Of a DNA stretch of 64,000 nt, positions 1-64,000 are shown one piece after another. Position 1 is the stretch's first letter. Every line of letters starts with the position of its first letter. The position numbers and the translations under genes were made by a program. Below the pieces are notes generated by a model. The model was given only the letters and a program-made list of their open reading frames with translations, made no database searches and was not told where the DNA came from. The stretch comes from Actinomycetota bacterium (GTDB lineage Bacteria; Actinomycetota; Acidimicrobiia; Acidimicrobiales; Ilumatobacteraceae), in assembly GCA_030645675.1 (NCBI GenBank), contig JAUSLQ010000207.1, positions 29,906 to 93,905 of the forward strand. The letters run 5' to 3'.

Positions 1-265
1 ACACGGATCGCTCCTCCGTGATGAGTGCCATGCCCTGACGGGCGCGACGGTGGAGGGGTGCCGTGGTCTCGCGGCCTGCCACCCGCACCGCGCCGCGGAT
101 CGCGCGCAGCTCACCTGCGAGAGTCAGCAGTGTCGTCGTCTTCCCTGCACCGTTCGGGCCGAGCAGCAGGTGCACCTCGCCGGGTTCGACGGCAAGGTGC
201 AGGTCACGGACGATCGGCACGCCGGCATACCCGGCATCGACGCCGACGGCTTCGAGGGCGGTCAC
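1..265 (-). CDS. Branched-chain amino acid ABC transporter ATP-binding protein (LivF-like), partial at window edge
   Basis: Reverse strand encodes a Walker A (LLLGPNGAGKTT); GTG start at 265 overlaps the TGA of the upstream gene (GTGA). Confidence 0.85.
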   Translation of the reverse strand, partial: MTALEAVGVDAGYAGVPIVRDLHLAVEPGEVHLLLGPNGAGKTTTLLTLAGELRAIRGAVRVAGRETTAPLHRRARQGMALITEERSV

Positions 266-3006
266 AGCGGCACCTCGTCACGGGTGCATCCATCGGACGG
301 CGCCACGAGGCTGCCATCTGCGCCCGACTCACCGGCGATCTCCTCCGGGTCGGCCAGCACTCCCAGATATGCAGCCATGACCGCGGGGTCACGCTGGATC
401 TCCTGCGGGGTGCCGGACGCGATGGTCCGGCCGGCGTCGAGCACCGTGACGCGGTCGCAGATGCTCATCACCACCTCCATGTCGTGCTCGACCAAGAGGA
501 TCGCCAGCCCGGACTCGTCGGCGAGGCGGCGGATCAGCGTCGCGAGCTCCCGGCTCTCGACGTCGTCGAGCCCTGCAGCGGGCTCGTCGAGGAGGAGAAC
601 CGAGGGGGAGGTGCTCACGGCGCGGGCGATGGAGAGGAGCCGGCGCCGGCCGTACGGCAGGTCGGTGGGCAGGCGATCGAGGTCCGGTTCGAGCTCGAGG
701 ATGCGGACCGCTTGGGCCGCCTGCCCGTCCAGCACGCGGCGGGGGCACCAGAACGGATCGGAGAGCCACCGCCACTGCGAGCGACCGTCGGAGGCGGCGA
801 GCAGGTTCTCGCGCACCGTCAGGTCGTCGAACAGCTCGAGCGACTGGAAGGTCCGGGTGATACCACCGCGCGCCCGTGCGGCCGGCGACATCCTCGTCAG
901 GTCCTGGTCTCCGAGATGCATCGAGCCCGCGAACGGACGGCTGTAGCCGGTGATCGCGTCGATGAGGGTCGTCTTGCCGGCACCGTTCGGGCCGATGAGG
1001 CCGACGACGTGACCGGGGGCGACCTCGAGGCTCACCTCGTCCAGGGCACTCACGCCGCCGAACCGCACGGTGACATCCCTGACCGCCAAGGTCCGTGGCG
1101 TACATCGCTGCCAGGTGCCGGGTTCGCCCGAACCGCCCAGACCCGCGGCGGCATGCCGCAACCGGCGGGTCATCCTCGCAGCCAGTGCAGCCGGGACGCG
1201 TGCAAGTCCGTCCGGGGACCACATCAGCATCAGGACCAGGGCCGAGCTCGTGATCAGCGTTGCCCACTTGTTGAGATCGAGTGTGTGCTGCAACAGCTCC
1301 GTGACCAGCCCACCGGCGAGCAGCGCTCCTCCGATGAGCGCTCCCGTCACGAAGCCGGCGCCACCGAGCACGGTGAGCACGACGGCGTTCATCGATGCGA
1401 AGACCCCGTATTGGTCGAATCGGACGTTCGGGAGTCGGAACGCGAGCAGCGCTCCTCCCGCTGCGGCGATGAATGAGCCGACGGCGAATGCGTACACCTT
1501 CGCCCCCATCACGCTGATGCCGAGCGAGGCAGCGGCGCGTTCGTTGGCCCGGGTGGCGAGCAGTCGCCGTCCCGACGGCGCCCCTCGGAGGTTCACCACC
1601 CCGAGGGCGAGGAGCGAGAACACCACGAACACCACGACCGCGTAGCGGTTCGGGTGGGTGATCGAGAACACGCTCCAACCGAAGATCGTGGGCTCGTCGA
1701 CGACGGTGCCCACGAAGCCGCCGGTCCAGTCCCGGTTGAACAGGATCAGCTGCTCGACGGCAAGCGCCAGACCGAGCGTGGAGATGGCGAGGAAGAGACC
1801 TCGGGTACGCAGGGCGGGCAGGGAGAACACGATCCCGACGGGCACCGCAACGACCATGCCGGCGAGCACGGCGACCGGGAAGGGCAGCCCGTGGGTGTCG
1901 GCCAACCGCGACGCCACGAACGCACCGAGGCCGGCGAGCGCGTACTGGCCGAGGCTCAGTTGGCCCGCGAGGCCGGTGACGACGACGATCGACAGGCACA
2001 CGATCGCAGCGAGCAGGCTCGTCGTCGCCGCGATCGCGAGATCCTCCGACGCGAATCCCAGGCCGACGGCGCCGAGCACGACGAGCAGGACGCGCACCCA
2101 ACCCGCAGCGAGCGATCGGCCCACCATCGGCAGCTTCTCGATGATGTGGCCCCGGACCGGGAGCGACCGCCCACGAACGATGAGGACGGCCACGATGACG
2201 AGGAAGGGGGCGGAGCGGGCCCACCCCTGCTTGGTCACGTAGTTGCCGAGGAGCGACTCTGCGATCCCCAGTCCGAGGCCACCCAGTAGGGTCAACGGGA
2301 ACGACGCGAAGCCGCCGACGAGTGCAGCGGCGAGCGCCGGGACGATGAGCAGCGTGAGGTTCCCCGGCAGTCCGGTGATCGGGACGATCAGCACGCCGGC
2401 GAGTGCGGCGAGCATCGCACCGAGCGCCCAGTTGGCCGTGGCGACGAGGTCCGGGGAGATCCCGAGGGCACCGGCGGCGCGCCGGTTCTCGGCAACGGAC
2501 GACGTCCAGATCCCGAAGGTGGTGAAGCGGTACGCAGCCCACAGGACCATCGCGAGCACGATCGAGATGCCGAGCAGCCAGATCCGGTCGGACGACACGA
2601 CGATCTCGTCCGTCAAGTTGACCGGCGTCGTCGGCAGGAACGAGGGGACCAATCGCATGTCGGTGCCGTAGCGCAGGATCGACGCCGATTGGATGATGCC
2701 GAGCAGGCCGAGGGTTGCGACCACGCGGGCGAGTGGCGAGGACGTCCGCAGCGGTCGCATCACCACGAGGTGGATCGCTGCCCCGATCACCCCGGTGATC
2801 AGGATGGAGACCATCGCTGCGGGAAGGGCGCTCATGCCCCCGTCGCGCAGCTCGCCGAAGGTGGAGCCGGCGAACAGGGCGAGGGCTCCCTGGGCGAAGT
2901 TCAAGATCCCCGAGCCCCGGTAGATGAGGACCAGGCCCTGGGCGGCGATGGCGTAGATCGCTCCCACGCCGATACCGAGCACGGCGAAGCGCAGCACGTC
3001 CTGCAT
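262..3006 (-). CDS. Fused LivH-LivM-LivG branched-chain amino acid ABC transporter (two permease domains plus ATPase)
   Basis: 914 aa ORF: LivH-like N-terminus (YRGSGILNFAQGAL), LivM-like middle (GLAGQLSLGQYALAGLGAF), C-terminal ATPase (GLIGPNGAGKTTLIDAITG, LLLDEPAAGLD). Confidence 0.9.
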   Translation of the reverse strand: MQDVLRFAVLGIGVGAIYAIAAQGLVLIYRGSGILNFAQGALALFAGSTFGELRDGGMSALPAAMVSILITGVIGAAIHLVVMRPLRTSSPLARVVATLGLLGIIQSASILRYGTDMRLVPSFLPTTPVNLTDEIVVSSDRIWLLGISIVLAMVLWAAYRFTTFGIWTSSVAENRRAAGALGISPDLVATANWALGAMLAALAGVLIVPITGLPGNLTLLIVPALAAALVGGFASFPLTLLGGLGLGIAESLLGNYVTKQGWARSAPFLVIVAVLIVRGRSLPVRGHIIEKLPMVGRSLAAGWVRVLLVVLGAVGLGFASEDLAIAATTSLLAAIVCLSIVVVTGLAGQLSLGQYALAGLGAFVASRLADTHGLPFPVAVLAGMVVAVPVGIVFSLPALRTRGLFLAISTLGLALAVEQLILFNRDWTGGFVGTVVDEPTIFGWSVFSITHPNRYAVVVFVVFSLLALGVVNLRGAPSGRRLLATRANERAAASLGISVMGAKVYAFAVGSFIAAAGGALLAFRLPNVRFDQYGVFASMNAVVLTVLGGAGFVTGALIGGALLAGGLVTELLQHTLDLNKWATLITSSALVLMLMWSPDGLARVPAALAARMTRRLRHAAAGLGGSGEPGTWQRCTPRTLAVRDVTVRFGGVSALDEVSLEVAPGHVVGLIGPNGAGKTTLIDAITGYSRPFAGSMHLGDQDLTRMSPAARARGGITRTFQSLELFDDLTVRENLLAASDGRSQWRWLSDPFWCPRRVLDGQAAQAVRILELEPDLDRLPTDLPYGRRRLLSIARAVSTSPSVLLLDEPAAGLDDVESRELATLIRRLADESGLAILLVEHDMEVVMSICDRVTVLDAGRTIASGTPQEIQRDPAVMAAYLGVLADPEEIAGESGADGSLVAPSDGCTRDEVPL

Positions 3007-3015
3007 CGACTGACC

Positions 3016-3192
3016 TCAGCGCCCGGCCGGGAGGTGCAGATCAGCAGCGGAATGCCACGAGCGCGTCGGCACCTCGCGGTAGAGCCCCGGCGCCTCGAGG
3101 AGCCGGTCGAACTGCCGCTGCCCCTTCAGGTCCACCTCGGCGAGCGCGGCGTCGAAGCGCGCCGGCGGATCGTTCGAATCGATGCTCCCCAT
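3016..3192 (-). CDS. Small hypothetical protein (58 aa), first gene of the liv operon
   Basis: ORF MGSIDSNDPPARFDAALAEVDLKGQRQFDRLL..., 10 bp upstream of the fused Liv gene and 41 bp downstream of an inverted-repeat operator. Confidence 0.5.
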   Translation of the reverse strand: MGSIDSNDPPARFDAALAEVDLKGQRQFDRLLEAPGLYREVPTRSWHSAADLHLPAGR

Positions 3193-3232
3193 GCCACCCC
3201 CCGGCGACCGACCCCGGACGGGTCGCTAATGG

Positions 3233-3254
3233 CACACTATACGAGACTTATGTG
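3233..3254. promoter_or_regulatory. Putative operator copy 1 (CACACTA-N8-TTATGTG)
   Basis: CTAATGGCACACTATACGAGACTTATGTG matches the site at 17586 at 25/29 bases; same distance (~41-43 bp) to the downstream start codon. Confidence 0.65.
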
Positions 3255-3380
3255 ACATACAACCCCGAGCGTCGTCCAGGGCCCGATCCGATGCTCGCCG
3301 GCGACGCCAGGCGCATCGGCCGCGGCCACCCCCTCCCGGTCAGGGGCCCGATCGCTCCCGATCAGCGGGAGGACTGTCGC

Positions 3381-4172
3381 TCACGTCGAGCGACTTCCCG
3401 CCCGAGTGTCGTCTGAGTAGCCCAGCTCGGCAGAGATCGTCGACGAGGCGGCAAGGAGGAGGTCGATGATCTGGAGGCGGTCGTCGCCGCCGATGCTCTT
3501 GTGCGGAGTGACGACACCGATCACGAGTGACACGTTCCCGAACGCGTCGAAGACGGGGGCAGCGAAGCCCTCGATCCCAAGCACGGGCGTGTTGGACACG
3601 ACACAGACCCGCCGTTCGCGGATGGTCGCCAACTCGTCGGCGAGGGTGTCGTAACCGACGTCCTCCGGCACACCACCGCCGCGCTGGGCCAGGAGCACCG
3701 GCTCGGTCACGTCGCGCGGGAGAAACGCGAGGAACACCCGACCGACCGACGACCACAGCGGGAGCGAGCCACCCACCCGCACGGTGACGCTCATCGGGTG
3801 ACGTCCGATCTCCCATCGGATCAGCACCGGGCCGGCCTCGCCCCAGGCGGCCAGGTTCACCGAGTGGCCGGAGCGGTCGCGCAGATCGGCGATGTGGGGG
3901 CCGGCGATGTTGGCCTCGTCGGTGCGGCGGAACGCCTCGGCACCGAGCCGACGGGCAGCCGGACCGAGGTCGTAGAGGCCCGTCGCTGCCGACTGGACCA
4001 CCACACCGACGCGGCACAGGCTGACGAGGTAACGGTGGACCTTGCTGGCCGGCATGCCGGCGAGGCCGGCTATCTTGGAGAGCGACGCCGCTCCGCCGCA
4101 GGCCTCGAGGGCCTCGAGGACCGCCATCGCGATCTCGACCGACTGGATCCCGCGACGCTGAGGTTCGACCAT
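3381..4172 (-). CDS. IclR family transcriptional regulator
   Basis: N-terminal HTH (QSVEIAMAVLEALEACGGAASLSKIAGLAGMPASKVHRYLVSL) followed by IclR effector domain; start chosen at MVEPQRRG. Confidence 0.85.
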   Translation of the reverse strand: MVEPQRRGIQSVEIAMAVLEALEACGGAASLSKIAGLAGMPASKVHRYLVSLCRVGVVVQSAATGLYDLGPAARRLGAEAFRRTDEANIAGPHIADLRDRSGHSVNLAAWGEAGPVLIRWEIGRHPMSVTVRVGGSLPLWSSVGRVFLAFLPRDVTEPVLLAQRGGGVPEDVGYDTLADELATIRERRVCVVSNTPVLGIEGFAAPVFDAFGNVSLVIGVVTPHKSIGGDDRLQIIDLLLAASSTISAELGYSDDTRAGSRST

Positions 4173-4221
4173 ACGGCCCATTGTGGCCGCCCCGGCCGAC
4201 GTCGCGCCGCTCACCGGCGAG

Positions 4222-6201
4222 CTACCCGTCCAGTTCGGCGCGACTGCGCCACTCCGCCGCGGCAGCGGCGATCGAAATGACCGCTCCGGGGTCGTCAACA
4301 GCGCTCGTGTCGAGGACCTCGTCCACTGCCGAGCCGGCGAACAGGCGCTGGACGGGGATCTCGAGGCGCTTGCCGGTCAGGGTGTGAGGCAGGCGGTCGA
4401 CCACGATGACGTGATCCGGGTTGTGGCGGGGGCTGAGCGACGAGCGCAGTCGGGTGCGGATCCGCACCTCCAACCCCTCGATGTCGTGACCTGGAGAGGG
4501 CTGGACGAGGACGATCAGCTCGCCGCGTGGCCTGGCCGCGCTCGTCGTGTCGATCACGAGTGAGTCGGCAACCTCGGGCATGGTGTCCATGACCCCGTAG
4601 AAGTCCGAGGTGCCCATGCGGACACCGCCCCGGTTGAGGGTCGCATCCGAGCGGCCATACACGACGCTCGAGCCGTCGGCGTCGAAGCGGATCCAGTCAC
4701 CGTGCCGCCATACACCCGGATACATCTCGAAGTAGGTGCTGCGGTACCTGGCGTCACCCGGGTCGTCCCAGAACTTCACCGGCATCGACGGCATCGGCTG
4801 GCGGACGACCAGCTCGCCGGTGTCTCCGACGATGGGCTGCCCGCCGGGGTCGAAGGACGTCACGTCGACCCCGAGGCACGGCGCCTGCATGGCGCCCGCC
4901 TTCACCGGCAGCCAGGAGGTGGCGCCGACGAACGCGCTCACGACGTCGGTGCCGCCGCAGATCGGAGCGATGAAGAGGTCTGGCCCGAACTGGTCAGCCA
5001 GCCATCCGTACCCGCTCACCGGCAAGGGCGATCCGGAGGAGACCACCGTTCGGAGCCGGGAGAGGTCACGGTCGCGGCACGGTTGGTGCCCGTCGCGGAG
5101 GGCGTTCTGGATGAACCCGGCGCTCAGACCGAGGACCGAGGCCTTCGAGTCGGCGGCGATGTCCCACAGCCGCTCCGGAGACGGGTACGTCGGGCTGCCG
5201 TCGTAGATGACGATGGAGGCCCCGACGAGGAGGCCTCCGACGAGGATGTTCCACACGACCCAGGCGGTGCTGCTCCACCAGAAGAAGCGGTCATCCGGTG
5301 TCATGCCGAGCTGCAGCCGATGGAGCTTGTGGTGCTCGAGCATCACGCCACCGTGGCCGTGGACCATCGACTTCGGACGCCCGGTCGTGCCCGACGTGTA
5401 GACGATCCAGAGCGGATGGTCGAACGGCACCGGCGTCGGTGAGAGCGGCTCGTCGGTCGGCGCGAGGAGATCCGACCACGCAAGGGCGCCTGGGATCTCC
5501 TCGCCACCCGGGATCTGGACGACGTGCTGCACGGTGACCAGGTCGGCGTGGAGCTGACGGACCACGTCGCTGCGGTCGTGCCAGACCCCGTGGTAGCGAT
5601 ACCCGGAGACGGCCAGCAGCACCGTGGGTGTCACCTGGCCCAGGCGGTCGAGCACGCTGCGCTCGCCGAACTCGGGAGGTGTGACCGTCCAGATCGCTCC
5701 GAGCGACGCCGTGGCGAGGAAGGCGACGAGGGTCTCGATCCGGTTCGGGAGGTAGGCCGCGACACGGTCGCCGACACCGACACCGAGCCGGCGCAACCCG
5801 CCTGCGGCGCGCCGCACCTGGTCGGCGAGATCGTCCCACGAGACGCTGGTCCGATCGAGCTCGGTGTGGACCTCGACGGCGATCTCCGGGCCGCGCCGCC
5901 GCAGAGCCATGTCGACGTAGTTGAGGGTGCCCCCCGGAAACCAGGTCGCGCCAGGCATCGATGCGTCGACGAGGGCCGCGCCCGGCTCGCTGTGCCAGGC
6001 CACGCGGGCGTCCCGAGCCACAGCGGACCAGAACCCGCCGAGGTCGCGGACGGACCAGCGCCAGAGCGCGCCGTAGTCGCCGACGGCGACACCCGCGGCA
6101 CCCGGCAGGAAGCGGGCGAACTCCGCCAGCGGAGAGGCCTCGACCGCGGCCGGCCGCGGCGACCACACGACATCGCCCTCTTGGAGCGGGCGCGGCGACA
6201 T
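4222..6201 (-). CDS. Acetoacetate-CoA ligase (acetoacetyl-CoA synthetase)
   Basis: 659 aa; YTSGTTGRPKSMVHGHGG and typical acetoacetyl-CoA synthetase architecture (FPGGTLNYVDMAL, WWSSTAWVVWN). Confidence 0.88.
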   Translation of the reverse strand: MSPRPLQEGDVVWSPRPAAVEASPLAEFARFLPGAAGVAVGDYGALWRWSVRDLGGFWSAVARDARVAWHSEPGAALVDASMPGATWFPGGTLNYVDMALRRRGPEIAVEVHTELDRTSVSWDDLADQVRRAAGGLRRLGVGVGDRVAAYLPNRIETLVAFLATASLGAIWTVTPPEFGERSVLDRLGQVTPTVLLAVSGYRYHGVWHDRSDVVRQLHADLVTVQHVVQIPGGEEIPGALAWSDLLAPTDEPLSPTPVPFDHPLWIVYTSGTTGRPKSMVHGHGGVMLEHHKLHRLQLGMTPDDRFFWWSSTAWVVWNILVGGLLVGASIVIYDGSPTYPSPERLWDIAADSKASVLGLSAGFIQNALRDGHQPCRDRDLSRLRTVVSSGSPLPVSGYGWLADQFGPDLFIAPICGGTDVVSAFVGATSWLPVKAGAMQAPCLGVDVTSFDPGGQPIVGDTGELVVRQPMPSMPVKFWDDPGDARYRSTYFEMYPGVWRHGDWIRFDADGSSVVYGRSDATLNRGGVRMGTSDFYGVMDTMPEVADSLVIDTTSAARPRGELIVLVQPSPGHDIEGLEVRIRTRLRSSLSPRHNPDHVIVVDRLPHTLTGKRLEIPVQRLFAGSAVDEVLDTSAVDDPGAVISIAAAAAEWRSRAELDG

Positions 6202-6202
6202 C

Positions 6203-7039
6203 TCAGGCCCCGACGAGGCGCGTCGTCATCGAGCCGATGCCATCGATGCTGGTGACGATCTCGTCGCCGGGCTGCAGGTATTCGGGCGGATCCTGGATCA
6301 TCCCCACACCACTGCTCGTGCCCGTGAAGATGATGTCCCCCGGCAGCAGGGTCACGATCTTGGACAGCTCGACGATGATGTTCGGCACGCTGAAGATCAG
6401 CCGGTCGGTCGTGAAGTCCTGACGGGTGCGGCCGTTGATGACGCAACGCACGTGCATGGTGTCGGGGTCCGCGAACTCGTCCGTGGTGACGAGGACCGGG
6501 CCCGTCGGCCCGAAGCCTGGCAGCGACTTGGCCAGGCTGAACTGCGGCCGGTCGTAGTTCAGCTGCAGCACCCTGTCGGAGAGGTCCTGCCCGATCGTGA
6601 AGCCGGCGATGGCGTCCCACGCGTGTTCGGGTGGGATCAGATGGCCACCGGTGCCGACGACGATGACCAGCTCCGCCTCCCAGTCGATCGACGCCGACGG
6701 GAGGACGACCACGGTGTTCGGTCCCGTGATGCACGTCGGGAACTTCGTGAACACGACCGGCGTGGTGGGGCGCGTTGCGCGCGCTTCCTCCACATGGTCC
6801 AGGTAGTTCGCCCCGACACCGAACACCTGGCGCGGCTCGGGTGAGGGCGCGCCGAGCGTTGCCGGATCGACGGTGAGCGGTGTGCCCGTCGCCGACGGAA
6901 CCCAGTCCCGGAACGCCGACCACTGGTCGTAGACGGAGCGCATCGACGGCCCGAACCGCCCTTCACTGGCCATCTCGACGTCGATGACACCGTCGTCGGT
7001 GGCGACAGCGGCACGTCCGTGCACATTGGCGAGCTTCAT
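6203..7039 (-). CDS. Fumarylacetoacetate hydrolase family protein
   Basis: FGVGANYLDHVEEA..., DWEAELVIVVGTGG, GDIIFTGTSSGVGM. Confidence 0.88.
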   Translation of the reverse strand: MKLANVHGRAAVATDDGVIDVEMASEGRFGPSMRSVYDQWSAFRDWVPSATGTPLTVDPATLGAPSPEPRQVFGVGANYLDHVEEARATRPTTPVVFTKFPTCITGPNTVVVLPSASIDWEAELVIVVGTGGHLIPPEHAWDAIAGFTIGQDLSDRVLQLNYDRPQFSLAKSLPGFGPTGPVLVTTDEFADPDTMHVRCVINGRTRQDFTTDRLIFSVPNIIVELSKIVTLLPGDIIFTGTSSGVGMIQDPPEYLQPGDEIVTSIDGIGSMTTRLVGA

Positions 7040-7083
7040 GGAATCCCCCGATCCTCGGCCATGGCGCTCGCGATTCGAGCCCC

Positions 7084-7145
7084 ATGGTGAATGCCTCGGT
7101 CAATGTACGACCGCCCATCGCCAGATTCAAGGAGAAATTCACCAT
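7084..7145. promoter_or_regulatory. Inverted repeat ATGGTGAAT...ATTCACCAT in divergent promoter region, with near-palindrome GGAGAAATTCACC
   Basis: Perfect 9-bp arms at 7084-7092 and 7137-7145 between divergent FAH and VOC genes. Confidence 0.45.
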
Positions 7146-7213
7146 TGGCACTTGATTCGCCCAATGCAGAATCGTAGGGTCTGCGTCTGGGGTACACCGA
7201 GGGGGTCCTGCCC

Positions 7214-8122
7214 ATGCCGCTTCACCGTCTGTCCGCCGTCCACGTCCGCGTGGCGCGCTACGCCGAGTTCTGCGACTTCTACCGACGCTTCGGGTTGGAG
7301 GAGATCGCATCAGGGCGCTTCGCGTCGGCGCGTGGCGGCCAGCAGCTCCATGTCGAACCCGGCGACCGGAACACCGTCGTGGAGATCGTCATCGGCGCCG
7401 ACGCTCCGTCGGATCTGGACGCCGTGGAGGCCGGGCTGCAGGCCGCAGGCCACACGCCCGAGCGCCCCAGTTCAGAGACCCTGCTCGTGGCCGAGCCCAC
7501 GACCGGCATCACCATCAGGGTGACGGTCGAGCCACGCGTGCCGGCCATCAGGCCGCGGGGTGGGATCCCGGAGGTGAACCGCGCCGAGCTGGTGGGCCGG
7601 GCCCGGGTGCGGCCGCAACGGCTGGGCCACATGGTGCTGGGCTGCCCAGACGTCGATGCGGTGAACCGCTTCTTCACCGAGTGCCTCGGGATGCGGATCA
7701 GCGACGAGGTGATCGGCGCCGTGTTCCTCCGGTTCGACACCGACCACCACAACCTCGCGTTCCTCCGCAGCGATCACACGTGGCTGCACCACATGGCGTG
7801 GAAGGTGGGCAGCGTCGACGAGGTGGGGTACGGCGCGATGCAGCTGATCGACCACGACCAGTCCACGAACTGCTACGGGCTCGGCCGGCACGCGGCCAGC
7901 GCCAACTACTTCTGGTACCTGCGCGACCCGTCGGGAAGTCTCGCCGAGTACTACCACTCGGAGTTCGACGACCTCGTCGACGACGCTGAGTTCTGGAACC
8001 CTGTCCCCAACCAGGCGCCGATGCCCGTGGCGTCGTGGGGCCCGAGCCTGCCCCCGACGTTCTTCGCCCCCACCGGCCAGCTGTCGGCAGGCGCCACACA
8101 ACCAGGAGAGGAGGGGCCGTGA
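7214..8122 (+). CDS. VOC family / extradiol dioxygenase-like protein
   Basis: Two glyoxalase-fold repeats (HRLSAVHVRVARYAEFCDFYRRFGLEE...; QRLGHMVLGCPDVDAVNRFFTECLGMRISD; FHxxxW-type HHMAWKVGSVDEV). Confidence 0.82.
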   Translation: MPLHRLSAVHVRVARYAEFCDFYRRFGLEEIASGRFASARGGQQLHVEPGDRNTVVEIVIGADAPSDLDAVEAGLQAAGHTPERPSSETLLVAEPTTGITIRVTVEPRVPAIRPRGGIPEVNRAELVGRARVRPQRLGHMVLGCPDVDAVNRFFTECLGMRISDEVIGAVFLRFDTDHHNLAFLRSDHTWLHHMAWKVGSVDEVGYGAMQLIDHDQSTNCYGLGRHAASANYFWYLRDPSGSLAEYYHSEFDDLVDDAEFWNPVPNQAPMPVASWGPSLPPTFFAPTGQLSAGATQPGEEGP

Positions 8123-9432
8123 CGATCGACCACTCGACGGAGGCGACGAACCTCACCGTCAGACGGACCGGGCGCATGGTCCACGACGTACCGGAGACCG
8201 GCGAGTTCATGGTGCACCGCAGCGCGTTCACCGACGGCGCCGTGCTGGAACGCGAGCGCCGGAACATCCTCTCGCGGTGCTGGGTGTACGTCGGCCACGC
8301 GTCCGAGATCCCGAACGTCGGCGACTACCGGACACGCTCGGTCGTCGGGCGCCAGGTGATCTTCTGCCGCGACCGCAACGACGAGGTCCGCGTGCTGCTC
8401 AACACCTGTCGCCACAGAGGAGCGCTCGTCTGTCGCGAGCCGCAAGGCAACGACACCACGTTCACGTGCTTCTACCACAAGTGGCAGTACCGCAACTCGG
8501 GTGAGCTGATCGGCGTCCCGGGCAAGATCTCCTTCCCCGAGTCGTTCACCCTCGCCGACAACGGACTGGCCTCTGCGTCGCAGGTCGAGACCTACAGGGA
8601 CTTCGTCTTCGCCAGCTTCGACTCTTCCGCGCCTCCGCTGGTCGAGTACCTCGCCGGCGCCGCCGACTTCATCGACCGGATCGCCGACCAGGGCTTCCGC
8701 GACGGCATGGAGATCGTCGACGGAGCTCATCTGTACAGCATGCGCTGCAACTGGAAGCTCGTCGTCGAGAACTCGATCGACGGTTACCACGGCTTCCCGG
8801 TGCACTCCACGTACTTCCAGTACATCGGATCGCGCGGCGTCGACCTCTCCGTCGGCCTCGACGGAGTGCCGCGCGACCTGGGCAACGGGCACGCGTGCCT
8901 CGACTACCTCGCGCCGTTCGCCCGCACCGTCGCCCGCACCACGGCGCCGATGAGCGACCGCGCCAAGCAGCTCATCACCGACATCCGCGCCGAGGCCGAC
9001 GCAGCGCTGGGTGAAGAGCGGGCGGCGCTCGTGGCCGACCGCTCCAAGAACATCTTCGTCTACCCCAACCTCTTGATCATCGATGCTGCATCCCTGCAGA
9101 TCCGCGTCCTCGACCCGGTCGCCACGGACTACACGAACATCAGCGCCTGGCTCCTCGCCCCGCGCGGCGAGGATCGTGAGCTCCGCCAGATCAGGAGCGA
9201 CTCGTACCAGGAGTTCCTCGGCCCGGGTGGCTTCGCCACCCCAGACGACTGCGAGGCACTGGAGACGTGCCAGATCGGCTACCAGAACATCGCCGAGGTC
9301 GAGTGGAACCTCGTCAACAAGGGTTATGGCGTCGACGCTCCCGAAGCGGTCGACAACGAGACGCAGATCAGGGCGTTCTGGCGGCAGTGGGACAGCGACA
9401 TGGCCGGCGGCCCGGATGGAGGAACACGATGA
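8119..9432 (+). CDS. Aromatic ring-hydroxylating (Rieske) dioxygenase, large subunit
   Basis: Rieske motif CRHRGALVCREPQGNDTTFTCFYHKWQY; catalytic domain with ENSIDGYHGFPVHSTY; GTG start overlaps previous TGA. Confidence 0.92.
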   Translation: MTIDHSTEATNLTVRRTGRMVHDVPETGEFMVHRSAFTDGAVLERERRNILSRCWVYVGHASEIPNVGDYRTRSVVGRQVIFCRDRNDEVRVLLNTCRHRGALVCREPQGNDTTFTCFYHKWQYRNSGELIGVPGKISFPESFTLADNGLASASQVETYRDFVFASFDSSAPPLVEYLAGAADFIDRIADQGFRDGMEIVDGAHLYSMRCNWKLVVENSIDGYHGFPVHSTYFQYIGSRGVDLSVGLDGVPRDLGNGHACLDYLAPFARTVARTTAPMSDRAKQLITDIRAEADAALGEERAALVADRSKNIFVYPNLLIIDAASLQIRVLDPVATDYTNISAWLLAPRGEDRELRQIRSDSYQEFLGPGGFATPDDCEALETCQIGYQNIAEVEWNLVNKGYGVDAPEAVDNETQIRAFWRQWDSDMAGGPDGGTR

Positions 9433-9941
9433 CCAGCACCGTGACGGACGCACTCCTGCTGCGACTACGCATCGAGGATTTCCTCTTCACGGAGGCCGAG
9501 CTCCTCGACGCCTGGAAGCTCGACGAGTGGCTCGCACTGTTCGAACCGGACGGGCGCTACTTCGTGCCGCCGACCGACAGGCCCGATGCGCGCGACACCA
9601 TCGCCACTGCGTTCATCATCGCCGACGACCACGAGCGCCTCACGGGGCGCGTCCGCCGGCTCGCCACGGACGCAGCGTGGGTGGAGCGCCCGCGATCGCG
9701 CACGCACCGGGTGGTCGGGAACGTCCGCGTGGAGAGCGGCACGGATTCCGTAGGCGACGACGTCGTTGCCCGCTCGAGCTTCATCGTCCACCGCGTCCGC
9801 CGTGGCGTGACCGACTGCTTCACGGGCCGCTACGAGCACCGGCTGCGCGTCGTCGGCGACTCGTTCCGGATCCGGGAGCGATGGGCCGTCCTCACGGCAG
9901 AGGCACTCCAGCCCACCGGCAAGATCGGATTCATCCTGTGA
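9429..9941 (+). CDS. Aromatic ring-hydroxylating dioxygenase, small (beta) subunit
   Basis: SnoaL/NTF2-like: IEDFLFTEAELLDAWKLDEWLALFEPDGRYFVP...RTHRVVGNVRV; ATGA overlap with large subunit. Confidence 0.88.
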   Translation: MTSTVTDALLLRLRIEDFLFTEAELLDAWKLDEWLALFEPDGRYFVPPTDRPDARDTIATAFIIADDHERLTGRVRRLATDAAWVERPRSRTHRVVGNVRVESGTDSVGDDVVARSSFIVHRVRRGVTDCFTGRYEHRLRVVGDSFRIRERWAVLTAEALQPTGKIGFIL

Positions 9942-10681
9942 GCACCGACACTCCCGTGGCCATCGTCACCGGCGCCGGATCCGGCATCGGCGCCGCCATC
10001 TCCCGGCGACTCGCCGCGGACGGCTACCACATGGTCCTGTCCGACCTCGACGACTCGCGGCTCGCACCCGTCGCTGCGTCGATCCCCGGCAGCGTCGTCC
10101 ACCTCGGCGACCTCAGCCGCGCCGGCACGGGTGACGCTCTGGTCGCGGTGGCCGTCCAGGCCTGGGGCCGGCTGGACGTGCTCGTCAACAACGCCGGCGG
10201 CGGCGTGATCCTGCCGACGCTGCAGCACACCGAGGAGACGCTCCAGGCCACCATCGACCGGAACCTGTGGACCACGATCCGCTGCACGCTCGCCGCGATC
10301 CCCGTGATGCAGGCGGCCGGATACGGTAGGGTGGTGAACATCGGCGCCGACTCGGTGAAGAGCGGGGTACCCGCGCACGCGATGTACAACGCGGCCAAGG
10401 GCGGTGTGCACGCCATGGTGGGCGGGCTCGCCCGCGAGTTCGCCCGCGACGGCATCACGTTCAACGTGGTGGCCCCCTGCATGGTGCTCACCGACGAGGT
10501 CCAGGTGATGTGGGACGAGAAACCAGCGTTCATGCAGCCGTTCCTCGACGTCATCCCCGTCGGTCGCCCCGCCAAGATGGAGGAGGTGGCTTCCGCCGTG
10601 GCCTACCTCGCGTCGGCGGAAGCAGCGTTCATCACCGGCCAGGTCATCGGAGTCAACGGTGGCTCCAACTTCCTCGGGTGA
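9938..10681 (+). CDS. SDR family oxidoreductase
   Basis: [28 protein letters not shown]. Confidence 0.9.
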
Positions 10682-10685
10682 CGCC

Positions 10686-11492
10686 ATGAGCAACGCATCC
10701 GAGCCGCGATACTCGGCATTCCCCGACCTCACCCTCGACCGACCCGCCGACGGTGTCCTGCGCCTGACGCTCGACGCGCCTGGCCTCAATGCCGTCACGC
10801 CCGCGGTGCACCAGCAGTTCGCGGACATCTGGCCCGTGATCGACAGGGACGACTCCGTGCGGTGCGTGCTGCTGCGCGGCGCCGGTCGGGCGTTCTCCGC
10901 CGGTGGCAGCTTCGAGCTGATCGACAGGGTCATCAACAGTGACGAGGGCCGGCTGCGAACGATGCGCGAGGCACGCGACATGGTCACGAACCTCGTGAAC
11001 TGCTCGAAGCCGATCGTCGCTGCGATCCATGGCGTCGCCGTCGGTGCCGGACTCGTCGCGGCGATGCTCGCCGACATCACGGTCGCCGCGAGGACGACGC
11101 GCATCATCGACGGTCACACCCGGCTCGGCGTGGCGGCCGGCGACCACGCCGCCCTGTGCTGGCCCTTGCTGTGCGGGATGGCGAAGGCGAAGTACTACCT
11201 CCTCACGTGCGACGAGCTGTCAGGCGAAGAGGCAGAGCGGATCGGGCTGATCTCGATCTGCGTGCCCGACGGCGAGGAGCAGGACCGTGCCATGGCCATC
11301 GCCGTCCAGCTTGCGGCCGGCTCCCAGATGGCGATCCGCCTCACCAAGCACACCTTGAACCACTGGTACCGGGCACAGATGCCGATCTTCGATGCCAGCC
11401 TCGCCTACGAGATGCTCGGGTTCACAGGGGCCGATGCCCGCGAGGGCCTCGCCAGCCACCTCGAGAAACGCCCGCCGAACTTCTCGCGCTGA
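10686..11492 (+). CDS. Enoyl-CoA hydratase/isomerase family protein
   Basis: Crotonase motifs: [33 protein letters not shown]. Confidence 0.9.
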
Positions 11493-11506
11493 CCATTCCA
11501 GGCTGA

Positions 11507-12457
11507 TCAGGCGTCGGCGGCGACGACCGGGTTCGTCATCGTGCCGATGCGATCGCCAGTGATCGTCACCTCGTCGCCGGGCTTCAAGAAGAGGAACGGC
11601 CGCTCCCCCATCCCGACGCCACCCGGTGTTCCTGTCGAGATCACGTCACCCGGCCGGAAGTGGTACCACTGCGAGTAGTACGACACGAGGTACGCCAGGC
11701 TGAACGCCAAGTCGTCGGTGCAGGCCGACTGCTTGAGAGTCCCGTTCAGCCGCAGCTGGAAGGTCACTCCCGTGGGGTCGAGCTCGTCCTTCGTCGCAAT
11801 CGCCGGGCCGAGCGGGCAGAAGCTCGGGAACTGCTTGCCGAGCAGGTTCAGGTCCCATGCCTTCGTCGCGTCGAGCCCTTGGAGCTCGTGCATCGGCCGT
11901 ACCCAGTTCCTCGCCGAGACGTCGTTGATCATCGTGTAGCCGACGATGTGATCGAGAGCCTCCGCCTCGGTGACGTTGTGGCAGTGACGTCCGATCACGC
12001 CGCAGAACTCGGCCTCCCAGTCGACCATGTCGGGCGCCTGTGCAGGGAGGACGATCGGGTCGCCGGGGCCGACGACGGCGGCAGGGCTCTTCAGGAAGGC
12101 AGTGGGTGTGTCCGGCGGTGTCCCACCCATCTCGTGCAGGTGCTGGCGATAGCTCATCCCGCACGACAGGACGTGTGTGGGATCCGGGATCGGCGCACCG
12201 ACGACCGCGTCCGTGAACGGCACCAGAGCAGATCGGGCGCGCAGCGCGCCCATCGTGGTGTCGGAGCTGGCCACCTTGTCGATGATCCTGCGGAGGCGGT
12301 CGAGCGCAGCATCGCCACCCTCGATGACACCCTTCAGGGTGGACGGCAGCGGGTCCTCTCCGAGGACTGCGACCGCTTCTGCGAGGTCGAGGACCTCGTC
12401 GTCGACGACGACGCCGGCCGACGAACCCACCTGGGTCTTCAGCGAGACGAGGCGCAT
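11507..12457 (-). CDS. Fumarylacetoacetate hydrolase family protein
   Basis: MRLVSLKT...; SCGMSYRQHLHEMG; DWEAEFCGVIG; GDVISTGTPGGVGMGERPFLFLKPGDEVT. Confidence 0.9.
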   Translation of the reverse strand: MRLVSLKTQVGSSAGVVVDDEVLDLAEAVAVLGEDPLPSTLKGVIEGGDAALDRLRRIIDKVASSDTTMGALRARSALVPFTDAVVGAPIPDPTHVLSCGMSYRQHLHEMGGTPPDTPTAFLKSPAAVVGPGDPIVLPAQAPDMVDWEAEFCGVIGRHCHNVTEAEALDHIVGYTMINDVSARNWVRPMHELQGLDATKAWDLNLLGKQFPSFCPLGPAIATKDELDPTGVTFQLRLNGTLKQSACTDDLAFSLAYLVSYYSQWYHFRPGDVISTGTPGGVGMGERPFLFLKPGDEVTITGDRIGTMTNPVVAADA

Positions 12458-12461
12458 CGGC

Positions 12462-12908
12462 TCAGGGCCACACTGCGGGCACGAACACGGGCGACGCGAT
12501 GCGCTTGGCGAACTTCCACCCCGCAGGGGTGCGGCGGTACTCGTCGTGCATCTCGACCATGCGGCCGTGCGTGGTCGCATACACGAGTGGGGTGCCCTCG
12601 AACGGTCCATGAGCGTGGAAGGTGAGCGCGACAGCGACCCCGGTCGCGATGTCGCTCTCGACGCGGTCGAACCAGAAGTTGGTCATCAGGTGACGAGTCG
12701 TGATCGGCGGGCGCTGCGCCATCCCCTCGCGCAGCTCCGCGTGCCCGCGGTGCACCGGCCCGGCACGGTCGAACACGCAGTCCTCGGTGAAGAGGTCGAT
12801 GAGGTCCTCCAACTGGGCGTTGTCGATGTAGCGGGCGAACGCGTAGTTCAGCTGGATGCACTGGTGCTCGATGAGCATCCGCGCTTCGGGGGCCAGGTCG
12901 GCGGCCAT
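12462..12908 (-). CDS. SnoaL-like nuclear transport factor 2 domain protein
   Basis: NYAFARYIDNAQLEDLIDLFTEDCVFDRAGPVHRGHAELREGM...; ATG overlaps upstream stop. Confidence 0.8.
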   Translation of the reverse strand: MAADLAPEARMLIEHQCIQLNYAFARYIDNAQLEDLIDLFTEDCVFDRAGPVHRGHAELREGMAQRPPITTRHLMTNFWFDRVESDIATGVAVALTFHAHGPFEGTPLVYATTHGRMVEMHDEYRRTPAGWKFAKRIASPVFVPAVWP

Positions 12909-13480
12909 CACGACAGCAGCTCCATCTGCTTGCTGAGGACTGCCATCACGTCGACCTCGCGGTCGGAGTCGAACGCCATGATCTCGGCCTCGCTCCTGCC
13001 ATCCGCGCGGGCCGCCACCATGTCGTCGGGATCGATCTCGTAGCCCACCGGGTTCTTCGCGTAAAGCGGTCCCGTCAGGAACGCCGTGGCGTCCGCCGGC
13101 GGCATGGTGTCGACGAAGAACTCGAGCACGTTGCCCTCGGGATCCTTGTAGTAGAAGGAGATCGTCGGGCCGTGGTGCACGGCCGTCGCCGGCGTCACCG
13201 TGTCGGTCCTCAACCGGAGATAGTGATCGAGCAGATCGCCCGCTGTGTCGAAGCCGAAGGCGAGGTGCATCAGGCCGGTGCCAGGGGTCTTCGTCGACGC
13301 GTCCGCGGCGCTCAGCATCGCGGCGACCCGGTGATGCTCTTCGTCGTAGGTCATGAACGAGAAGAACGGCGAGTCGAACACCATCTCGCCACCGAGCACG
13401 TTGCAGTACCACTGCATCAGGCCGGATGGGTTCGTGGAGTGCAGCACGACATGGGAGAGGCGTGCGGGTTTGGTCGTCAT
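12908..13480 (-). CDS. VOC family protein (extradiol dioxygenase-like)
   Basis: RLSHVVLHSTNPSGLMQWYCNVLGGEMVFDS...FYYKDPEGNVLEFFVD. Confidence 0.85.
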   Translation of the reverse strand: MTTKPARLSHVVLHSTNPSGLMQWYCNVLGGEMVFDSPFFSFMTYDEEHHRVAAMLSAADASTKTPGTGLMHLAFGFDTAGDLLDHYLRLRTDTVTPATAVHHGPTISFYYKDPEGNVLEFFVDTMPPADATAFLTGPLYAKNPVGYEIDPDDMVAARADGRSEAEIMAFDSDREVDVMAVLSKQMELLS

Positions 13481-13505
13481 GTTCGGATCGGATCCTTTCG
13501 GTCGG

Positions 13506-14756
13506 TCACCCTGCGGTGACGGGAGCCTGTTGGGGTTGCACGTGCTTGGGGTTGAAGACCGCTTCGACGTCGGAGACATCGGCGGCCAGGCCCAACGCCG
13601 GGCCGCCGCTGGCAAACGACTCCACGGCGTCCAGCAGCGCCTTGCGTCCGCGGTGCACGACGATGTCGGTGGCACCGAGGCTCTCGTCTGTACGGTCGAG
13701 CCAGCCCTGGCCCTCCGCGATCGCGATGTCCTCCATCAGGATCGTCAGGGCACCGCGCCCCGTCGCGATCCCGGTGAACGTCTCGCCGGCTTCCTGGGCA
13801 GCCCGGTCCTGCAGCCACTTGTTCTCGGGCGTGTACTCGGAGCGGAAGTTGTTCAGGTCGGGGAACATCCCGAACGTCTTGCGGCCGAAGCCGTCGGGCT
13901 TCATCGGCACGTTGCGGTTGTACATCAGCTGCCAGAACAGCGTGTGGTCGTCGTCGATCGGCACATGGATCTGAACCGCCTTGTCGTCCATCGGGTCAGG
14001 GCTGACCGTGTGGTGCACGTACCACGGCATGATCCACGCGTAGTTGAGCTCCTTCATCTCGTCCGACGACTGGTAGCGAAGGCCCCACTCCGTGCTCTCC
14101 ACGCTGAGGTCGGGGAAGTCGTAGAGCATCTTGCTGTTCGGACGCTCCTTGTCGGAGAAGTAGTTGGCGAGTCGCTGCGTGCCGGCGAACGTCTGCCTGT
14201 TCGTGCGGTTGTGCAGGATCTGAGCGTGGAACGTGTCCCACAGACCCTCGAGCATCTGCACCCAGTTGGCACGGACGATGCCCGTCGCGTGCACGATCCC
14301 GTCGTCGCCGAGACCCGAGAAGGCGAACTGCGGCCGAGCAGGCGGCTCACCGTCACCGATCCACACCCAGACCATGCCGCCGTCCTCGTAGCAGTGCCGG
14401 GCACCGCTGGGCAGCTTGTCGAGCCGCGCCGTTGCCGGGTGGGTCGGCGCCTCGAGCAGGTGGCCGTCGGCGGAGAAGAGCCAGCCGTGGTAGATGCAGC
14501 GGATGCAATCGGCCTCGACGATCCCCTGCGCCATCGAGGCGCCCCGGTGCGGGCAGGCCTCGTCCATGATGCCGAGCGCGCCGTCCGCGCCTCGCCAGGC
14601 GACGAAGCTCTGGCCGAGCACACGGAACCGGACAGGTGATCGTCCGGGCTCGACCCGGGCGGAGCGCAACGCAGGGATCCAGTACTGCCGCAGCAGCTCC
14701 CCCGTCGGCGTTCCCTTGCCGACGCGCATGATCGTTTCGTTCTCGAGCTCGTTCAC
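13506..14756 (-). CDS. Rieske 2Fe-2S oxygenase (phthalate 4,5-dioxygenase/VanA-like type)
   Basis: ACPHRGASMAQGIVEADCIRCIYHGWLF Rieske motif; MLEGLWDTFHAQILH. Confidence 0.9.
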   Translation of the reverse strand: MNELENETIMRVGKGTPTGELLRQYWIPALRSARVEPGRSPVRFRVLGQSFVAWRGADGALGIMDEACPHRGASMAQGIVEADCIRCIYHGWLFSADGHLLEAPTHPATARLDKLPSGARHCYEDGGMVWVWIGDGEPPARPQFAFSGLGDDGIVHATGIVRANWVQMLEGLWDTFHAQILHNRTNRQTFAGTQRLANYFSDKERPNSKMLYDFPDLSVESTEWGLRYQSSDEMKELNYAWIMPWYVHHTVSPDPMDDKAVQIHVPIDDDHTLFWQLMYNRNVPMKPDGFGRKTFGMFPDLNNFRSEYTPENKWLQDRAAQEAGETFTGIATGRGALTILMEDIAIAEGQGWLDRTDESLGATDIVVHRGRKALLDAVESFASGGPALGLAADVSDVEAVFNPKHVQPQQAPVTAG

Positions 14757-14769
14757 AGGTCCCCCGGGG

Positions 14770-15324
14770 TCACAGGTAGACGGCGAGGTTCGACACGCCG
14801 AGCGCCGTCTGGTCGAAGTAGATGGTCCGCGAGGCCAGCCTGAAGCCGCTGTCGGCCCTGCGCAGGCAGTCGACCCGACGGCCCGACAGGAGGTCGTAGT
14901 GGGTGTCGTCGTAGCGAGACCTCAGCAGGAGGATGCTGCTGTCGACCCGGTACTCACCGTCGACGTCGGTCTCGTGGACGCGGACGTTGCTGACGATGCG
15001 ACGGGTTCGCGAGGCCGGGTTCTCGGCCCACGCACTCGAGGTCTGGGTGAGGCGCATGACCTTCAGGAAGATCGTCATCGCGTTCTCCTCGAAGTGGGCG
15101 GCTTCCTCGTCGAACGGAGAGCCGGAACCACGCTCGGTGAAGCAGCGGATCGGAGCCCGGTACACGAGGTCCTCGGCGAGCAGCTGGATCCAGCCCATCA
15201 GGTCGTCCTCGTCGAGCAGCTGGGCCTCGTCCTCGAGGTGCTCGACGATGTCGCCGTGGAGCGGCTCGGACGCACGGACGCGTCGTCCGGTCGCCTCCTT
15301 GTAGGGCGTGTCAGCAGTCGGCAT
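14770..15324 (-). CDS. Aromatic ring-hydroxylating dioxygenase, small (beta) subunit
   Basis: EAQLLDEDDLMGWIQLLAEDLVYRAPIRCF...RTRRIVSNVRV; ATGA overlap with large subunit at 15324. Confidence 0.87.
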   Translation of the reverse strand: MPTADTPYKEATGRRVRASEPLHGDIVEHLEDEAQLLDEDDLMGWIQLLAEDLVYRAPIRCFTERGSGSPFDEEAAHFEENAMTIFLKVMRLTQTSSAWAENPASRTRRIVSNVRVHETDVDGEYRVDSSILLLRSRYDDTHYDLLSGRRVDCLRRADSGFRLASRTIYFDQTALGVSNLAVYL

Positions 15325-16739
15325 CAGAGCCTCCCCGTCAGGTGACCCAGGTACTCGGTCCAGAAGGCCCATTGGGTGTTGTCCTTCGGGAATCCGTCGT
15401 AGATGTCGCCGGGCCCCGGCCATCCCTCGGGCTTCCCCTCCGGCGTGATGGTCTGGTAGCGGAGCTTCTGCCGGCGTCCGAGGGCACCGCGGGCCGACTT
15501 CTGCTGCAGCGGCCAGATGTCGCTGTCGTCGGACTCGACGAAGCCGCTGACGCCGAACGTCGCCGCGGTGAACATGCGGACGTTCTCGCGGAGCTCGGGC
15601 GACGAGTCGCGCTCGGCGACGGTCCAGGACATCACTTCGAAGCGGTCCGGTCCCTTTGGCACCCAGGTGCGCCACGAGATGAACGCGCCGAGCGTGCCAT
15701 CCGGCAACGGCTGGTGCATCACGATGCCGCCGATGTTCGGGAAGAACGAACCGACCTGGGGCGGGCGCTTCGCCAGCATCTCCACCTGCTCCGGCGAGAA
15801 CTTCTGGACGATCTGGTCGACCATGTCGACCGACATGCCGGGCGGTGGCTGCATGCGCAGACGCTCGACGGCGCTGAGGCTCTTCAGATCCCGGCCCTTC
15901 AGGGCATTGAGGTAGTGCTCCTCCTCCACGTCGAAGCAGCGCACGAACGAGCCGCGGTGCGCAGCGCTCGTCCCCGCCATCGCCGGCTCCTGCACCGGCC
16001 CGTCCGTCGACAGCATCCCGAGCTCCTGCATCGACTTGTGCAGGCTCAGGGTGTGGAAGATGTCGCCGGCGAACTGCTCGCCGGCCGTCTTCCAGTTGGC
16101 ACGGATCGTGAAGCGCTGGGGTGGGCCGATCACCGTCATGCCCGCACTCGTGCGGTCGAACATGAGGTCCCAGTACCAGGTCATCGGTCCGAGGGTGTCC
16201 CGCAGCGACGGGGCGTCCAGATCGAAGTTCACGAAGATCATTCCGGCGTACTGCTCCACGCGCGCTGACTGCAGACTGAGCTCTTCTTTCGAGCGGAGCT
16301 CGCCGTGCATCTTCTCGCGGGCGATCGGCGCGCCGAGGAAGCGACCGTCGGGTCGGAAGGCCCACGCGTGGTACGGACAGGTGAACCTGAGCGCGTTGCC
16401 CTTCTCGTAGCGGCACAGGCGCGCACCGCGGTGGGTGCAGACGTTGAGCGCCGCCGTGATCGAGCCGTCCTCGGCGCGCGAAACGACGATCTCGTCCTCG
16501 CCGACGTAGCGGAGGACGTAGTCACCGGGCAGGCGGATCTCGTCCTCGTGGGCGACGATGTTCCACGTGCGAGGAAAGAGGCGATCCAGCTCGAGCTGAT
16601 AGATCTCCGGGTCGCTCAACACGCGCATCGACACCTCGCGGTAGTCGAGGTCGAAGAGCTCGTCGAGGAAGACCCCGTCAGCGAGCACCGGCGACGACGC
16701 CAACGGCACGTCCTTCAACGGCACGTCCTTCAACGGCAC
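15324..16739 (-). CDS. Aromatic ring-hydroxylating (Rieske) dioxygenase, large subunit
   Basis: CTHRGARLCRYEKGNALRFTCPYHAWAF Rieske motif. Confidence 0.9.
   Translation of the reverse strand: MPLKDVPLKDVPLASSPVLADGVFLDELFDLDYREVSMRVLSDPEIYQLELDRLFPRTWNIVAHEDEIRLPGDYVLRYVGEDEIVVSRAEDGSITAALNVCTHRGARLCRYEKGNALRFTCPYHAWAFRPDGRFLGAPIAREKMHGELRSKEELSLQSARVEQYAGMIFVNFDLDAPSLRDTLGPMTWYWDLMFDRTSAGMTVIGPPQRFTIRANWKTAGEQFAGDIFHTLSLHKSMQELGMLSTDGPVQEPAMAGTSAAHRGSFVRCFDVEEEHYLNALKGRDLKSLSAVERLRMQPPPGMSVDMVDQIVQKFSPEQVEMLAKRPPQVGSFFPNIGGIVMHQPLPDGTLGAFISWRTWVPKGPDRFEVMSWTVAERDSSPELRENVRMFTAATFGVSGFVESDDSDIWPLQQKSARGALGRRQKLRYQTITPEGKPEGWPGPGDIYDGFPKDNTQWAFWTEYLGHLTGRL
16707..16739 (-). repeat. Tandem 15-bp repeat GTGCCGTTGAAGGAC at the 5' end of the dioxygenase gene, giving three in-frame GTG codons
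   Basis: Reads GTGCCGTTGAAGGAC GTGCCGTTGAAGGAC GTGCCGTTG on the minus strand (MPLKDVPLKDVPLA). Confidence 0.85.
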
Positions 16740-16742
16740 GGC

Positions 16743-17543
16743 TCAGCCCTCGAACACAGAGAGGTCGGGTGGGCGGGTGTTGAGCCGCGGCACGTGGAGG
16801 CCACCGTCGACCGGGATGGTCGCCCCAGTGATGTAGCGGGAGCCCTCTCCGGCGAGGAACACGGCGACGGGCGCGATGTCCTCCTCGGGGTCGCCCATGC
16901 GGCCGATGGGGATCATCATCGGGATGGCTTGGAGGATGCCCGGGTTGACCTCCACCATCTTCTGGAAGGCGGCCGACGCTGCGATCGGTGAGATCGCGTT
17001 GACCAGGATCCCGTGCGGGGCCCACTGGATGCCGGCGGTGCGGGTGAGGGCGCCGACCCCCGCCTTCACTGCGTTGTAGTCGCCGTGCAGCCAGTTCCCG
17101 TTGTCGGCGTCGACGGAGTAGAAGTTGATGATGCGGCCGCCACCCTGGGCCTTCATCGGCTCGAGGACGGCCTGCATCGCCCACCACACCGACCACAGGC
17201 CGACGCCGAGCGTCAGCGCCAGCATCTCGTCGGTCTTCATGTGGAGGGGCACCTCGGGGGTGACCGTGATGGCGTTGTTCACCAGCACGTCGATGCGGCC
17301 GTAGCGCTCGAGCGTCGTCGACACCATGCGCAGGACGTCGTCCTTCTTGCTGACGTCGGTCTGCAGGAACAACCCCGGCGCTCCGAGCTCGGCGAGCTCG
17401 TCGGCGACGCGCTGGCCCGCCTCTGCGTTGAGTTCTGCGACCACCACCGTCGCACCCTCACGCGCATACCGACGGGCGATCCCCCGACCGATGCCGTCAC
17501 CGCCGCCGGTGACGATCGCCACCATGCCGTCCATCTGCCCCAT
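16743..17543 (-). CDS. SDR family oxidoreductase
   Basis: IVTGGGDGIGRGIARRYAREGATVVVAE, NNAITV, ITGATIPVDGG. Confidence 0.9.
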   Translation of the reverse strand: MGQMDGMVAIVTGGGDGIGRGIARRYAREGATVVVAELNAEAGQRVADELAELGAPGLFLQTDVSKKDDVLRMVSTTLERYGRIDVLVNNAITVTPEVPLHMKTDEMLALTLGVGLWSVWWAMQAVLEPMKAQGGGRIINFYSVDADNGNWLHGDYNAVKAGVGALTRTAGIQWAPHGILVNAISPIAASAAFQKMVEVNPGILQAIPMMIPIGRMGDPEEDIAPVAVFLAGEGSRYITGATIPVDGGLHVPRLNTRPPDLSVFEG

Positions 17544-17585
17544 GTGCCTGTCTCCCTCGATCTCCCCCGCAGGGTTCCCTAATGT

Positions 17586-17607
17586 CACACTATGCGAGAC
17601 TAGTGTG
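17586..17607. promoter_or_regulatory. Putative TetR operator copy 2 (CACACTA-N8-TAGTGTG)
   Basis: Perfect 7-bp arms between divergent SDR operon and TetR gene; homologous to the site at 3233. Confidence 0.7.
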
Positions 17608-17666
17608 TCGTCGCAACAAAAAGGTTTGACCATCGGCGCCGGTGAGACGGTTGCTACTCTCGCCCC

Positions 17667-18242
17667 GTGGCCCCACCCTTGAACAACCGCGCTGAGAGCA
17701 TTCTCGAGGCAGCACTGCGGACGCTCGCACGACAGGGTGCCGACAACTTTTCGATCGTGAACATCGCCCGCGAGGCACACGTCTCGCGCCGCACGATCTA
17801 CCGCTACTACAGCAGCACCGCTGACGTCCTCGCCGGGGTGGCCGCGTACGTCGGCGGCAGCTTCGCTCGGGCGATCGAGGAGGCGGTGAGCGCCACACCC
17901 GACCTCGACCGGCGCTTCGAGGTCGTGATGACAGCCACCATGCGCTACGGCGACTACCAGCCGGCGGCAATCGCCGTCATGCGCATGGAGCCTGCATTCA
18001 CCATCGAGTTCCTCTCGAACACGATCGGCGACTACGTCGAGGTGGTTCGCGCCGCGATCGCGCCCGTGATCGGCAGCGTGCCCGCCGTGACGGAGGGTCG
18101 CATCTCGGAGGAGCAACTCGCCGAGCTGATCATCCGCATCGGGATCTCCGGCTTCCTGATCCCGTCGCCGGTGCTCGACACCATGCCGGCGGCGATGGCG
18201 AGCCTGATGGCCGGACCCAAGCCACGTCGCCGTCGCGCTTGA
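17667..18242 (+). CDS. TetR family transcriptional regulator
   Basis: ILEAALRTLARQGADNFSIVNIAREAHVSRRTIYRYYSSTADVL. Confidence 0.9.
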   Translation: MAPPLNNRAESILEAALRTLARQGADNFSIVNIAREAHVSRRTIYRYYSSTADVLAGVAAYVGGSFARAIEEAVSATPDLDRRFEVVMTATMRYGDYQPAAIAVMRMEPAFTIEFLSNTIGDYVEVVRAAIAPVIGSVPAVTEGRISEEQLAELIIRIGISGFLIPSPVLDTMPAAMASLMAGPKPRRRRA

Positions 18243-18275
18243 CCGAGTCGAGCACTACGTCGAGCAACTCGTTGC

Positions 18276-18395
18276 CGGCGCTTCGGCAGCCGCGTTGCCA
18301 AGTTCACCAACGCCCACGAACTCGTCATCGACGGCGATTCCTACCGGCGACGCCAACGACCCACCATTGACGGCGGCCACACCGACGAACCATGA
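18276..18395 (+). pseudogene. Possible C-terminal remnant of an IS21-family IstB-like ATPase
   Basis: Start-less frame RRFGSRVAKFTNAHELVIDGDSYRRRQRPTIDGGHTDEP*; the DGDSYR-type tail resembles IstB C-termini. Confidence 0.4.
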
Positions 18396-18592
18396 GCCAT
18401 GACGACCTTCGGCCCTATCGAGGCCTTCCGTCCGGTGCCGTGGATTATCGGTAACGGTCCTTCCCTACAGGTCCGATGCGACTCGGCAAGCGCCGGGGCG
18501 GGAGAGTCATCAGAGAACGGCGGCTCTCGAAAAGGGTTCGAACGCCAACGCGGGTCCATCTCGCATGGATCCCCCCGGTGAAGGAGAGAGAC

Positions 18593-21500
18593 ATGCGAAG
18601 GGTCACTAGAAGTGGCGGGTTCTTCAGCCTGCTGGCAACGTTCTTTCTGATGGTGACGGTCCCGATGGTCGCCGCGGTCCCCGACGATGGCGAAGGGTCG
18701 GGCACGGGTGATGTGTTCGCCGACCTCATCGTCGTTCTCCGTGACGAGGACGGGGTGCCGCTCCTCCGCCAGTTCGTGGTGCCGAGCGACGTCAGCCCTG
18801 GGCTGACCGAAGAGATGTATTGCGTTCAACCCATGTCGACGACCTCGATCCCGGCAGTCTTGCCGGTCGAGAACCCTGCCGACGGCCGTCAGGTGTACCT
18901 GATTCCGCTGATGGGCGATCCTGGCGCACCGCCTCCGCCGGAGGGCGAAGAGGTCGAGGTCTGCGATCCTCAGCCGTCGTACGCGATGTACGTGCAGGAG
19001 GCGGAGCTCGAACGCCTGAACATGGCACGGCAACCGGACGAGGTCAAGGACCGCAAGCTCTCCGACGTCATGGTCAAGCTGCTCACGGCTGACGAAGTCA
19101 CCCTCGACGGCGCCGGTCGGATCACGGTGGACGGCGTGCCGATCGATGCCTCGCCCGAGCACGCGGCCATCTACCTGTCGTTGATGTCGAGCGGTTCGAT
19201 CCCGGGACTGGGCGTCGAACCCGCTGCGATCAGCCCCTTGGACGCCTGGATGCTCGCTGCCGCTTCGGTGGGGACCGCCTCCGGCAAGGAGACGCCGATC
19301 ACCATCGACTCGGTCCAGTACTACAACCGAATCGTCGGCGTCGTCGACGAGTACGTCGAGGTCCCTGGAGTGTGGACCGTCGACTTCCTCCGAACGACTC
19401 CACCAGGTGGTGAGCAGTTCGTCGATTTCGGCGACTTCAGCTACTCCCGCAGCGATGTGTTCCAGGGCTGTGCGACGTGGCTCGACGTCCCCAGTCTCAC
19501 GTGGCAGGTCAGCCCGGTCGCCGAGCTCGCGCAGTTCTCCGACCTTCCGCCGATCGCTGAAGGCGGCACCGTTGCGAACGTCGCCGGCTTCGCACAGATG
19601 GCCGACGACGTCCGAGAAGTGATCCTGCTGCTGCACGATCACGAGGTCATTCCCGGCTTCTTCATCGACCCGGTGGGCCAGAACACGTGCGCTGAGCAGA
19701 CCGCTGCACTCAGCGAGCCTGCGGTGAGCCTGGGAGTCGTTCCCATCGACATCATCCAGACCGATGTCGTTCCCGTCACCACCTCGCTCTACATGCCGTG
19801 GGCGGGTACAACGGTCGACGCCGCACAGCTGCGGCTGACCGTCGACGCGGTCGACGCGTTCTCCGCTGGAACCCAGATCTCCGCTGTCGCAACCGACCTG
19901 TCGGGTGCGATGGAGTTCGTGGTCGATGTTGACGGCAACCTGGTGGGCACATGGGGCCCGGTGGATGGCTTTGCGGTCACGCCTGGCTACCACCTCGACA
20001 CCACGTTCGACCTCAGCATCGCTGACGGCGCGCCGCTGGGCAGCTACACGCTGACCCTCGAGATGATCGATCTCGACGCATCCGATCCTTCGGTCGAGGT
20101 GCTGGCGTCTGAGATGACATCGACCATGGTCCACGACGCAGCGCTCACGGTGCTGTGGACGTCGATGATCGAGTACGCCGCGCAGGGCACGTACCAGCCG
20201 ATCACCGCACGTGTGTTCAACCCCGACCTCGGCCAGCCCGAACTGATCGGCACCTCGCTGCGCGTTACAGTTGATGCGCCCGAGGCGTTCCTGCTCGACA
20301 CTCAGGTGAGTGCATGGTCGGAGACCGTCGAGATGCAGTTCACGCTCGAGGCCGACGGTGACCTCGTCGGGGCTTGGGCGCTGCCCGATCCGTTGTCGGT
20401 CCCCTATGACCATCTGATCACCTGGTACCTCAACGTCGCCGAAGGCGCACCCACGGGTGTCTATCAGGTGATGATCGAGGTCGTCGATGGAGGCGGAGCC
20501 ATCTTGAGCGGTCCCGCCGTCGATGAGTTCATCATTGTCGCGGCACCAGCTCACGGTGGTGGTGGCGGCGGTGGCGGCGGTGGCGAGGAGCCGGCCCTGC
20601 CTCCGGTGGCATCGATCATCGAGAGCCCCCCGGTCGTGACCAACTCGACCTCGGCCACCTTCGTGTTCGAGGCCAATCAGCCCGAGGCAGAGTTCGGCTG
20701 CTCGTTGGACGGGGCGGTGGCCACTCTGTGTTCCAGCCCTGTCACCTCCGAGAACCTGACCGACGGCTCGCACCTGTTCGCGGTATACGCGACGACCGAC
20801 CAGGTCGGCCCGACGGCAGTCGCATCGTGGATCGTCGACACGGTCGCACCAATTGTGTCGCTGACCACAGTGCCTGACGCAGCCACCACCGAGTTGGACG
20901 CCACCTTCGACTTCATCGTCGACGGAGCGGTCACCACGTTGTGTTCGCTCGACGGCGCGGTGCTCGCGGCGTGCACGAGCCCGGCGGACTACAGCGACCT
21001 CGATCTCGGCTCGCACAGCTTCGTCGTCGCCGCGGTGGACAACGCCGGGAATCATGCGTCGGTGAGTCACCGATGGACGATCCACACTGCACCGCAGGAC
21101 ATCCCGAGTGTCATCCCGATGACACCGGTCAGGCTGGCCGACACCCGCGCCGGATGGGTCGCTGCCGATGGTGAGTTCACCGGCACCGGCCCGGTCGCCA
21201 GCGGGAGTCGGATCCGTGTCCAGATCGCCGGGCGGGCGGGAATCCCAAGCGATGCCGAAGCGGTGATGATGAACCTCACCATCGCCGGTGCGACTGGGGC
21301 AGGGTACGCAACGGCGTATGCCTGCGGCATCCAGCCGCCGACGTCGAGCATCAACTATGTCGCTGGCCACAGCATCGCCAACGAGGTGATGGTGGATCTG
21401 TCATGGGCAGGCGGTGTGTGCGTGTACGTGCACACCACTGCCGAGGTGATCATCGACGTCGTCGGCTACGCCCCGCCCAGCCTGGACTACTCCGTGCTGA

Positions 21501-21853
21501 CACCGGTCAGGTTGGCCGACACCCGCGCCGGTTGGGTTGCTGCCGATGGTGAGTTCACCGGCACCGGCCCGGTCGTGGGTGGCCAGGTGATAGAGGTTCA
21601 GATCGCCGGGCGCGGAGGTGTCCCCGATGATGCCGAAGCGGTGATGATGAACCTCACCATCGCCGGTGCGACTGGGGCAGGGTACGCAACGGCGTATGCC
21701 TGCGGCATCCAGCCGCCGACGTCGAGCATCAACCTCCTCGCCGGTCACAGCATCGCCAACGAGTTGATGGTCGGTCTGTCGCCCACCGGGACCGTGTGCG
21801 TATACGTGCACACCACTGCCGAGGTGATCATCGACGTCGTCGGCTACTGGTAG
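18593..21853 (+). CDS. Large secreted multi-domain protein: Ig-like repeats, Gly-rich linker and two C-terminal PVRLADTR modules
   Basis: RBS GAAGGAGAGAGAC then MRRVTRSGGFFSLLATFFLMVTVPMVAA (signal peptide); ~1086 aa; GGGGGGGGGG linker; CSLDGA...C Ig-like repeats; duplicated C-terminal module. Confidence 0.85.
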   Translation: MRRVTRSGGFFSLLATFFLMVTVPMVAAVPDDGEGSGTGDVFADLIVVLRDEDGVPLLRQFVVPSDVSPGLTEEMYCVQPMSTTSIPAVLPVENPADGRQVYLIPLMGDPGAPPPPEGEEVEVCDPQPSYAMYVQEAELERLNMARQPDEVKDRKLSDVMVKLLTADEVTLDGAGRITVDGVPIDASPEHAAIYLSLMSSGSIPGLGVEPAAISPLDAWMLAAASVGTASGKETPITIDSVQYYNRIVGVVDEYVEVPGVWTVDFLRTTPPGGEQFVDFGDFSYSRSDVFQGCATWLDVPSLTWQVSPVAELAQFSDLPPIAEGGTVANVAGFAQMADDVREVILLLHDHEVIPGFFIDPVGQNTCAEQTAALSEPAVSLGVVPIDIIQTDVVPVTTSLYMPWAGTTVDAAQLRLTVDAVDAFSAGTQISAVATDLSGAMEFVVDVDGNLVGTWGPVDGFAVTPGYHLDTTFDLSIADGAPLGSYTLTLEMIDLDASDPSVEVLASEMTSTMVHDAALTVLWTSMIEYAAQGTYQPITARVFNPDLGQPELIGTSLRVTVDAPEAFLLDTQVSAWSETVEMQFTLEADGDLVGAWALPDPLSVPYDHLITWYLNVAEGAPTGVYQVMIEVVDGGGAILSGPAVDEFIIVAAPAHGGGGGGGGGGEEPALPPVASIIESPPVVTNSTSATFVFEANQPEAEFGCSLDGAVATLCSSPVTSENLTDGSHLFAVYATTDQVGPTAVASWIVDTVAPIVSLTTVPDAATTELDATFDFIVDGAVTTLCSLDGAVLAACTSPADYSDLDLGSHSFVVAAVDNAGNHASVSHRWTIHTAPQDIPSVIPMTPVRLADTRAGWVAADGEFTGTGPVASGSRIRVQIAGRAGIPSDAEAVMMNLTIAGATGAGYATAYACGIQPPTSSINYVAGHSIANEVMVDLSWAGGVCVYVHTTAEVIIDVVGYAPPSLDYSVLTPVRLADTRAGWVAADGEFTGTGPVVGGQVIEVQIAGRGGVPDDAEAVMMNLTIAGATGAGYATAYACGIQPPTSSINLLAGHSIANELMVGLSPTGTVCVYVHTTAEVIIDVVGYW
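20559..20585 (+). repeat. GGY microsatellite encoding a poly-Gly linker
   Basis: ggtggtggtggcggcggtggcggcggtggc-type run; approximate boundaries. Confidence 0.75.
21121..21847 (+). repeat. Tandem duplication (378-bp period) encoding the C-terminal module
   Basis: Copies offset by exactly 378 bp; 105-nt identical block at 21251-21355 and 21629-21733. Confidence 0.92.
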
Positions 21854-22230
21854 CAGCGATCACCATCGCAAGATGCACCGGGCCGCGTCCTGCGTCGGGG
21901 GACCTCCACCCCTCTCCCTGCACTGGTGTCGCGTTCACCGCCGTTCGAGTCCACGAAGCGGGATCGATCTCGAGCGCGCCGAGCACCTCGGCCATCGCCG
22001 TCGGAAAGCGGTGACCACAGCAGACGCCGGAGCGAGCGGCGTCAACACCGGGACGAAGGTCATGGCGTTGACGAACAGCGCCACCTGCGGCCGCCAGAAC
22101 AACACGCTCGCGTACCACTCGCCGAGCATGGTCGTGGGGTGATCTGCCCGAGGGCGACGCCGTCGAGGAACGTGGTTGATGTCATCCAGTAGTGGGCGAC
22201 GAGCGCAGGCGCTCCAAGGGGCACGGTTGG

Positions 22231-23021
22231 TCAGGCTGTGATGTCGCGTCGGGCGAAGGTGGCGGCGGCGAGGACGTAGGCGCCGAGCGCATATGCCGCG
22301 ACGAGGCCGAGCGCTGCACCGAAGCCGATGCTCGTGTTCCCGCCCTCGGCGAGCGCCGACATGGCACTGGCGGGGAGCCATTCCTCGGTGGAGGGCCACA
22401 ACGAGTTGAGGAGGAGTTGCTCGCCGAGGAGGAAGTAGCCGACACCGGCAGCGATGGCAATCGCCGACGATCTTGTGAGCATGGCGAGCATGGCACCGAA
22501 GACACCCCACGCGACACAGGACAGGAGCACGTTGATGTACGTCGAGAGCCCTTCGGCGAGTGCACTGGTCGTGGTCCAGGCGGAGGTGTCGAGCCCTTGA
22601 CGGGCGGCAAGTGGGAATGCGACCGCGGCGACGACCGCACTGGTGATGACGAGGCCGGCGGCGATGAAGGTGACGAGCGCGATGGTCTTTCCGGCGAGCA
22701 CCCTGAGCCGTCGTGGCTCGATGGTGAGGACCGATCGGATGGTGCCGGTGGTGAATTCGCCGGCGACGTTCGACGCGAAGATGGCGAGGGTGACGAGCCC
22801 CAGGAAGGTGGAGGCTGCACCGAGACCCGCAAGCCAGCCGCCGGGGGCAACGAGCTTGTTGAGGGTGAGCTGGCCCATCGGGCCGTGCCGGATGCCGGTG
22901 TCGTTGGCGCGCAGGATGCTGACCGAGGTGATCGCGACGCTGAAGCCAACGAGCGCGGCCAGGGAGCCGGCTGCGAAGTTGCGGCGGGTGAGTTTGACCC
23001 ATTCGGATCGGAAGGCGGCGA

Positions 23022-23025
<4 letters not shown>
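22231..23025 (-). CDS. ABC-2 type transporter permease
   Basis: FRSEWVKLTRRNFAAGSL...GEFTTGTIRSVLTIEPRR; multiple TM segments; overlaps the ATPase gene by 4 bp. Confidence 0.88.
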
Positions 23026-23939
<914 letters not shown>

Positions 23940-24012
23940 CGTGACTCGTTCCGTCCGGGTTGATCGCCGTGCGCGGTTGGCGGGTCGATGCGGGTGTTGG
24001 TGGGCATGGCTG

Positions 24013-24384
24013 TTAGTTCGCCTGTTCGCTGTTGAGATCGTCACTGGCAGACGATGTACGGGTGATGGCGGCTCTGGCGCCGGCGGACAAGCGGCCGAGG
24101 GCATCGATGATCAGTAGGCGCTCGCTCACGCCTGATGCTCGCCGTCGGCTGTGGAGGTGGCCTCGCACCCGCTGACGCCTGGACCCTGTCGAGCGTTGTT
24201 CGCGGAGCGCGAACGGCGCGACCGCGGCAGCGGCACCGAGGTACAGGAGGCCAGCAAGGGCGACAGCGCCCACGTTGTCGACGAGCAGTTTGGTTGCCGG
24301 AGTAGCCGCACCGAACAGCACGGCTGCCAGCGCGCACCAAACCCACCCGTTCCTCTGAGTCACATGACGGCGAGTGTCTTCCAC
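24013..24384 (-). pseudogene. Truncated EamA/DMT-family transporter (N-terminal ~60 aa only)
   Basis: NGWVWCALAAVLFGAATPATKLLVDNVGAVALAGLLYLGAAAAVAPFALRE then basic, non-membrane sequence to stop. Confidence 0.65.
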
Positions 24385-24524
24385 GGATAGAAGCTAGACC
24401 CGGCAACGCACCCAACTCGCGCCAGGAGGGGCGAGCAGCGACCTGTTCGCCCCCGCGTCGACCGCAGCACCGAAGGCCGCTCTACGAAGTGATGCAGGGC
24501 CGTAGAGCCGGATAGCTTCTGGCG

Positions 24525-25025
24525 ATGACCAGAATCGAGCAGGTATCGACTGTCACCCACTACGGATCGGCTCGCCGTCTGTTCGGTGCGTATCAGCGGG
24601 CGGTGGAGAGCTTCGCGTCCGACGCGGAGATCTGCGCTTGATTCGATGACATCTCAGCGGAGCTGGTGCAGCTTCGTTCGTTCTACGACACCCCGGGGTT
24701 CCTTCTGCTCGCTGCCGGCGACGATGGGAAGCCGGCAGGGTGTGTCGGCATGCGCGTGCACGCCGAGGGGATCGGTGAGGTGCGCCGCCTGTTCGTCAAT
24801 CCTGACTCGCGCGCGTCAGGTGTCGGCAGAGCTTTGGTCGCCGAGTTGGTCAACCGCTCGCGGGCGCAGGGGCTCGATCGTCTGGTGTTGAACACGTTGC
24901 CGACGATGGTTCAGGCGGTGGGCCTGTACCGGTCTCTTGGGTTCGTGCCGTGCGCGCCGTATGTCGAGGATCCGACTGACGGGGTGCTCTACTTCGAACT
25001 GCTGCTGACGTCGGTTTCAGGCTGA
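24525..25025 (+). pseudogene. GNAT acetyltransferase interrupted by an in-frame TGA (24639-24641)
   Basis: Single frame MTRIEQVSTVTHYGSARRLFGAYQRAVESFASDAEICA*FDDISAELVQLRSFYDTPGFLLLA...VRRLFVNPDSRASGVGRALVAELV. Confidence 0.75.
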
Positions 25026-25102
25026 CACCGGGTTGGGAACGCGGCGTGCCTGGCTGAGTCGTGCGATGGGTCGGTTGGTCATAGCTGCACTCTTCTCGGC
25101 AG

Positions 25103-26257
25103 TCACAGCCACCGCCGCATGACTTGTTGCTCGAAGGCGACCTTGCCCCAGTGCCAGCGGCGACCGGGATCGTGCAGTGCCACCGTTGGGGCCGGGTCGC
25201 CGTAGAAGTTGCCTGCGCCATAGGCGGCACGCCCGTCTCCGGTCTCGATGAAGCAGCCGCCGTGCCCATCAAAGCCGGTGGGTGTCGGCGCGCCCGAGAT
25301 CGATGCGCTGATCGTGTCCGCGACCACGTGTGCCTGCCCGTGTGCGAAGACCCCGGCGCGTGGGAGTGGTTTGCCGATGCCGAGGACGATGTGGGTGTTG
25401 TCCCCGATCGCGTAGACACCGGGGAAGGCGGTGGCCAGCGTGGATCGGTCGGCGTGGATCCAGCCGTCGTCGGCGGCCAGGGCGGAGTTGGCAATGGCGG
25501 GTGGGGCCACGATCGGGGGCATGTAGACGACCAGGTCGGCTCGCTCGTTGGTGTCGCCGAACTGCAGACTGCCTGGCTCCACAGCGGTGATCTGTCGACC
25601 CGGCTGGTAGTCGATGTTGCGCTGTGCGAGCAGCATCGTGACGGCAGCGGACACGTCGGCTCCCGCGACGGGCATCGGTGCGGGTTCGGCGCTGCGAACG
25701 GCGACCTCGACGCTGCTGCGTACTCCCCTCGCGCGTAGACCGGCTTCGATCAGCAGGGCGGCTTCGTAGGGCGCGGCCGGGCACTTGTAGAGGGGTGCGG
25801 CGGTGACGACGACGATTCGGCCTGTCTCGACGCGTCGGAGCTCTCCGGCAAGTCGTTCCGCGCCGCCCAAGGTGGCGAAGGTCTGACCGTGTTCGGCCAG
25901 CCCGGGGATGCGGTCGGTTGCCCAGTCGGCGCCGAGGCTGACGACCAGGTGGTCGCCAGTCAACCGCTGGTCACCAACGGTGACAGTTCGCGTCGCAGGG
26001 TCGATGTCGGTCACGTCGCCGATGACCACCTCGATGCCACGGCGCTCCAGACGCCGCAGCGGGCGCGTGATCTGGGCAGGGCGGCGCGCTCCGGTCATCA
26101 CCCACAGGTAGGACGCGGCGAAGGTGAAGTCGGGGTCGCGGTTGATGAGCACCACACGGTGGCGGCGGTCGAGCCGACGCCGAAGACGATTCGCCGTGGC
26201 GATCCCGCCGATCCCGCCACCGGCCACCAGCACCGTCTGAGATCCGGTCGACACCAT
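25103..26257 (-). CDS. FAD/NAD(P)-binding oxidoreductase, sulfide:quinone oxidoreductase-like
   Basis: VLVAGGGIGGIATANRLRRRL; LYKCPAAPYEAALLIE; AIGDNTHIVLGIGKPLPRAGVFAHGQ. Confidence 0.8.
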   Translation of the reverse strand: MVSTGSQTVLVAGGGIGGIATANRLRRRLDRRHRVVLINRDPDFTFAASYLWVMTGARRPAQITRPLRRLERRGIEVVIGDVTDIDPATRTVTVGDQRLTGDHLVVSLGADWATDRIPGLAEHGQTFATLGGAERLAGELRRVETGRIVVVTAAPLYKCPAAPYEAALLIEAGLRARGVRSSVEVAVRSAEPAPMPVAGADVSAAVTMLLAQRNIDYQPGRQITAVEPGSLQFGDTNERADLVVYMPPIVAPPAIANSALAADDGWIHADRSTLATAFPGVYAIGDNTHIVLGIGKPLPRAGVFAHGQAHVVADTISASISGAPTPTGFDGHGGCFIETGDGRAAYGAGNFYGDPAPTVALHDPGRRWHWGKVAFEQQVMRRWL

Positions 26258-26346
26258 CACAGGACCTGCGCAGCGTGTCGCACCGTCGCCAACACACGGA
26301 TGTCGTCGGCGCCGGCGGCAACGTTCGGGATCTTGAAACAAGTCAT
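26257..26346 (-). CDS. 29-aa small ORF translationally coupled to the SQR-like gene
   Basis: MTCFKIPNVAAGADDIRVLATVRHAAQVL*; upstream AGAGGAGACCACTG RBS; stop overlaps the ATG of the next gene. Confidence 0.5.
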   Translation of the reverse strand: MTCFKIPNVAAGADDIRVLATVRHAAQVL

Positions 26347-26386
26347 CAGTGGTCTCCTCTGAAGCGGTGGCTGGACGGGTCGTTCA

Positions 26387-27082
26387 TCAGGTCGTGCCCT
26401 TTGTGTGGGTCGTCGAGTGAGGTCGCCGCAGGAACCGGAGCGGTTCGATGTCGCCAGTGAGGGCGAGGCGCCGCTCGGGAACCGGGTTCCCGTTGAACTG
26501 GCTGTCGTGGCATCGCATCGCAGCCCGCTGACGGCTGCGCTCGACCGGAAGTCGTACGTGGATCTCATCCTGAACGCGTCCCACGAAGCGACCGTTGAAC
26601 TCGCCGTTCAGGGAGTCGGCGACCTGACTGCTGATGGTCCAGGCGAGCACCGGGAGATCGAGATGGTCGGCGACGGCCATCGCCGCCGCCGTTGCGTGGA
26701 TGTGGTCGGGATGGCCGGTGATGCCGCCCTCGTCGAACACCAAGATCAGATCGCTGCCGACGGCGAAGGGCTCGATGGCTGCAGCGAGAAGTCCAACATC
26801 GACCGTGGACAGCTGTCCGTCGGGATGGTCGAACTGGTGGATCGTGCTGATGCCGAGCTCGGTTGCCGCTGCAGCCAGCTCGCGACGTCGCGCTTCGGCA
26901 AGATCGCCGGACGGGGTGACGAGTGTGGACGCCTCACCATGCGTGAGGCACACCAGATCGATCGAGGCTCCGTGGTCGATGAGCGTCGAGATGATCGCGC
27001 CGAGCCCGAAGCTCTCGTCGTCGGGATGGGCGCAGACGGCGAGGACCTGGTGTGCGGCCGGCATGACGTCGGCGGGGTTCAT
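26387..27082 (-). CDS. PIG-L/LmbE-type deacetylase family protein
   Basis: VLAVCAHPDDESFGLGAIISTLIDHGASIDLVCLTHGEAS...; GHPDHIHATAAAM. Confidence 0.88.
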   Translation of the reverse strand: MNPADVMPAAHQVLAVCAHPDDESFGLGAIISTLIDHGASIDLVCLTHGEASTLVTPSGDLAEARRRELAAAATELGISTIHQFDHPDGQLSTVDVGLLAAAIEPFAVGSDLILVFDEGGITGHPDHIHATAAAMAVADHLDLPVLAWTISSQVADSLNGEFNGRFVGRVQDEIHVRLPVERSRQRAAMRCHDSQFNGNPVPERRLALTGDIEPLRFLRRPHSTTHTKGTT

Positions 27083-27801
27083 CGCGGAGCCATCCGGGTG
27101 AGATTGTTCGGCCCCGCGGGCGTCAGCTCGATGGTGAGGACCTGGAACGCGCCGAACCTCGTAGCAAAGTGACGACCGAGTCGTTCGAGCGCGGGTGACC
27201 AGCGCTCGATCCCCGGGAGTGCGTCTGGCGAGTACAGCCCGGCACGAAGCGAGCAGCGACCGTGTTGGGTGCCGAGGTCCGTGAGCGTGCGACGGTCGAG
27301 GAGATGCGCCGTGTCCCAGGGCGGCAGGCTGAACTGGCGCCGTTTCCAACAGCCCCATGGGCTGGTCCGGTTGAGCGAGCCGACCACGACGCGACCTCCG
27401 GGTTTGGTGACCCGGGCCAGTTCAGCGAACACACGAGCGGGGCTGGCCGCGAACTCGCAGACGGTGACGGCGAAGGCGATGTCGACGGAGCCGTCCGGGA
27501 GTGGGATCTGGTGGGTGTCGCCGAGCAGGAGCGCACCCGTTGTCCGGTTGCGGGCGATGGCGAGCGCGTCGGGGTCCCGGTCGATGCCGATGACATTGGC
27601 GCCCTCGGCTTCGAGGCGGTGCATGAACCGACCGGTCCCGCATCCTGCGTCGAGGGCGGCACGTCCCGAGATCGGTCCGGCGGCGTCGAGCAGCAGCCGA
27701 TGTTCGATCGCGGTGGCGTGGTGGCCCCAGGGCCGGTCGAACCAGGCGTCGTACGCGTCGGCTGGGGCGCTCCAGCGTGTCGGCGGCTCAATGGTGATCA
27801 T
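27079..27801 (-). CDS. Class I SAM-dependent methyltransferase
   Basis: ALDAGCGTGRFMHRLEAEGANVIGIDRDPDALAIAR; overlaps PIG-L gene by 4 bp. Confidence 0.9.
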   Translation of the reverse strand: MITIEPPTRWSAPADAYDAWFDRPWGHHATAIEHRLLLDAAGPISGRAALDAGCGTGRFMHRLEAEGANVIGIDRDPDALAIARNRTTGALLLGDTHQIPLPDGSVDIAFAVTVCEFAASPARVFAELARVTKPGGRVVVGSLNRTSPWGCWKRRQFSLPPWDTAHLLDRRTLTDLGTQHGRCSLRAGLYSPDALPGIERWSPALERLGRHFATRFGAFQVLTIELTPAGPNNLTRMAPR

Positions 27802-27806
27802 GAGCG

Positions 27807-28157
27807 TCAGAACGTGATGGTCTTGTCGGCCCAGAGCGTCCAGTCGGTGACCTCGTCGAGGGTCGACCGACGGGTTTCAGGGATGAGCATCTCGTCGGTG
27901 ATCCCCCGGGCGTCCATGCACGTGCCGCACAGACCGATCTCGGCGCCGTGGCGGGCGGCGGAGGTGAGCATGCGGTCGAGGTGGTAGTAGCCGTTGGGGA
28001 GTTGCTGGTTGGCGATCGCGCAACCAACTGCGTCGCCGAAGCAGAAGATCTTCACGTCGACGTCGTCACGTTTGGCGAGGTTCCCGGCCAAGCGGAGGCC
28101 GTTGTAGTTGGCCTCGGTGCCATAGGCGGGGCCTTGCAGGATGACCAGGATCTTCAT
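27807..28157 (-). CDS. DsrE family sulfur-relay-like protein
   Basis: MKILVILQGPAYGTEANYNGLRLAGNLAKRDDVDVKIFCFGDAVGCAIANQ...GLCGTCMDARGI. Confidence 0.88.
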   Translation of the reverse strand: MKILVILQGPAYGTEANYNGLRLAGNLAKRDDVDVKIFCFGDAVGCAIANQQLPNGYYHLDRMLTSAARHGAEIGLCGTCMDARGITDEMLIPETRRSTLDEVTDWTLWADKTITF

Positions 28158-28837
28158 GGCGTGATCTCCTCGCTGACGGTGGACTCGATCGGCAGGCGGG
28201 CGTTGCGCCATTCGGGGAAGCCGTCTTCGAGACGGCGTGCGTGGCGACCGCGGCGGCGCAGGAGCTGAACGGCTTCGTCGGCGAACACGCAGTACGGCCC
28301 ACGGCAGTAGGCGACGACATCGACGTCAGCGGGAAGGTTGCGCAGTTGACGAGCGAGTTGTTCGATCGGGATCGAGATCGCGCCGGCGATGTGGCCGGCG
28401 GCGTACTCGGCGCCGGGGCGGACGTCGATGACGATCACGTCGCCGTCGACGAGACGTCGGGCGAGGTCCTCGCGGCGGACCTGTTCGAGGTCGTCGCGGT
28501 GGCCGAGATAGGCGCTGGCGAGATCGTCAATGGCGTCGTGGTGAGTGACCGCGACCGAGCGCAGCGACGCCCACAACGCAGCGACCTGTTCCGATGCGAG
28601 CCGGTAGTAGATGCGGTTGCCGTCGCGGCGGGTGGTGACGAGACCGACGGTGGCCAGGGTGCGGAGGTGGAACGACGTGTTGGCGACGCTCTGGTCGATC
28701 TCGGTGGCGAGCTCGTCGACGTGCCGTTCGCCCTGGGCAAGCACGTCGATCAGTTCGGCCCGGCGACCGTTGCCGAGCGCCTTGGCAACTTCGGCAAAGC
28801 CGTCGAAGAGTGCATCTTTCTTGCCTCGGCTTGCCAC
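28154..28837 (-). CDS. ArsR-family regulator fused to rhodanese domain
   Basis: N-terminal ArsR wHTH (VAKALGNGRRAELIDVLAQGERHVDELA), C-terminal rhodanese (DVRPGAEYAAGHIAGA...VAYCRGPYCVFADEAV); GTG start with GGAGG. Confidence 0.92.
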   Translation of the reverse strand: MASRGKKDALFDGFAEVAKALGNGRRAELIDVLAQGERHVDELATEIDQSVANTSFHLRTLATVGLVTTRRDGNRIYYRLASEQVAALWASLRSVAVTHHDAIDDLASAYLGHRDDLEQVRREDLARRLVDGDVIVIDVRPGAEYAAGHIAGAISIPIEQLARQLRNLPADVDVVAYCRGPYCVFADEAVQLLRRRGRHARRLEDGFPEWRNARLPIESTVSEEITP

Positions 28838-28851
28838 TGCTACCTCCGTGT

Positions 28852-28867
28852 TCAAAGATCTACTTGA
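28852..28867. promoter_or_regulatory. Putative ArsR operator site A (TCAA-N8-TTGA)
   Basis: TCAAAGATCTACTTGA in divergent intergenic region. Confidence 0.6.
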
Positions 28868-28893
28868 CAAGATAGCGTCATCGCCGCGACTAT

Positions 28894-28909
28894 TCAAGTT
28901 GCTATTTGA
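28894..28909. promoter_or_regulatory. Putative ArsR operator site B (TCAA-N8-TTGA)
   Basis: TCAAGTTGCTATTTGA, 42 bp from site A. Confidence 0.6.
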
Positions 28910-28918
28910 GGAGGCAGT

Positions 28919-30265
28919 GTGCGTGTTCATGAGTTCGTCGACGAGGGTCTGGGTCATTCGTCGTATGTGATCGACCTCGGTGACGGCACTGCCGCGGTGG
29001 TCGATCCGCCCAGGTTCCCGATCGCCCAGGAGCGCCTCGTCACGGCGTTGGGCCTTCGGCTGGCGTGGACCTTGGATACGCACTCGCACGCCGATTACGT
29101 GACCGGCAGCCCCGCGCTGGCTGCCCGGTCTGGGGCGACCTTCATCGCCCCCGCTGCGTCCCGTCTCGAGACTCCCCATCGTGCGGTGACCGACCGCGAA
29201 CACGTCCGTGTGGGCGATGCTGCCGAACTGGTCGCGTTGGCGACGCCTGGTCACACGCCCGACCATCACGCGTACCTGCTGGTCGAGAACGGCACACCGG
29301 TGGCGTTGTTCTCCGGTGGTTCGCTGATGGTCGGCACGGTCGGACGAACAGACCTGTGCGGGCCGGACCTCGCGGTGCCGCTCGCCCACGAGATGTTCGT
29401 CGCGTTGCGACGCTTCGACGAACTTCCCGGCGCACTGCCCGTCTACCCGACGCATGGGGCGGGGTCGTTCTGCTCGGCACCGGGCGCATCGCAACGCACC
29501 TCGACGCTGGATCACGAACGCAACACCAACCCGTTGTTCTCGATCATCGACGAGGATGAGTTCGTCGATCGTCTGGTCGCCGGGTTCGGCACCTTCCCCT
29601 CCTACTTCGCTCGCCTGCCGGAGCTGAACCGGCGCGGCCCCACCCGCTACGACACGCTGCCCAAGCTTGCCGCCCTCGGCGCTGACGATGTCGATCGACA
29701 CGTCGCCGCGGGCGGTGTCGTGGTCGATGCGCGACCGGTCGCGGCGTTCTCGGCCGGGCATGTTCCTGGGTCGCTGTCCAACACGCTGCGACCGGTGTTC
29801 GCCAGCTGGCTCGGTTGGCTGGTCGGACCAAACCGGCCGCTCGTGTTCGTCCTCGACGACGGCCAAGACCGCAACGACCTCGTTCGACAGTGCCTCGATG
29901 TCGGCCAGGAACTGATCATCGGTGAGCTCGCCGGCGGCATCGGCGCATGGAGCAAGTCCGGGCGAACCATCGGCTCGATCCCGCTCGTCGACCCAGCCGG
30001 GATGATCGGCCAAGTGATCGATGTTCGCCAAGTCAACGAGTACGCAACCGGGCACGTCCCCGGCAGCGTCAACATCGAACTCGGTGCCATCTCGGGCACT
30101 GCCGTCACGTCAGGACCGGTGACCGTGATGTGTGGCCATGGTGAACGCGCAATGACGGGTGCCAGCATCCTCGCCGCGGCCGGACGCGATGATGTTCTGG
30201 TCCTCGACGGCGGACCCGACACCTGGTCGGCAGCGACCGGCCAGGCCTTGGAGACCTCGCAATGA
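28919..30265 (+). CDS. MBL-fold hydrolase (persulfide dioxygenase-like) fused to tandem rhodanese domains
   Basis: DTHSHADYVTGSPALA, ATPGHTPDHHAYL, YPTHGAGSFC; two rhodanese-like domains, only the last with Cys (VMCGHGERAM). Confidence 0.9.
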   Translation: MRVHEFVDEGLGHSSYVIDLGDGTAAVVDPPRFPIAQERLVTALGLRLAWTLDTHSHADYVTGSPALAARSGATFIAPAASRLETPHRAVTDREHVRVGDAAELVALATPGHTPDHHAYLLVENGTPVALFSGGSLMVGTVGRTDLCGPDLAVPLAHEMFVALRRFDELPGALPVYPTHGAGSFCSAPGASQRTSTLDHERNTNPLFSIIDEDEFVDRLVAGFGTFPSYFARLPELNRRGPTRYDTLPKLAALGADDVDRHVAAGGVVVDARPVAAFSAGHVPGSLSNTLRPVFASWLGWLVGPNRPLVFVLDDGQDRNDLVRQCLDVGQELIIGELAGGIGAWSKSGRTIGSIPLVDPAGMIGQVIDVRQVNEYATGHVPGSVNIELGAISGTAVTSGPVTVMCGHGERAMTGASILAAAGRDDVLVLDGGPDTWSAATGQALETSQ

Positions 30266-31515
30266 GCGCCGAAGTCACCCAGGCACCGTTGCGGCTCGGC
30301 CTCAAGCAGAACATCGCCCAGTTCTCCCTACTCGTCGGCGTCAACGCGCTCGTCGGCGGCATGATCGGCCAGGAACGCACCGTTCTCCCCCTGCTCGCCA
30401 AGCAGGAGTTCGGGCTCACCGCCTTCACCGCAACGCTCACATTCATCGTGGCCTTTGGCGCGGTGAAGGCAGCGACGAACTTCTTCGCCGGCACGCTGTC
30501 CGACCGCTACGGCCGCAAGCCGGTGCTGGTCGCCGGATGGATCATCGCGCTGCCGATCCCACTGCTGCTGATCTGGGCACCGAGCTGGGGGTGGGTGATC
30601 TTCGCCAACGTCCTGCTCGGCATCAACCAAGGGCTCACCTGGTCCACGACGGTGATCATGAAGATCGACCTCGTCGGCCCCGCACGTCGCGGGTTCGCGA
30701 TGGGCCTCAACGAAGCCGCCGGCTACGGCGCCGTCGCAGCCACCGCGCTCGCCACCGGCTACATCGCCCAGCGATGGGGACTTCGCCCCGAGCCGTTCTT
30801 CCTCGGCATCGCCTACGCCGGCCTCGGCCTCGGCCTGTCAGTCTTCTTCGTCCGCGAAACACGCGGCCACGCCCACCACGAAGCCGCCAACCACGTCGCC
30901 ACCAGCGAAGCCCACCACCAAGACCTCACCACCGGACAGATCTTCCGGCTCACCTCCTTCACCGACAAAGCGCTCTCGTCGTGCTCACAAGCCGGGCTGG
31001 TCAACAACCTCAACGACGGGCTCGCCTGGGGCCTGTTCCCGATCTTCTTCGCCGCCTCCGGGCTCTCGATCGGACGCATCGGTGTCCTCGCCGCGCTCTA
31101 CCCAGCGGTGTGGGGCCTCGGGCAGCTCTACACCGGAGGGCTCTCCGACCGCGTCGGGCGCAAACCGCTCATCGTCGGCGGGATGCTCACCCAAGCCGTT
31201 GCCATCGCCTGGATCGCCGCCACCGGCAGCTTCACCGCATGGGCCATTGGCGCAATGGTCCTCGGCGCCGGCACCGCGATGGTCTACCCCACACTGCTCG
31301 CCGCGATCGGCGACGTCGCCCATCCCGCCTGGCGCGCCCGCTCAGTCGGCATCTACCGGCTCTGGCGCGACGGCGGCTTCGCCATCGGCGCCCTCCTCGC
31401 CGGCATCCTCGCCGACCTGATCTCGATCCCCGCCGCCATCTACGCCGTCGCCGCGCTCACCGCGATCTCCGGTCTCGTCGTTGCGGTGCGCATGTACGAG
31501 ACGCACCCGCGATGA
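30262..31515 (+). CDS. MFS transporter
   Basis: GTLSDRYGRKPVLVAGW, GLSDRVGRKPLIVGGML; ~12 TM segments; ATGA overlap with previous gene. Confidence 0.92.
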   Translation: MSAEVTQAPLRLGLKQNIAQFSLLVGVNALVGGMIGQERTVLPLLAKQEFGLTAFTATLTFIVAFGAVKAATNFFAGTLSDRYGRKPVLVAGWIIALPIPLLLIWAPSWGWVIFANVLLGINQGLTWSTTVIMKIDLVGPARRGFAMGLNEAAGYGAVAATALATGYIAQRWGLRPEPFFLGIAYAGLGLGLSVFFVRETRGHAHHEAANHVATSEAHHQDLTTGQIFRLTSFTDKALSSCSQAGLVNNLNDGLAWGLFPIFFAASGLSIGRIGVLAALYPAVWGLGQLYTGGLSDRVGRKPLIVGGMLTQAVAIAWIAATGSFTAWAIGAMVLGAGTAMVYPTLLAAIGDVAHPAWRARSVGIYRLWRDGGFAIGALLAGILADLISIPAAIYAVAALTAISGLVVAVRMYETHPR

Positions 31516-31553
31516 ACGCAGCAGACAGCACACATTCTCTGAGAGGTGAACCG

Positions 31554-32165
31554 ATGGAACCCAGGACCCAGCCGTTGCGCGATGAACATCGTGCGTTGTT
31601 GCCCGAGTTGGCAATGCTGCGCGTCGCCGCCGACGCAGTCGGCACTGCGGCGGCGACAGAGCATGTCGCCCGGGCCTACCGGCTCCTGGTACGTCACTTG
31701 CTTCCCCACATCGACGCCGAGGATGCTGTGCTGTACCCGGCGATCGACCAGATCGCTGGAAGCGGAGCAACCGCGGCGATGCGCCGCGACCACGACGAGA
31801 TGCGACGGTGCACGGTGCAGATCGGAGCTGCGTCACAAGACTCCACGGTCGGGCTCGGGCTCGGGCTCGGGCTCGACAACGAACTACGCGCCACTCTGTA
31901 CGGGCTCGGTGCAATCATTCGACTCCACATGGCGAACGAGGAGGAGCTCTACTGCGTACGACACCGACTCGCAGCCCGTCAACGAGCTCGTCGAGACCGG
32001 CGCCGCCGGGCATCGTGGCGCGCGCCCGGAGCTCGACGCCGAGCAACGCGGGGGCGCGAACGTGCCACCTCTCGCCATCGACATCGCCGACGTGAATCAG
32101 CCCAGCCTCGATCGCAGCCGGATCAGGTGCGTGTGATGGTGAGAGCTTCAAGCCGGGCGCGGTAG
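31554..32165 (+). CDS. Hemerythrin-like protein (C-terminal end uncertain, possible frameshift near 31950)
   Basis: DEHRALLPELAMLR...HLLPHIDAEDAVLYPAID...IRLHMANEEELY; RBS GAGAGGTGAACC; frame becomes Arg-rich after EEELY. Confidence 0.6.
   Translation: MEPRTQPLRDEHRALLPELAMLRVAADAVGTAAATEHVARAYRLLVRHLLPHIDAEDAVLYPAIDQIAGSGATAAMRRDHDEMRRCTVQIGAASQDSTVGLGLGLGLDNELRATLYGLGAIIRLHMANEEELYCVRHRLAARQRARRDRRRRASWRAPGARRRATRGRERATSRHRHRRRESAQPRSQPDQVRVMVRASSRAR
31851..31874 (+). repeat. Hexanucleotide tandem repeat (GGGCTC)x4 in hemerythrin gene
   Basis: gggctcgggctcgggctcgggctc encoding GLGLGLGL. Confidence 0.9.
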
Positions 32166-32398
32166 TCGTCGGGTTCGATCTCGCCGCGTGCGAGGCGTTC
32201 GGCGAGGATCTGTTGCGGGTTCGGCGCCTGCGGGGCAGTCGGGCCGGTCACGGCCACATGTTCGTGAGTGCCCGTGCGGCGGAGCAGCGCAACGCCGAGC
32301 CAGATCAGGCTGCCCCACACGAGCAGCATCATGATCGCCATCGGTATCCAGCCCCAGCCGTATCCGTCGTGCATGTCGTTGTTCCAGTTGCCGTGCAT
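32123..32398 (-). CDS. Small membrane protein with SHOCT domain
   Basis: GWIPMAIMMLLVWGSLIWLGVALL ... NPQQILAERLARGEIEPDDYRARLEAL. Confidence 0.85.
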   Translation of the reverse strand: MHGNWNNDMHDGYGWGWIPMAIMMLLVWGSLIWLGVALLRRTGTHEHVAVTGPTAPQAPNPQQILAERLARGEIEPDDYRARLEALTITRT

Positions 32399-32459
32399 CA
32401 CGGCCTCCGTTCGTTGTCGTGTTTGCGTGCTTCGCAGTTGCGATCCATTCGACTGGCCA

Positions 32460-32669
32460 TCAGTCGCGGAAGTCGCCGGTGACGGCCAGGTCGAGGACCG
32501 AGCTGGACCCGTCGGCGTACTGCACCGGTACATGGATCGTCATGTCGTGGGCTCCGTCCATGCCGGGGTGCATCGACAGCTCGAAGGTCAGTTCGGTGGA
32601 CTGGTCGGGCTGGAGGGCGGTCGGGCGTTCATCGCGGTCCCGCCGGTACACGCTCCTCGTACGGGTCAC
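32460..32669 (-). pseudogene. Short ORF resembling the C-terminal part of a larger secreted/membrane protein
   Basis: ALQPDQSTELTFELSMHPGMDGAHDMTIHVPVQYADGSSSVLDLAVTGDFRD; overlaps upstream gene by 41 bp and lacks an N-terminal domain. Confidence 0.4.
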
Positions 32670-32859
32670 CCACGCTCTGGCGAGGTGCCGACTGCGGTTG
32701 GCGCATCAGCAACCACATCACGACGCCCATCACCAGCGGGCAGATCAGTAGGGCGAGGCTCACGCCGGCGAGGGCGGCGCCGCCGTTGCCGGCGACAAGG
32801 AACCACGCTGCGAGGCCGACAGCTGCGGCGACGCAGACGAGGTGGTGGCGGTGGTTCAT
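32629..32859 (-). CDS. Small membrane protein (DUF2933-like)
   Basis: MNHRHHLVCVAAAVGLAAWFLVAGNGGAALAGVSLALLICPLVMGVVMWLLMR. Confidence 0.65.
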   Translation of the reverse strand: MNHRHHLVCVAAAVGLAAWFLVAGNGGAALAGVSLALLICPLVMGVVMWLLMRQPQSAPRQSVGDPYEERVPAGPR

Positions 32860-33239
32860 GACCCTGTCCCCCCGTGATGCGCTTCGTGTTGCGTCTGCCC
32901 CAGCTCGGGTGCGGTCGCCGCCGAGCCGGTCATTGCGGCGTGGGCCTTGTCGCACTGGGCGAGGGCCTCGTCGTCGATGCTGCCCTCCATCATCTGGTGC
33001 ATCATCGAGTGCATTGCCGACATGTCGGTCGAGCCCATCATGGTGGCCATCCCGCCGTGGTCGCCGGTCATCATCGAGCCCATGTCGGGCATCTCACTCA
33101 TCGGCATCGAGACCGTTGTTGGGGTGGTCTGGTTGGTGCCAGTGGCAGCGGAGCTACCGGTGAACGAGAGTCCGAGCATCAGTCCTGCGGTCACCACCGT
33201 GGCGCCGATGGCGCCGAGTGTGCGAGTTCGTGGCTTCAT
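32856..33239 (-). CDS. Secreted Met/His-rich protein, candidate metal-binding
   Basis: Signal peptide then MPMSEMPDMGSMMTGDHGGMATMMGSTDMSAMHSMMHQMMEG. Confidence 0.75.
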   Translation of the reverse strand: MKPRTRTLGAIGATVVTAGLMLGLSFTGSSAATGTNQTTPTTVSMPMSEMPDMGSMMTGDHGGMATMMGSTDMSAMHSMMHQMMEGSIDDEALAQCDKAHAAMTGSAATAPELGQTQHEAHHGGTGS

Positions 33240-33337
33240 GGTTTCCTCCTTGGACGAGGACCATGGTGCACCGCAGGTGTGGAGGGCGGATGGAGGCGAC
33301 GTGCACGCGACGCGATTTCGACGCACGCTCGCAGCGT

Positions 33338-34711
33338 CTACTCGGCGGGTGCCGCCGGCATCGTCACGGTGAGTCGCGCTCCCCCACCGGGCACGTTGCC
33401 GGCGGCGACCGTGCCGTGGTGCGCGGCAACCAGCTCCGCTACGACCGCGAGACCGATGCCACTGCCGGTCGCCTTGTCGCCGTTCACGCCGCGCCAGAAC
33501 CGCTCGAACACGTGGGGCAGGTCCTGTTCGGGGATTCCGGGGCCGTTGTCGAAGACCTCGAGCGACGCTGTGGTTCCGTCCGAGCGGGTGCTGATGGTGA
33601 TCGCACCGCCGGCGGGGGTGAACTTCACTGCGTTGGCGATCAGATTGACGGTGATCTGGTGCAATCGGTCGGCGTCACCGATCACGCCTGCCGGCTGGGC
33701 GTCGACCGTCAGGCTGGTTTCCCGGTCGTCGGCCAACGGGCGCAACAGGTCGGCGGCGGCTGCCGCGACGTCGGCGAGATCGACCGGATCGGTGCGAGGG
33801 CGCAGACCGGCTGCTTCGGCGGCGGCGAGGGTTTCCAGGTCGCCGACGAGGCGACGCAGGCGGGTCACCTCGTCGTTGAGCGAGCCGAGCACTTCCAGCG
33901 TCGGCTGGTCGACGCCGTCGAGGAGTGCCTCGGTCGACCCTTGCAGGATGGCGAGTGGTGTGCGCAGCTCGTGGGCAACGTCGGCAACGAGGTTGCGGCG
34001 GAGCCGGTCCTCGCGGTCGAGGTGGTCGGCCATCCCGTTGAAGGCCTCGGCGAGCGCGCGCAGCTCGCCAGGCCCGTCGGTATCGACCCTCGTGTCGCGC
34101 CGCCCGGCGGCAAGGTCGCCCGCAGCGGTGGTGAGCGCCGTGACCGGTCGGGTGACCCGCACGGACACGTACAGAGCGACGACTAGGGCCACCCCCGCAG
34201 CGATGAGCACACCCAGGATCGCGGTTCGTGCGAGCGCGTCCCGAACGTGGCGTTCGGCCTCCATTGCCTGGGTGGGGAACCGAAGCATCACGGCACCAAC
34301 CGGTTGCCCTTCGACCACGACCGCGGCCGAGACCGGGTCGCCACGGGGTGTGTCCACGGCGGCCATGCCGTGCATCTGCATCATCATCGATGCCAGCGCG
34401 TCGGTCGGTGCTGCGACCACTTCACCGTTGGCGTCGACGATGGTCAGCGTTGCTTGGCTGCGCGCTGCGACCGCAGCCGCGCCTGCCAGGTCGGCGGTTG
34501 CCCATCCGCCGGCACGCTGGTAGGCGTCGCCTGCCGCGATCGCCGTGGCCGCGAGGTCGTCCTCACGTTGCCGGTCGGCAAGCCCGGAGACCTCGTTGCG
34601 CGCCGACAACATCGTCAGCGCGGCGAACACCGCGACGGCGGCGAGGGCGACCGTCAGGAACGCCAACGCCAATCGGACACCGAGCGGGCCCAGCAGCGGA
34701 CGACGCGCCAC
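33338..34711 (-). CDS. Sensor histidine kinase with HAMP domain
   Basis: VADVAHELRTPLAILQGSTEALL H-box; NAVKFTPAGG N-box; two TMs flanking a sensor region with MMMQMHGM. Confidence 0.93.
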   Translation of the reverse strand: MARRPLLGPLGVRLALAFLTVALAAVAVFAALTMLSARNEVSGLADRQREDDLAATAIAAGDAYQRAGGWATADLAGAAAVAARSQATLTIVDANGEVVAAPTDALASMMMQMHGMAAVDTPRGDPVSAAVVVEGQPVGAVMLRFPTQAMEAERHVRDALARTAILGVLIAAGVALVVALYVSVRVTRPVTALTTAAGDLAAGRRDTRVDTDGPGELRALAEAFNGMADHLDREDRLRRNLVADVAHELRTPLAILQGSTEALLDGVDQPTLEVLGSLNDEVTRLRRLVGDLETLAAAEAAGLRPRTDPVDLADVAAAAADLLRPLADDRETSLTVDAQPAGVIGDADRLHQITVNLIANAVKFTPAGGAITISTRSDGTTASLEVFDNGPGIPEQDLPHVFERFWRGVNGDKATGSGIGLAVVAELVAAHHGTVAAGNVPGGGARLTVTMPAAPAE

Positions 34712-34714
34712 CCG

Positions 34715-35410
34715 TCAGACCCGATCCCGCGACAGGCCCAGCCGATAGCCAGCACCGAGCACCGTCTCCACCACCGTCGGATCATGGGGATCCAGCTCGA
34801 TCTTGCGGCGCAGGTTCTTGATGTGCGAGTCGACCGTGCGTTCGTAGCCGTCGAACTCGTACCCGCGGACGCGATTGACCAACTCGCTACGCGAGAACAC
34901 CCGCCCCGGCGACGACGCCAGCACCGTCAGCAACGACCACTCCGTCGGCGTCAACTCCACAACGGCACCAGCAACGGTCGCCTCGTGCCGAATCTCGTCG
35001 ATGACGAGACACCCGGCGCCGAACGACGCGACCTCGGATTCGACGCTCGACGTGGCGCTGCGGCGAAGCACAGCCTGGACGCGCAGCACGAGTTCGCGTG
35101 GTGAGAACGGTTTGGTCAGGTAGTCGTCGGCACCTAGTTCCAGGCCGTGGATGCGGTCTGCTTCGCCCGACTTCGCGGTCAGCATCACGATCGGAAGCCG
35201 ACCGGAGAACTCCGCGGCGATCGTCTCACCGGCGACATCGGGCAGGTTCAGGTCGAGCACGAGCAGATCGATCCCACCGCGTTCGAGGATCGACAACGCC
35301 TCCGCCCCTGAACCAGTCGTGACCACTGCAAGGTCCTCACGTTCGAGGTAGCGACGCACCAGGTCGCGGATCTTCACCTCGTCCTCGACTACCAGCACGG
35401 TCACGCTCAC
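34715..35410 (-). CDS. OmpR/PhoB-type response regulator
   Basis: VLVVEDEVKIRDLVRRYLERE...LDLNLPD...LTAKSG; winged-helix C-terminus VDSHIKNLRRKIE. Confidence 0.95.
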   Translation of the reverse strand: MSVTVLVVEDEVKIRDLVRRYLEREDLAVVTTGSGAEALSILERGGIDLLVLDLNLPDVAGETIAAEFSGRLPIVMLTAKSGEADRIHGLELGADDYLTKPFSPRELVLRVQAVLRRSATSSVESEVASFGAGCLVIDEIRHEATVAGAVVELTPTEWSLLTVLASSPGRVFSRSELVNRVRGYEFDGYERTVDSHIKNLRRKIELDPHDPTVVETVLGAGYRLGLSRDRV

Positions 35411-35574
35411 GAATCGACTCTACGACGCGCCGTTGTGGCCCGGGCGTGCGTCACCTGCGAAATCAGACGGCCTGCACCGGACCTCCACACGTTCTGCACA
35501 CCGTGTCGGCACAGTGCTCGACCAGTGGGGCGCAGACGCGCACCCGAGACGTACACCCAGAAGAGGACCATCCA

Positions 35575-36045
35575 ATGACGCACACAGTTCGACGCTTCCC
35601 GTTGATCGCAGGCATCGTGGCTCTGGCCGCCCTTGTCGCCGCGTGTGGACAGACCCGCGAGTCCGGCTCCTCCGCCACCGTCGATGCTGGCGTCGGCCCG
35701 GCGGGCGCGAGGACCGTCGACATCGCCATGGAAGACATCAAGTTCGACCAGACGACGCTCACGGTCAAGACAGGAGAGACCATCGACTTCCGGTTCACCA
35801 ACACCGGTCAAGTCCCCCATGACGCCTTCATCGGCGACGCCGCCGCTCAGATGGAACACGACACCGAGATGGCCGAGATGGGCGAAGCAAGCGAACATCC
35901 AATGGAAGATGCGGCAGTCGTGGTGCAACCGGGCGACTCCGGGGAACTGTCGTACACCTTCACCGAGCCCGGGACCTACGAGGTCGGCTGCCACCAGCCC
36001 GGCCACTACGGAGCCGGAATGAAGATCGACGTCACCGTCGAGTGA
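35575..36045 (+). CDS. Cupredoxin-like lipoprotein
   Basis: Lipobox ALVAAC; cupredoxin core with VPHDAFIGD and TYEVGCHQPGHYGAGM. Confidence 0.88.
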   Translation: MTHTVRRFPLIAGIVALAALVAACGQTRESGSSATVDAGVGPAGARTVDIAMEDIKFDQTTLTVKTGETIDFRFTNTGQVPHDAFIGDAAAQMEHDTEMAEMGEASEHPMEDAAVVVQPGDSGELSYTFTEPGTYEVGCHQPGHYGAGMKIDVTVE

Positions 36046-36077
36046 CCGGGTGCACATCGCCACATGGACGTTGACAC

Positions 36078-36096
36078 CATACCCCAGGGGGGTATG
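36078..36096. promoter_or_regulatory. CsoR-like copper operator CATACCCC-AGG-GGGGTATG inside a TTGACA promoter
   Basis: Perfect 8-bp inverted repeat between TTGACA (36071-36076) and TATGCT, 9 bp upstream of the ATPase ATG. Confidence 0.8.
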
Positions 36097-36104
36097 CTCG
36101 CGAT

Positions 36105-38249
36105 ATGAACGCGCACTCCACGAACGAGCATCCAGGAGCGGACGCGGCCCACTCTGATCACGATCAGCACGCCGGCGATCACCAACACCACCACGACGAC
36201 CAGGCTGCGCCGAATGTGCACGGCGGGCACGCAGGGCACGACAAGCACGCCGGACACGACCCAGAGACGTTCCGCCGCCGTTTCTGGCTCACCCTGCTGA
36301 TCTCGCTCCCGGTCATCGCCACCAGCGAGATGATCATGGACTGGTTCGGCTACGAGCTCTCCGGTGTCACATGGGTCGGCCCGGTGCTCGGCACGTTCGT
36401 GTTCCTCTGGGGCGGCTGGCCGTTCCTCAAAGGCGCCGGCGACGAAGTACGCGACCAGGCACCGGGGATGATGCTGCTGATCGCGATGGCGATCACCGTC
36501 GCGTGGGCTTCGTCGATGGCATCGAGCCTCGGGTGGTTCGACCTCGAGTTCTGGTGGGAACTGGCCGCGCTGGTCACCATCATGCTGCTCGGCCACTGGC
36601 AGGAGATGAAGGCAATCGGCCAAGCACAGGGTGCACTCGCTGCCCTTGCAGCTCTGCTCCCCGACGAAGCCGAAGTGATCGAGGACGGCACCACACGGAC
36701 CGTCGGTCTCAGTGATCTTCGCGAAGGCCAACTCGTGCTCGTTCGTGCCGGTGGACGTGTCCCGGCCGACGGGACGATCGAGGACGGCGAAGCCGAGCTC
36801 GACGAGTCGATGATCACCGGAGAGTCGAAGGCGGCCGTCAAAGCGGTCGGCGACCGCGTCGTGGCCGGCACCGTCTCGACCGACTCCTCGATCCGGATCC
36901 GGATCTCCGCAGTCGGCGACAACACGGCCCTCGCCGGGATTCAACGTCTCGTCGCCGAAGCCCAAGCATCGAACAGCCGCGCTCAGGTCCTGGCCGATCG
37001 TTTCGCCAAGTGGTTGTTCTACATCGCCACCGCAGCTGCGGTGATCACGTTCATCGCATGGTCGATCGCCGGTGACACCGACCAGGCCATTACCAGCACC
37101 GTCACGGTCCTCGTCATCGCCTGCCCACACGCCCTCGGCCTCGCCATCCCACTCGTGATCGCGCTGTCCACAGCCGTGTCGGCCCGCAACGGCATACTCG
37201 TCAAAGACCGTCTCGCCCTGGAACGCATGCGCACCATCACGGCCGTGCTGTTCGACAAGACCGGCACTCTGACCGAAGGCCGCCACGTCGTCACCGGCGT
37301 CGCCGGCCACGACATGTCGACCGACGAGGTCCTGCGCCTCGCAGGTGGCGTCGAACTGGACAGCGAACACCCGCTCGCCCGAGCGATCGTCACCGCCGCA
37401 CGCGAACGCGGCGACATCGCCCACGCATCCGACTTCCGAGCGATCACCGGCCGCGGCGTCGAGGCGATCATCGACCGCCGCCGCTACGCAGTCGGCGGCC
37501 CCGGCCTGCTCCGCGAACGTTCACTCGACATCCCCGAATCGATCCGCAGCGACATCGAGACATGGGCCAGCCGGGGCGCAGCCGTGCTGCATCTCGTTCG
37601 AGACGACCAGATCATCGGCGCCCTCGCGCTCGAGGACAAGATCCGCCCCGAGGCCCGCCAAGCAGTCATCGATCTCCACCACATCGGGATCGAACGAGTC
37701 GTGATGATCACCGGCGACGCCCGCCAGGTCGCCGACGCAGTCGCCGCCGAACTCGGCATCGACGAGGTCTTCGCCGAGGTGCTCCCGGAGGACAAGCAGA
37801 ACAAGGTCGCCGAACTTCAAGCTCGCGGCTACAAGGTCGCGATGGTCGGCGACGGCGTCAACGACGCCCCCGCCCTGGCCCGCGCCGACGTCGGCTTGGC
37901 GATCGGTGCCGGCACCGATGTCGCCATCGAATCCGCTGGCGTGGTCCTCGCCGGCAACGACCCACGCGCAGTGGTCGGGGTCATCAGACTGTCGAAGGCG
38001 ACGTACCGCAAGATGCGCCAGAACCTGGCATGGGCGGCGGGCTACAACATCGTCTCCATCCCGCTCGCCGCCGGCGCGCTCGCATGGGCCGGCATCACAC
38101 TCGCACCAGCAGTCGGCGCCATCCTGATGAGCCTGTCCACCATCGTCGTCGCCCTCAACGCACAAACGCTCCGTCGGGTCCAGCTGCGCCCCGACGAAGC
38201 GAACGAACTCGTCGGCACGAGTCCGGCGCACTCTGCGACGACGCCGTAG
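36105..38249 (+). CDS. Heavy-metal P1B-type ATPase, CopB-like (CPH motif), His-rich N-terminus
   Basis: HSDHDQHAGDHQHHHDD...GHAGHDKHAGHD; IACPHALGLAIP; FDKTGTLTEG; GDGVNDAPAL. Confidence 0.93.
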   Translation: MNAHSTNEHPGADAAHSDHDQHAGDHQHHHDDQAAPNVHGGHAGHDKHAGHDPETFRRRFWLTLLISLPVIATSEMIMDWFGYELSGVTWVGPVLGTFVFLWGGWPFLKGAGDEVRDQAPGMMLLIAMAITVAWASSMASSLGWFDLEFWWELAALVTIMLLGHWQEMKAIGQAQGALAALAALLPDEAEVIEDGTTRTVGLSDLREGQLVLVRAGGRVPADGTIEDGEAELDESMITGESKAAVKAVGDRVVAGTVSTDSSIRIRISAVGDNTALAGIQRLVAEAQASNSRAQVLADRFAKWLFYIATAAAVITFIAWSIAGDTDQAITSTVTVLVIACPHALGLAIPLVIALSTAVSARNGILVKDRLALERMRTITAVLFDKTGTLTEGRHVVTGVAGHDMSTDEVLRLAGGVELDSEHPLARAIVTAARERGDIAHASDFRAITGRGVEAIIDRRRYAVGGPGLLRERSLDIPESIRSDIETWASRGAAVLHLVRDDQIIGALALEDKIRPEARQAVIDLHHIGIERVVMITGDARQVADAVAAELGIDEVFAEVLPEDKQNKVAELQARGYKVAMVGDGVNDAPALARADVGLAIGAGTDVAIESAGVVLAGNDPRAVVGVIRLSKATYRKMRQNLAWAAGYNIVSIPLAAGALAWAGITLAPAVGAILMSLSTIVVALNAQTLRRVQLRPDEANELVGTSPAHSATTP

Positions 38250-39119
38250 TCAGTGCGGACAGAGCGCGGTCAGCAACTGTTCCAGATGGTGCAACTGGTA
38301 GACGCTGAAGCCGGCGGTCACGACGATGCTCGCCCACAGCGCAAGGACCTGACCGCGATGTGGGTTCGGGATCGGCGGGTCGAGCAGCGCCCCCATCCGT
38401 GACGCGATCCCGAGCCCCGAGAAACCTGCGACCGTGGGCGGGTTGGTCTGCAGTGCCACCTTGCCGAGGGTGATCGCGACCAGCCGGCGATCACCGCACG
38501 CAGCGGCAGCGGCCTCATCCGCCCATCGCTCGATGGAGTAGTTCACCCGCTTGGCCAGGGCTCGCAACGGTGGCAGCACCGCGGCGGCGAGCTCGGCCGC
38601 GAGCAGATAGCGGTCGTGCCGGTAGTGGGCATGTGCTCGCTCGTGCGCGACCACGATCCGTTGCTCCTCGTCGTCGAGCAATTCGACCATCGCGGTCGAG
38701 ATCACGATCTGTCCCGCCCGGCCGGGCAAGGTCACCGCGTACGGCTTGTGGCTGTGAGCGACGTGAATCGGACGCGGGTGCTCGACCCGGAGTGTCCGGT
38801 GCTGGCGCAACAACCTGAACGCCCTCACTGCGCCCACGGTGATCAACACGACCACCGGACCGCCGAGCCACGCCGGCACAGAGCCGTGGAGCCCCATTGC
38901 CTGCGCACACCACTCGAACCCGAACCCGATCACCGGCGCGTGCGCCAAAAATGCAACGGCGACGACCAACGCGGTCGGAAGGGCAGCGACGACCACGAGG
39001 ACGAGCGAGATCGTGACGAACCGGGTGGCCAGCCGCGGAGGGAGACGCCGATGCGCCGACGTAGCGACGGCGGCGACGACGAGGGTCACCAGCAACGGAA
39101 ACGCCAGTGAACCCAGCAT
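38250..39119 (-). CDS. M56 (BlaR1-like) membrane metallopeptidase lacking an extended sensor domain
   Basis: VVAHERAHAHYRHD zinc motif; TM segments; 289 aa. Confidence 0.85.
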   Translation of the reverse strand: MLGSLAFPLLVTLVVAAVATSAHRRLPPRLATRFVTISLVLVVVAALPTALVVAVAFLAHAPVIGFGFEWCAQAMGLHGSVPAWLGGPVVVLITVGAVRAFRLLRQHRTLRVEHPRPIHVAHSHKPYAVTLPGRAGQIVISTAMVELLDDEEQRIVVAHERAHAHYRHDRYLLAAELAAAVLPPLRALAKRVNYSIERWADEAAAAACGDRRLVAITLGKVALQTNPPTVAGFSGLGIASRMGALLDPPIPNPHRGQVLALWASIVVTAGFSVYQLHHLEQLLTALCPH

Positions 39120-39490
39120 CAGTGCTTGTCCTTGTCGGACTTGGCCCTGTCGAGCATGGTCTTGATCGCCTTGGCCTCTTTCGCCGGCAGCCCACCGATG
39201 AACCTGCTCAACACCTGGGCACGATCCGACGACGAGTCGAGCAGCTCGCTGATGCGCCGCACCGCAAGATCGGGTTCGTCGACCGCCGCCGAGTAAGCGA
39301 ATGCTCGGCCCGCAGGAGTGCGCACGACCAAACCCTTGGCCTGCAACCGGGTGAGGATCGTCGCCACACTGGTGTAGGCGTATCCGGCATCGAGTTGCTC
39401 GTTGATCTCGCCAGGCAGCAGCGGGCCGTCAGCGGCCCACAACACGCGCAGCACGTCGGCTTCCAAAGCACCATCGGGTCGTCGTGTCAT
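39119..39490 (-). CDS. BlaI/MecI/CopY family transcriptional repressor
   Basis: ALEADVLRVLWAADGPLLPGEINEQLDAGYAYTSVATILTRLQAKGLVVRTPAGRAFAYSA; start chosen at MTRRPDG. Confidence 0.9.
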   Translation of the reverse strand: MTRRPDGALEADVLRVLWAADGPLLPGEINEQLDAGYAYTSVATILTRLQAKGLVVRTPAGRAFAYSAAVDEPDLAVRRISELLDSSSDRAQVLSRFIGGLPAKEAKAIKTMLDRAKSDKDKH

Positions 39491-39539
39491 GCACATCCTC
39501 CACGGGGCGCCGCCCATTCGCGAACGACCTCGAATATAC

Positions 39540-39556
39540 TTCTACATCGTGTAGTT
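39540..39556. promoter_or_regulatory. Putative BlaI-type operator (TTCTACATCGTGTAGTT) between blaI-like and copC-copD-like genes
   Basis: CTACA-N3-TGTAG inverted repeat; matches the site at 41028 at 13/17. Confidence 0.65.
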
Positions 39557-39592
39557 GCTCTGCTGTCGGGGCACTGCCGGACTCGACAGCCT

Positions 39593-41071
39593 ATGTCTCG
39601 CACACTCCCCCGCTGCCTCGCCCTGCTGGCACTGGCACTGTGCGCCGCGATCGCCGGTGTCGTCGGATTGCCGGCGGGCACCGCATCGGCGCACAACACG
39701 CTGGTCTCCAGCGACCCGGTCGATGGTTCCGAGTTGTTCGTCGTGCCGGTGAAGATCACGTGGGTCTTCGACAAGGCAGTACCGCTGGAGACGATGACGA
39801 TCACCCTGATCGACGCGACCGGTGCCCGTAGCGAGCTGAGTGGCTCGACCCACGGCGCTGCCGGCGACACCGAGGTCGTCACGCCGCTTCCGCCCCTGCT
39901 GCCCGGGCCGGTCTCCATACGGTGGCGTCTCGTTGGACCCGACGGTCACCCCATCACCGGTCGCGTCGACTTCACGATCACCGCGCCAACCCCGACCACC
40001 GTGGCCGCCGCCGCCACACCAGCACCAGCGGTCGCCACAACTACACCGTCGGCCACGACGCCTGCGACAGTCGGCGGCTCATCACTCGATCAGGGCGATG
40101 GGTCGTACTCGACACCAACGTTCATGCGCTGGGTCCTGCGCTACGCCTCCTACCTGGCGATCATGGCCATCGTCGGGATCCTCCTCACCACTGCGTACGT
40201 GTGGACCGGTGCCGGTGGTCACCCGATCCTGCGGCGCATCCTCAACCGGGCACTGTTCGCCACCGCTGCACTCGGGTTCCTGCAGTTGCTCGTGGTCGCG
40301 TCCGACATCAGCGGCGAGGCCCCATGGTCATCGTTTGGGTCGATCGACGCCGCCACGACCACCGATGCCGGGATGGCGTTCGCGATCCGCATCGCCCTCG
40401 CAGTCGCGATGTGGCTGGTGCTGTTCCGCGCCGACATCGTTCATCGCGACGTGTACTGGACCGCCGTCTCACTGCCCGAACTTGGGCTGCTCGCCACATG
40501 GGCCTTCGCCGGCCACTCACGATCGATGCGTTGGCCCGCGATCGGTGTCGCCACCGACGTCGCTCACCACGCCGCCGCAGCAGCCTGGATCGCCGGGCTT
40601 GCGATCGTCGGCTGGATCGTGATCCCCGCGACGACACCGGACGTGCTCGTGCCGGCGGTCCGTCGCTTCTCGCGGGTGGCGGCGGTCAGCGTGGCGGTCC
40701 TCGTCGTCACCGGGCTCGTCCAGAGCGTGCGACTCGTCGGCAGCCCGATGGACCTGCTCGACGCCAACCACGGCCGTTACCTCCTCGCGAAGATCGTGGT
40801 CCTCGCAGTGATGCTCGGCATCGCCAACGCCAACCGCCGACGAGTGGATCACCGCCTCGACGACCCCGACGGCTTGGGTCGCCACACCGGCCCGCTCCGC
40901 CAGGCGATCGTCACCGAGTTCGCGATCGGGCTCGTCATCGTCGGAATCACTGCCGCGATGGTCGTTTCCCCGCCGTCCTCGAGCCAGACCGAGACCGGCG
41001 CGCCCCTCGACACCCGCTTCACTTCTATACTACATGATGTAGTAATCACCCCCGAAAGGCCCACTCGATGA
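39593..41071 (+). CDS. CopC-CopD fusion protein (copper resistance/import)
   Basis: Signal peptide, CopC domain (SAHNTLVSSDPVDGSEL...GHPITGRVDFTI) followed by polytopic CopD domain. Confidence 0.92.
   Translation: MSRTLPRCLALLALALCAAIAGVVGLPAGTASAHNTLVSSDPVDGSELFVVPVKITWVFDKAVPLETMTITLIDATGARSELSGSTHGAAGDTEVVTPLPPLLPGPVSIRWRLVGPDGHPITGRVDFTITAPTPTTVAAAATPAPAVATTTPSATTPATVGGSSLDQGDGSYSTPTFMRWVLRYASYLAIMAIVGILLTTAYVWTGAGGHPILRRILNRALFATAALGFLQLLVVASDISGEAPWSSFGSIDAATTTDAGMAFAIRIALAVAMWLVLFRADIVHRDVYWTAVSLPELGLLATWAFAGHSRSMRWPAIGVATDVAHHAAAAAWIAGLAIVGWIVIPATTPDVLVPAVRRFSRVAAVSVAVLVVTGLVQSVRLVGSPMDLLDANHGRYLLAKIVVLAVMLGIANANRRRVDHRLDDPDGLGRHTGPLRQAIVTEFAIGLVIVGITAAMVVSPPSSSQTETGAPLDTRFTSILHDVVITPERPTR
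41028..41044. promoter_or_regulatory. Putative BlaI-type operator TACTACAT-G-ATGTAGTA inside the 3' end of the copC-copD gene
   Basis: Perfect 8-bp arms, 24 bp upstream of the DUF305 ATG. Confidence 0.75.
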
Positions 41072-41670
41072 TTCATCGCCTCGCTCTACCTGCCATCGCC
41101 CTCACACTCGTCGCCACGCTCGCTGCGTGCGGCTCCGACCACTCCTCAATGGCCAACACCACCCCGGCCACAGAAACCCCGGGCGGATCCATTGCACCAG
41201 TGGCGCTCAACGCGGCCGACATCGAGTTCGCACAAGGGATGATCGCCCACCACGAGCAAGCGATCGAGATGGCCGAGATCGCACTCGACCCCAAGGTCGG
41301 CGCCAGCCCCGAGGTCATCGACCTCGCCACCAGGATCAAAGGTGCCCAGGACCCCGAAGTCGAGCTGATGACCGGCTGGCTCACAGCCGCGGGTCAGCCC
41401 GTCATGATGGACTCTTCCGACGGCCACGACATGTCGTCGATGGACGGCATGATGACCGTCGAGCAGATGGACACCATGGCGGCAATGACCGGCACGGATT
41501 TCGACCAGACCTGGCTCGAGATGATGATCGCCCACCACGAAGGCGCGATCAGCCAGTCCGAGACCGTGAAGGCGGAAGGCTCCAACGCCGACGTGCTCGC
41601 CCTCGCCGACCAGATCATCACCGCCCAGCAAGGCGAGATCACCGAGATGCAAGCCCTTCTCCAGGGCTGA
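41068..41670 (+). CDS. DUF305 family lipoprotein
   Basis: Lipobox TLAAC; FAQGMIAHHEQAIEMAEIAL and MMIAHHEGAI; ATGA overlap with CopCD. Confidence 0.93.
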   Translation: MIHRLALPAIALTLVATLAACGSDHSSMANTTPATETPGGSIAPVALNAADIEFAQGMIAHHEQAIEMAEIALDPKVGASPEVIDLATRIKGAQDPEVELMTGWLTAAGQPVMMDSSDGHDMSSMDGMMTVEQMDTMAAMTGTDFDQTWLEMMIAHHEGAISQSETVKAEGSNADVLALADQIITAQQGEITEMQALLQG

Positions 41671-41698
41671 GCGTCCACTCCCCCGTACCATCCACCCG

Positions 41699-41920
41699 AT
41701 GTCCACCGCCTCACCACAGCGCCGGACCTTCACGGCCGGTGGGAGCCAGTCAGTGCCCGTCGGCCTCACCGGCGTCCGATGGTCGGACGGCACCGTCGAG
41801 TGCCGCTTCCGATTGAGCCATCCCGCCGGCTCGCTCGTAGCGGCCGACGGCGACGTCGGCGTCATCCTCACCGAACTCGACGCGGCCTGCACCGTCTGCT
41901 CTGACGCCTGCGCCGGCTGA
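41699..41920 (+). CDS. Small hypothetical protein with Cys-rich C-terminus
   Basis: 73 aa ...VILTELDAACTVCSDACAG; no strong RBS. Confidence 0.4.
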   Translation: MSTASPQRRTFTAGGSQSVPVGLTGVRWSDGTVECRFRLSHPAGSLVAADGDVGVILTELDAACTVCSDACAG

Positions 41921-41987
41921 GCACACGGCCCGCACGTTTCGCTCGAGCGCCCTGGCTGCCTCGCCGCCGACACGATCGCGCCACGCC

Positions 41988-42128
41988 CGCAGCGCGGTTC
42001 GAACGCCCACCACCGGCGAGATCATCCGCACACTCACCCTCGACCCAACACGCCACTACCGAGGCACCGGACAACCACCCGGCGGCCCCAAAGGACCCCG
42101 AAGAACGAAACAACCCGAACCCCAATGA
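41988..42128 (+). pseudogene. C-terminal remnant of an IS481-like transposase
   Basis: Start-less frame RSAVRTPTTGEIIRTLTLDPTRHYRGTGQPPGGPKGPRRTKQPEPQ*; G-E-I/L-x-R-x-L-T-L-D-P-T-R tail typical of such transposases. Confidence 0.5.
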
Positions 42129-42165
42129 GGGTTCGGATCGTTCCTACGTCCTGAGACAGGACATT

Positions 42166-42208
42166 GCGCCCCCGGTAGGAATCGAACCTACGACCTGCGG
42201 TTTAGGAA
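42166..42208 (-). repeat. att-like direct repeat, copy A: 3' half of tRNA-Arg(CCT)
   Basis: 43 bp identical to 48068-48110; shares 61 bp with copy B. Confidence 0.92.
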
Positions 42209-42546
42209 TGAGCGCGAGGAGGCCTCGTTCAATCGGTTCAAGTCGCATCTGACCTGCTCACCTCCGGCCTTCTCCTCGTCTGACCTCGTTGAACACCATG
42301 CAGTAGCTCGCGGTGGATGGACAACGGGATGGACAACTCGCTTCGCGCTGAGCATCCGCGACTTGGCGACCAGGTGCGCAAGAGCGTCGGCGAAGACCGC
42401 ACGTCGAGGCATCAGTGAGCGCGGCGCAGGTCTGCTGAAGGCGGTGGCCGACGGTACTCCTGCGCGGCCAACCAGCGGAATCGTCCCGACGACAGCGGGA
42501 CAGTGGTCACTGGCGCCCGGGACACGGAAGCGCAGATGCTCCGCAC

Positions 42547-43035
42547 ATGCATCACACCATGTCCCCAATCCGCCGATCCCTTGCTCTCGTCTCGCTCAGC
42601 GTGCTTCCCATGGGTGCCCTCGTCGCTTGCGGCGACGACGAGGAGAAGGCGAGTGTCACCCACGACGAGTTCATCGCCGCCGCGTGCGAGCAGCTGAAGG
42701 GCGTCGATCCCGGGTTCGAACAGTTCTTCGCCGATCACCCCGAGCCCACGCTCGCGGATTGGGTCGAGTTCCTGCCGCGCGTCGAGAGCGAGTTCGACGA
42801 GTTGATCGCTGTCGGAGACCTACCCCGACCCGAGGGCGAAGAGGACACCATCCAGGCCGCGATCGATGCGATGGTGGCCGCCAAGGCCAACTTCACCGTC
42901 GCGCTCGAAGCGGCCAAGGCGGGCGACGAAGACGCGTTCCACGCCAGCGAGGAACTGACCGGTGGTCTCATCGAGAAGATGGAAGCGGCGTTGGACGACG
43001 TGGACGACTCCGAGTGTCCTGGCACGGAGGAGTGA
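42547..43035 (+). CDS. Putative lipoprotein
   Basis: Lipobox GALVAC; GDDEEKASVTHDEFIAAACEQLKGVDPGFEQFFADHPEP. Confidence 0.7.
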   Translation: MHHTMSPIRRSLALVSLSVLPMGALVACGDDEEKASVTHDEFIAAACEQLKGVDPGFEQFFADHPEPTLADWVEFLPRVESEFDELIAVGDLPRPEGEEDTIQAAIDAMVAAKANFTVALEAAKAGDEDAFHASEELTGGLIEKMEAALDDVDDSECPGTEE

Positions 43036-45092
43036 GCGAGCGACGTAGTGTGCGCCCGATGGCTGCCTCGCCGGTATCCGCGAAGGGTTCTCGACTCGCT
43101 ATGACGTTGGGCGCTGCCGGTGCGGTCGCGCTGGCACTCGGTCGCCTGCACTATGAACTGCGGCCGGAGGACGTACCAAACCCGTACGCGCCCACACACC
43201 TGGCCATCGGGGTCTCGTCGGTCGCTGTCGGCGCTTGGCTGGCCCACCGCCTTCCACGCGAGTCCGTGGCCTGGGTCATCCTCGCCGCCGGCCTGCTGGC
43301 TTCATGGATGTACGTGGGTCAACCGCTGTGGGTGGAGCTGTACCTGCTGGGTGCTCCGACGTGGCTGCTGCGCGGTGTGTGGTGGCTGATGCCGTGGCCG
43401 TGGCTCGTGGTGCGCTCGATGCTCCTCATCGTCGCCCCGTCGCAGGTGGTCCGCGAGTTGCTGGGGCGTCCGCGGCGAGCGGTGTTGTGGGCAGGCGTCG
43501 CAGTGACCACCGTTCTCTGCGTCACCCAACTCGTCACTCAGTACGACATGCCTTTCGACGGTAGCGAGGCGATCGAGCCGACTGAGTTGCAGCGTCGCGC
43601 GAGCGATGTCATGGAGTGGGCCTGGCGAGCGCAGTGGTTCACCGGGGCGTTAGCGGTCGGGCTACTCGGCGCGGCCGGCCTGATGCTGAACGGGTCGGCC
43701 GTCCGCCGCCAGACACGTTGGTTCGTCGTGGGTTCGGCGACCCTCGCGTTCGGCGGAGTCTCCGAGCTCGGCAGAGAGGCGTTCCCGAGTTGGCCGTGGC
43801 CAGGCGACCGCTGGGAACTCGTCGCCAGCCTGCTGCTTCCTGTGTCGCTCGCCCTCGCGGTGACGGTCGATCACCTGCTCGACGCCAAGCTCATCGTCCG
43901 GAGGGCTGCCCTCTATGCGACGTTGTCGGTGGTCGCGTTCGTCGCCTATGCGGCCGTGACCGCCTTGCTCGCAGCGGCGTTCTCACCATCCAGCTCGGTC
44001 GCGCGCGCGTCGGCTGCGGCGGGCGCAGCACTGGCGCTCGTCCCGGCACACGCCGCCGCGCGGCGGTGGATCGACACACACATGTACGGCGACTCCCGGC
44101 GACCCGACACAGTGCTCAGTGCCATCGGCACCAGCGTCGCCGAAGCCCCCGGCGCCCGTTCTGCACTCGACGCCGTCGTACAGGCCATCCACGCCTCGAT
44201 GAAGCTGCCATTCGTGTCCGTGTCGCTGGACGCGGGGCCCGACGGCGCGGCACTGGTGAGCGCACGCGCCGGCACGCCGGTCGCCCTGGACGAGTCGTTC
44301 CCGATCGAGCACGCCGGGATCCAGCTCGGCCATCTGGAGGTGGCGCGGCGATCGCCCGGCGAGGAGCTGCGATCCGAGGAACTCGAGCTGCTTGCACGGC
44401 TGGCACTCCAGGTGGGGGTCGTCGCCCACGACGTCTTCCTGGAAGCGCAACTGCGGTCGAGCCGACAGGAACTGGTGGTGGCCCGCGAGGAGGAGCGACG
44501 GCGACTACGAAGCGACCTTCACGACGGGCTGGGACCGACCTTGGCAAGCGTGGTCCTGGGGCTCGATGTGGCCACCCAACACGTGGACGACCACAACCTC
44601 CGCGATCTACTGACAGACCTGGCCAGAGACGTCAACACTGCCATCGACGACATCCGCCGCGTCGTGTACGGACTGCGTCCTCCGGAGCTCGACGAGTACG
44701 GGCTGGCACGCGCCGTTGAGCATCACGTCCGGTCCGTGTCAGCGAGGGTGAACGGCGCGCTCGAGTTGACCGTCTCGTGCGACGATATTCCGGCGCTGCC
44801 CGCCGCGGTGGAAGTGGCCGCGTATCGAATCACACTCGAGGCCATCACCAACGTCACCCGCCATGCCGACGCCACGTCGTGCGCAGTTCAGCTTGCCATT
44901 CGCGACGGCAACCTATGGGTGGAGGTCACCGACGACGGTTCTGGCCTGTCCGACAACCGTCACGTCGGTGTCGGTCTGACGTCGATGCGCGACCGCGCCG
45001 AGGAGCTGCAGGGTGACCTCGAGGTCGACGACAACGATCCCGGGACCCGCGTGCGCGCTCGGCTTCCGCTGCATGAGCTGGTCACCGAATGA
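43032..45092 (+). CDS. NarL-type membrane sensor histidine kinase (HisKA_3)
   Basis: Multiple TMs, GAF-like region, RRRLRSDLHDGLGPTLASVVLGLD, ATPase domain. GTG at 43032 with GGAGG (alternative ATG at 43059). Confidence 0.88.
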   Translation: MSERRSVRPMAASPVSAKGSRLAMTLGAAGAVALALGRLHYELRPEDVPNPYAPTHLAIGVSSVAVGAWLAHRLPRESVAWVILAAGLLASWMYVGQPLWVELYLLGAPTWLLRGVWWLMPWPWLVVRSMLLIVAPSQVVRELLGRPRRAVLWAGVAVTTVLCVTQLVTQYDMPFDGSEAIEPTELQRRASDVMEWAWRAQWFTGALAVGLLGAAGLMLNGSAVRRQTRWFVVGSATLAFGGVSELGREAFPSWPWPGDRWELVASLLLPVSLALAVTVDHLLDAKLIVRRAALYATLSVVAFVAYAAVTALLAAAFSPSSSVARASAAAGAALALVPAHAAARRWIDTHMYGDSRRPDTVLSAIGTSVAEAPGARSALDAVVQAIHASMKLPFVSVSLDAGPDGAALVSARAGTPVALDESFPIEHAGIQLGHLEVARRSPGEELRSEELELLARLALQVGVVAHDVFLEAQLRSSRQELVVAREEERRRLRSDLHDGLGPTLASVVLGLDVATQHVDDHNLRDLLTDLARDVNTAIDDIRRVVYGLRPPELDEYGLARAVEHHVRSVSARVNGALELTVSCDDIPALPAAVEVAAYRITLEAITNVTRHADATSCAVQLAIRDGNLWVEVTDDGSGLSDNRHVGVGLTSMRDRAEELQGDLEVDDNDPGTRVRARLPLHELVTE

Positions 45093-45739
45093 CCGTGACC
45101 GTTCTCGTCGTCGACGACCACCCGACGTTCGTCCGCACGTTGGGCGTCCTGTTGACGGGCGAAGGCTACGAAGTGGTCGGTACCTCGTCCGACGGCGAGA
45201 GCGCCGTCGAACAATGCCTTGCCCTACAGCCCGACGTGGTGATGATGGACATCCAGATGCCCGGCATCGGCGGCATCGAGGCGACACGCCAGATCGTCGA
45301 TGCGGCACCGCAGATCGCGGTCATCGTGCTCACGATGTTCGACGGCGACGACTCCGTTGCGATGGCGCTGCGCGCCGGAGCGAGGGGCTACCTGGTCAAG
45401 GGCGCTCGCCAGGACGAGATCCGCCGCACCGTCGAGATGGTGCTGGACGGCCACGCCGTCATCTCCCGATCGGTCGTGAAGCATCTGCCGGGAATCGCTC
45501 GTGAGCGCAACGGCGACGACCACCACCCGTTCCCGTCCCTCACGACACGAGAACGCGACGTGCTGCAGGCCATCGCCGACGGACTCGACAACGATGCGAT
45601 CTCACGGCGTCTATACCTGAGTCAGAAGACCGTCCGCAACTACGTGTCATCCGTGCTGACCAAACTGCAAGTGTCCACGCGGTCCGAGGCGATCGTCGCG
45701 GCGCGAACCAACGGCATCGGATCCACCCCGGACGCCTGA
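45089..45739 (+). CDS. NarL/LuxR-type response regulator
   Basis: VLVVDDHPTFVRTLGVLL...MDIQMPGIGG; HTH LTTRERDVLQAIADGLDNDAISRRLYLSQKTVRNYVSSVLTKL. Confidence 0.95.
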   Translation: MTVTVLVVDDHPTFVRTLGVLLTGEGYEVVGTSSDGESAVEQCLALQPDVVMMDIQMPGIGGIEATRQIVDAAPQIAVIVLTMFDGDDSVAMALRAGARGYLVKGARQDEIRRTVEMVLDGHAVISRSVVKHLPGIARERNGDDHHPFPSLTTRERDVLQAIADGLDNDAISRRLYLSQKTVRNYVSSVLTKLQVSTRSEAIVAARTNGIGSTPDA

Positions 45740-45854
45740 AGCCACCCCTCGCCCGGGTGATTTCGCCAGCTCTCGTCGAGGCGGGCCGCTGACGGCGCCG
45801 CGTCCGGGAGTTGGGTGGCCCCGTTGCGACCTCCGAGCTTGATGGCATCTGGTA

Positions 45855-45879
45855 GTTGTGCAACGAGTCCTTGCACAAC
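45855..45879. repeat. Inverted repeat GTTGTGCAA-N7-TTGCACAAC
   Basis: Perfect 9-bp arms downstream of the response regulator, upstream of att copy B. Confidence 0.8.
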
Positions 45880-45993
45880 CACCGACAAGACCGTGCGTCT
45901 CCATCTCAACCAGTGTCGTCGCGCCATCTCCAGCCTGCCTGAGCGTCGCCGAGTTCGCCACCTTCAGAGTTCCTAGGGCTCGCTGTCCACCAC

Positions 45994-46016
45994 TTGTCCA
46001 TCCGAAAGATGGACAA
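45994..46016. repeat. Inverted repeat TTGTCCATC-CGAAA-GATGGACAA adjacent to att copy B
   Basis: Perfect 9-bp arms; GATGGACAA recurs at 46226, 46238, 42316 and 42328. Confidence 0.85.
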
Positions 46017-46075
46017 CTCAACGGCCGACCAGATGGTTGCACACCGCAAGCACCACCATCTACCAGGTGTTATTG

Positions 46076-46118
46076 GCGCCCCCGGTAGGAATCGAACCTA
46101 CGACCTGCGGTTTAGGAA
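46076..46118 (-). repeat. att-like direct repeat, copy B: 3' half of tRNA-Arg(CCT)
   Basis: 43 bp identical to tRNA segment 48068-48110; 61 bp identical to copy A; similarity extends to ~46247. Confidence 0.92.
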
Positions 46119-46305
46119 TGAGCGCGAGGAGGCCTCAGCGAGTCACCTTGAATCGCATCTGACCTGCTCAGCTTCTGTCTTCTCCTCGTCTGGCCTCGTT
46201 GAACATCATGCAGTAGCGCGCAGTAGATGGACAAGTGGATGGACAACTTTGGTCGCAACATTCGATGTCACTTGCGTTTGTTTCGATACAGGGTACAGTT
46301 GGCTC

Positions 46306-46713
46306 ATGTCCAAGGTCCTCGATGATCGTGCACTGGCGAACCACGCACTCCTCGCTCTGCGCCGGCGACCGTCGCGCTTCACGCTGCCCGACGGCACGTC
46401 CGTGCGCATTCCCAAAGCAGCGGTCGACGGCCTGATCGAACTACTGACAGCCGCCGCCGCCGGCGACGAGGCCATGATCGTTCGCTCGCCACGGGAGCTC
46501 ACCACGCAGCAGGCGGCAAAGCTCTTGAACGTATCCCGGCCGACGGTCGTGAAGCTGATCGACGACGGCGTGCTGCCGGCACGCAAGGTCGGCTCCCATC
46601 GCCGAGTACCACTCACCGATCTGCTTGCCTTTCGTCAGGATGTAGTCGCGAAACGCCGTGCGGCACTCGACGAGATGACAACCGACGCCGAAGAACTCGG
46701 GCTGTACGACTGA
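46306..46713 (+). CDS. HTH (excisionase/MerR-like) antitoxin candidate
   Basis: ELTTQQAAKLLNVSRPTVVKLIDDGVLPARKVGSHRRVPLTDLLAFRQD; directly upstream of PIN gene. Confidence 0.85.
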   Translation: MSKVLDDRALANHALLALRRRPSRFTLPDGTSVRIPKAAVDGLIELLTAAAAGDEAMIVRSPRELTTQQAAKLLNVSRPTVVKLIDDGVLPARKVGSHRRVPLTDLLAFRQDVVAKRRAALDEMTTDAEELGLYD

Positions 46714-46718
46714 GGGCG

Positions 46719-47276
46719 ATGAACCAACCAGTCGCAGTGCTCGACGCCGACGTGCTGGTGCCGGTGCTCGTCTGCGATCTCCTGCTCTCCATGTTCGACG
46801 CCGAACTCTTCCAGCCAGCGGTCAGCCCAACGATCTTGGCGGAGGTAGAACGAAGCCTGATCGCTGACTTCCCTCGCCTCGATCCAGATGGACTTCGTCG
46901 ACGAGTCGATGCCATGGCACGGGCGCTTGCCCTGCACGTTCACGACGTCACCCAAGAGAACGATGCGGCACTGGCCGGCATCAATCGCAAGGACCGACAT
47001 GTCGCCGCGCTCGCATTGACTCAGCACGCCGACCTGGTGGTGACCAACGATCGTCGGCTCCGACGAGAGATCAACGCGCTCAGCCTTCCCCTTCGAGCAC
47101 TTTCGGCCGACGAGTTCGTCCTGCGCCTCGTGCTCGACGACCGCACGCAGGTTGACGATGTCATCGACGAACTGGTCACCAAGCGACAGCGCAGACCGGT
47201 CACCCGCGCGGCGCTGCTCGACCAACTCGCCGTCGCCGTACCACGTGCCATCGCCGAGTTGCGGTCCACCGCTTGA
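46719..47276 (+). CDS. PIN domain toxin candidate
   Basis: VAVLDADVLVPVLVCDLLL...NRKDRHVAALALTQHADLVVTNDRRL. Confidence 0.88.
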   Translation: MNQPVAVLDADVLVPVLVCDLLLSMFDAELFQPAVSPTILAEVERSLIADFPRLDPDGLRRRVDAMARALALHVHDVTQENDAALAGINRKDRHVAALALTQHADLVVTNDRRLRREINALSLPLRALSADEFVLRLVLDDRTQVDDVIDELVTKRQRRPVTRAALLDQLAVAVPRAIAELRSTA

Positions 47277-47384
47277 CGCTCTCTTCGTTGCGGCACTCCT
47301 CGTCTCACAGGGGCTACCGAGTTCGACGATGCTGGACACCCTCTGAAGCTGAGTGCCCGTAGGGTCCAAGACGAAACGGAGTCA

Positions 47385-47579
47385 TCAACGAAACAGTTGT
47401 AAGATTGCCAATAGACCCAAGAGGATGGCGCCGAACCCGAACGCCCACCAACGACCCAAGTCGCCGGCGAACGAACTCGGAGTGCGCCGTCGTCGACGCA
47501 GGCCTGACCACCAAGCCAGACCGCAGGCGACTGCACATACTGCTAGCAGAACGGTGCTTTGTGAGTTAGATTTGGACAA
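47385..47579 (-). CDS. Small hypothetical membrane protein
   Basis: 64 aa, two hydrophobic segments; TTG start with upstream GGAG. Confidence 0.35.
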   Translation of the reverse strand: MSKSNSQSTVLLAVCAVACGLAWWSGLRRRRRTPSSFAGDLGRWWAFGFGAILLGLLAILQLFR

Positions 47580-48022
47580 CGTAGCTCCAGTTAAGTGTAT
47601 ATCCTCCGCCTAGGTCCTGGCCAGCCGTATATATATTCAGCGAGCTGGCCGCGACGAACCCCGTCATCACGGGTGTTCCACGCCAATGACACGGATTTAA
47701 TCTGCGAGCTCGATAGTCCTGGTACGAGGCTGGGAATCGACGCTTTGCCCCCGAACGCGATGACATGAATAATAAGCGATCCCGCCCAGCCGGAGCAAGA
47801 CGAGTGCCCTTGGGTACACGACCAAGCAGTCGCCACGACATCTCGACCAACTGCGGTGCCGCCAGCCACCGTCGCTATCCCACCGGCCACGGCACATCCC
47901 ATCCCGCCTGTTTCCGCGCATCCAACATTTCCTCCCAATCTCCTCCCAATGACAGAGGCAAATGGCGGTCACGCATGGTCGTTGGTGGACAATCCGAGCA
48001 CGGCAGAAACTTCTTGCGCATC

Positions 48023-48056
48023 GCTCTCTACCAGGTAATATCCCCTGGTAGAGAGC
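48023..48056. terminator. 13-bp perfect hairpin just 3' of tRNA-Arg
   Basis: GCTCTCTACCAGG-taatatcc-CCTGGTAGAGAGC; no T-tract, so terminator function is tentative. Confidence 0.5.
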
Positions 48057-48068
48057 CGATTTGCAGAG

Positions 48069-48142
48069 CGCCCCCGGTAGGAATCGAACCTACGACCTGC
48101 GGTTTAGGAAACCGTTGCTCTATCCGACTGAGCTACGGGAGC
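48069..48142 (-). tRNA. tRNA-Arg (anticodon CCT)
   Basis: Reverse strand GCTCCCGTAGCTCAGTCGGATAGAGCAACGGTTTCCTAAACCGCAGGTCGTAGGTTCGATTCCTACCGGGGGCG folds as cloverleaf; CCA not encoded. Confidence 0.95.
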
Positions 48143-48439
48143 GGGGATGGCGCGAAGTCTGGCGCGAGATTGGGTGCCGTCGGTCGGGCCGTCTGACCCG
48201 ACAGGCTAACGGGCCGGACCGGATGCTCCAGAGCCTTCGTGGGGTCTAGGACAACCGAGGATCGCTCGGCCCGCGTCCGGTCAGCACGCCGTCGGCGTTC
48301 GGCTGCGAATCGCCACATCGAAGGGTGTGTCACCGTCAAGAACGTCAGGCTCAGCCACCAGGACCTTCAGCCCTACCACTGCGCCGCTGCGAGGTGGACC
48401 GTGGGGGTGAGCCTCCAACGATGAGAGGGGTTGGTCTCG

Positions 48440-48868
48440 GTGACCAGAAACTTCATCACCGCCGCACTCAGCGGCGCGCTGCTTGTGGCCATGGTCAGCT
48501 GTGGAGACGACAGCGACAAGGGGACTTCGCCAGTGGTTTCCGACGACGCAACGGCGACGACTCTGGATGCAGCTGGCGCAAAGGCCGCGTACTGTGCCAT
48601 CGAAGCCAGCGTCGACGCGATGTTCACTGCGGCCTTCACAGGAATCGGACCACCGTCGGACGAAATATCGGCCACGGTCGCCGCTGCAGTCCTTGAGCAG
48701 TATGGGGACCAGGCCCTCGCCGCAGCCCCTCCCGAGATCGCCGACGATGTCGCCGTGGTCGTCGCGGCTACTGCGAAGATGGCTGAAGGCAATCCGGGAG
48801 CCTTCGACACGTTCATCGACGAAACGCAGGTGGCCGGCGACGTCATTGCGGAGTTCTGCGGGACCTAG
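48440..48868 (+). CDS. Putative lipoprotein
   Basis: GALLVAMVSCGDDSDKG lipobox; GTG start. Confidence 0.65.
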   Translation: MTRNFITAALSGALLVAMVSCGDDSDKGTSPVVSDDATATTLDAAGAKAAYCAIEASVDAMFTAAFTGIGPPSDEISATVAAAVLEQYGDQALAAAPPEIADDVAVVVAATAKMAEGNPGAFDTFIDETQVAGDVIAEFCGT

Positions 48869-48888
48869 TGAACCGAATGGCTCGGGCG

Positions 48889-49110
48889 TCAGTGCGCTGC
48901 GCGGGCTTTCGACACTGCGATCCCGCCGCACACGACAGCGACGACGGCCATCTGTGCGACGGCGCCGCCGTCCTGGCGGGTGATGGCCACGTATGCGGCA
49001 CCCACTCCGGCCAACGCCGACACTGACCCGAACACCCCGGCCAGCGAAGTGCGATGCGCGTCACTGACCTCGGCCGTGTCGAAGATCGTGTCGGTGGTGT
49101 CGGTGTTCAT
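48889..49110 (-). CDS. Small hypothetical membrane protein
   Basis: 73 aa with two hydrophobic segments. Confidence 0.5.
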   Translation of the reverse strand: MNTDTTDTIFDTAEVSDAHRTSLAGVFGSVSALAGVGAAYVAITRQDGGAVAQMAVVAVVCGGIAVSKARAAH

Positions 49111-49233
49111 GTCGGTGACCAGAGGTTCGGTGCTGCAGCGGCGGTCAGGGAAGGGACCACGCGTCCACCTCTGACATCGGCCGCCACATCACCTCACTTG
49201 AGCAGCTGTGACACGAAATGCCGACTCGGCGGT

Positions 49234-50013
49234 TCAGCCCGACGACTTCTGGTGCAAAACGTCCTGCGCCGACGACGCGAAGGCGGCCCCGGTGCCGAAC
49301 CACTCGCGCACCTGTGTGGCGAAGCGCAACGATTCTTCCTTCGACAGGTCTTCCACTCGGCTGAGATGAGCCATCGTCATCCTCACGCCATCGGGGTTCA
49401 TGCCGGCGATCGCGCGAGCCATCGCCATCGCCTCCGGCCACAGTTGCTCGGACGGCGCCACTCGCTGGGCGAACTGGATGCGGTGGGCCTCGCGACCGTC
49501 GATCACCTTGCCGGTGAGGATGATGTCCTTCGCCTGCGCGACACCCACCAGGCGGCTGAGCCTCGTGCTGGCACCCCAACCGCCGAGGCCGGAGCCCAAC
49601 CGGGCCAGGTGCCAGTCGCTGATCTGTGCGGTCTCGGCGACCACCCGCAGGTCGCAGGCCAGCGCCAGCTCGATCGCACCGGTGGTGCACACTCCGTCGA
49701 CGACGGCGATCGACGGCTTCAGCAGATCGTCGATCAGGTTGCAGAGCTTGTTGCCCGGGTTGCCTGGCGGGTGCAACCCGGCAGCGGCCTCCTTCAGGTC
49801 GTCGCCCGCACTGAAGCACGGGCGGCCATCGGCGCGCGGCGCGCCGGTGAGCACCACGCACCGCACCGAGTCGTCGTTGCGGGCACGCTTCACCGCTCGG
49901 GTCAGCTCATCGAGCACGCGGCCGTTGATGGCATTCATCGCCTCTGGGCGGTTGATCCGCAGGACCAGCACATGGCCGTCCTGTTGCACGTCGACCGGCG
50001 AGCCGTCAGGCAT
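49234..50013 (-). CDS. Enoyl-CoA hydratase/isomerase family protein
   Basis: VLRINRPEAMNAINGRV...CFSAGDDLKEA...KPSIAVVDGVCTTGAIELALACDLRV. Confidence 0.9.
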   Translation of the reverse strand: MPDGSPVDVQQDGHVLVLRINRPEAMNAINGRVLDELTRAVKRARNDDSVRCVVLTGAPRADGRPCFSAGDDLKEAAAGLHPPGNPGNKLCNLIDDLLKPSIAVVDGVCTTGAIELALACDLRVVAETAQISDWHLARLGSGLGGWGASTRLSRLVGVAQAKDIILTGKVIDGREAHRIQFAQRVAPSEQLWPEAMAMARAIAGMNPDGVRMTMAHLSRVEDLSKEESLRFATQVREWFGTGAAFASSAQDVLHQKSSG

Positions 50014-50911
50014 CTGCCTGCTCCGTCGGTCGCAGGGCCTGGCCGAGTGCCGCCCGGAACCACTGCTCGGAGCGGCGCAACGCCGCCGGATCGAGCGGTG
50101 GCGCACCGTGATACGCGCCCGGCACGTTGTGCAGCTCTACCGGGTTGCCGTCGGCCAGCAGCCGCATCGCGAACAGAATGCCTTCGTCGCGCAGCGGGTC
50201 GTGTTGGTGGGTGACGATGATCGCCGGCGGCAGGCCCGCCAAGCTGTCGGCCCGGGCGGGTGCCGCATATGCCGACGTGGCGCTGACGTCGCGATCCTCA
50301 CCCAGGTAGTGCAGCCACATACCCTCGGCGGCGCGCCCGCTGAAGCCGTCGTTCTTCCGGTACGTGCGCATGGAAGGTGAGTCGAGCCGGTCGTCGAGCA
50401 CGGGGATGCGCAGCGCCTGGGCAGCGATGTGCGGCCCGTTCGTGTCGCGCGCCCGCAGGCATACGGCTGCGGCGAGGGCACCGCCTGCGCTGGCGCCGGT
50501 GACGACGATTCGCTCGGCGTCGATGGCCAGGTCTGCCGCAGACGCGGCCATCCACTGCAACACTGCGTAGCAGTCGTCGAGGCCCGCCGGGAACGCATGC
50601 TCGGGTGCCAACCGGTAGTCGACGGCGACCACCATCGCCCGGTGCGCGAGCGCCGTCGCCGCGTCGTCGTACGAGAAGTCCTCGGGGCGCAGCAGGCAGA
50701 ACGCCCCTCCGTGGAGGTGCAGCACTGCGGGCAGCGGCTCGTGGGCATCGCGGGGGCGGTACGTGACCACCCGCACGTCTGGCCCGAACGCGCTGGGCAC
50801 CATGCGTTCGCCGATGTCGAGCCGGGCGCGCAACTCGTCGGTGACGGCGAGAAGATCGAGATCCATCGGCACGTTCCGGTCGAACGGCATCAGTTGCTGA
50901 GCGCGCCCCAC
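50006..50911 (-). CDS. Alpha/beta hydrolase (hormone-sensitive lipase-type)
   Basis: LHLHGGAFCLL, VVTGASAGGALAAAV. Confidence 0.9.
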   Translation of the reverse strand: MGRAQQLMPFDRNVPMDLDLLAVTDELRARLDIGERMVPSAFGPDVRVVTYRPRDAHEPLPAVLHLHGGAFCLLRPEDFSYDDAATALAHRAMVVAVDYRLAPEHAFPAGLDDCYAVLQWMAASAADLAIDAERIVVTGASAGGALAAAVCLRARDTNGPHIAAQALRIPVLDDRLDSPSMRTYRKNDGFSGRAAEGMWLHYLGEDRDVSATSAYAAPARADSLAGLPPAIIVTHQHDPLRDEGILFAMRLLADGNPVELHNVPGAYHGAPPLDPAALRRSEQWFRAALGQALRPTEQADA

Positions 50912-51066
50912 AAACCACTCCTCTGTCGATGAATCCCGACCGCAGACCGTACTCCGCCGGTCGCCGCGTACCGTCAGCCGGCGACGCCGGAATCGCACGG
51001 GGTCGCCCGCGACCACCGCCGTTTGACACACTTGTCAGCTCGCGCCCACGACAACGGAGATCCGCC

Positions 51067-51834
51067 ATGGCTTACGTCCCCACCCCCGACATCATCATCG
51101 AGCACGACGGCCCCGTCGCCATCATCACGCTGAATCAGCCAGAGCAGCGCAACGCGTTCTCCGACGCGATGCACGACGGCATGCAGGAGATCTGGACGCA
51201 CCTGGCCAAGGACCGCTCGGTGAGGGCGATCGTGATCACCGGCGCCGGCAAGGCGTTCAGCGCCGGCGGCAACATCCCCGGCTTCATCCGCTCGTACGAA
51301 GACCCGATCCACCGCGCCGAGTCGATGCGCGGCGCACAGCGCCTGCTCGACGCGATGCTGGAGTGCCCCATCCCGATGGTCTCCGCCGTCAACGGCCCGG
51401 CCGTCGGCCTCGGCTGCAGCGTCGCCACCTCGTGCGACGTCGTGCTGATCGCCGAGAGCACGTTCATGGCCGACACCCATGTGCCGATCGGCCTGGTCGC
51501 CGGCGACGGCGGCGCCGTGCAGTGGCCCGTGCTGATGGGAATGCTGCAGGCCAAGTACTACCTGCTCACCGGCGACCGCATCCCCGCCCAGAAGTGCGTC
51601 GAGCTGGGCCTGGCCACCTTCGCCGTGCCCGACGACCAACTGATGACGGAAGCACTGCGCATCGCCAACCGTCTGGCCGCCCAGCCGATGCAAGCCATCC
51701 AGGAGACCAAGCGGGCGTTGAACCTGCACATCCAGCAGGCCGTGCGCCTGGTGTCGCCGTTCGCCAACGCCGCCGAAGAGGCCTCGTTCAGCACCGACGA
51801 CATCCGCAAGACCATCGAGGGCTTCAAGAAGTAA
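51067..51834 (+). CDS. Enoyl-CoA hydratase/isomerase family protein
   Basis: ITLNQPEQRNAFSDAMHDGM, GAGKAFSAGGNIPGF. Confidence 0.92.
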   Translation: MAYVPTPDIIIEHDGPVAIITLNQPEQRNAFSDAMHDGMQEIWTHLAKDRSVRAIVITGAGKAFSAGGNIPGFIRSYEDPIHRAESMRGAQRLLDAMLECPIPMVSAVNGPAVGLGCSVATSCDVVLIAESTFMADTHVPIGLVAGDGGAVQWPVLMGMLQAKYYLLTGDRIPAQKCVELGLATFAVPDDQLMTEALRIANRLAAQPMQAIQETKRALNLHIQQAVRLVSPFANAAEEASFSTDDIRKTIEGFKK

Positions 51835-51839
51835 CCCGC

Positions 51840-53441
51840 ATGTCACCTCAGCGCGCCGACCAGCGGTACGGCACCATCCCGCGGATGGCACTCGCCGCTG
51901 CAGCGCGCTGGGGCGGGGTGCCGGCCGTCGTCGACGGCGAGGCCCGCTACACGTTCACCGAACTGGCCGAAGAGACCCGCCGCGTCACCGCCGCGCTCGT
52001 CGCTACCGGCGTGCAGCCCGGCGACCGCATCGCGCTGTGGGCACCGAATTCGGCGGCGTGGATCCCTGCCGCGCTGGGCATCCTCGGCGCCGGTGCCTGG
52101 CTGGTGCCGTTGAACACGCGCTTCAAGGCGACCGAGGCGGCGTACGTGCTGCAGAAGGCCGACGCACGGTCGCTGTTCGTCGTCGACGAGTTCATGGGCA
52201 CCGACCACGTGGGCGAGCTGCGCGCCGTCGACCCCGGCTTGCGGGTGCTGACCGACGTGGTGCGCATCCCCTCCCCCGGCACCCGCACGGGCGCAGCATG
52301 GCAGGCGTTCCTCGCCCGCGGCGACGGCCACCTCGCGGCGGGCGACGAGCGCATCGCCGCCGGCACCGCTGACGACATCTGCGACATCATCTTCACCTCG
52401 GGCACCACCGGCAAGCCCAAGGGCGTGCTGCTGCGCCACGGCGCCAGCCTGCGCTGTTACGACAGCATCAACATCGCCTATCGCCTGCACCAGGGCGACC
52501 GCCACCTGGTCACCACCCCGTTCTTCCACTGCTTCGGCTACAAGGCCGGCTGGATGCTCAGTCTCCTGGCCGGCGCGTGCACCTTCCCCGTCGCCGTGTT
52601 CGACGCAGACGTCGCGCTGGGCATCATCCAGAGCGAGGGCATCACCCACATCCCCGGGGCGCCCACCGTGTTCACCTCACTGCTGCATCACCCGCGCCGC
52701 GGCGACTACGACCTGTCGTCACTGCACACGGCAATGGTGGGCGCGGCCAGCATCCCCATCACCCTGCCCGGCGAGATGGTGCGCGATCTCGGCTTCCGCA
52801 CCGTCATGGCCGGCTACGGGCTCACCGAGAACCATGCAATCGTCGCGTTCAGCCGCCCCGACGACGCGGCCGACGAAGCCGCCCGCTCGGTGGGCCACCC
52901 GGCACCCGACATGGAGGTGCGCATCCTCGGCGACGACGGAACCGAAGTTCCCCAGGGGCAGCCCGGCGAGATCGTGGTGCGATCGTACGCCCAGATGTCG
53001 GGCTACTACCTCGACCCCGAGGCCACCGCCGCCACCATTCGCGACGGGTGGCTGCACACCGGCGACGTCGGCATCATCGATGACGCAGGCCGGCTGCACA
53101 TCACCGATCGCAAGAAGGACATCTTCATCGTCGGCGGCTTCAACGTGTCGCCCGCCGAGATCGAGTCGGAGCTGTGCCGCCTCGACGACGTGGCCCAGGT
53201 GGCCGTCGTGGGCGTGCCCGACGAGCGGATGGGCGAAGTGGGCTGCGCGTTCGTGGTGGCCAAGCCGGGCCACACAGTGGACCCGGCCGAGGTGCTGGCA
53301 CACGCCCGCGAGACGATGGCCAACTACAAGGTGCCGCGTGCGGTCGAGGTGGTGGACGCATTGCCCACCAACGCCACGGGAAAGGTCTTGAAGCACGAGC
53401 TGCGTGCCGCGTACACGGCGCGCCGGCGCGTCAGTGAGTGA
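51840..53441 (+). CDS. Acyl-CoA synthetase (AMP-forming), FadD-like
   Basis: IIFTSGTTGKPKGVLLRHG; YGLTENHAI; DGWLHTGDVGIIDDAGRLHITDRKKD. Confidence 0.93.
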   Translation: MSPQRADQRYGTIPRMALAAAARWGGVPAVVDGEARYTFTELAEETRRVTAALVATGVQPGDRIALWAPNSAAWIPAALGILGAGAWLVPLNTRFKATEAAYVLQKADARSLFVVDEFMGTDHVGELRAVDPGLRVLTDVVRIPSPGTRTGAAWQAFLARGDGHLAAGDERIAAGTADDICDIIFTSGTTGKPKGVLLRHGASLRCYDSINIAYRLHQGDRHLVTTPFFHCFGYKAGWMLSLLAGACTFPVAVFDADVALGIIQSEGITHIPGAPTVFTSLLHHPRRGDYDLSSLHTAMVGAASIPITLPGEMVRDLGFRTVMAGYGLTENHAIVAFSRPDDAADEAARSVGHPAPDMEVRILGDDGTEVPQGQPGEIVVRSYAQMSGYYLDPEATAATIRDGWLHTGDVGIIDDAGRLHITDRKKDIFIVGGFNVSPAEIESELCRLDDVAQVAVVGVPDERMGEVGCAFVVAKPGHTVDPAEVLAHARETMANYKVPRAVEVVDALPTNATGKVLKHELRAAYTARRRVSE

Positions 53442-53859
53442 CGGCGTCGCCGGAGACCGCGCGGAGCCGAGCGGCCAGCGCCGGCAGCATGCGGCAGGCG
53501 ATGGAGGGCGTGTTCTCCAGCAGCGAGTGGAACTCCTGGTTCGAGGCCACCAGCAGCGTCATCGGCGAGGTGGCGGTGACGGTGGCCGTGCGGTTGCCGC
53601 CGTCGAGCAGCGAGATCTCGCCCTGGAAGTCGCCGGGCCCGACGTCGGCGACGTGCACGCCGCCGCGGTCCACCGAGGCGGTGCCCGAGACGATGATGAG
53701 GAACTCGTGGCCGTGAGTGCCCTCGCGAGCGAGCACGGCGCCGGTCTGCACCTCCACCTCGGTCAGCAGGCTGCGCACCGCGATCAGCTCCTTGTCGTCG
53801 AGTCGCGAGAACAGGGGCACCTTCAGCAAGTGCTCGTCGACGTCGTGCCTGTGGCTCAT
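53431..53859 (-). CDS. Cyclic nucleotide-binding (Crp-like) domain protein without HTH
   Basis: HLLKVPLFSRLDDKELIAVRSLL...ADVGPGDFQGEISLLDGGNRTATVTA. Confidence 0.85.
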   Translation of the reverse strand: MSHRHDVDEHLLKVPLFSRLDDKELIAVRSLLTEVEVQTGAVLAREGTHGHEFLIIVSGTASVDRGGVHVADVGPGDFQGEISLLDGGNRTATVTATSPMTLLVASNQEFHSLLENTPSIACRMLPALAARLRAVSGDAVTH

Positions 53860-54056
53860 GGGGTCCCTCGTTGTGCTGGTGCCGGGCCAAACGCCGACGG
53901 TCGAACCTTCCCGAACGCCGACCGGAGCCTGTGCACGGACTGACATCGTCACAGTAGTCACCCGCCACTGCACAGTGGCGTCCTGGACGGCCACGACGAG
54001 TACGTTCGGATGGTTCGAGACGGTCGAGCAGGTTCGGGACAAAGGGGCAGCAGTCG

Positions 54057-55268
54057 ATGTATGACGTCATGCAAGGTGTAAGGGTGATAGAGGTGGCAGA
54101 GCACACGTTCGTGCCGGCCGCGGCCATGATCCTGGCCGACTGGGGCGCCGACGTGATCAAGATCGAACGCGTCGCCGGTGGCGGCGACGCCTCGCGCAGC
54201 ATGCGCGCCATCCAGCGCCCGGGCCTGAAGAGCAACCCCTACTTCGAAGCCGCCAACCGCGGCAAGCGCGGCCTCGGGCTGGACCTCACCAAGGCCGAGG
54301 GCCGCGACTACTTGAAGCAGCTGATCGTGGGCGCCGACGTGTTCATCACGAACCTGCGCGACGACGCGCTGGCCAAGCTGGGCATCACCGCCGACGACGT
54401 GATGAAGATCAACCCGACGATCGTGTATGCCAGCGGCACCGGCTACGGCCGCCGTGGCCCCATCGCCTCCGCCCGCGGGTTCGACATGCCGTCGTCGTGG
54501 ACGCGCAGCGGCTCGGCGTTCGTCCAGACACCCACCAACGGCGGCCCGCCGCCGAACCAGCCCGGCTCCGTGGGCGACCTCACCGGCGGCGCCACGCTGG
54601 CCGGCGCGATCTGCGCCGCGCTGTTCCGCCGCGAACGTACCGGCAAGGGAGCCGTCGTCGACCATGCGCTCTACCAGATGGGCACGTACATCATGAGCCA
54701 GGCGCTGATCCAGGCGTCGATGGGCTGGAAGGCCGCTGGCCCGATGCCGCCGCGCGAGGCGATGCCCGACCCGATGATGAACTGGTACAAGACCGGCGAC
54801 GACCGCTGGCTGCTGCTGTGCCTGCTGTACGACGCGTGGTGGGAAGACTTCGCTCAGCGGATCGGCCACCCGGAGTGGATCACCGACCCGAAGTTCATCG
54901 ACCCCACCGCCCGCGCCGCCAACTGCGTCGAGATGATCGCACAGCTCGACGCGATCTTCGCCTCGCAGACGTTGGCCGAGTGGGAAGAGCAGTTCGCCGA
55001 ACTGGAAGGCGTGTGGTCGCCGGCGAAGAGCCCGCTGGAAGTGATCGCCGATCCGCAGGCACTGGAGAACGGGTTCGTCACCCCGGTCACCTACCCCGAC
55101 GGCACGCACTACCTCACCGGCGCTTCGCCCGCGCAGTTCGACGGCCGCCCGGTGGGCGAGCTGCGCGCCTCGCCGAACCACGGCGAGCACACCGACGAGG
55201 TGATGCGCGAACTGGGGCTGTCCGACGAACAGATCGCCGAGCTGAAGGCACACGGCATCGTCATCTGA
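54057..55268 (+). CDS. CaiB/BaiF (family III) CoA-transferase
   Basis: MYDVMQGVRVIEVAEHTFVPAAAMILADWGADVIKIE...NRGKRGLGLDL. Confidence 0.93.
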   Translation: MYDVMQGVRVIEVAEHTFVPAAAMILADWGADVIKIERVAGGGDASRSMRAIQRPGLKSNPYFEAANRGKRGLGLDLTKAEGRDYLKQLIVGADVFITNLRDDALAKLGITADDVMKINPTIVYASGTGYGRRGPIASARGFDMPSSWTRSGSAFVQTPTNGGPPPNQPGSVGDLTGGATLAGAICAALFRRERTGKGAVVDHALYQMGTYIMSQALIQASMGWKAAGPMPPREAMPDPMMNWYKTGDDRWLLLCLLYDAWWEDFAQRIGHPEWITDPKFIDPTARAANCVEMIAQLDAIFASQTLAEWEEQFAELEGVWSPAKSPLEVIADPQALENGFVTPVTYPDGTHYLTGASPAQFDGRPVGELRASPNHGEHTDEVMRELGLSDEQIAELKAHGIVI

Positions 55269-55340
55269 CGGCGGGGAGCTCCAGCGACTCCGGACCGGCC
55301 GAGCCGGACGCACCGGCGGTGGCCGAATATGGTTCAGCGC

Positions 55341-56093
55341 ATGCGATTCGAGAACAAGGTTGTGTTCATCACCGGCGGCGCCATCGGCTTCGGCCGGGCC
55401 TTTGCCAAGGCGTTCACTGCAGAGGGTGCGGCAGTGGTCATCGCCGACATCGACGTCGACGCGGGTGAGGCCACCGCCGCGGCGCTGCGTGCAGACGGGG
55501 CGCGCGCCATCGCCGTGCGCTGCGACGTGAGCGACGAGGTCGCCGTGGAAGCCGCAGTGGCCCGCACGGTCGAGGAGTTCGGTGGGGTCGACATCCTGAT
55601 CAACAACGCCGGGCTGCACCTGCTGAAGTACAACCAGCCATTCGGCGTGCTGCCCCGCGCCGATCTGCGTGCGCTGTTCGACGTGAACGTCATCGGCATC
55701 GTCAACTGCACCATCGCCTGCCGGCCGTCGATGAGCGCTCGCGGTGGGGGCGCCGTGCTCAACATCTCGTCGATCGCCGGCTACATGAGCACCTCACCGT
55801 ACGGCGTCTCGAAGCTGGCCGTGCGCGGCCTGACGATCGCGCTCGCCACCGAGCTGGCACCGGATCGCATCCGCGTGAACGCGATCGCGCCGGGGCTGAT
55901 GGGTACGGAGAACGCGCTCGACGGATTGCCCGAGGAAATGGTGCGAGACTTCATCGAGAACCGCCAGCTGGTGCACCGTCTGGGCCTGATGGACGACATC
56001 GTCAACACCACGCTCTTCCTGTGTGGCGGGCAGGCCGGCTTCATCACCGGTGAAACTCTCAAGGTGGCCGCCGGCTACCCACTGTCGATCTGA
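55341..56093 (+). CDS. SDR family oxidoreductase
   Basis: FITGGAIGFGRAFAKAF, INNAG, YGVSKLAV. Confidence 0.92.
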   Translation: MRFENKVVFITGGAIGFGRAFAKAFTAEGAAVVIADIDVDAGEATAAALRADGARAIAVRCDVSDEVAVEAAVARTVEEFGGVDILINNAGLHLLKYNQPFGVLPRADLRALFDVNVIGIVNCTIACRPSMSARGGGAVLNISSIAGYMSTSPYGVSKLAVRGLTIALATELAPDRIRVNAIAPGLMGTENALDGLPEEMVRDFIENRQLVHRLGLMDDIVNTTLFLCGGQAGFITGETLKVAAGYPLSI

Positions 56094-56105
56094 ACGGAGC
56101 ACACG

Positions 56106-57047
56106 ATGACACCAGCTGGGTGGCACCCCGACCCGTACGGCCGGTACGAGCAGCGGTACTGGGATGGCCAACGCTGGACGGACCACGTCACCAGCGGCGG
56201 GCAGAGCCTGATCGATGCCGGCCCACCCCCACCGGCTGCGCCTCAGCAGCCAGTTGCGCCTCAGCAGCCAGTTGCACCCCAGCCGCCGGCCATGCAACCG
56301 CCTGCCGTGCAACCGCCACTCGTGCAGCCGCCCGGCATGCAGCCGCCCGGCATGCAGCCGCCGGCTTCGTATCCCGGCACGGCGGGCGTTGCTGCATCGT
56401 CCGGCGGTACGTCGAAGAACGTGCTGTACGGCGGCATCGCCGTCGCGTTGGTGCTGGCGGGCGTGCTGGCGTTCGTGCTGCTGCGCGACGACTCGTCGGG
56501 CGGCGCAGTGTCCACCACCGCGGCCGTCGCCAAGCTCCAGGCGATCAGCGACCGCGCCTACCAGGCCGACCCTGAGCGCTCGGACGGCAACGACATGAGC
56601 GGCACTGGCCCATGCCCCCTCGGCACCTTCGTGGAGAACAGCGATTGGATCGCCGAGCCGCCCGGTGTGATCGCCTGTGACGGCGACGACTACGACATGA
56701 TCGTGGGGCTGAACACCGACCCGCGCGTCGACCTCTCCGACGACAACTTCCTCGCCGACCTGGTGAACTCGGAGGGCGCTGTAGCGGCCGAGCCGCAAGT
56801 CTCGTACGCGGGCGGCACGCTCACCACATGGTGCGGGGGTTCCGGGGGCGAGTCCGGCCTCTCGGCGCCGGAGGAGAGCGGCGAGCGCTGCGCCGCCGGG
56901 TGGACGGACGGCAAGATGGTGGTGATCATCGTCGACCGCCGCCGCGACGAGACCAGCGCCGCCATCGCCGGCGCCTTCCTGCGCCAGCACCTCGGCCAGA
57001 TCGTCGCGGGCGCGGCCGGCGTCGACACCTCGGCGATCGAGTACTGA
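56106..57047 (+). CDS. DUF2510 domain membrane protein with Pro/Gln-rich repeat linker
   Basis: AGWHPDPYGRYEQRYWDGQRWTDHV; PAAPQQPVAPQQPVAPQPPAMQPPAVQPP...; single TM. Confidence 0.85.
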   Translation: MTPAGWHPDPYGRYEQRYWDGQRWTDHVTSGGQSLIDAGPPPPAAPQQPVAPQQPVAPQPPAMQPPAVQPPLVQPPGMQPPGMQPPASYPGTAGVAASSGGTSKNVLYGGIAVALVLAGVLAFVLLRDDSSGGAVSTTAAVAKLQAISDRAYQADPERSDGNDMSGTGPCPLGTFVENSDWIAEPPGVIACDGDDYDMIVGLNTDPRVDLSDDNFLADLVNSEGAVAAEPQVSYAGGTLTTWCGGSGGESGLSAPEESGERCAAGWTDGKMVVIIVDRRRDETSAAIAGAFLRQHLGQIVAGAAGVDTSAIEY

Positions 57048-57076
57048 CGCAGCGCCGGCGAACGCTCAGCCCAGGC

Positions 57077-57463
57077 TCAGCCCAACGTCAGCTTCACTGC
57101 GCATTCGGCGGGCTGCGGCCTGCGCAACACCTTGCGGGCGAGCGAGGCCACCTTGAGCAGTGACGTCACCACCCTGTACTTGGCGCGCACCGCGTCGCCG
57201 ACGGCGTGTGCAGCCGGGCCTTCCAACACCTCTGCCGTCGCCGCCACCACGGGCGCGCCGGCGCGCACCTTGCCGCGCACGCTGCACGCCTGCAGGGTGA
57301 CCGCCGGGTTGTTGCGGATGCGCTTCACCTTGCCCGACGCCGCCTCGGTGGTGAAGCCGGCCGTGCCATCGGGAAGGGCGACGATCCACACCGGCGTGGG
57401 CACGGTGGCACCGTTGTTGCGGGTGGTGGTGAGCAACACGTACTTCTCGTCAGCGATCGACAT
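57077..57463 (-). CDS. PPOX-class pyridoxamine 5'-phosphate oxidase-like, probably F420-dependent
   Basis: YVLLTTTRNNGATVPTPVWIVALPDGTAGFTTEAASGKVKRIRNNPAVTLQ. Confidence 0.85.
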   Translation of the reverse strand: MSIADEKYVLLTTTRNNGATVPTPVWIVALPDGTAGFTTEAASGKVKRIRNNPAVTLQACSVRGKVRAGAPVVAATAEVLEGPAAHAVGDAVRAKYRVVTSLLKVASLARKVLRRPQPAECAVKLTLG

Positions 57464-57515
57464 GTCGGCACGCTACCCGGGCTGTGCGCGCGGCACTGCC
57501 GGGTAACGTCGCTGC

Positions 57516-59891
<2,376 letters not shown>

Positions 59892-60054
59892 GAGCCGCGT
59901 CCGGCCCCGGCCGATCAGAGCGCACCCGGTCGAGGCGGCTCCCAGCGCTCGCCAGCTGCGGACCAGCCGGTGCGAAACCGGCGGGCGTCCGGATAGTCTC
60001 CGCAACAACGGCTTCCCCCCGGAGACAACTCACCACCCGCCTCGGGAGGGAACC

Positions 60055-60597
60055 ATGCCGTTCAAGCCGCGCCTGCGTCTGCCGCGCCGTCGTCAACCAA
60101 GCCTGCGCCTGCAGTCCGACGATCATCAGTGGAGCATCTTCCACCCCGACCCCGACGAGCCGATGATCGTCGACGGCTTCGGCGAGGCCGCGCAGCTGGC
60201 CGCTGCCGTGGCCGACATGGCCGTTCAGCACGAGGCGGTGGTGCTGCTCGACGAGCGCCGCCGCATCACCGCCATGCTCATCGACCCGCCGGCCGAGGTG
60301 GGCCTGCTGGTGGGAATGGCCGCGCTGCCCGGCGTGGAGACGCCGTTCTGCCAGACGCTCTGCATCGTCATCGAGCCCGAGGTGCGCACCGGCCCGCCCA
60401 CCGAGCACGACCGCCGCGGCTACCTCGCCTTGCGCCGCGCTCACATGGCGCAGGGGCTGCTGCTGCTCGACGTCATCCTCACCGACGGCGACACCATCCG
60501 CAGCCTGGCGATCGGCTGCGACCCCGACCCGGTGTGGTTCGACGAGTTCGAGCCCCACATGCTGGAGCACGGCGCCCCCGGCGACGAAGCGGCCTGA
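60055..60597 (+). CDS. Hypothetical protein
   Basis: 180 aa ORF with conserved-looking sequence (IVDGFGEAAQLAAAVADMAVQHEAVVLLDERRRI); no family recognised confidently. Confidence 0.65.
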   Translation: MPFKPRLRLPRRRQPSLRLQSDDHQWSIFHPDPDEPMIVDGFGEAAQLAAAVADMAVQHEAVVLLDERRRITAMLIDPPAEVGLLVGMAALPGVETPFCQTLCIVIEPEVRTGPPTEHDRRGYLALRRAHMAQGLLLLDVILTDGDTIRSLAIGCDPDPVWFDEFEPHMLEHGAPGDEAA

Positions 60598-60652
60598 ACG
60601 TGCCGCACCGCTCCCACTCGTCGCCCGCCCGGGCGCCGCCTACGATCGGCGC

Positions 60653-61534
60653 ATGAGCACCATCTCCGTCGTCACCGGCGCCAACAGCGGCATCGGCCGT
60701 GCCACGGCCATCCACCTCGCCACCCAGGGCCACGTCGTGTACGGCACCGTCCGCAGCCTCGACAAGGCGGGCAAGCTGCGGGCGATGGCCGCCGAGGCCG
60801 GCGTGGAGATCCACCTCGTCGAGCTCGACGTCGCCCACGACGAATCGGTGCGCGCGGGCTTCCAGCAGCTGCTGGCTGACACCGACGGCGTGGTCGACGT
60901 GCTGGTCAACAACGCTGGGGTCGGCGGCAATGCCGTGGCCGAGGAGTGCCCCACCTCGCTGTACCTCGATGTCATGAACGTGAACCTCTGTGGCGCGGTG
61001 CGGTGCCTGCAGCAGGTGCTGCCGGGCATGCGCGCCCGCAGGCGCGGCACCATCGTCAACATCACCTCGGTCACCGGCCGCATCGCCGCGCTCGCGCAGA
61101 GCCCGTACGTCGCCTCCAAGTGGGCGTTCGAAGGGCTCAGTGAAGGCCTGGCACAAGAGGTCGCGCCGTTCGGCATCCGCGTGGCCATCGTCGAGCCTGG
61201 TGTCACCAAGAGCGCGATCTTCGCCAAGAACATCGACGCACCAAACCAGAGCGGGGCCTACGACCCCGCCTATCGCCGCATGTTCCAGATGTACGCGGCA
61301 GGGCTGGCCCATGCCACCGACCCGTTCGAGGTGGGCCGGGTGGTGCACCACGCGATCACCACCGACCAGCCGCAACTGCGCTACGCCGTCAGCTGGGGCT
61401 CGCAGGACATGATCGACGGCCGGGCCGAGATGACCGACGAGCAGTGGGTGTCGCTCGGTGCCATCGCCGACGACGACGCCTACTACGACGCGTTCCACGC
61501 GGCGTTCGGCACCGATCTGCGCGACGTCGGCTGA
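60653..61534 (+). CDS. SDR family oxidoreductase
   Basis: VVTGANSGIGRATAIHLA, NNAGVGGN, YVASKWAFEG. Confidence 0.93.
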   Translation: MSTISVVTGANSGIGRATAIHLATQGHVVYGTVRSLDKAGKLRAMAAEAGVEIHLVELDVAHDESVRAGFQQLLADTDGVVDVLVNNAGVGGNAVAEECPTSLYLDVMNVNLCGAVRCLQQVLPGMRARRRGTIVNITSVTGRIAALAQSPYVASKWAFEGLSEGLAQEVAPFGIRVAIVEPGVTKSAIFAKNIDAPNQSGAYDPAYRRMFQMYAAGLAHATDPFEVGRVVHHAITTDQPQLRYAVSWGSQDMIDGRAEMTDEQWVSLGAIADDDAYYDAFHAAFGTDLRDVG

Positions 61535-61560
61535 CGAGCGGCCTGCCGCCGCGTGCCTGG

Positions 61561-61890
61561 TCAGGCGCCGGCGGGTAGCGCCGGGCGGTGCAGCACGGCC
61601 CACGTCGGCCGCAGTTCCAGCGCGCCGTCGTCGCCGACCCTTGCGTCGCCGTCGACGATCAGGGAGTACTCGCCCGGCGACGGATGCGGGAACACCATCG
61701 TCAGCTGCGGGCGGGCCAGCACGTTGGCGCGCGTGGTGCGGCCAACCGACGCCTGCAGCCCGCCGTCGCTCCACACCGTGGGCACCGCCAGCGTGTGCGC
61801 ACGCTGGTCGTCGCCGACCGTGACGAGGTAGCCCCACGGATAGGCGGCGAGTGCCGCGGGCAGCTCTTCGAGGGGAACGGCGATGCTCAT
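61561..61890 (-). CDS. Pyridoxamine 5'-phosphate oxidase-like FMN-binding protein
   Basis: YPWGYLVTVGDDQRAHTLAVPTVW...RANVLARPQLTMVFP. Confidence 0.7.
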   Translation of the reverse strand: MSIAVPLEELPAALAAYPWGYLVTVGDDQRAHTLAVPTVWSDGGLQASVGRTTRANVLARPQLTMVFPHPSPGEYSLIVDGDARVGDDGALELRPTWAVLHRPALPAGA

Positions 61891-61894
61891 CGGC

Positions 61895-62557
61895 TCAGTA
61901 CACCTTGCAGCCAGCGGGCAGCGTGAGGAACGGCAGCGGGTTCACCGCAGCACCGCCACCGGGGTGGATCTCGAAGTGCAGGTGGTAGTTGCCGGCGCCG
62001 GGGTTGCCGGTGTCGCCGACGTAGCCGAGCAGCTGCCCCTTGTACACCGTGGCGCCCTTGGCCAACCCGGGTGCGAACGCCGACAGGTGGGCGTAGATGT
62101 AGTACGTGCCGCCGGTGGCAGCGGTCAGCTTCCACAGGTTGCCCGACAGCAGGCTGCCGCTGGTGCCGTCGCCCACTGCGCTCTGGTAGGTCAGCGTGCC
62201 GTCGGCCATGGCGTACACCTCCTGACCCAACGTGGCCAGGATGTCGGTGCCGGCGTGAGTGCGGCCGCCACTGCGCGGGTCGCCGAAGTTGTCGAGGATG
62301 TCGCAGCGCGGCGAGACCTCCATCGGGAAGTTGGCCGGTGGCACCACACGCAGGCGCTGCGCGGGCTGCACCGCATCGGCAGAGACGTCGAGCGACTGCA
62401 CCGCTGCGCCGTGGGAAGCCCCGGCCTGTGCGACCGCAATGGGTGCACCGTTGGGCAGCGCGCCGAGCCCGGCGACGGCGACGGCGACGGAGACCAGTGC
62501 GGCGGCGGCCCAGGTGGTCGCACGCCACGAACGAAGGTGAGGTTTGCTGTTCGACAC
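61895..62557 (-). CDS. M23 family metallopeptidase (secreted)
   Basis: Signal segment; GGRTHAGTDILATLGQEVYAMADG...GNYHLHFEIHPGG; GTG start. Confidence 0.88.
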   Translation of the reverse strand: MSNSKPHLRSWRATTWAAAALVSVAVAVAGLGALPNGAPIAVAQAGASHGAAVQSLDVSADAVQPAQRLRVVPPANFPMEVSPRCDILDNFGDPRSGGRTHAGTDILATLGQEVYAMADGTLTYQSAVGDGTSGSLLSGNLWKLTAATGGTYYIYAHLSAFAPGLAKGATVYKGQLLGYVGDTGNPGAGNYHLHFEIHPGGGAAVNPLPFLTLPAGCKVY

Positions 62558-62662
62558 AAGATCTCCAGGACCGTGGCTGAATGGCTCGGTCCGCCCGGGG
62601 GGAGAGCCTAATGGGGCAGACCCTCTCACGCTCCGCGGTCCCGGGCTGGCGGGCTGGCGGGC

Positions 62663-62690
62663 GAGCGGTGAGCGGTGAGCGGTGAGCGGT
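62663..62690. repeat. Intergenic 7-bp tandem repeat (GAGCGGT)x4
   Basis: gagcggtgagcggtgagcggtgagcggt. Confidence 0.9.
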
Positions 62691-62692
62691 GA

Positions 62693-62723
62693 GCATGGTG
62701 CCGGCTCGCCGCGGGCACCATGC
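62693..62723. repeat. 10-bp perfect inverted repeat GCATGGTGCC-N11-GGCACCATGC
   Basis: Direct reading; adjacent to the 7-bp tandem repeat in a divergent intergenic region. Confidence 0.85.
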
Positions 62724-62806
62724 AACCGGCTGCCCGCCGGGCACGCGCGCCGGACTCTTGAACCGGCCCGTGAACCGATCGGACAGCAGCCTGCGATAGA
62801 GAGGGC

Positions 62807-63805
62807 ATGACCTCCTCCACTCTCACCCGGGCGACGGCCGACCATGGGGCGACGGCCGGCTGTTGGGCGCCACCCGATCCTGCGGCCCGCCGGCGAGCCC
62901 CGCGCACCCGTCGCGCCAACATCCTCATCGTGCTGGCCACCGCCACCGCGCTCGGCAGCATCGCGATCGGCAACGGTGCCGTCGGTGCGATCGCCTTCCT
63001 GTTCGTCGTCTCCTGGCCGCTGGAGCGGCTGTGGCGGCGCCACCCGGTGCCGGTGCGCCGGCTGGCCTTGCGCACCGACCTGGCCTACGCGGCCGCGCAG
63101 CCGGCGCTGCAGTTCGCCGGCCTGGTCGTGGCGATAGTCGTCGGGGTGCTGTCGCTGGCGTGGCTGCCCGGCTTGCTGCTCCGGCCGTTCGTCACCGGCC
63201 TGCCACCGCTGGCGCAGATGCTGGGGGGCTTCCTGGTGTTCGACTTCCTCATCTACTGGACGCACCGGTGGGGCCATACCGTGCCCCTGTTCTGGCGCTT
63301 CCACGCGGTGCACCACAGCACCCGTCACCTCGACTGGGTGTCGGGATTCCGCGCCCACCCGTTCGACGGTGTGTTCATCGCCCCGGTGGTCGCCTTCTTC
63401 CTGGCCGCCGGCGTGGACAACCGCATCACCGGTGGGTTGGCGATCGTGCAGTTCCTGGTGGGCCTCGGCGCCCACCTGAACGTTCGCTTCCGGCTGCGCC
63501 CCCTGTGGCCGGTGGTGATGACGCCCGAGTTCCACCATTGGCACCACGAGCTGTCGCACGATGCGCACCACAGCAACTACTCCACGTTCCTGCCGCTGTG
63601 GGACATCCTCTTCGGCACCTACCGGATGCCCCGCAACCAGCGCCCGCAGCACTACGGCATCCCCGGCCCGATGCCCGACGGCATCGCGCGGCAGCTGGTG
63701 TTCCCGCTGCGCGGTCTGCGCGGCCAGTGGCGCGAGTGGCGTCGGGCTCGGCGGGTGGCGCGGGCCGCCCGCCGGTCGCACCCGCACGGCACTGCCGCGG
63801 CCTGA
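62807..63805 (+). CDS. Fatty acid hydroxylase/sterol desaturase superfamily protein
   Basis: FWRFHAVHHSTRHLD and HHWHHELSHDAHHSNYS histidine boxes; TM segments. Confidence 0.9.
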   Translation: MTSSTLTRATADHGATAGCWAPPDPAARRRAPRTRRANILIVLATATALGSIAIGNGAVGAIAFLFVVSWPLERLWRRHPVPVRRLALRTDLAYAAAQPALQFAGLVVAIVVGVLSLAWLPGLLLRPFVTGLPPLAQMLGGFLVFDFLIYWTHRWGHTVPLFWRFHAVHHSTRHLDWVSGFRAHPFDGVFIAPVVAFFLAAGVDNRITGGLAIVQFLVGLGAHLNVRFRLRPLWPVVMTPEFHHWHHELSHDAHHSNYSTFLPLWDILFGTYRMPRNQRPQHYGIPGPMPDGIARQLVFPLRGLRGQWREWRRARRVARAARRSHPHGTAAA

Positions 63806-63831
63806 GCGTGCGAGCTGGCACGCTGGTGACC

Positions 63832-64000
63832 GTGACCGCACCCGAGCGCACCGACGCCGAACTGCTCGCCGCCGTTGCGGCGGGCGATCGGCGCGCGCTG
63901 GAGGCCCTGTACCAACGCCATGCACGCTGGCTGCTGACGCGGCTGCACCAACGCTGCAACGACGCCGACATCGTCGACTCGGCATTGCAGGACACGTTCG
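63832..64000 (+). CDS. ECF-type RNA polymerase sigma factor, partial
   Basis: DAELLAAVAAGDRRALEALYQRHARWLLTRLHQRCNDADIVDSALQDTF runs off the window. Confidence 0.85.
   Translation, partial: MTAPERTDAELLAAVAAGDRRALEALYQRHARWLLTRLHQRCNDADIVDSALQDTF

Follow-up and report, generated by a model that had tools for sequence, protein, structure and literature searches.

In the attachment sites of the Cluster K mycobacteriophages, short pairs of arm-type repeats flank tRNA or tmRNA cores, and related integrases are associated with different repeat words (PMC3203893). Elements that lack an integrase, have att sites at their ends and stack at a single target have been described as cis-mobilizable elements (CIMEs; PMC7563491), and environmental bacteria harbor cargo-carrying elements at their tRNA genes, the Tycheposons and other helper-dependent tRNA elements (PMC10872708, PMC11389934). 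The arrangement that we describe here is of a known kind, and the example itself is new. We analyzed a 64-kb stretch of DNA from a member of the Acidimicrobiia, in the following referred to as the window, and consider it very likely that the word GATGGACAA is the arm-type word of a tRNA-targeting tyrosine integrase and that the region 42166-48110 represents two mobile segments without an integrase, A and B, stacked in tandem at the 3' end of a tRNA-Arg(CCT) gene (Table 1).

The sites predicted in the window resemble the arm-type sites of the lambda class and of the Cluster K phages in being short paired repeats, arranged both as direct pairs and as pairs in opposite orientation around a common core of the tRNA type. 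They differ from the Cluster K sites in that the word is 9 bp long, is repeated with a 12-nt spacing, and occurs in the Acidimicrobiia without an adjacent integrase. With CIMEs, the segments, which are 2-4 kb in size, have in common that they are att-flanked and integrase-less, carry varied cargo, and stand in tandem at the 3' end of the target gene: three 43-bp cores with arms are present at a single target gene, and neither recombination genes (family HMM) nor genes for conjugation or mobilization (Pfam) were found in segments A and B. However, the array contains no ICE, IME or phage that we could find in the window, and the ends of segment B stem from two att families. Since no ICE or IME parent was identified, we call segments A and B CIME-like elements and not CIMEs. 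As cargo elements at tRNA genes, the segments are similar to Tycheposons, of which they may be satellite forms; a tyrosine recombinase encoded by the element, as in Tycheposons, was recognized neither in A nor in B.

Table 1. Features of the tRNA-Arg(CCT) array, with positions given in nucleotides of the window.
Feature	Position	Strand	Basis or remark
att core copy (tRNA-Arg(CCT) 3' half), far end of segment A	42166-42208	-	43 bp
P' arm of segment A, ending in the direct GATGGACAA pair 42316-42324 / 42328-42336	42209-42336	+	87% identical to the B copy (173 bp including core)
Cargo of segment A	42547-45739	+	Pfam
Segment A, small protein	42547-43035	+	No Pfam match
Segment A, histidine kinase	43062-45092	+	HisKA_3 and HATPase_c (Pfam)
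Segment A, LuxR-type response regulator	45089-45739	+	Pfam
Inverted pair in the P arm of segment A, with TTGTCCATC (45994) and GATGGACAA (46008) forming a short palindrome	45994-46016		Shared with relatives
att core copy, A/B junction	46076-46118	-	43 bp
P' arm of segment B with the direct pair 46226-46234 / 46238-46246	46119-46246	+	Arms 77-97% identical in other genomes
Cargo of segment B	46306-47276	+	Pfam
Segment B, HTH_17 protein	46306-46713	+	Pfam
Segment B, PIN_3 protein	46719-47276	+	Pfam
Right end of segment B, where another word, CTCCCAAT, forms a direct pair at 47932 and 47943	47932-47950	-	Common to G235:C211 and G232:C133
GGTGGACAA, the earlier near-tRNA copy	47984-47992	+	GGAGGTCAA in both relatives
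Hairpin CTCTCTACCAGG...CCTGGTAGAGAG just outside the core	48024-48055		Read from sequence; also in L272
Intact tRNA-Arg(CCT), putative integration target	48068-48142	-	ARAGORN

The 43-bp core is 100% identical in the three places in which it occurs, the third being the part 48068-48110 of the intact tRNA gene. The two tRNA-derived copies have 173 bp in common, which consist of the 43-bp tRNA 3' half and about 130 bp ending in a GATGGACAA pair. When elements integrate into a tRNA gene, the sequence to the right of each distal core constitutes one end of the element, and that to the left of the next core the other end. Applied to the positions of the three cores, this usual logic delimits segment A as 42166-46118 and segment B as 46076-48110. 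Judged by their sequence, both ends of segment A belong to the GATGGACAA att family, and its direct pair is located at +112/+124 from the anticodon triplet.

To follow the distribution of the word, we counted it in the window and in the genome. Exact copies of GATGGACAA occur six times in the window (42316+, 42328+, 45994-, 46008+, 46226+ and 46238+), all of them confined to 42316-46246; when up to one mismatch was allowed, the window contained 22 copies compared to 10.2 +/- 2.9 in shuffled sequences. The organism's own genome (4.09 Mb, in an assembly that is 80% complete) contains 35 exact copies, and the reversed control word is present 44 times. A general enrichment of the word in the genome is absent; its distribution is uneven, with 6 of the 35 genomic copies falling within 3.93 kb, a length for which chance predicts about 0.03. 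The original prediction, which had read the words as arm-type sites, had placed a direct pair inside each att copy. Both pairs are present at the proposed positions and with the proposed 12-nt spacing, but they lie at the segment ends, about 110 nt outside the crossover region, and not in the 43-bp core. The inverted pair proposed just outside the second copy is borne out by the exact copies at 45994- and 46008+. A further copy near the intact tRNA gene, GGTGGACAA, had been placed at 47994, whereas its true coordinates are 47984-47992; since two relatives that possess this stretch read GGAGGTCAA there, we dropped it from the GATGGACAA set, and its sequence is probably a chance match.

Seven more genomes of the family possess the P' arm or a part of it, as does L121, a metagenome record titled Glaciihabitans. 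About 112 nt separate the anticodon from the start of the direct pair in copies from eight genomes. Among 12 aligned tRNA-Arg P' arms, the first word begins at +112 from the anticodon triplet in 10, and at +111 and +113 in the remaining two. The mean pairwise column identity of these 12 arms is 1.0 and 0.93 for the two words and 0.81 for the other arm positions; immediately past the pair, where conservation drops, it is 0.23. Hence, the word is present in the att sites of related elements, and it holds the same positions there. The cargo beside the conserved arm varies each time (a two-component system; HTH/PIN; MarR/Usp/TetR/P450/MFS; HxlR/molybdopterin oxidoreductase; AAA/FecCD), and differs even where the arms of different genera are up to 97% identical. 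In G004, G013 and G014, an intact tRNA-Arg(CCT) gene and a distal core enclose about 3.2, 5.9 and 9.4 kb, respectively, again with differing cargo. On the opposite arm, the palindrome formed by TTGTCCATC and GATGGACAA with 5 nt between them is located at about -120/-106 from the anticodon in segment A of the window, in G002, in G034 and in L121, with an agreement within 5 nt; in G013 and G014, one half of the palindrome is exact. The word is consequently found on both sides of the core and away from the crossover (+112/+124 and about -120/-106). Since the conserved stretch in G027 starts only at CGGTTTAGGA, without the remaining tRNA, strand exchange is suggested to take place where the tRNA gene encodes the anticodon loop.

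When the whole segments A and B were used as DNA queries, neither cargo was found at a tRNA a second time; in plasmid and phage collections the arm had no match save for a 40-bp tRNA match in one phage, and a scan of IMG/VR with a long arm pattern gave no match. The flanks could not be aligned with those of the same-genus genomes that we compared for an empty site.

A scan of 84,980 species genomes with the pattern GATGGACAANNNGATGGACAAC yielded 32 stretches, 17 of which were set aside as unrelated by their sequence context and taxa; the other 15 are att contexts by sequence, most of which adjoin a tRNA 3' fragment. At two of these loci (L094 and L114) the pair follows the 3' end of an intact tRNA-Glu(CTC) gene and precedes the beginning of a tyrosine integrase gene, and a third (L212) shows the same layout at tRNA-Glu, with one mismatch in the pair. 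The three loci belong to three other Acidimicrobiia genomes, and the L094 integrase possesses the domains PF14659 and PF00589 (Pfam). At distal tRNA-Glu fragments, the pair is found at +109 from the anticodon in 7 of 10 cases, in arms whose sequence is unrelated to that of the tRNA-Arg group, and in G246 an identical 21-nt pair is present both at the integrase side and at the distal tRNA-Glu fragment. The word thus occurs in the att region of elements that encode a tyrosine integrase (L094, L114 and L212) and, in G246, at both ends. Together with its constant placement in the att sites, the occurrence of the same word upstream of these integrase genes supports the reading as an integrase arm-type site, to which the enzyme would bind in the window as well. 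At L205 (G248:C147), two pairs 215 bp apart surround a single tRNA-Glu core, a tandem junction like that at 45994-46246 of the window. One candidate for an integrase beside the pair, L115, was dropped because the arms upstream of this integrase gene read TGCTACTG, at tRNA-Arg(ACG), and the pair is located past the gene's 3' end.

For relatives of the L094 integrase in the family and in the order, 60 upstream regions were inspected. A direct 9-mer pair with a spacing of 11-12 nt and at most one mismatch is present upstream of 39 of these genes, whereas 200 dinucleotide shuffles gave 1.3 on average and never more than 8; other spacings gave few. These data reveal a large integrase family of the Acidimicrobiia with one layout, in which the tRNA 3' end is followed by a paired 9-bp arm word with 11-12-nt spacing and then by the integrase gene. 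The words vary by clade (TTGCCAATC, TTGGGAATC, CATCCAAGA, TCCTGCACA, TTGTCCATC and others). At constant catalytic-domain identity, word similarity tracks the identity of the N-terminal domain (partial Mantel r 0.29, p 0.0005), and the reverse test, of the catalytic domain given the N-terminal domain, gave r 0.01 and p 0.43; since the units compared are related integrases and not phylogenetically independent, these p values are indicative and their significance may be overstated. Such covariation is the pattern expected if the N-terminal domain reads the arm word. Because the word differs between clades and tracks the N-terminal domain, the integrase/arm pairs provide a starting point for an arm-site code.

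Very probably, a phage-type integrase docks at the GATGGACAA copies in the ends of the small mobile segments. The N-terminal domain of the integrase would grip two sites, the direct pair of the P' arm, at about 110 bp or ten helical turns from the crossover, and, on its other side, the inverted pair of the P arm, at about 106-120 bp. Bending of the DNA would carry the arm sites to the core, where the catalytic domain would exchange strands within the portion of the tRNA gene that encodes the anticodon loop. The segments, which may be mobile at present, would provide sites only, and the integrase would arrive in trans or from an element inserting beside them. A repeat noticed by eye has thereby become a testable att site.

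The same words could be explained in other ways. Pairs of short repeats are common operators, and in segment B about 60 bp lie between the end of the pair and the downstream HTH_17 start at 46306; the words might be operators of a regulator, e.g., of the HTH_17 protein of segment B acting as an antitoxin that represses the promoter of its own HTH/PIN pair. However, the same pair is found at the same distance from the core beside unrelated genes in segment A and in other genomes, and it also adjoins the integrase genes at tRNA-Glu, which makes an operator function very improbable. We regard recognition of the words by a recombination directionality factor (excisionase) or a host DNA-bending protein, in place of the integrase, as improbable. 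Excisionase sites are likewise short repeats in att arms; yet both arms contain the words, about ten helical turns away, and the words covary with the N-terminal domain of the integrase beyond the effect of the catalytic domain, as arm-type sites should.

Inheritance also has to be considered, i.e., that the pair has been kept only through recent copying of one duplicated, dead element. The tRNA-Arg arms are 77-97% identical, and the constant spacing within this group is therefore partly inherited. The tRNA-Glu arms, however, are unrelated in sequence and nevertheless display the same word, the same pairing and a nearly equal distance, and the words are among the best-conserved stretches of the arms; neutral homology is thus exceedingly doubtful as the sole explanation.

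The integrase-family HMM (E 1e-3) found no match in the 64-kb window, hence none in segments A or B, and none in the related tRNA-Arg(CCT) elements that share the arm; this absence pertains to this integrase family, since serine recombinases were not covered separately and an unrelated recombinase could escape. The five main ORFs of A and B gave no relaxase or VirB4 match (Pfam). An integrase joining the GATGGACAA arm word with tRNA-Arg(CCT) was found in none of 222 genomes of the family or 397 of the order, and the three integrases with the arm word are all located at tRNA-Glu. The organism's own integrases were assessed as helpers by reading the upstream regions of its nine PF00589 genes; none contains the word in this assembly, which is only 80% complete. 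In the near-complete genomes G004, G013, G014, G034 and G235, no pair (at most two mismatches) shares a contig with a PF00589 gene among the matches listed.

We tentatively propose, as a possibility that we consider rather unlikely, that the integrase-less segments are not decay products but persistent non-autonomous tRNA cassettes, mobilized in trans by transient integrases of matching arm specificity. Such cassettes would have kept only matched arms and a core, and would have acquired cargo that varies and comprises one to a few genes, comparable to MITEs and integrase-less cassette arrays, both of which use helper enzymes. This proposal is supported by the presence of the arm in several genomes, with no integrase recognized at the arm in any of them, with up to 97% identity between genera and with different cargo; it is weakened because neither a helper nor a circular form nor an empty site was seen. 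Arm words offer a route to integrase-less elements that are missed by gene-based searches.

The HTH_17 and PIN_3 genes of segment B probably form a toxin-antitoxin pair. The right end of this segment, beside the intact tRNA gene, is 87% identical to an end in G235:C211; the ends in G235:C211 and G232:C133 also adjoin tRNA-Arg(CCT) 3' fragments. Since this right end falls outside the GATGGACAA family and possesses a CTCCCAAT pair instead, segment B is best read as a hybrid, with the left end of the GATGGACAA att family and the right end of another, which probably arose through recombination or deletion in the array. The strong hairpin CTCTCTACCAGG/CCTGGTAGAGAG between core and arm is also found in L272 and is for this reason probably part of the element end and not of the host flank. 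Positions 47926-48067 of the window, L272 (G235:C211) and L273 (G232:C133) make up a second att family at tRNA-Arg(CCT), characterized by the CTCCCAAT direct pair. In G232:C133, the tRNA-Arg(CCT) fragment is closely followed by the C-terminal part of a tyrosine recombinase.

At two loci (L067:515-657 in G027:C55 and L165:1300-1521 in G310:C21), the arm and its pair adjoin only the anticodon-loop part of the core, without other tRNA sequence; these are possible secondary insertion sites. At L088:7019-7051 (G235:C104), GATGGACAA is present three times in tandem with 12-nt spacing, and not twice. A second word, CCWGSTCAG-like with the variants CAGGTCAGA and CCTGGTAGA, is located about 10 nt past the tRNA 3' end at most integrase loci (flanks in L127-L240), and recurs in the P' arms as TGACCTGCTCAG, in the window at 46155-46170. 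This word is possibly a further site of the same recombination complex.
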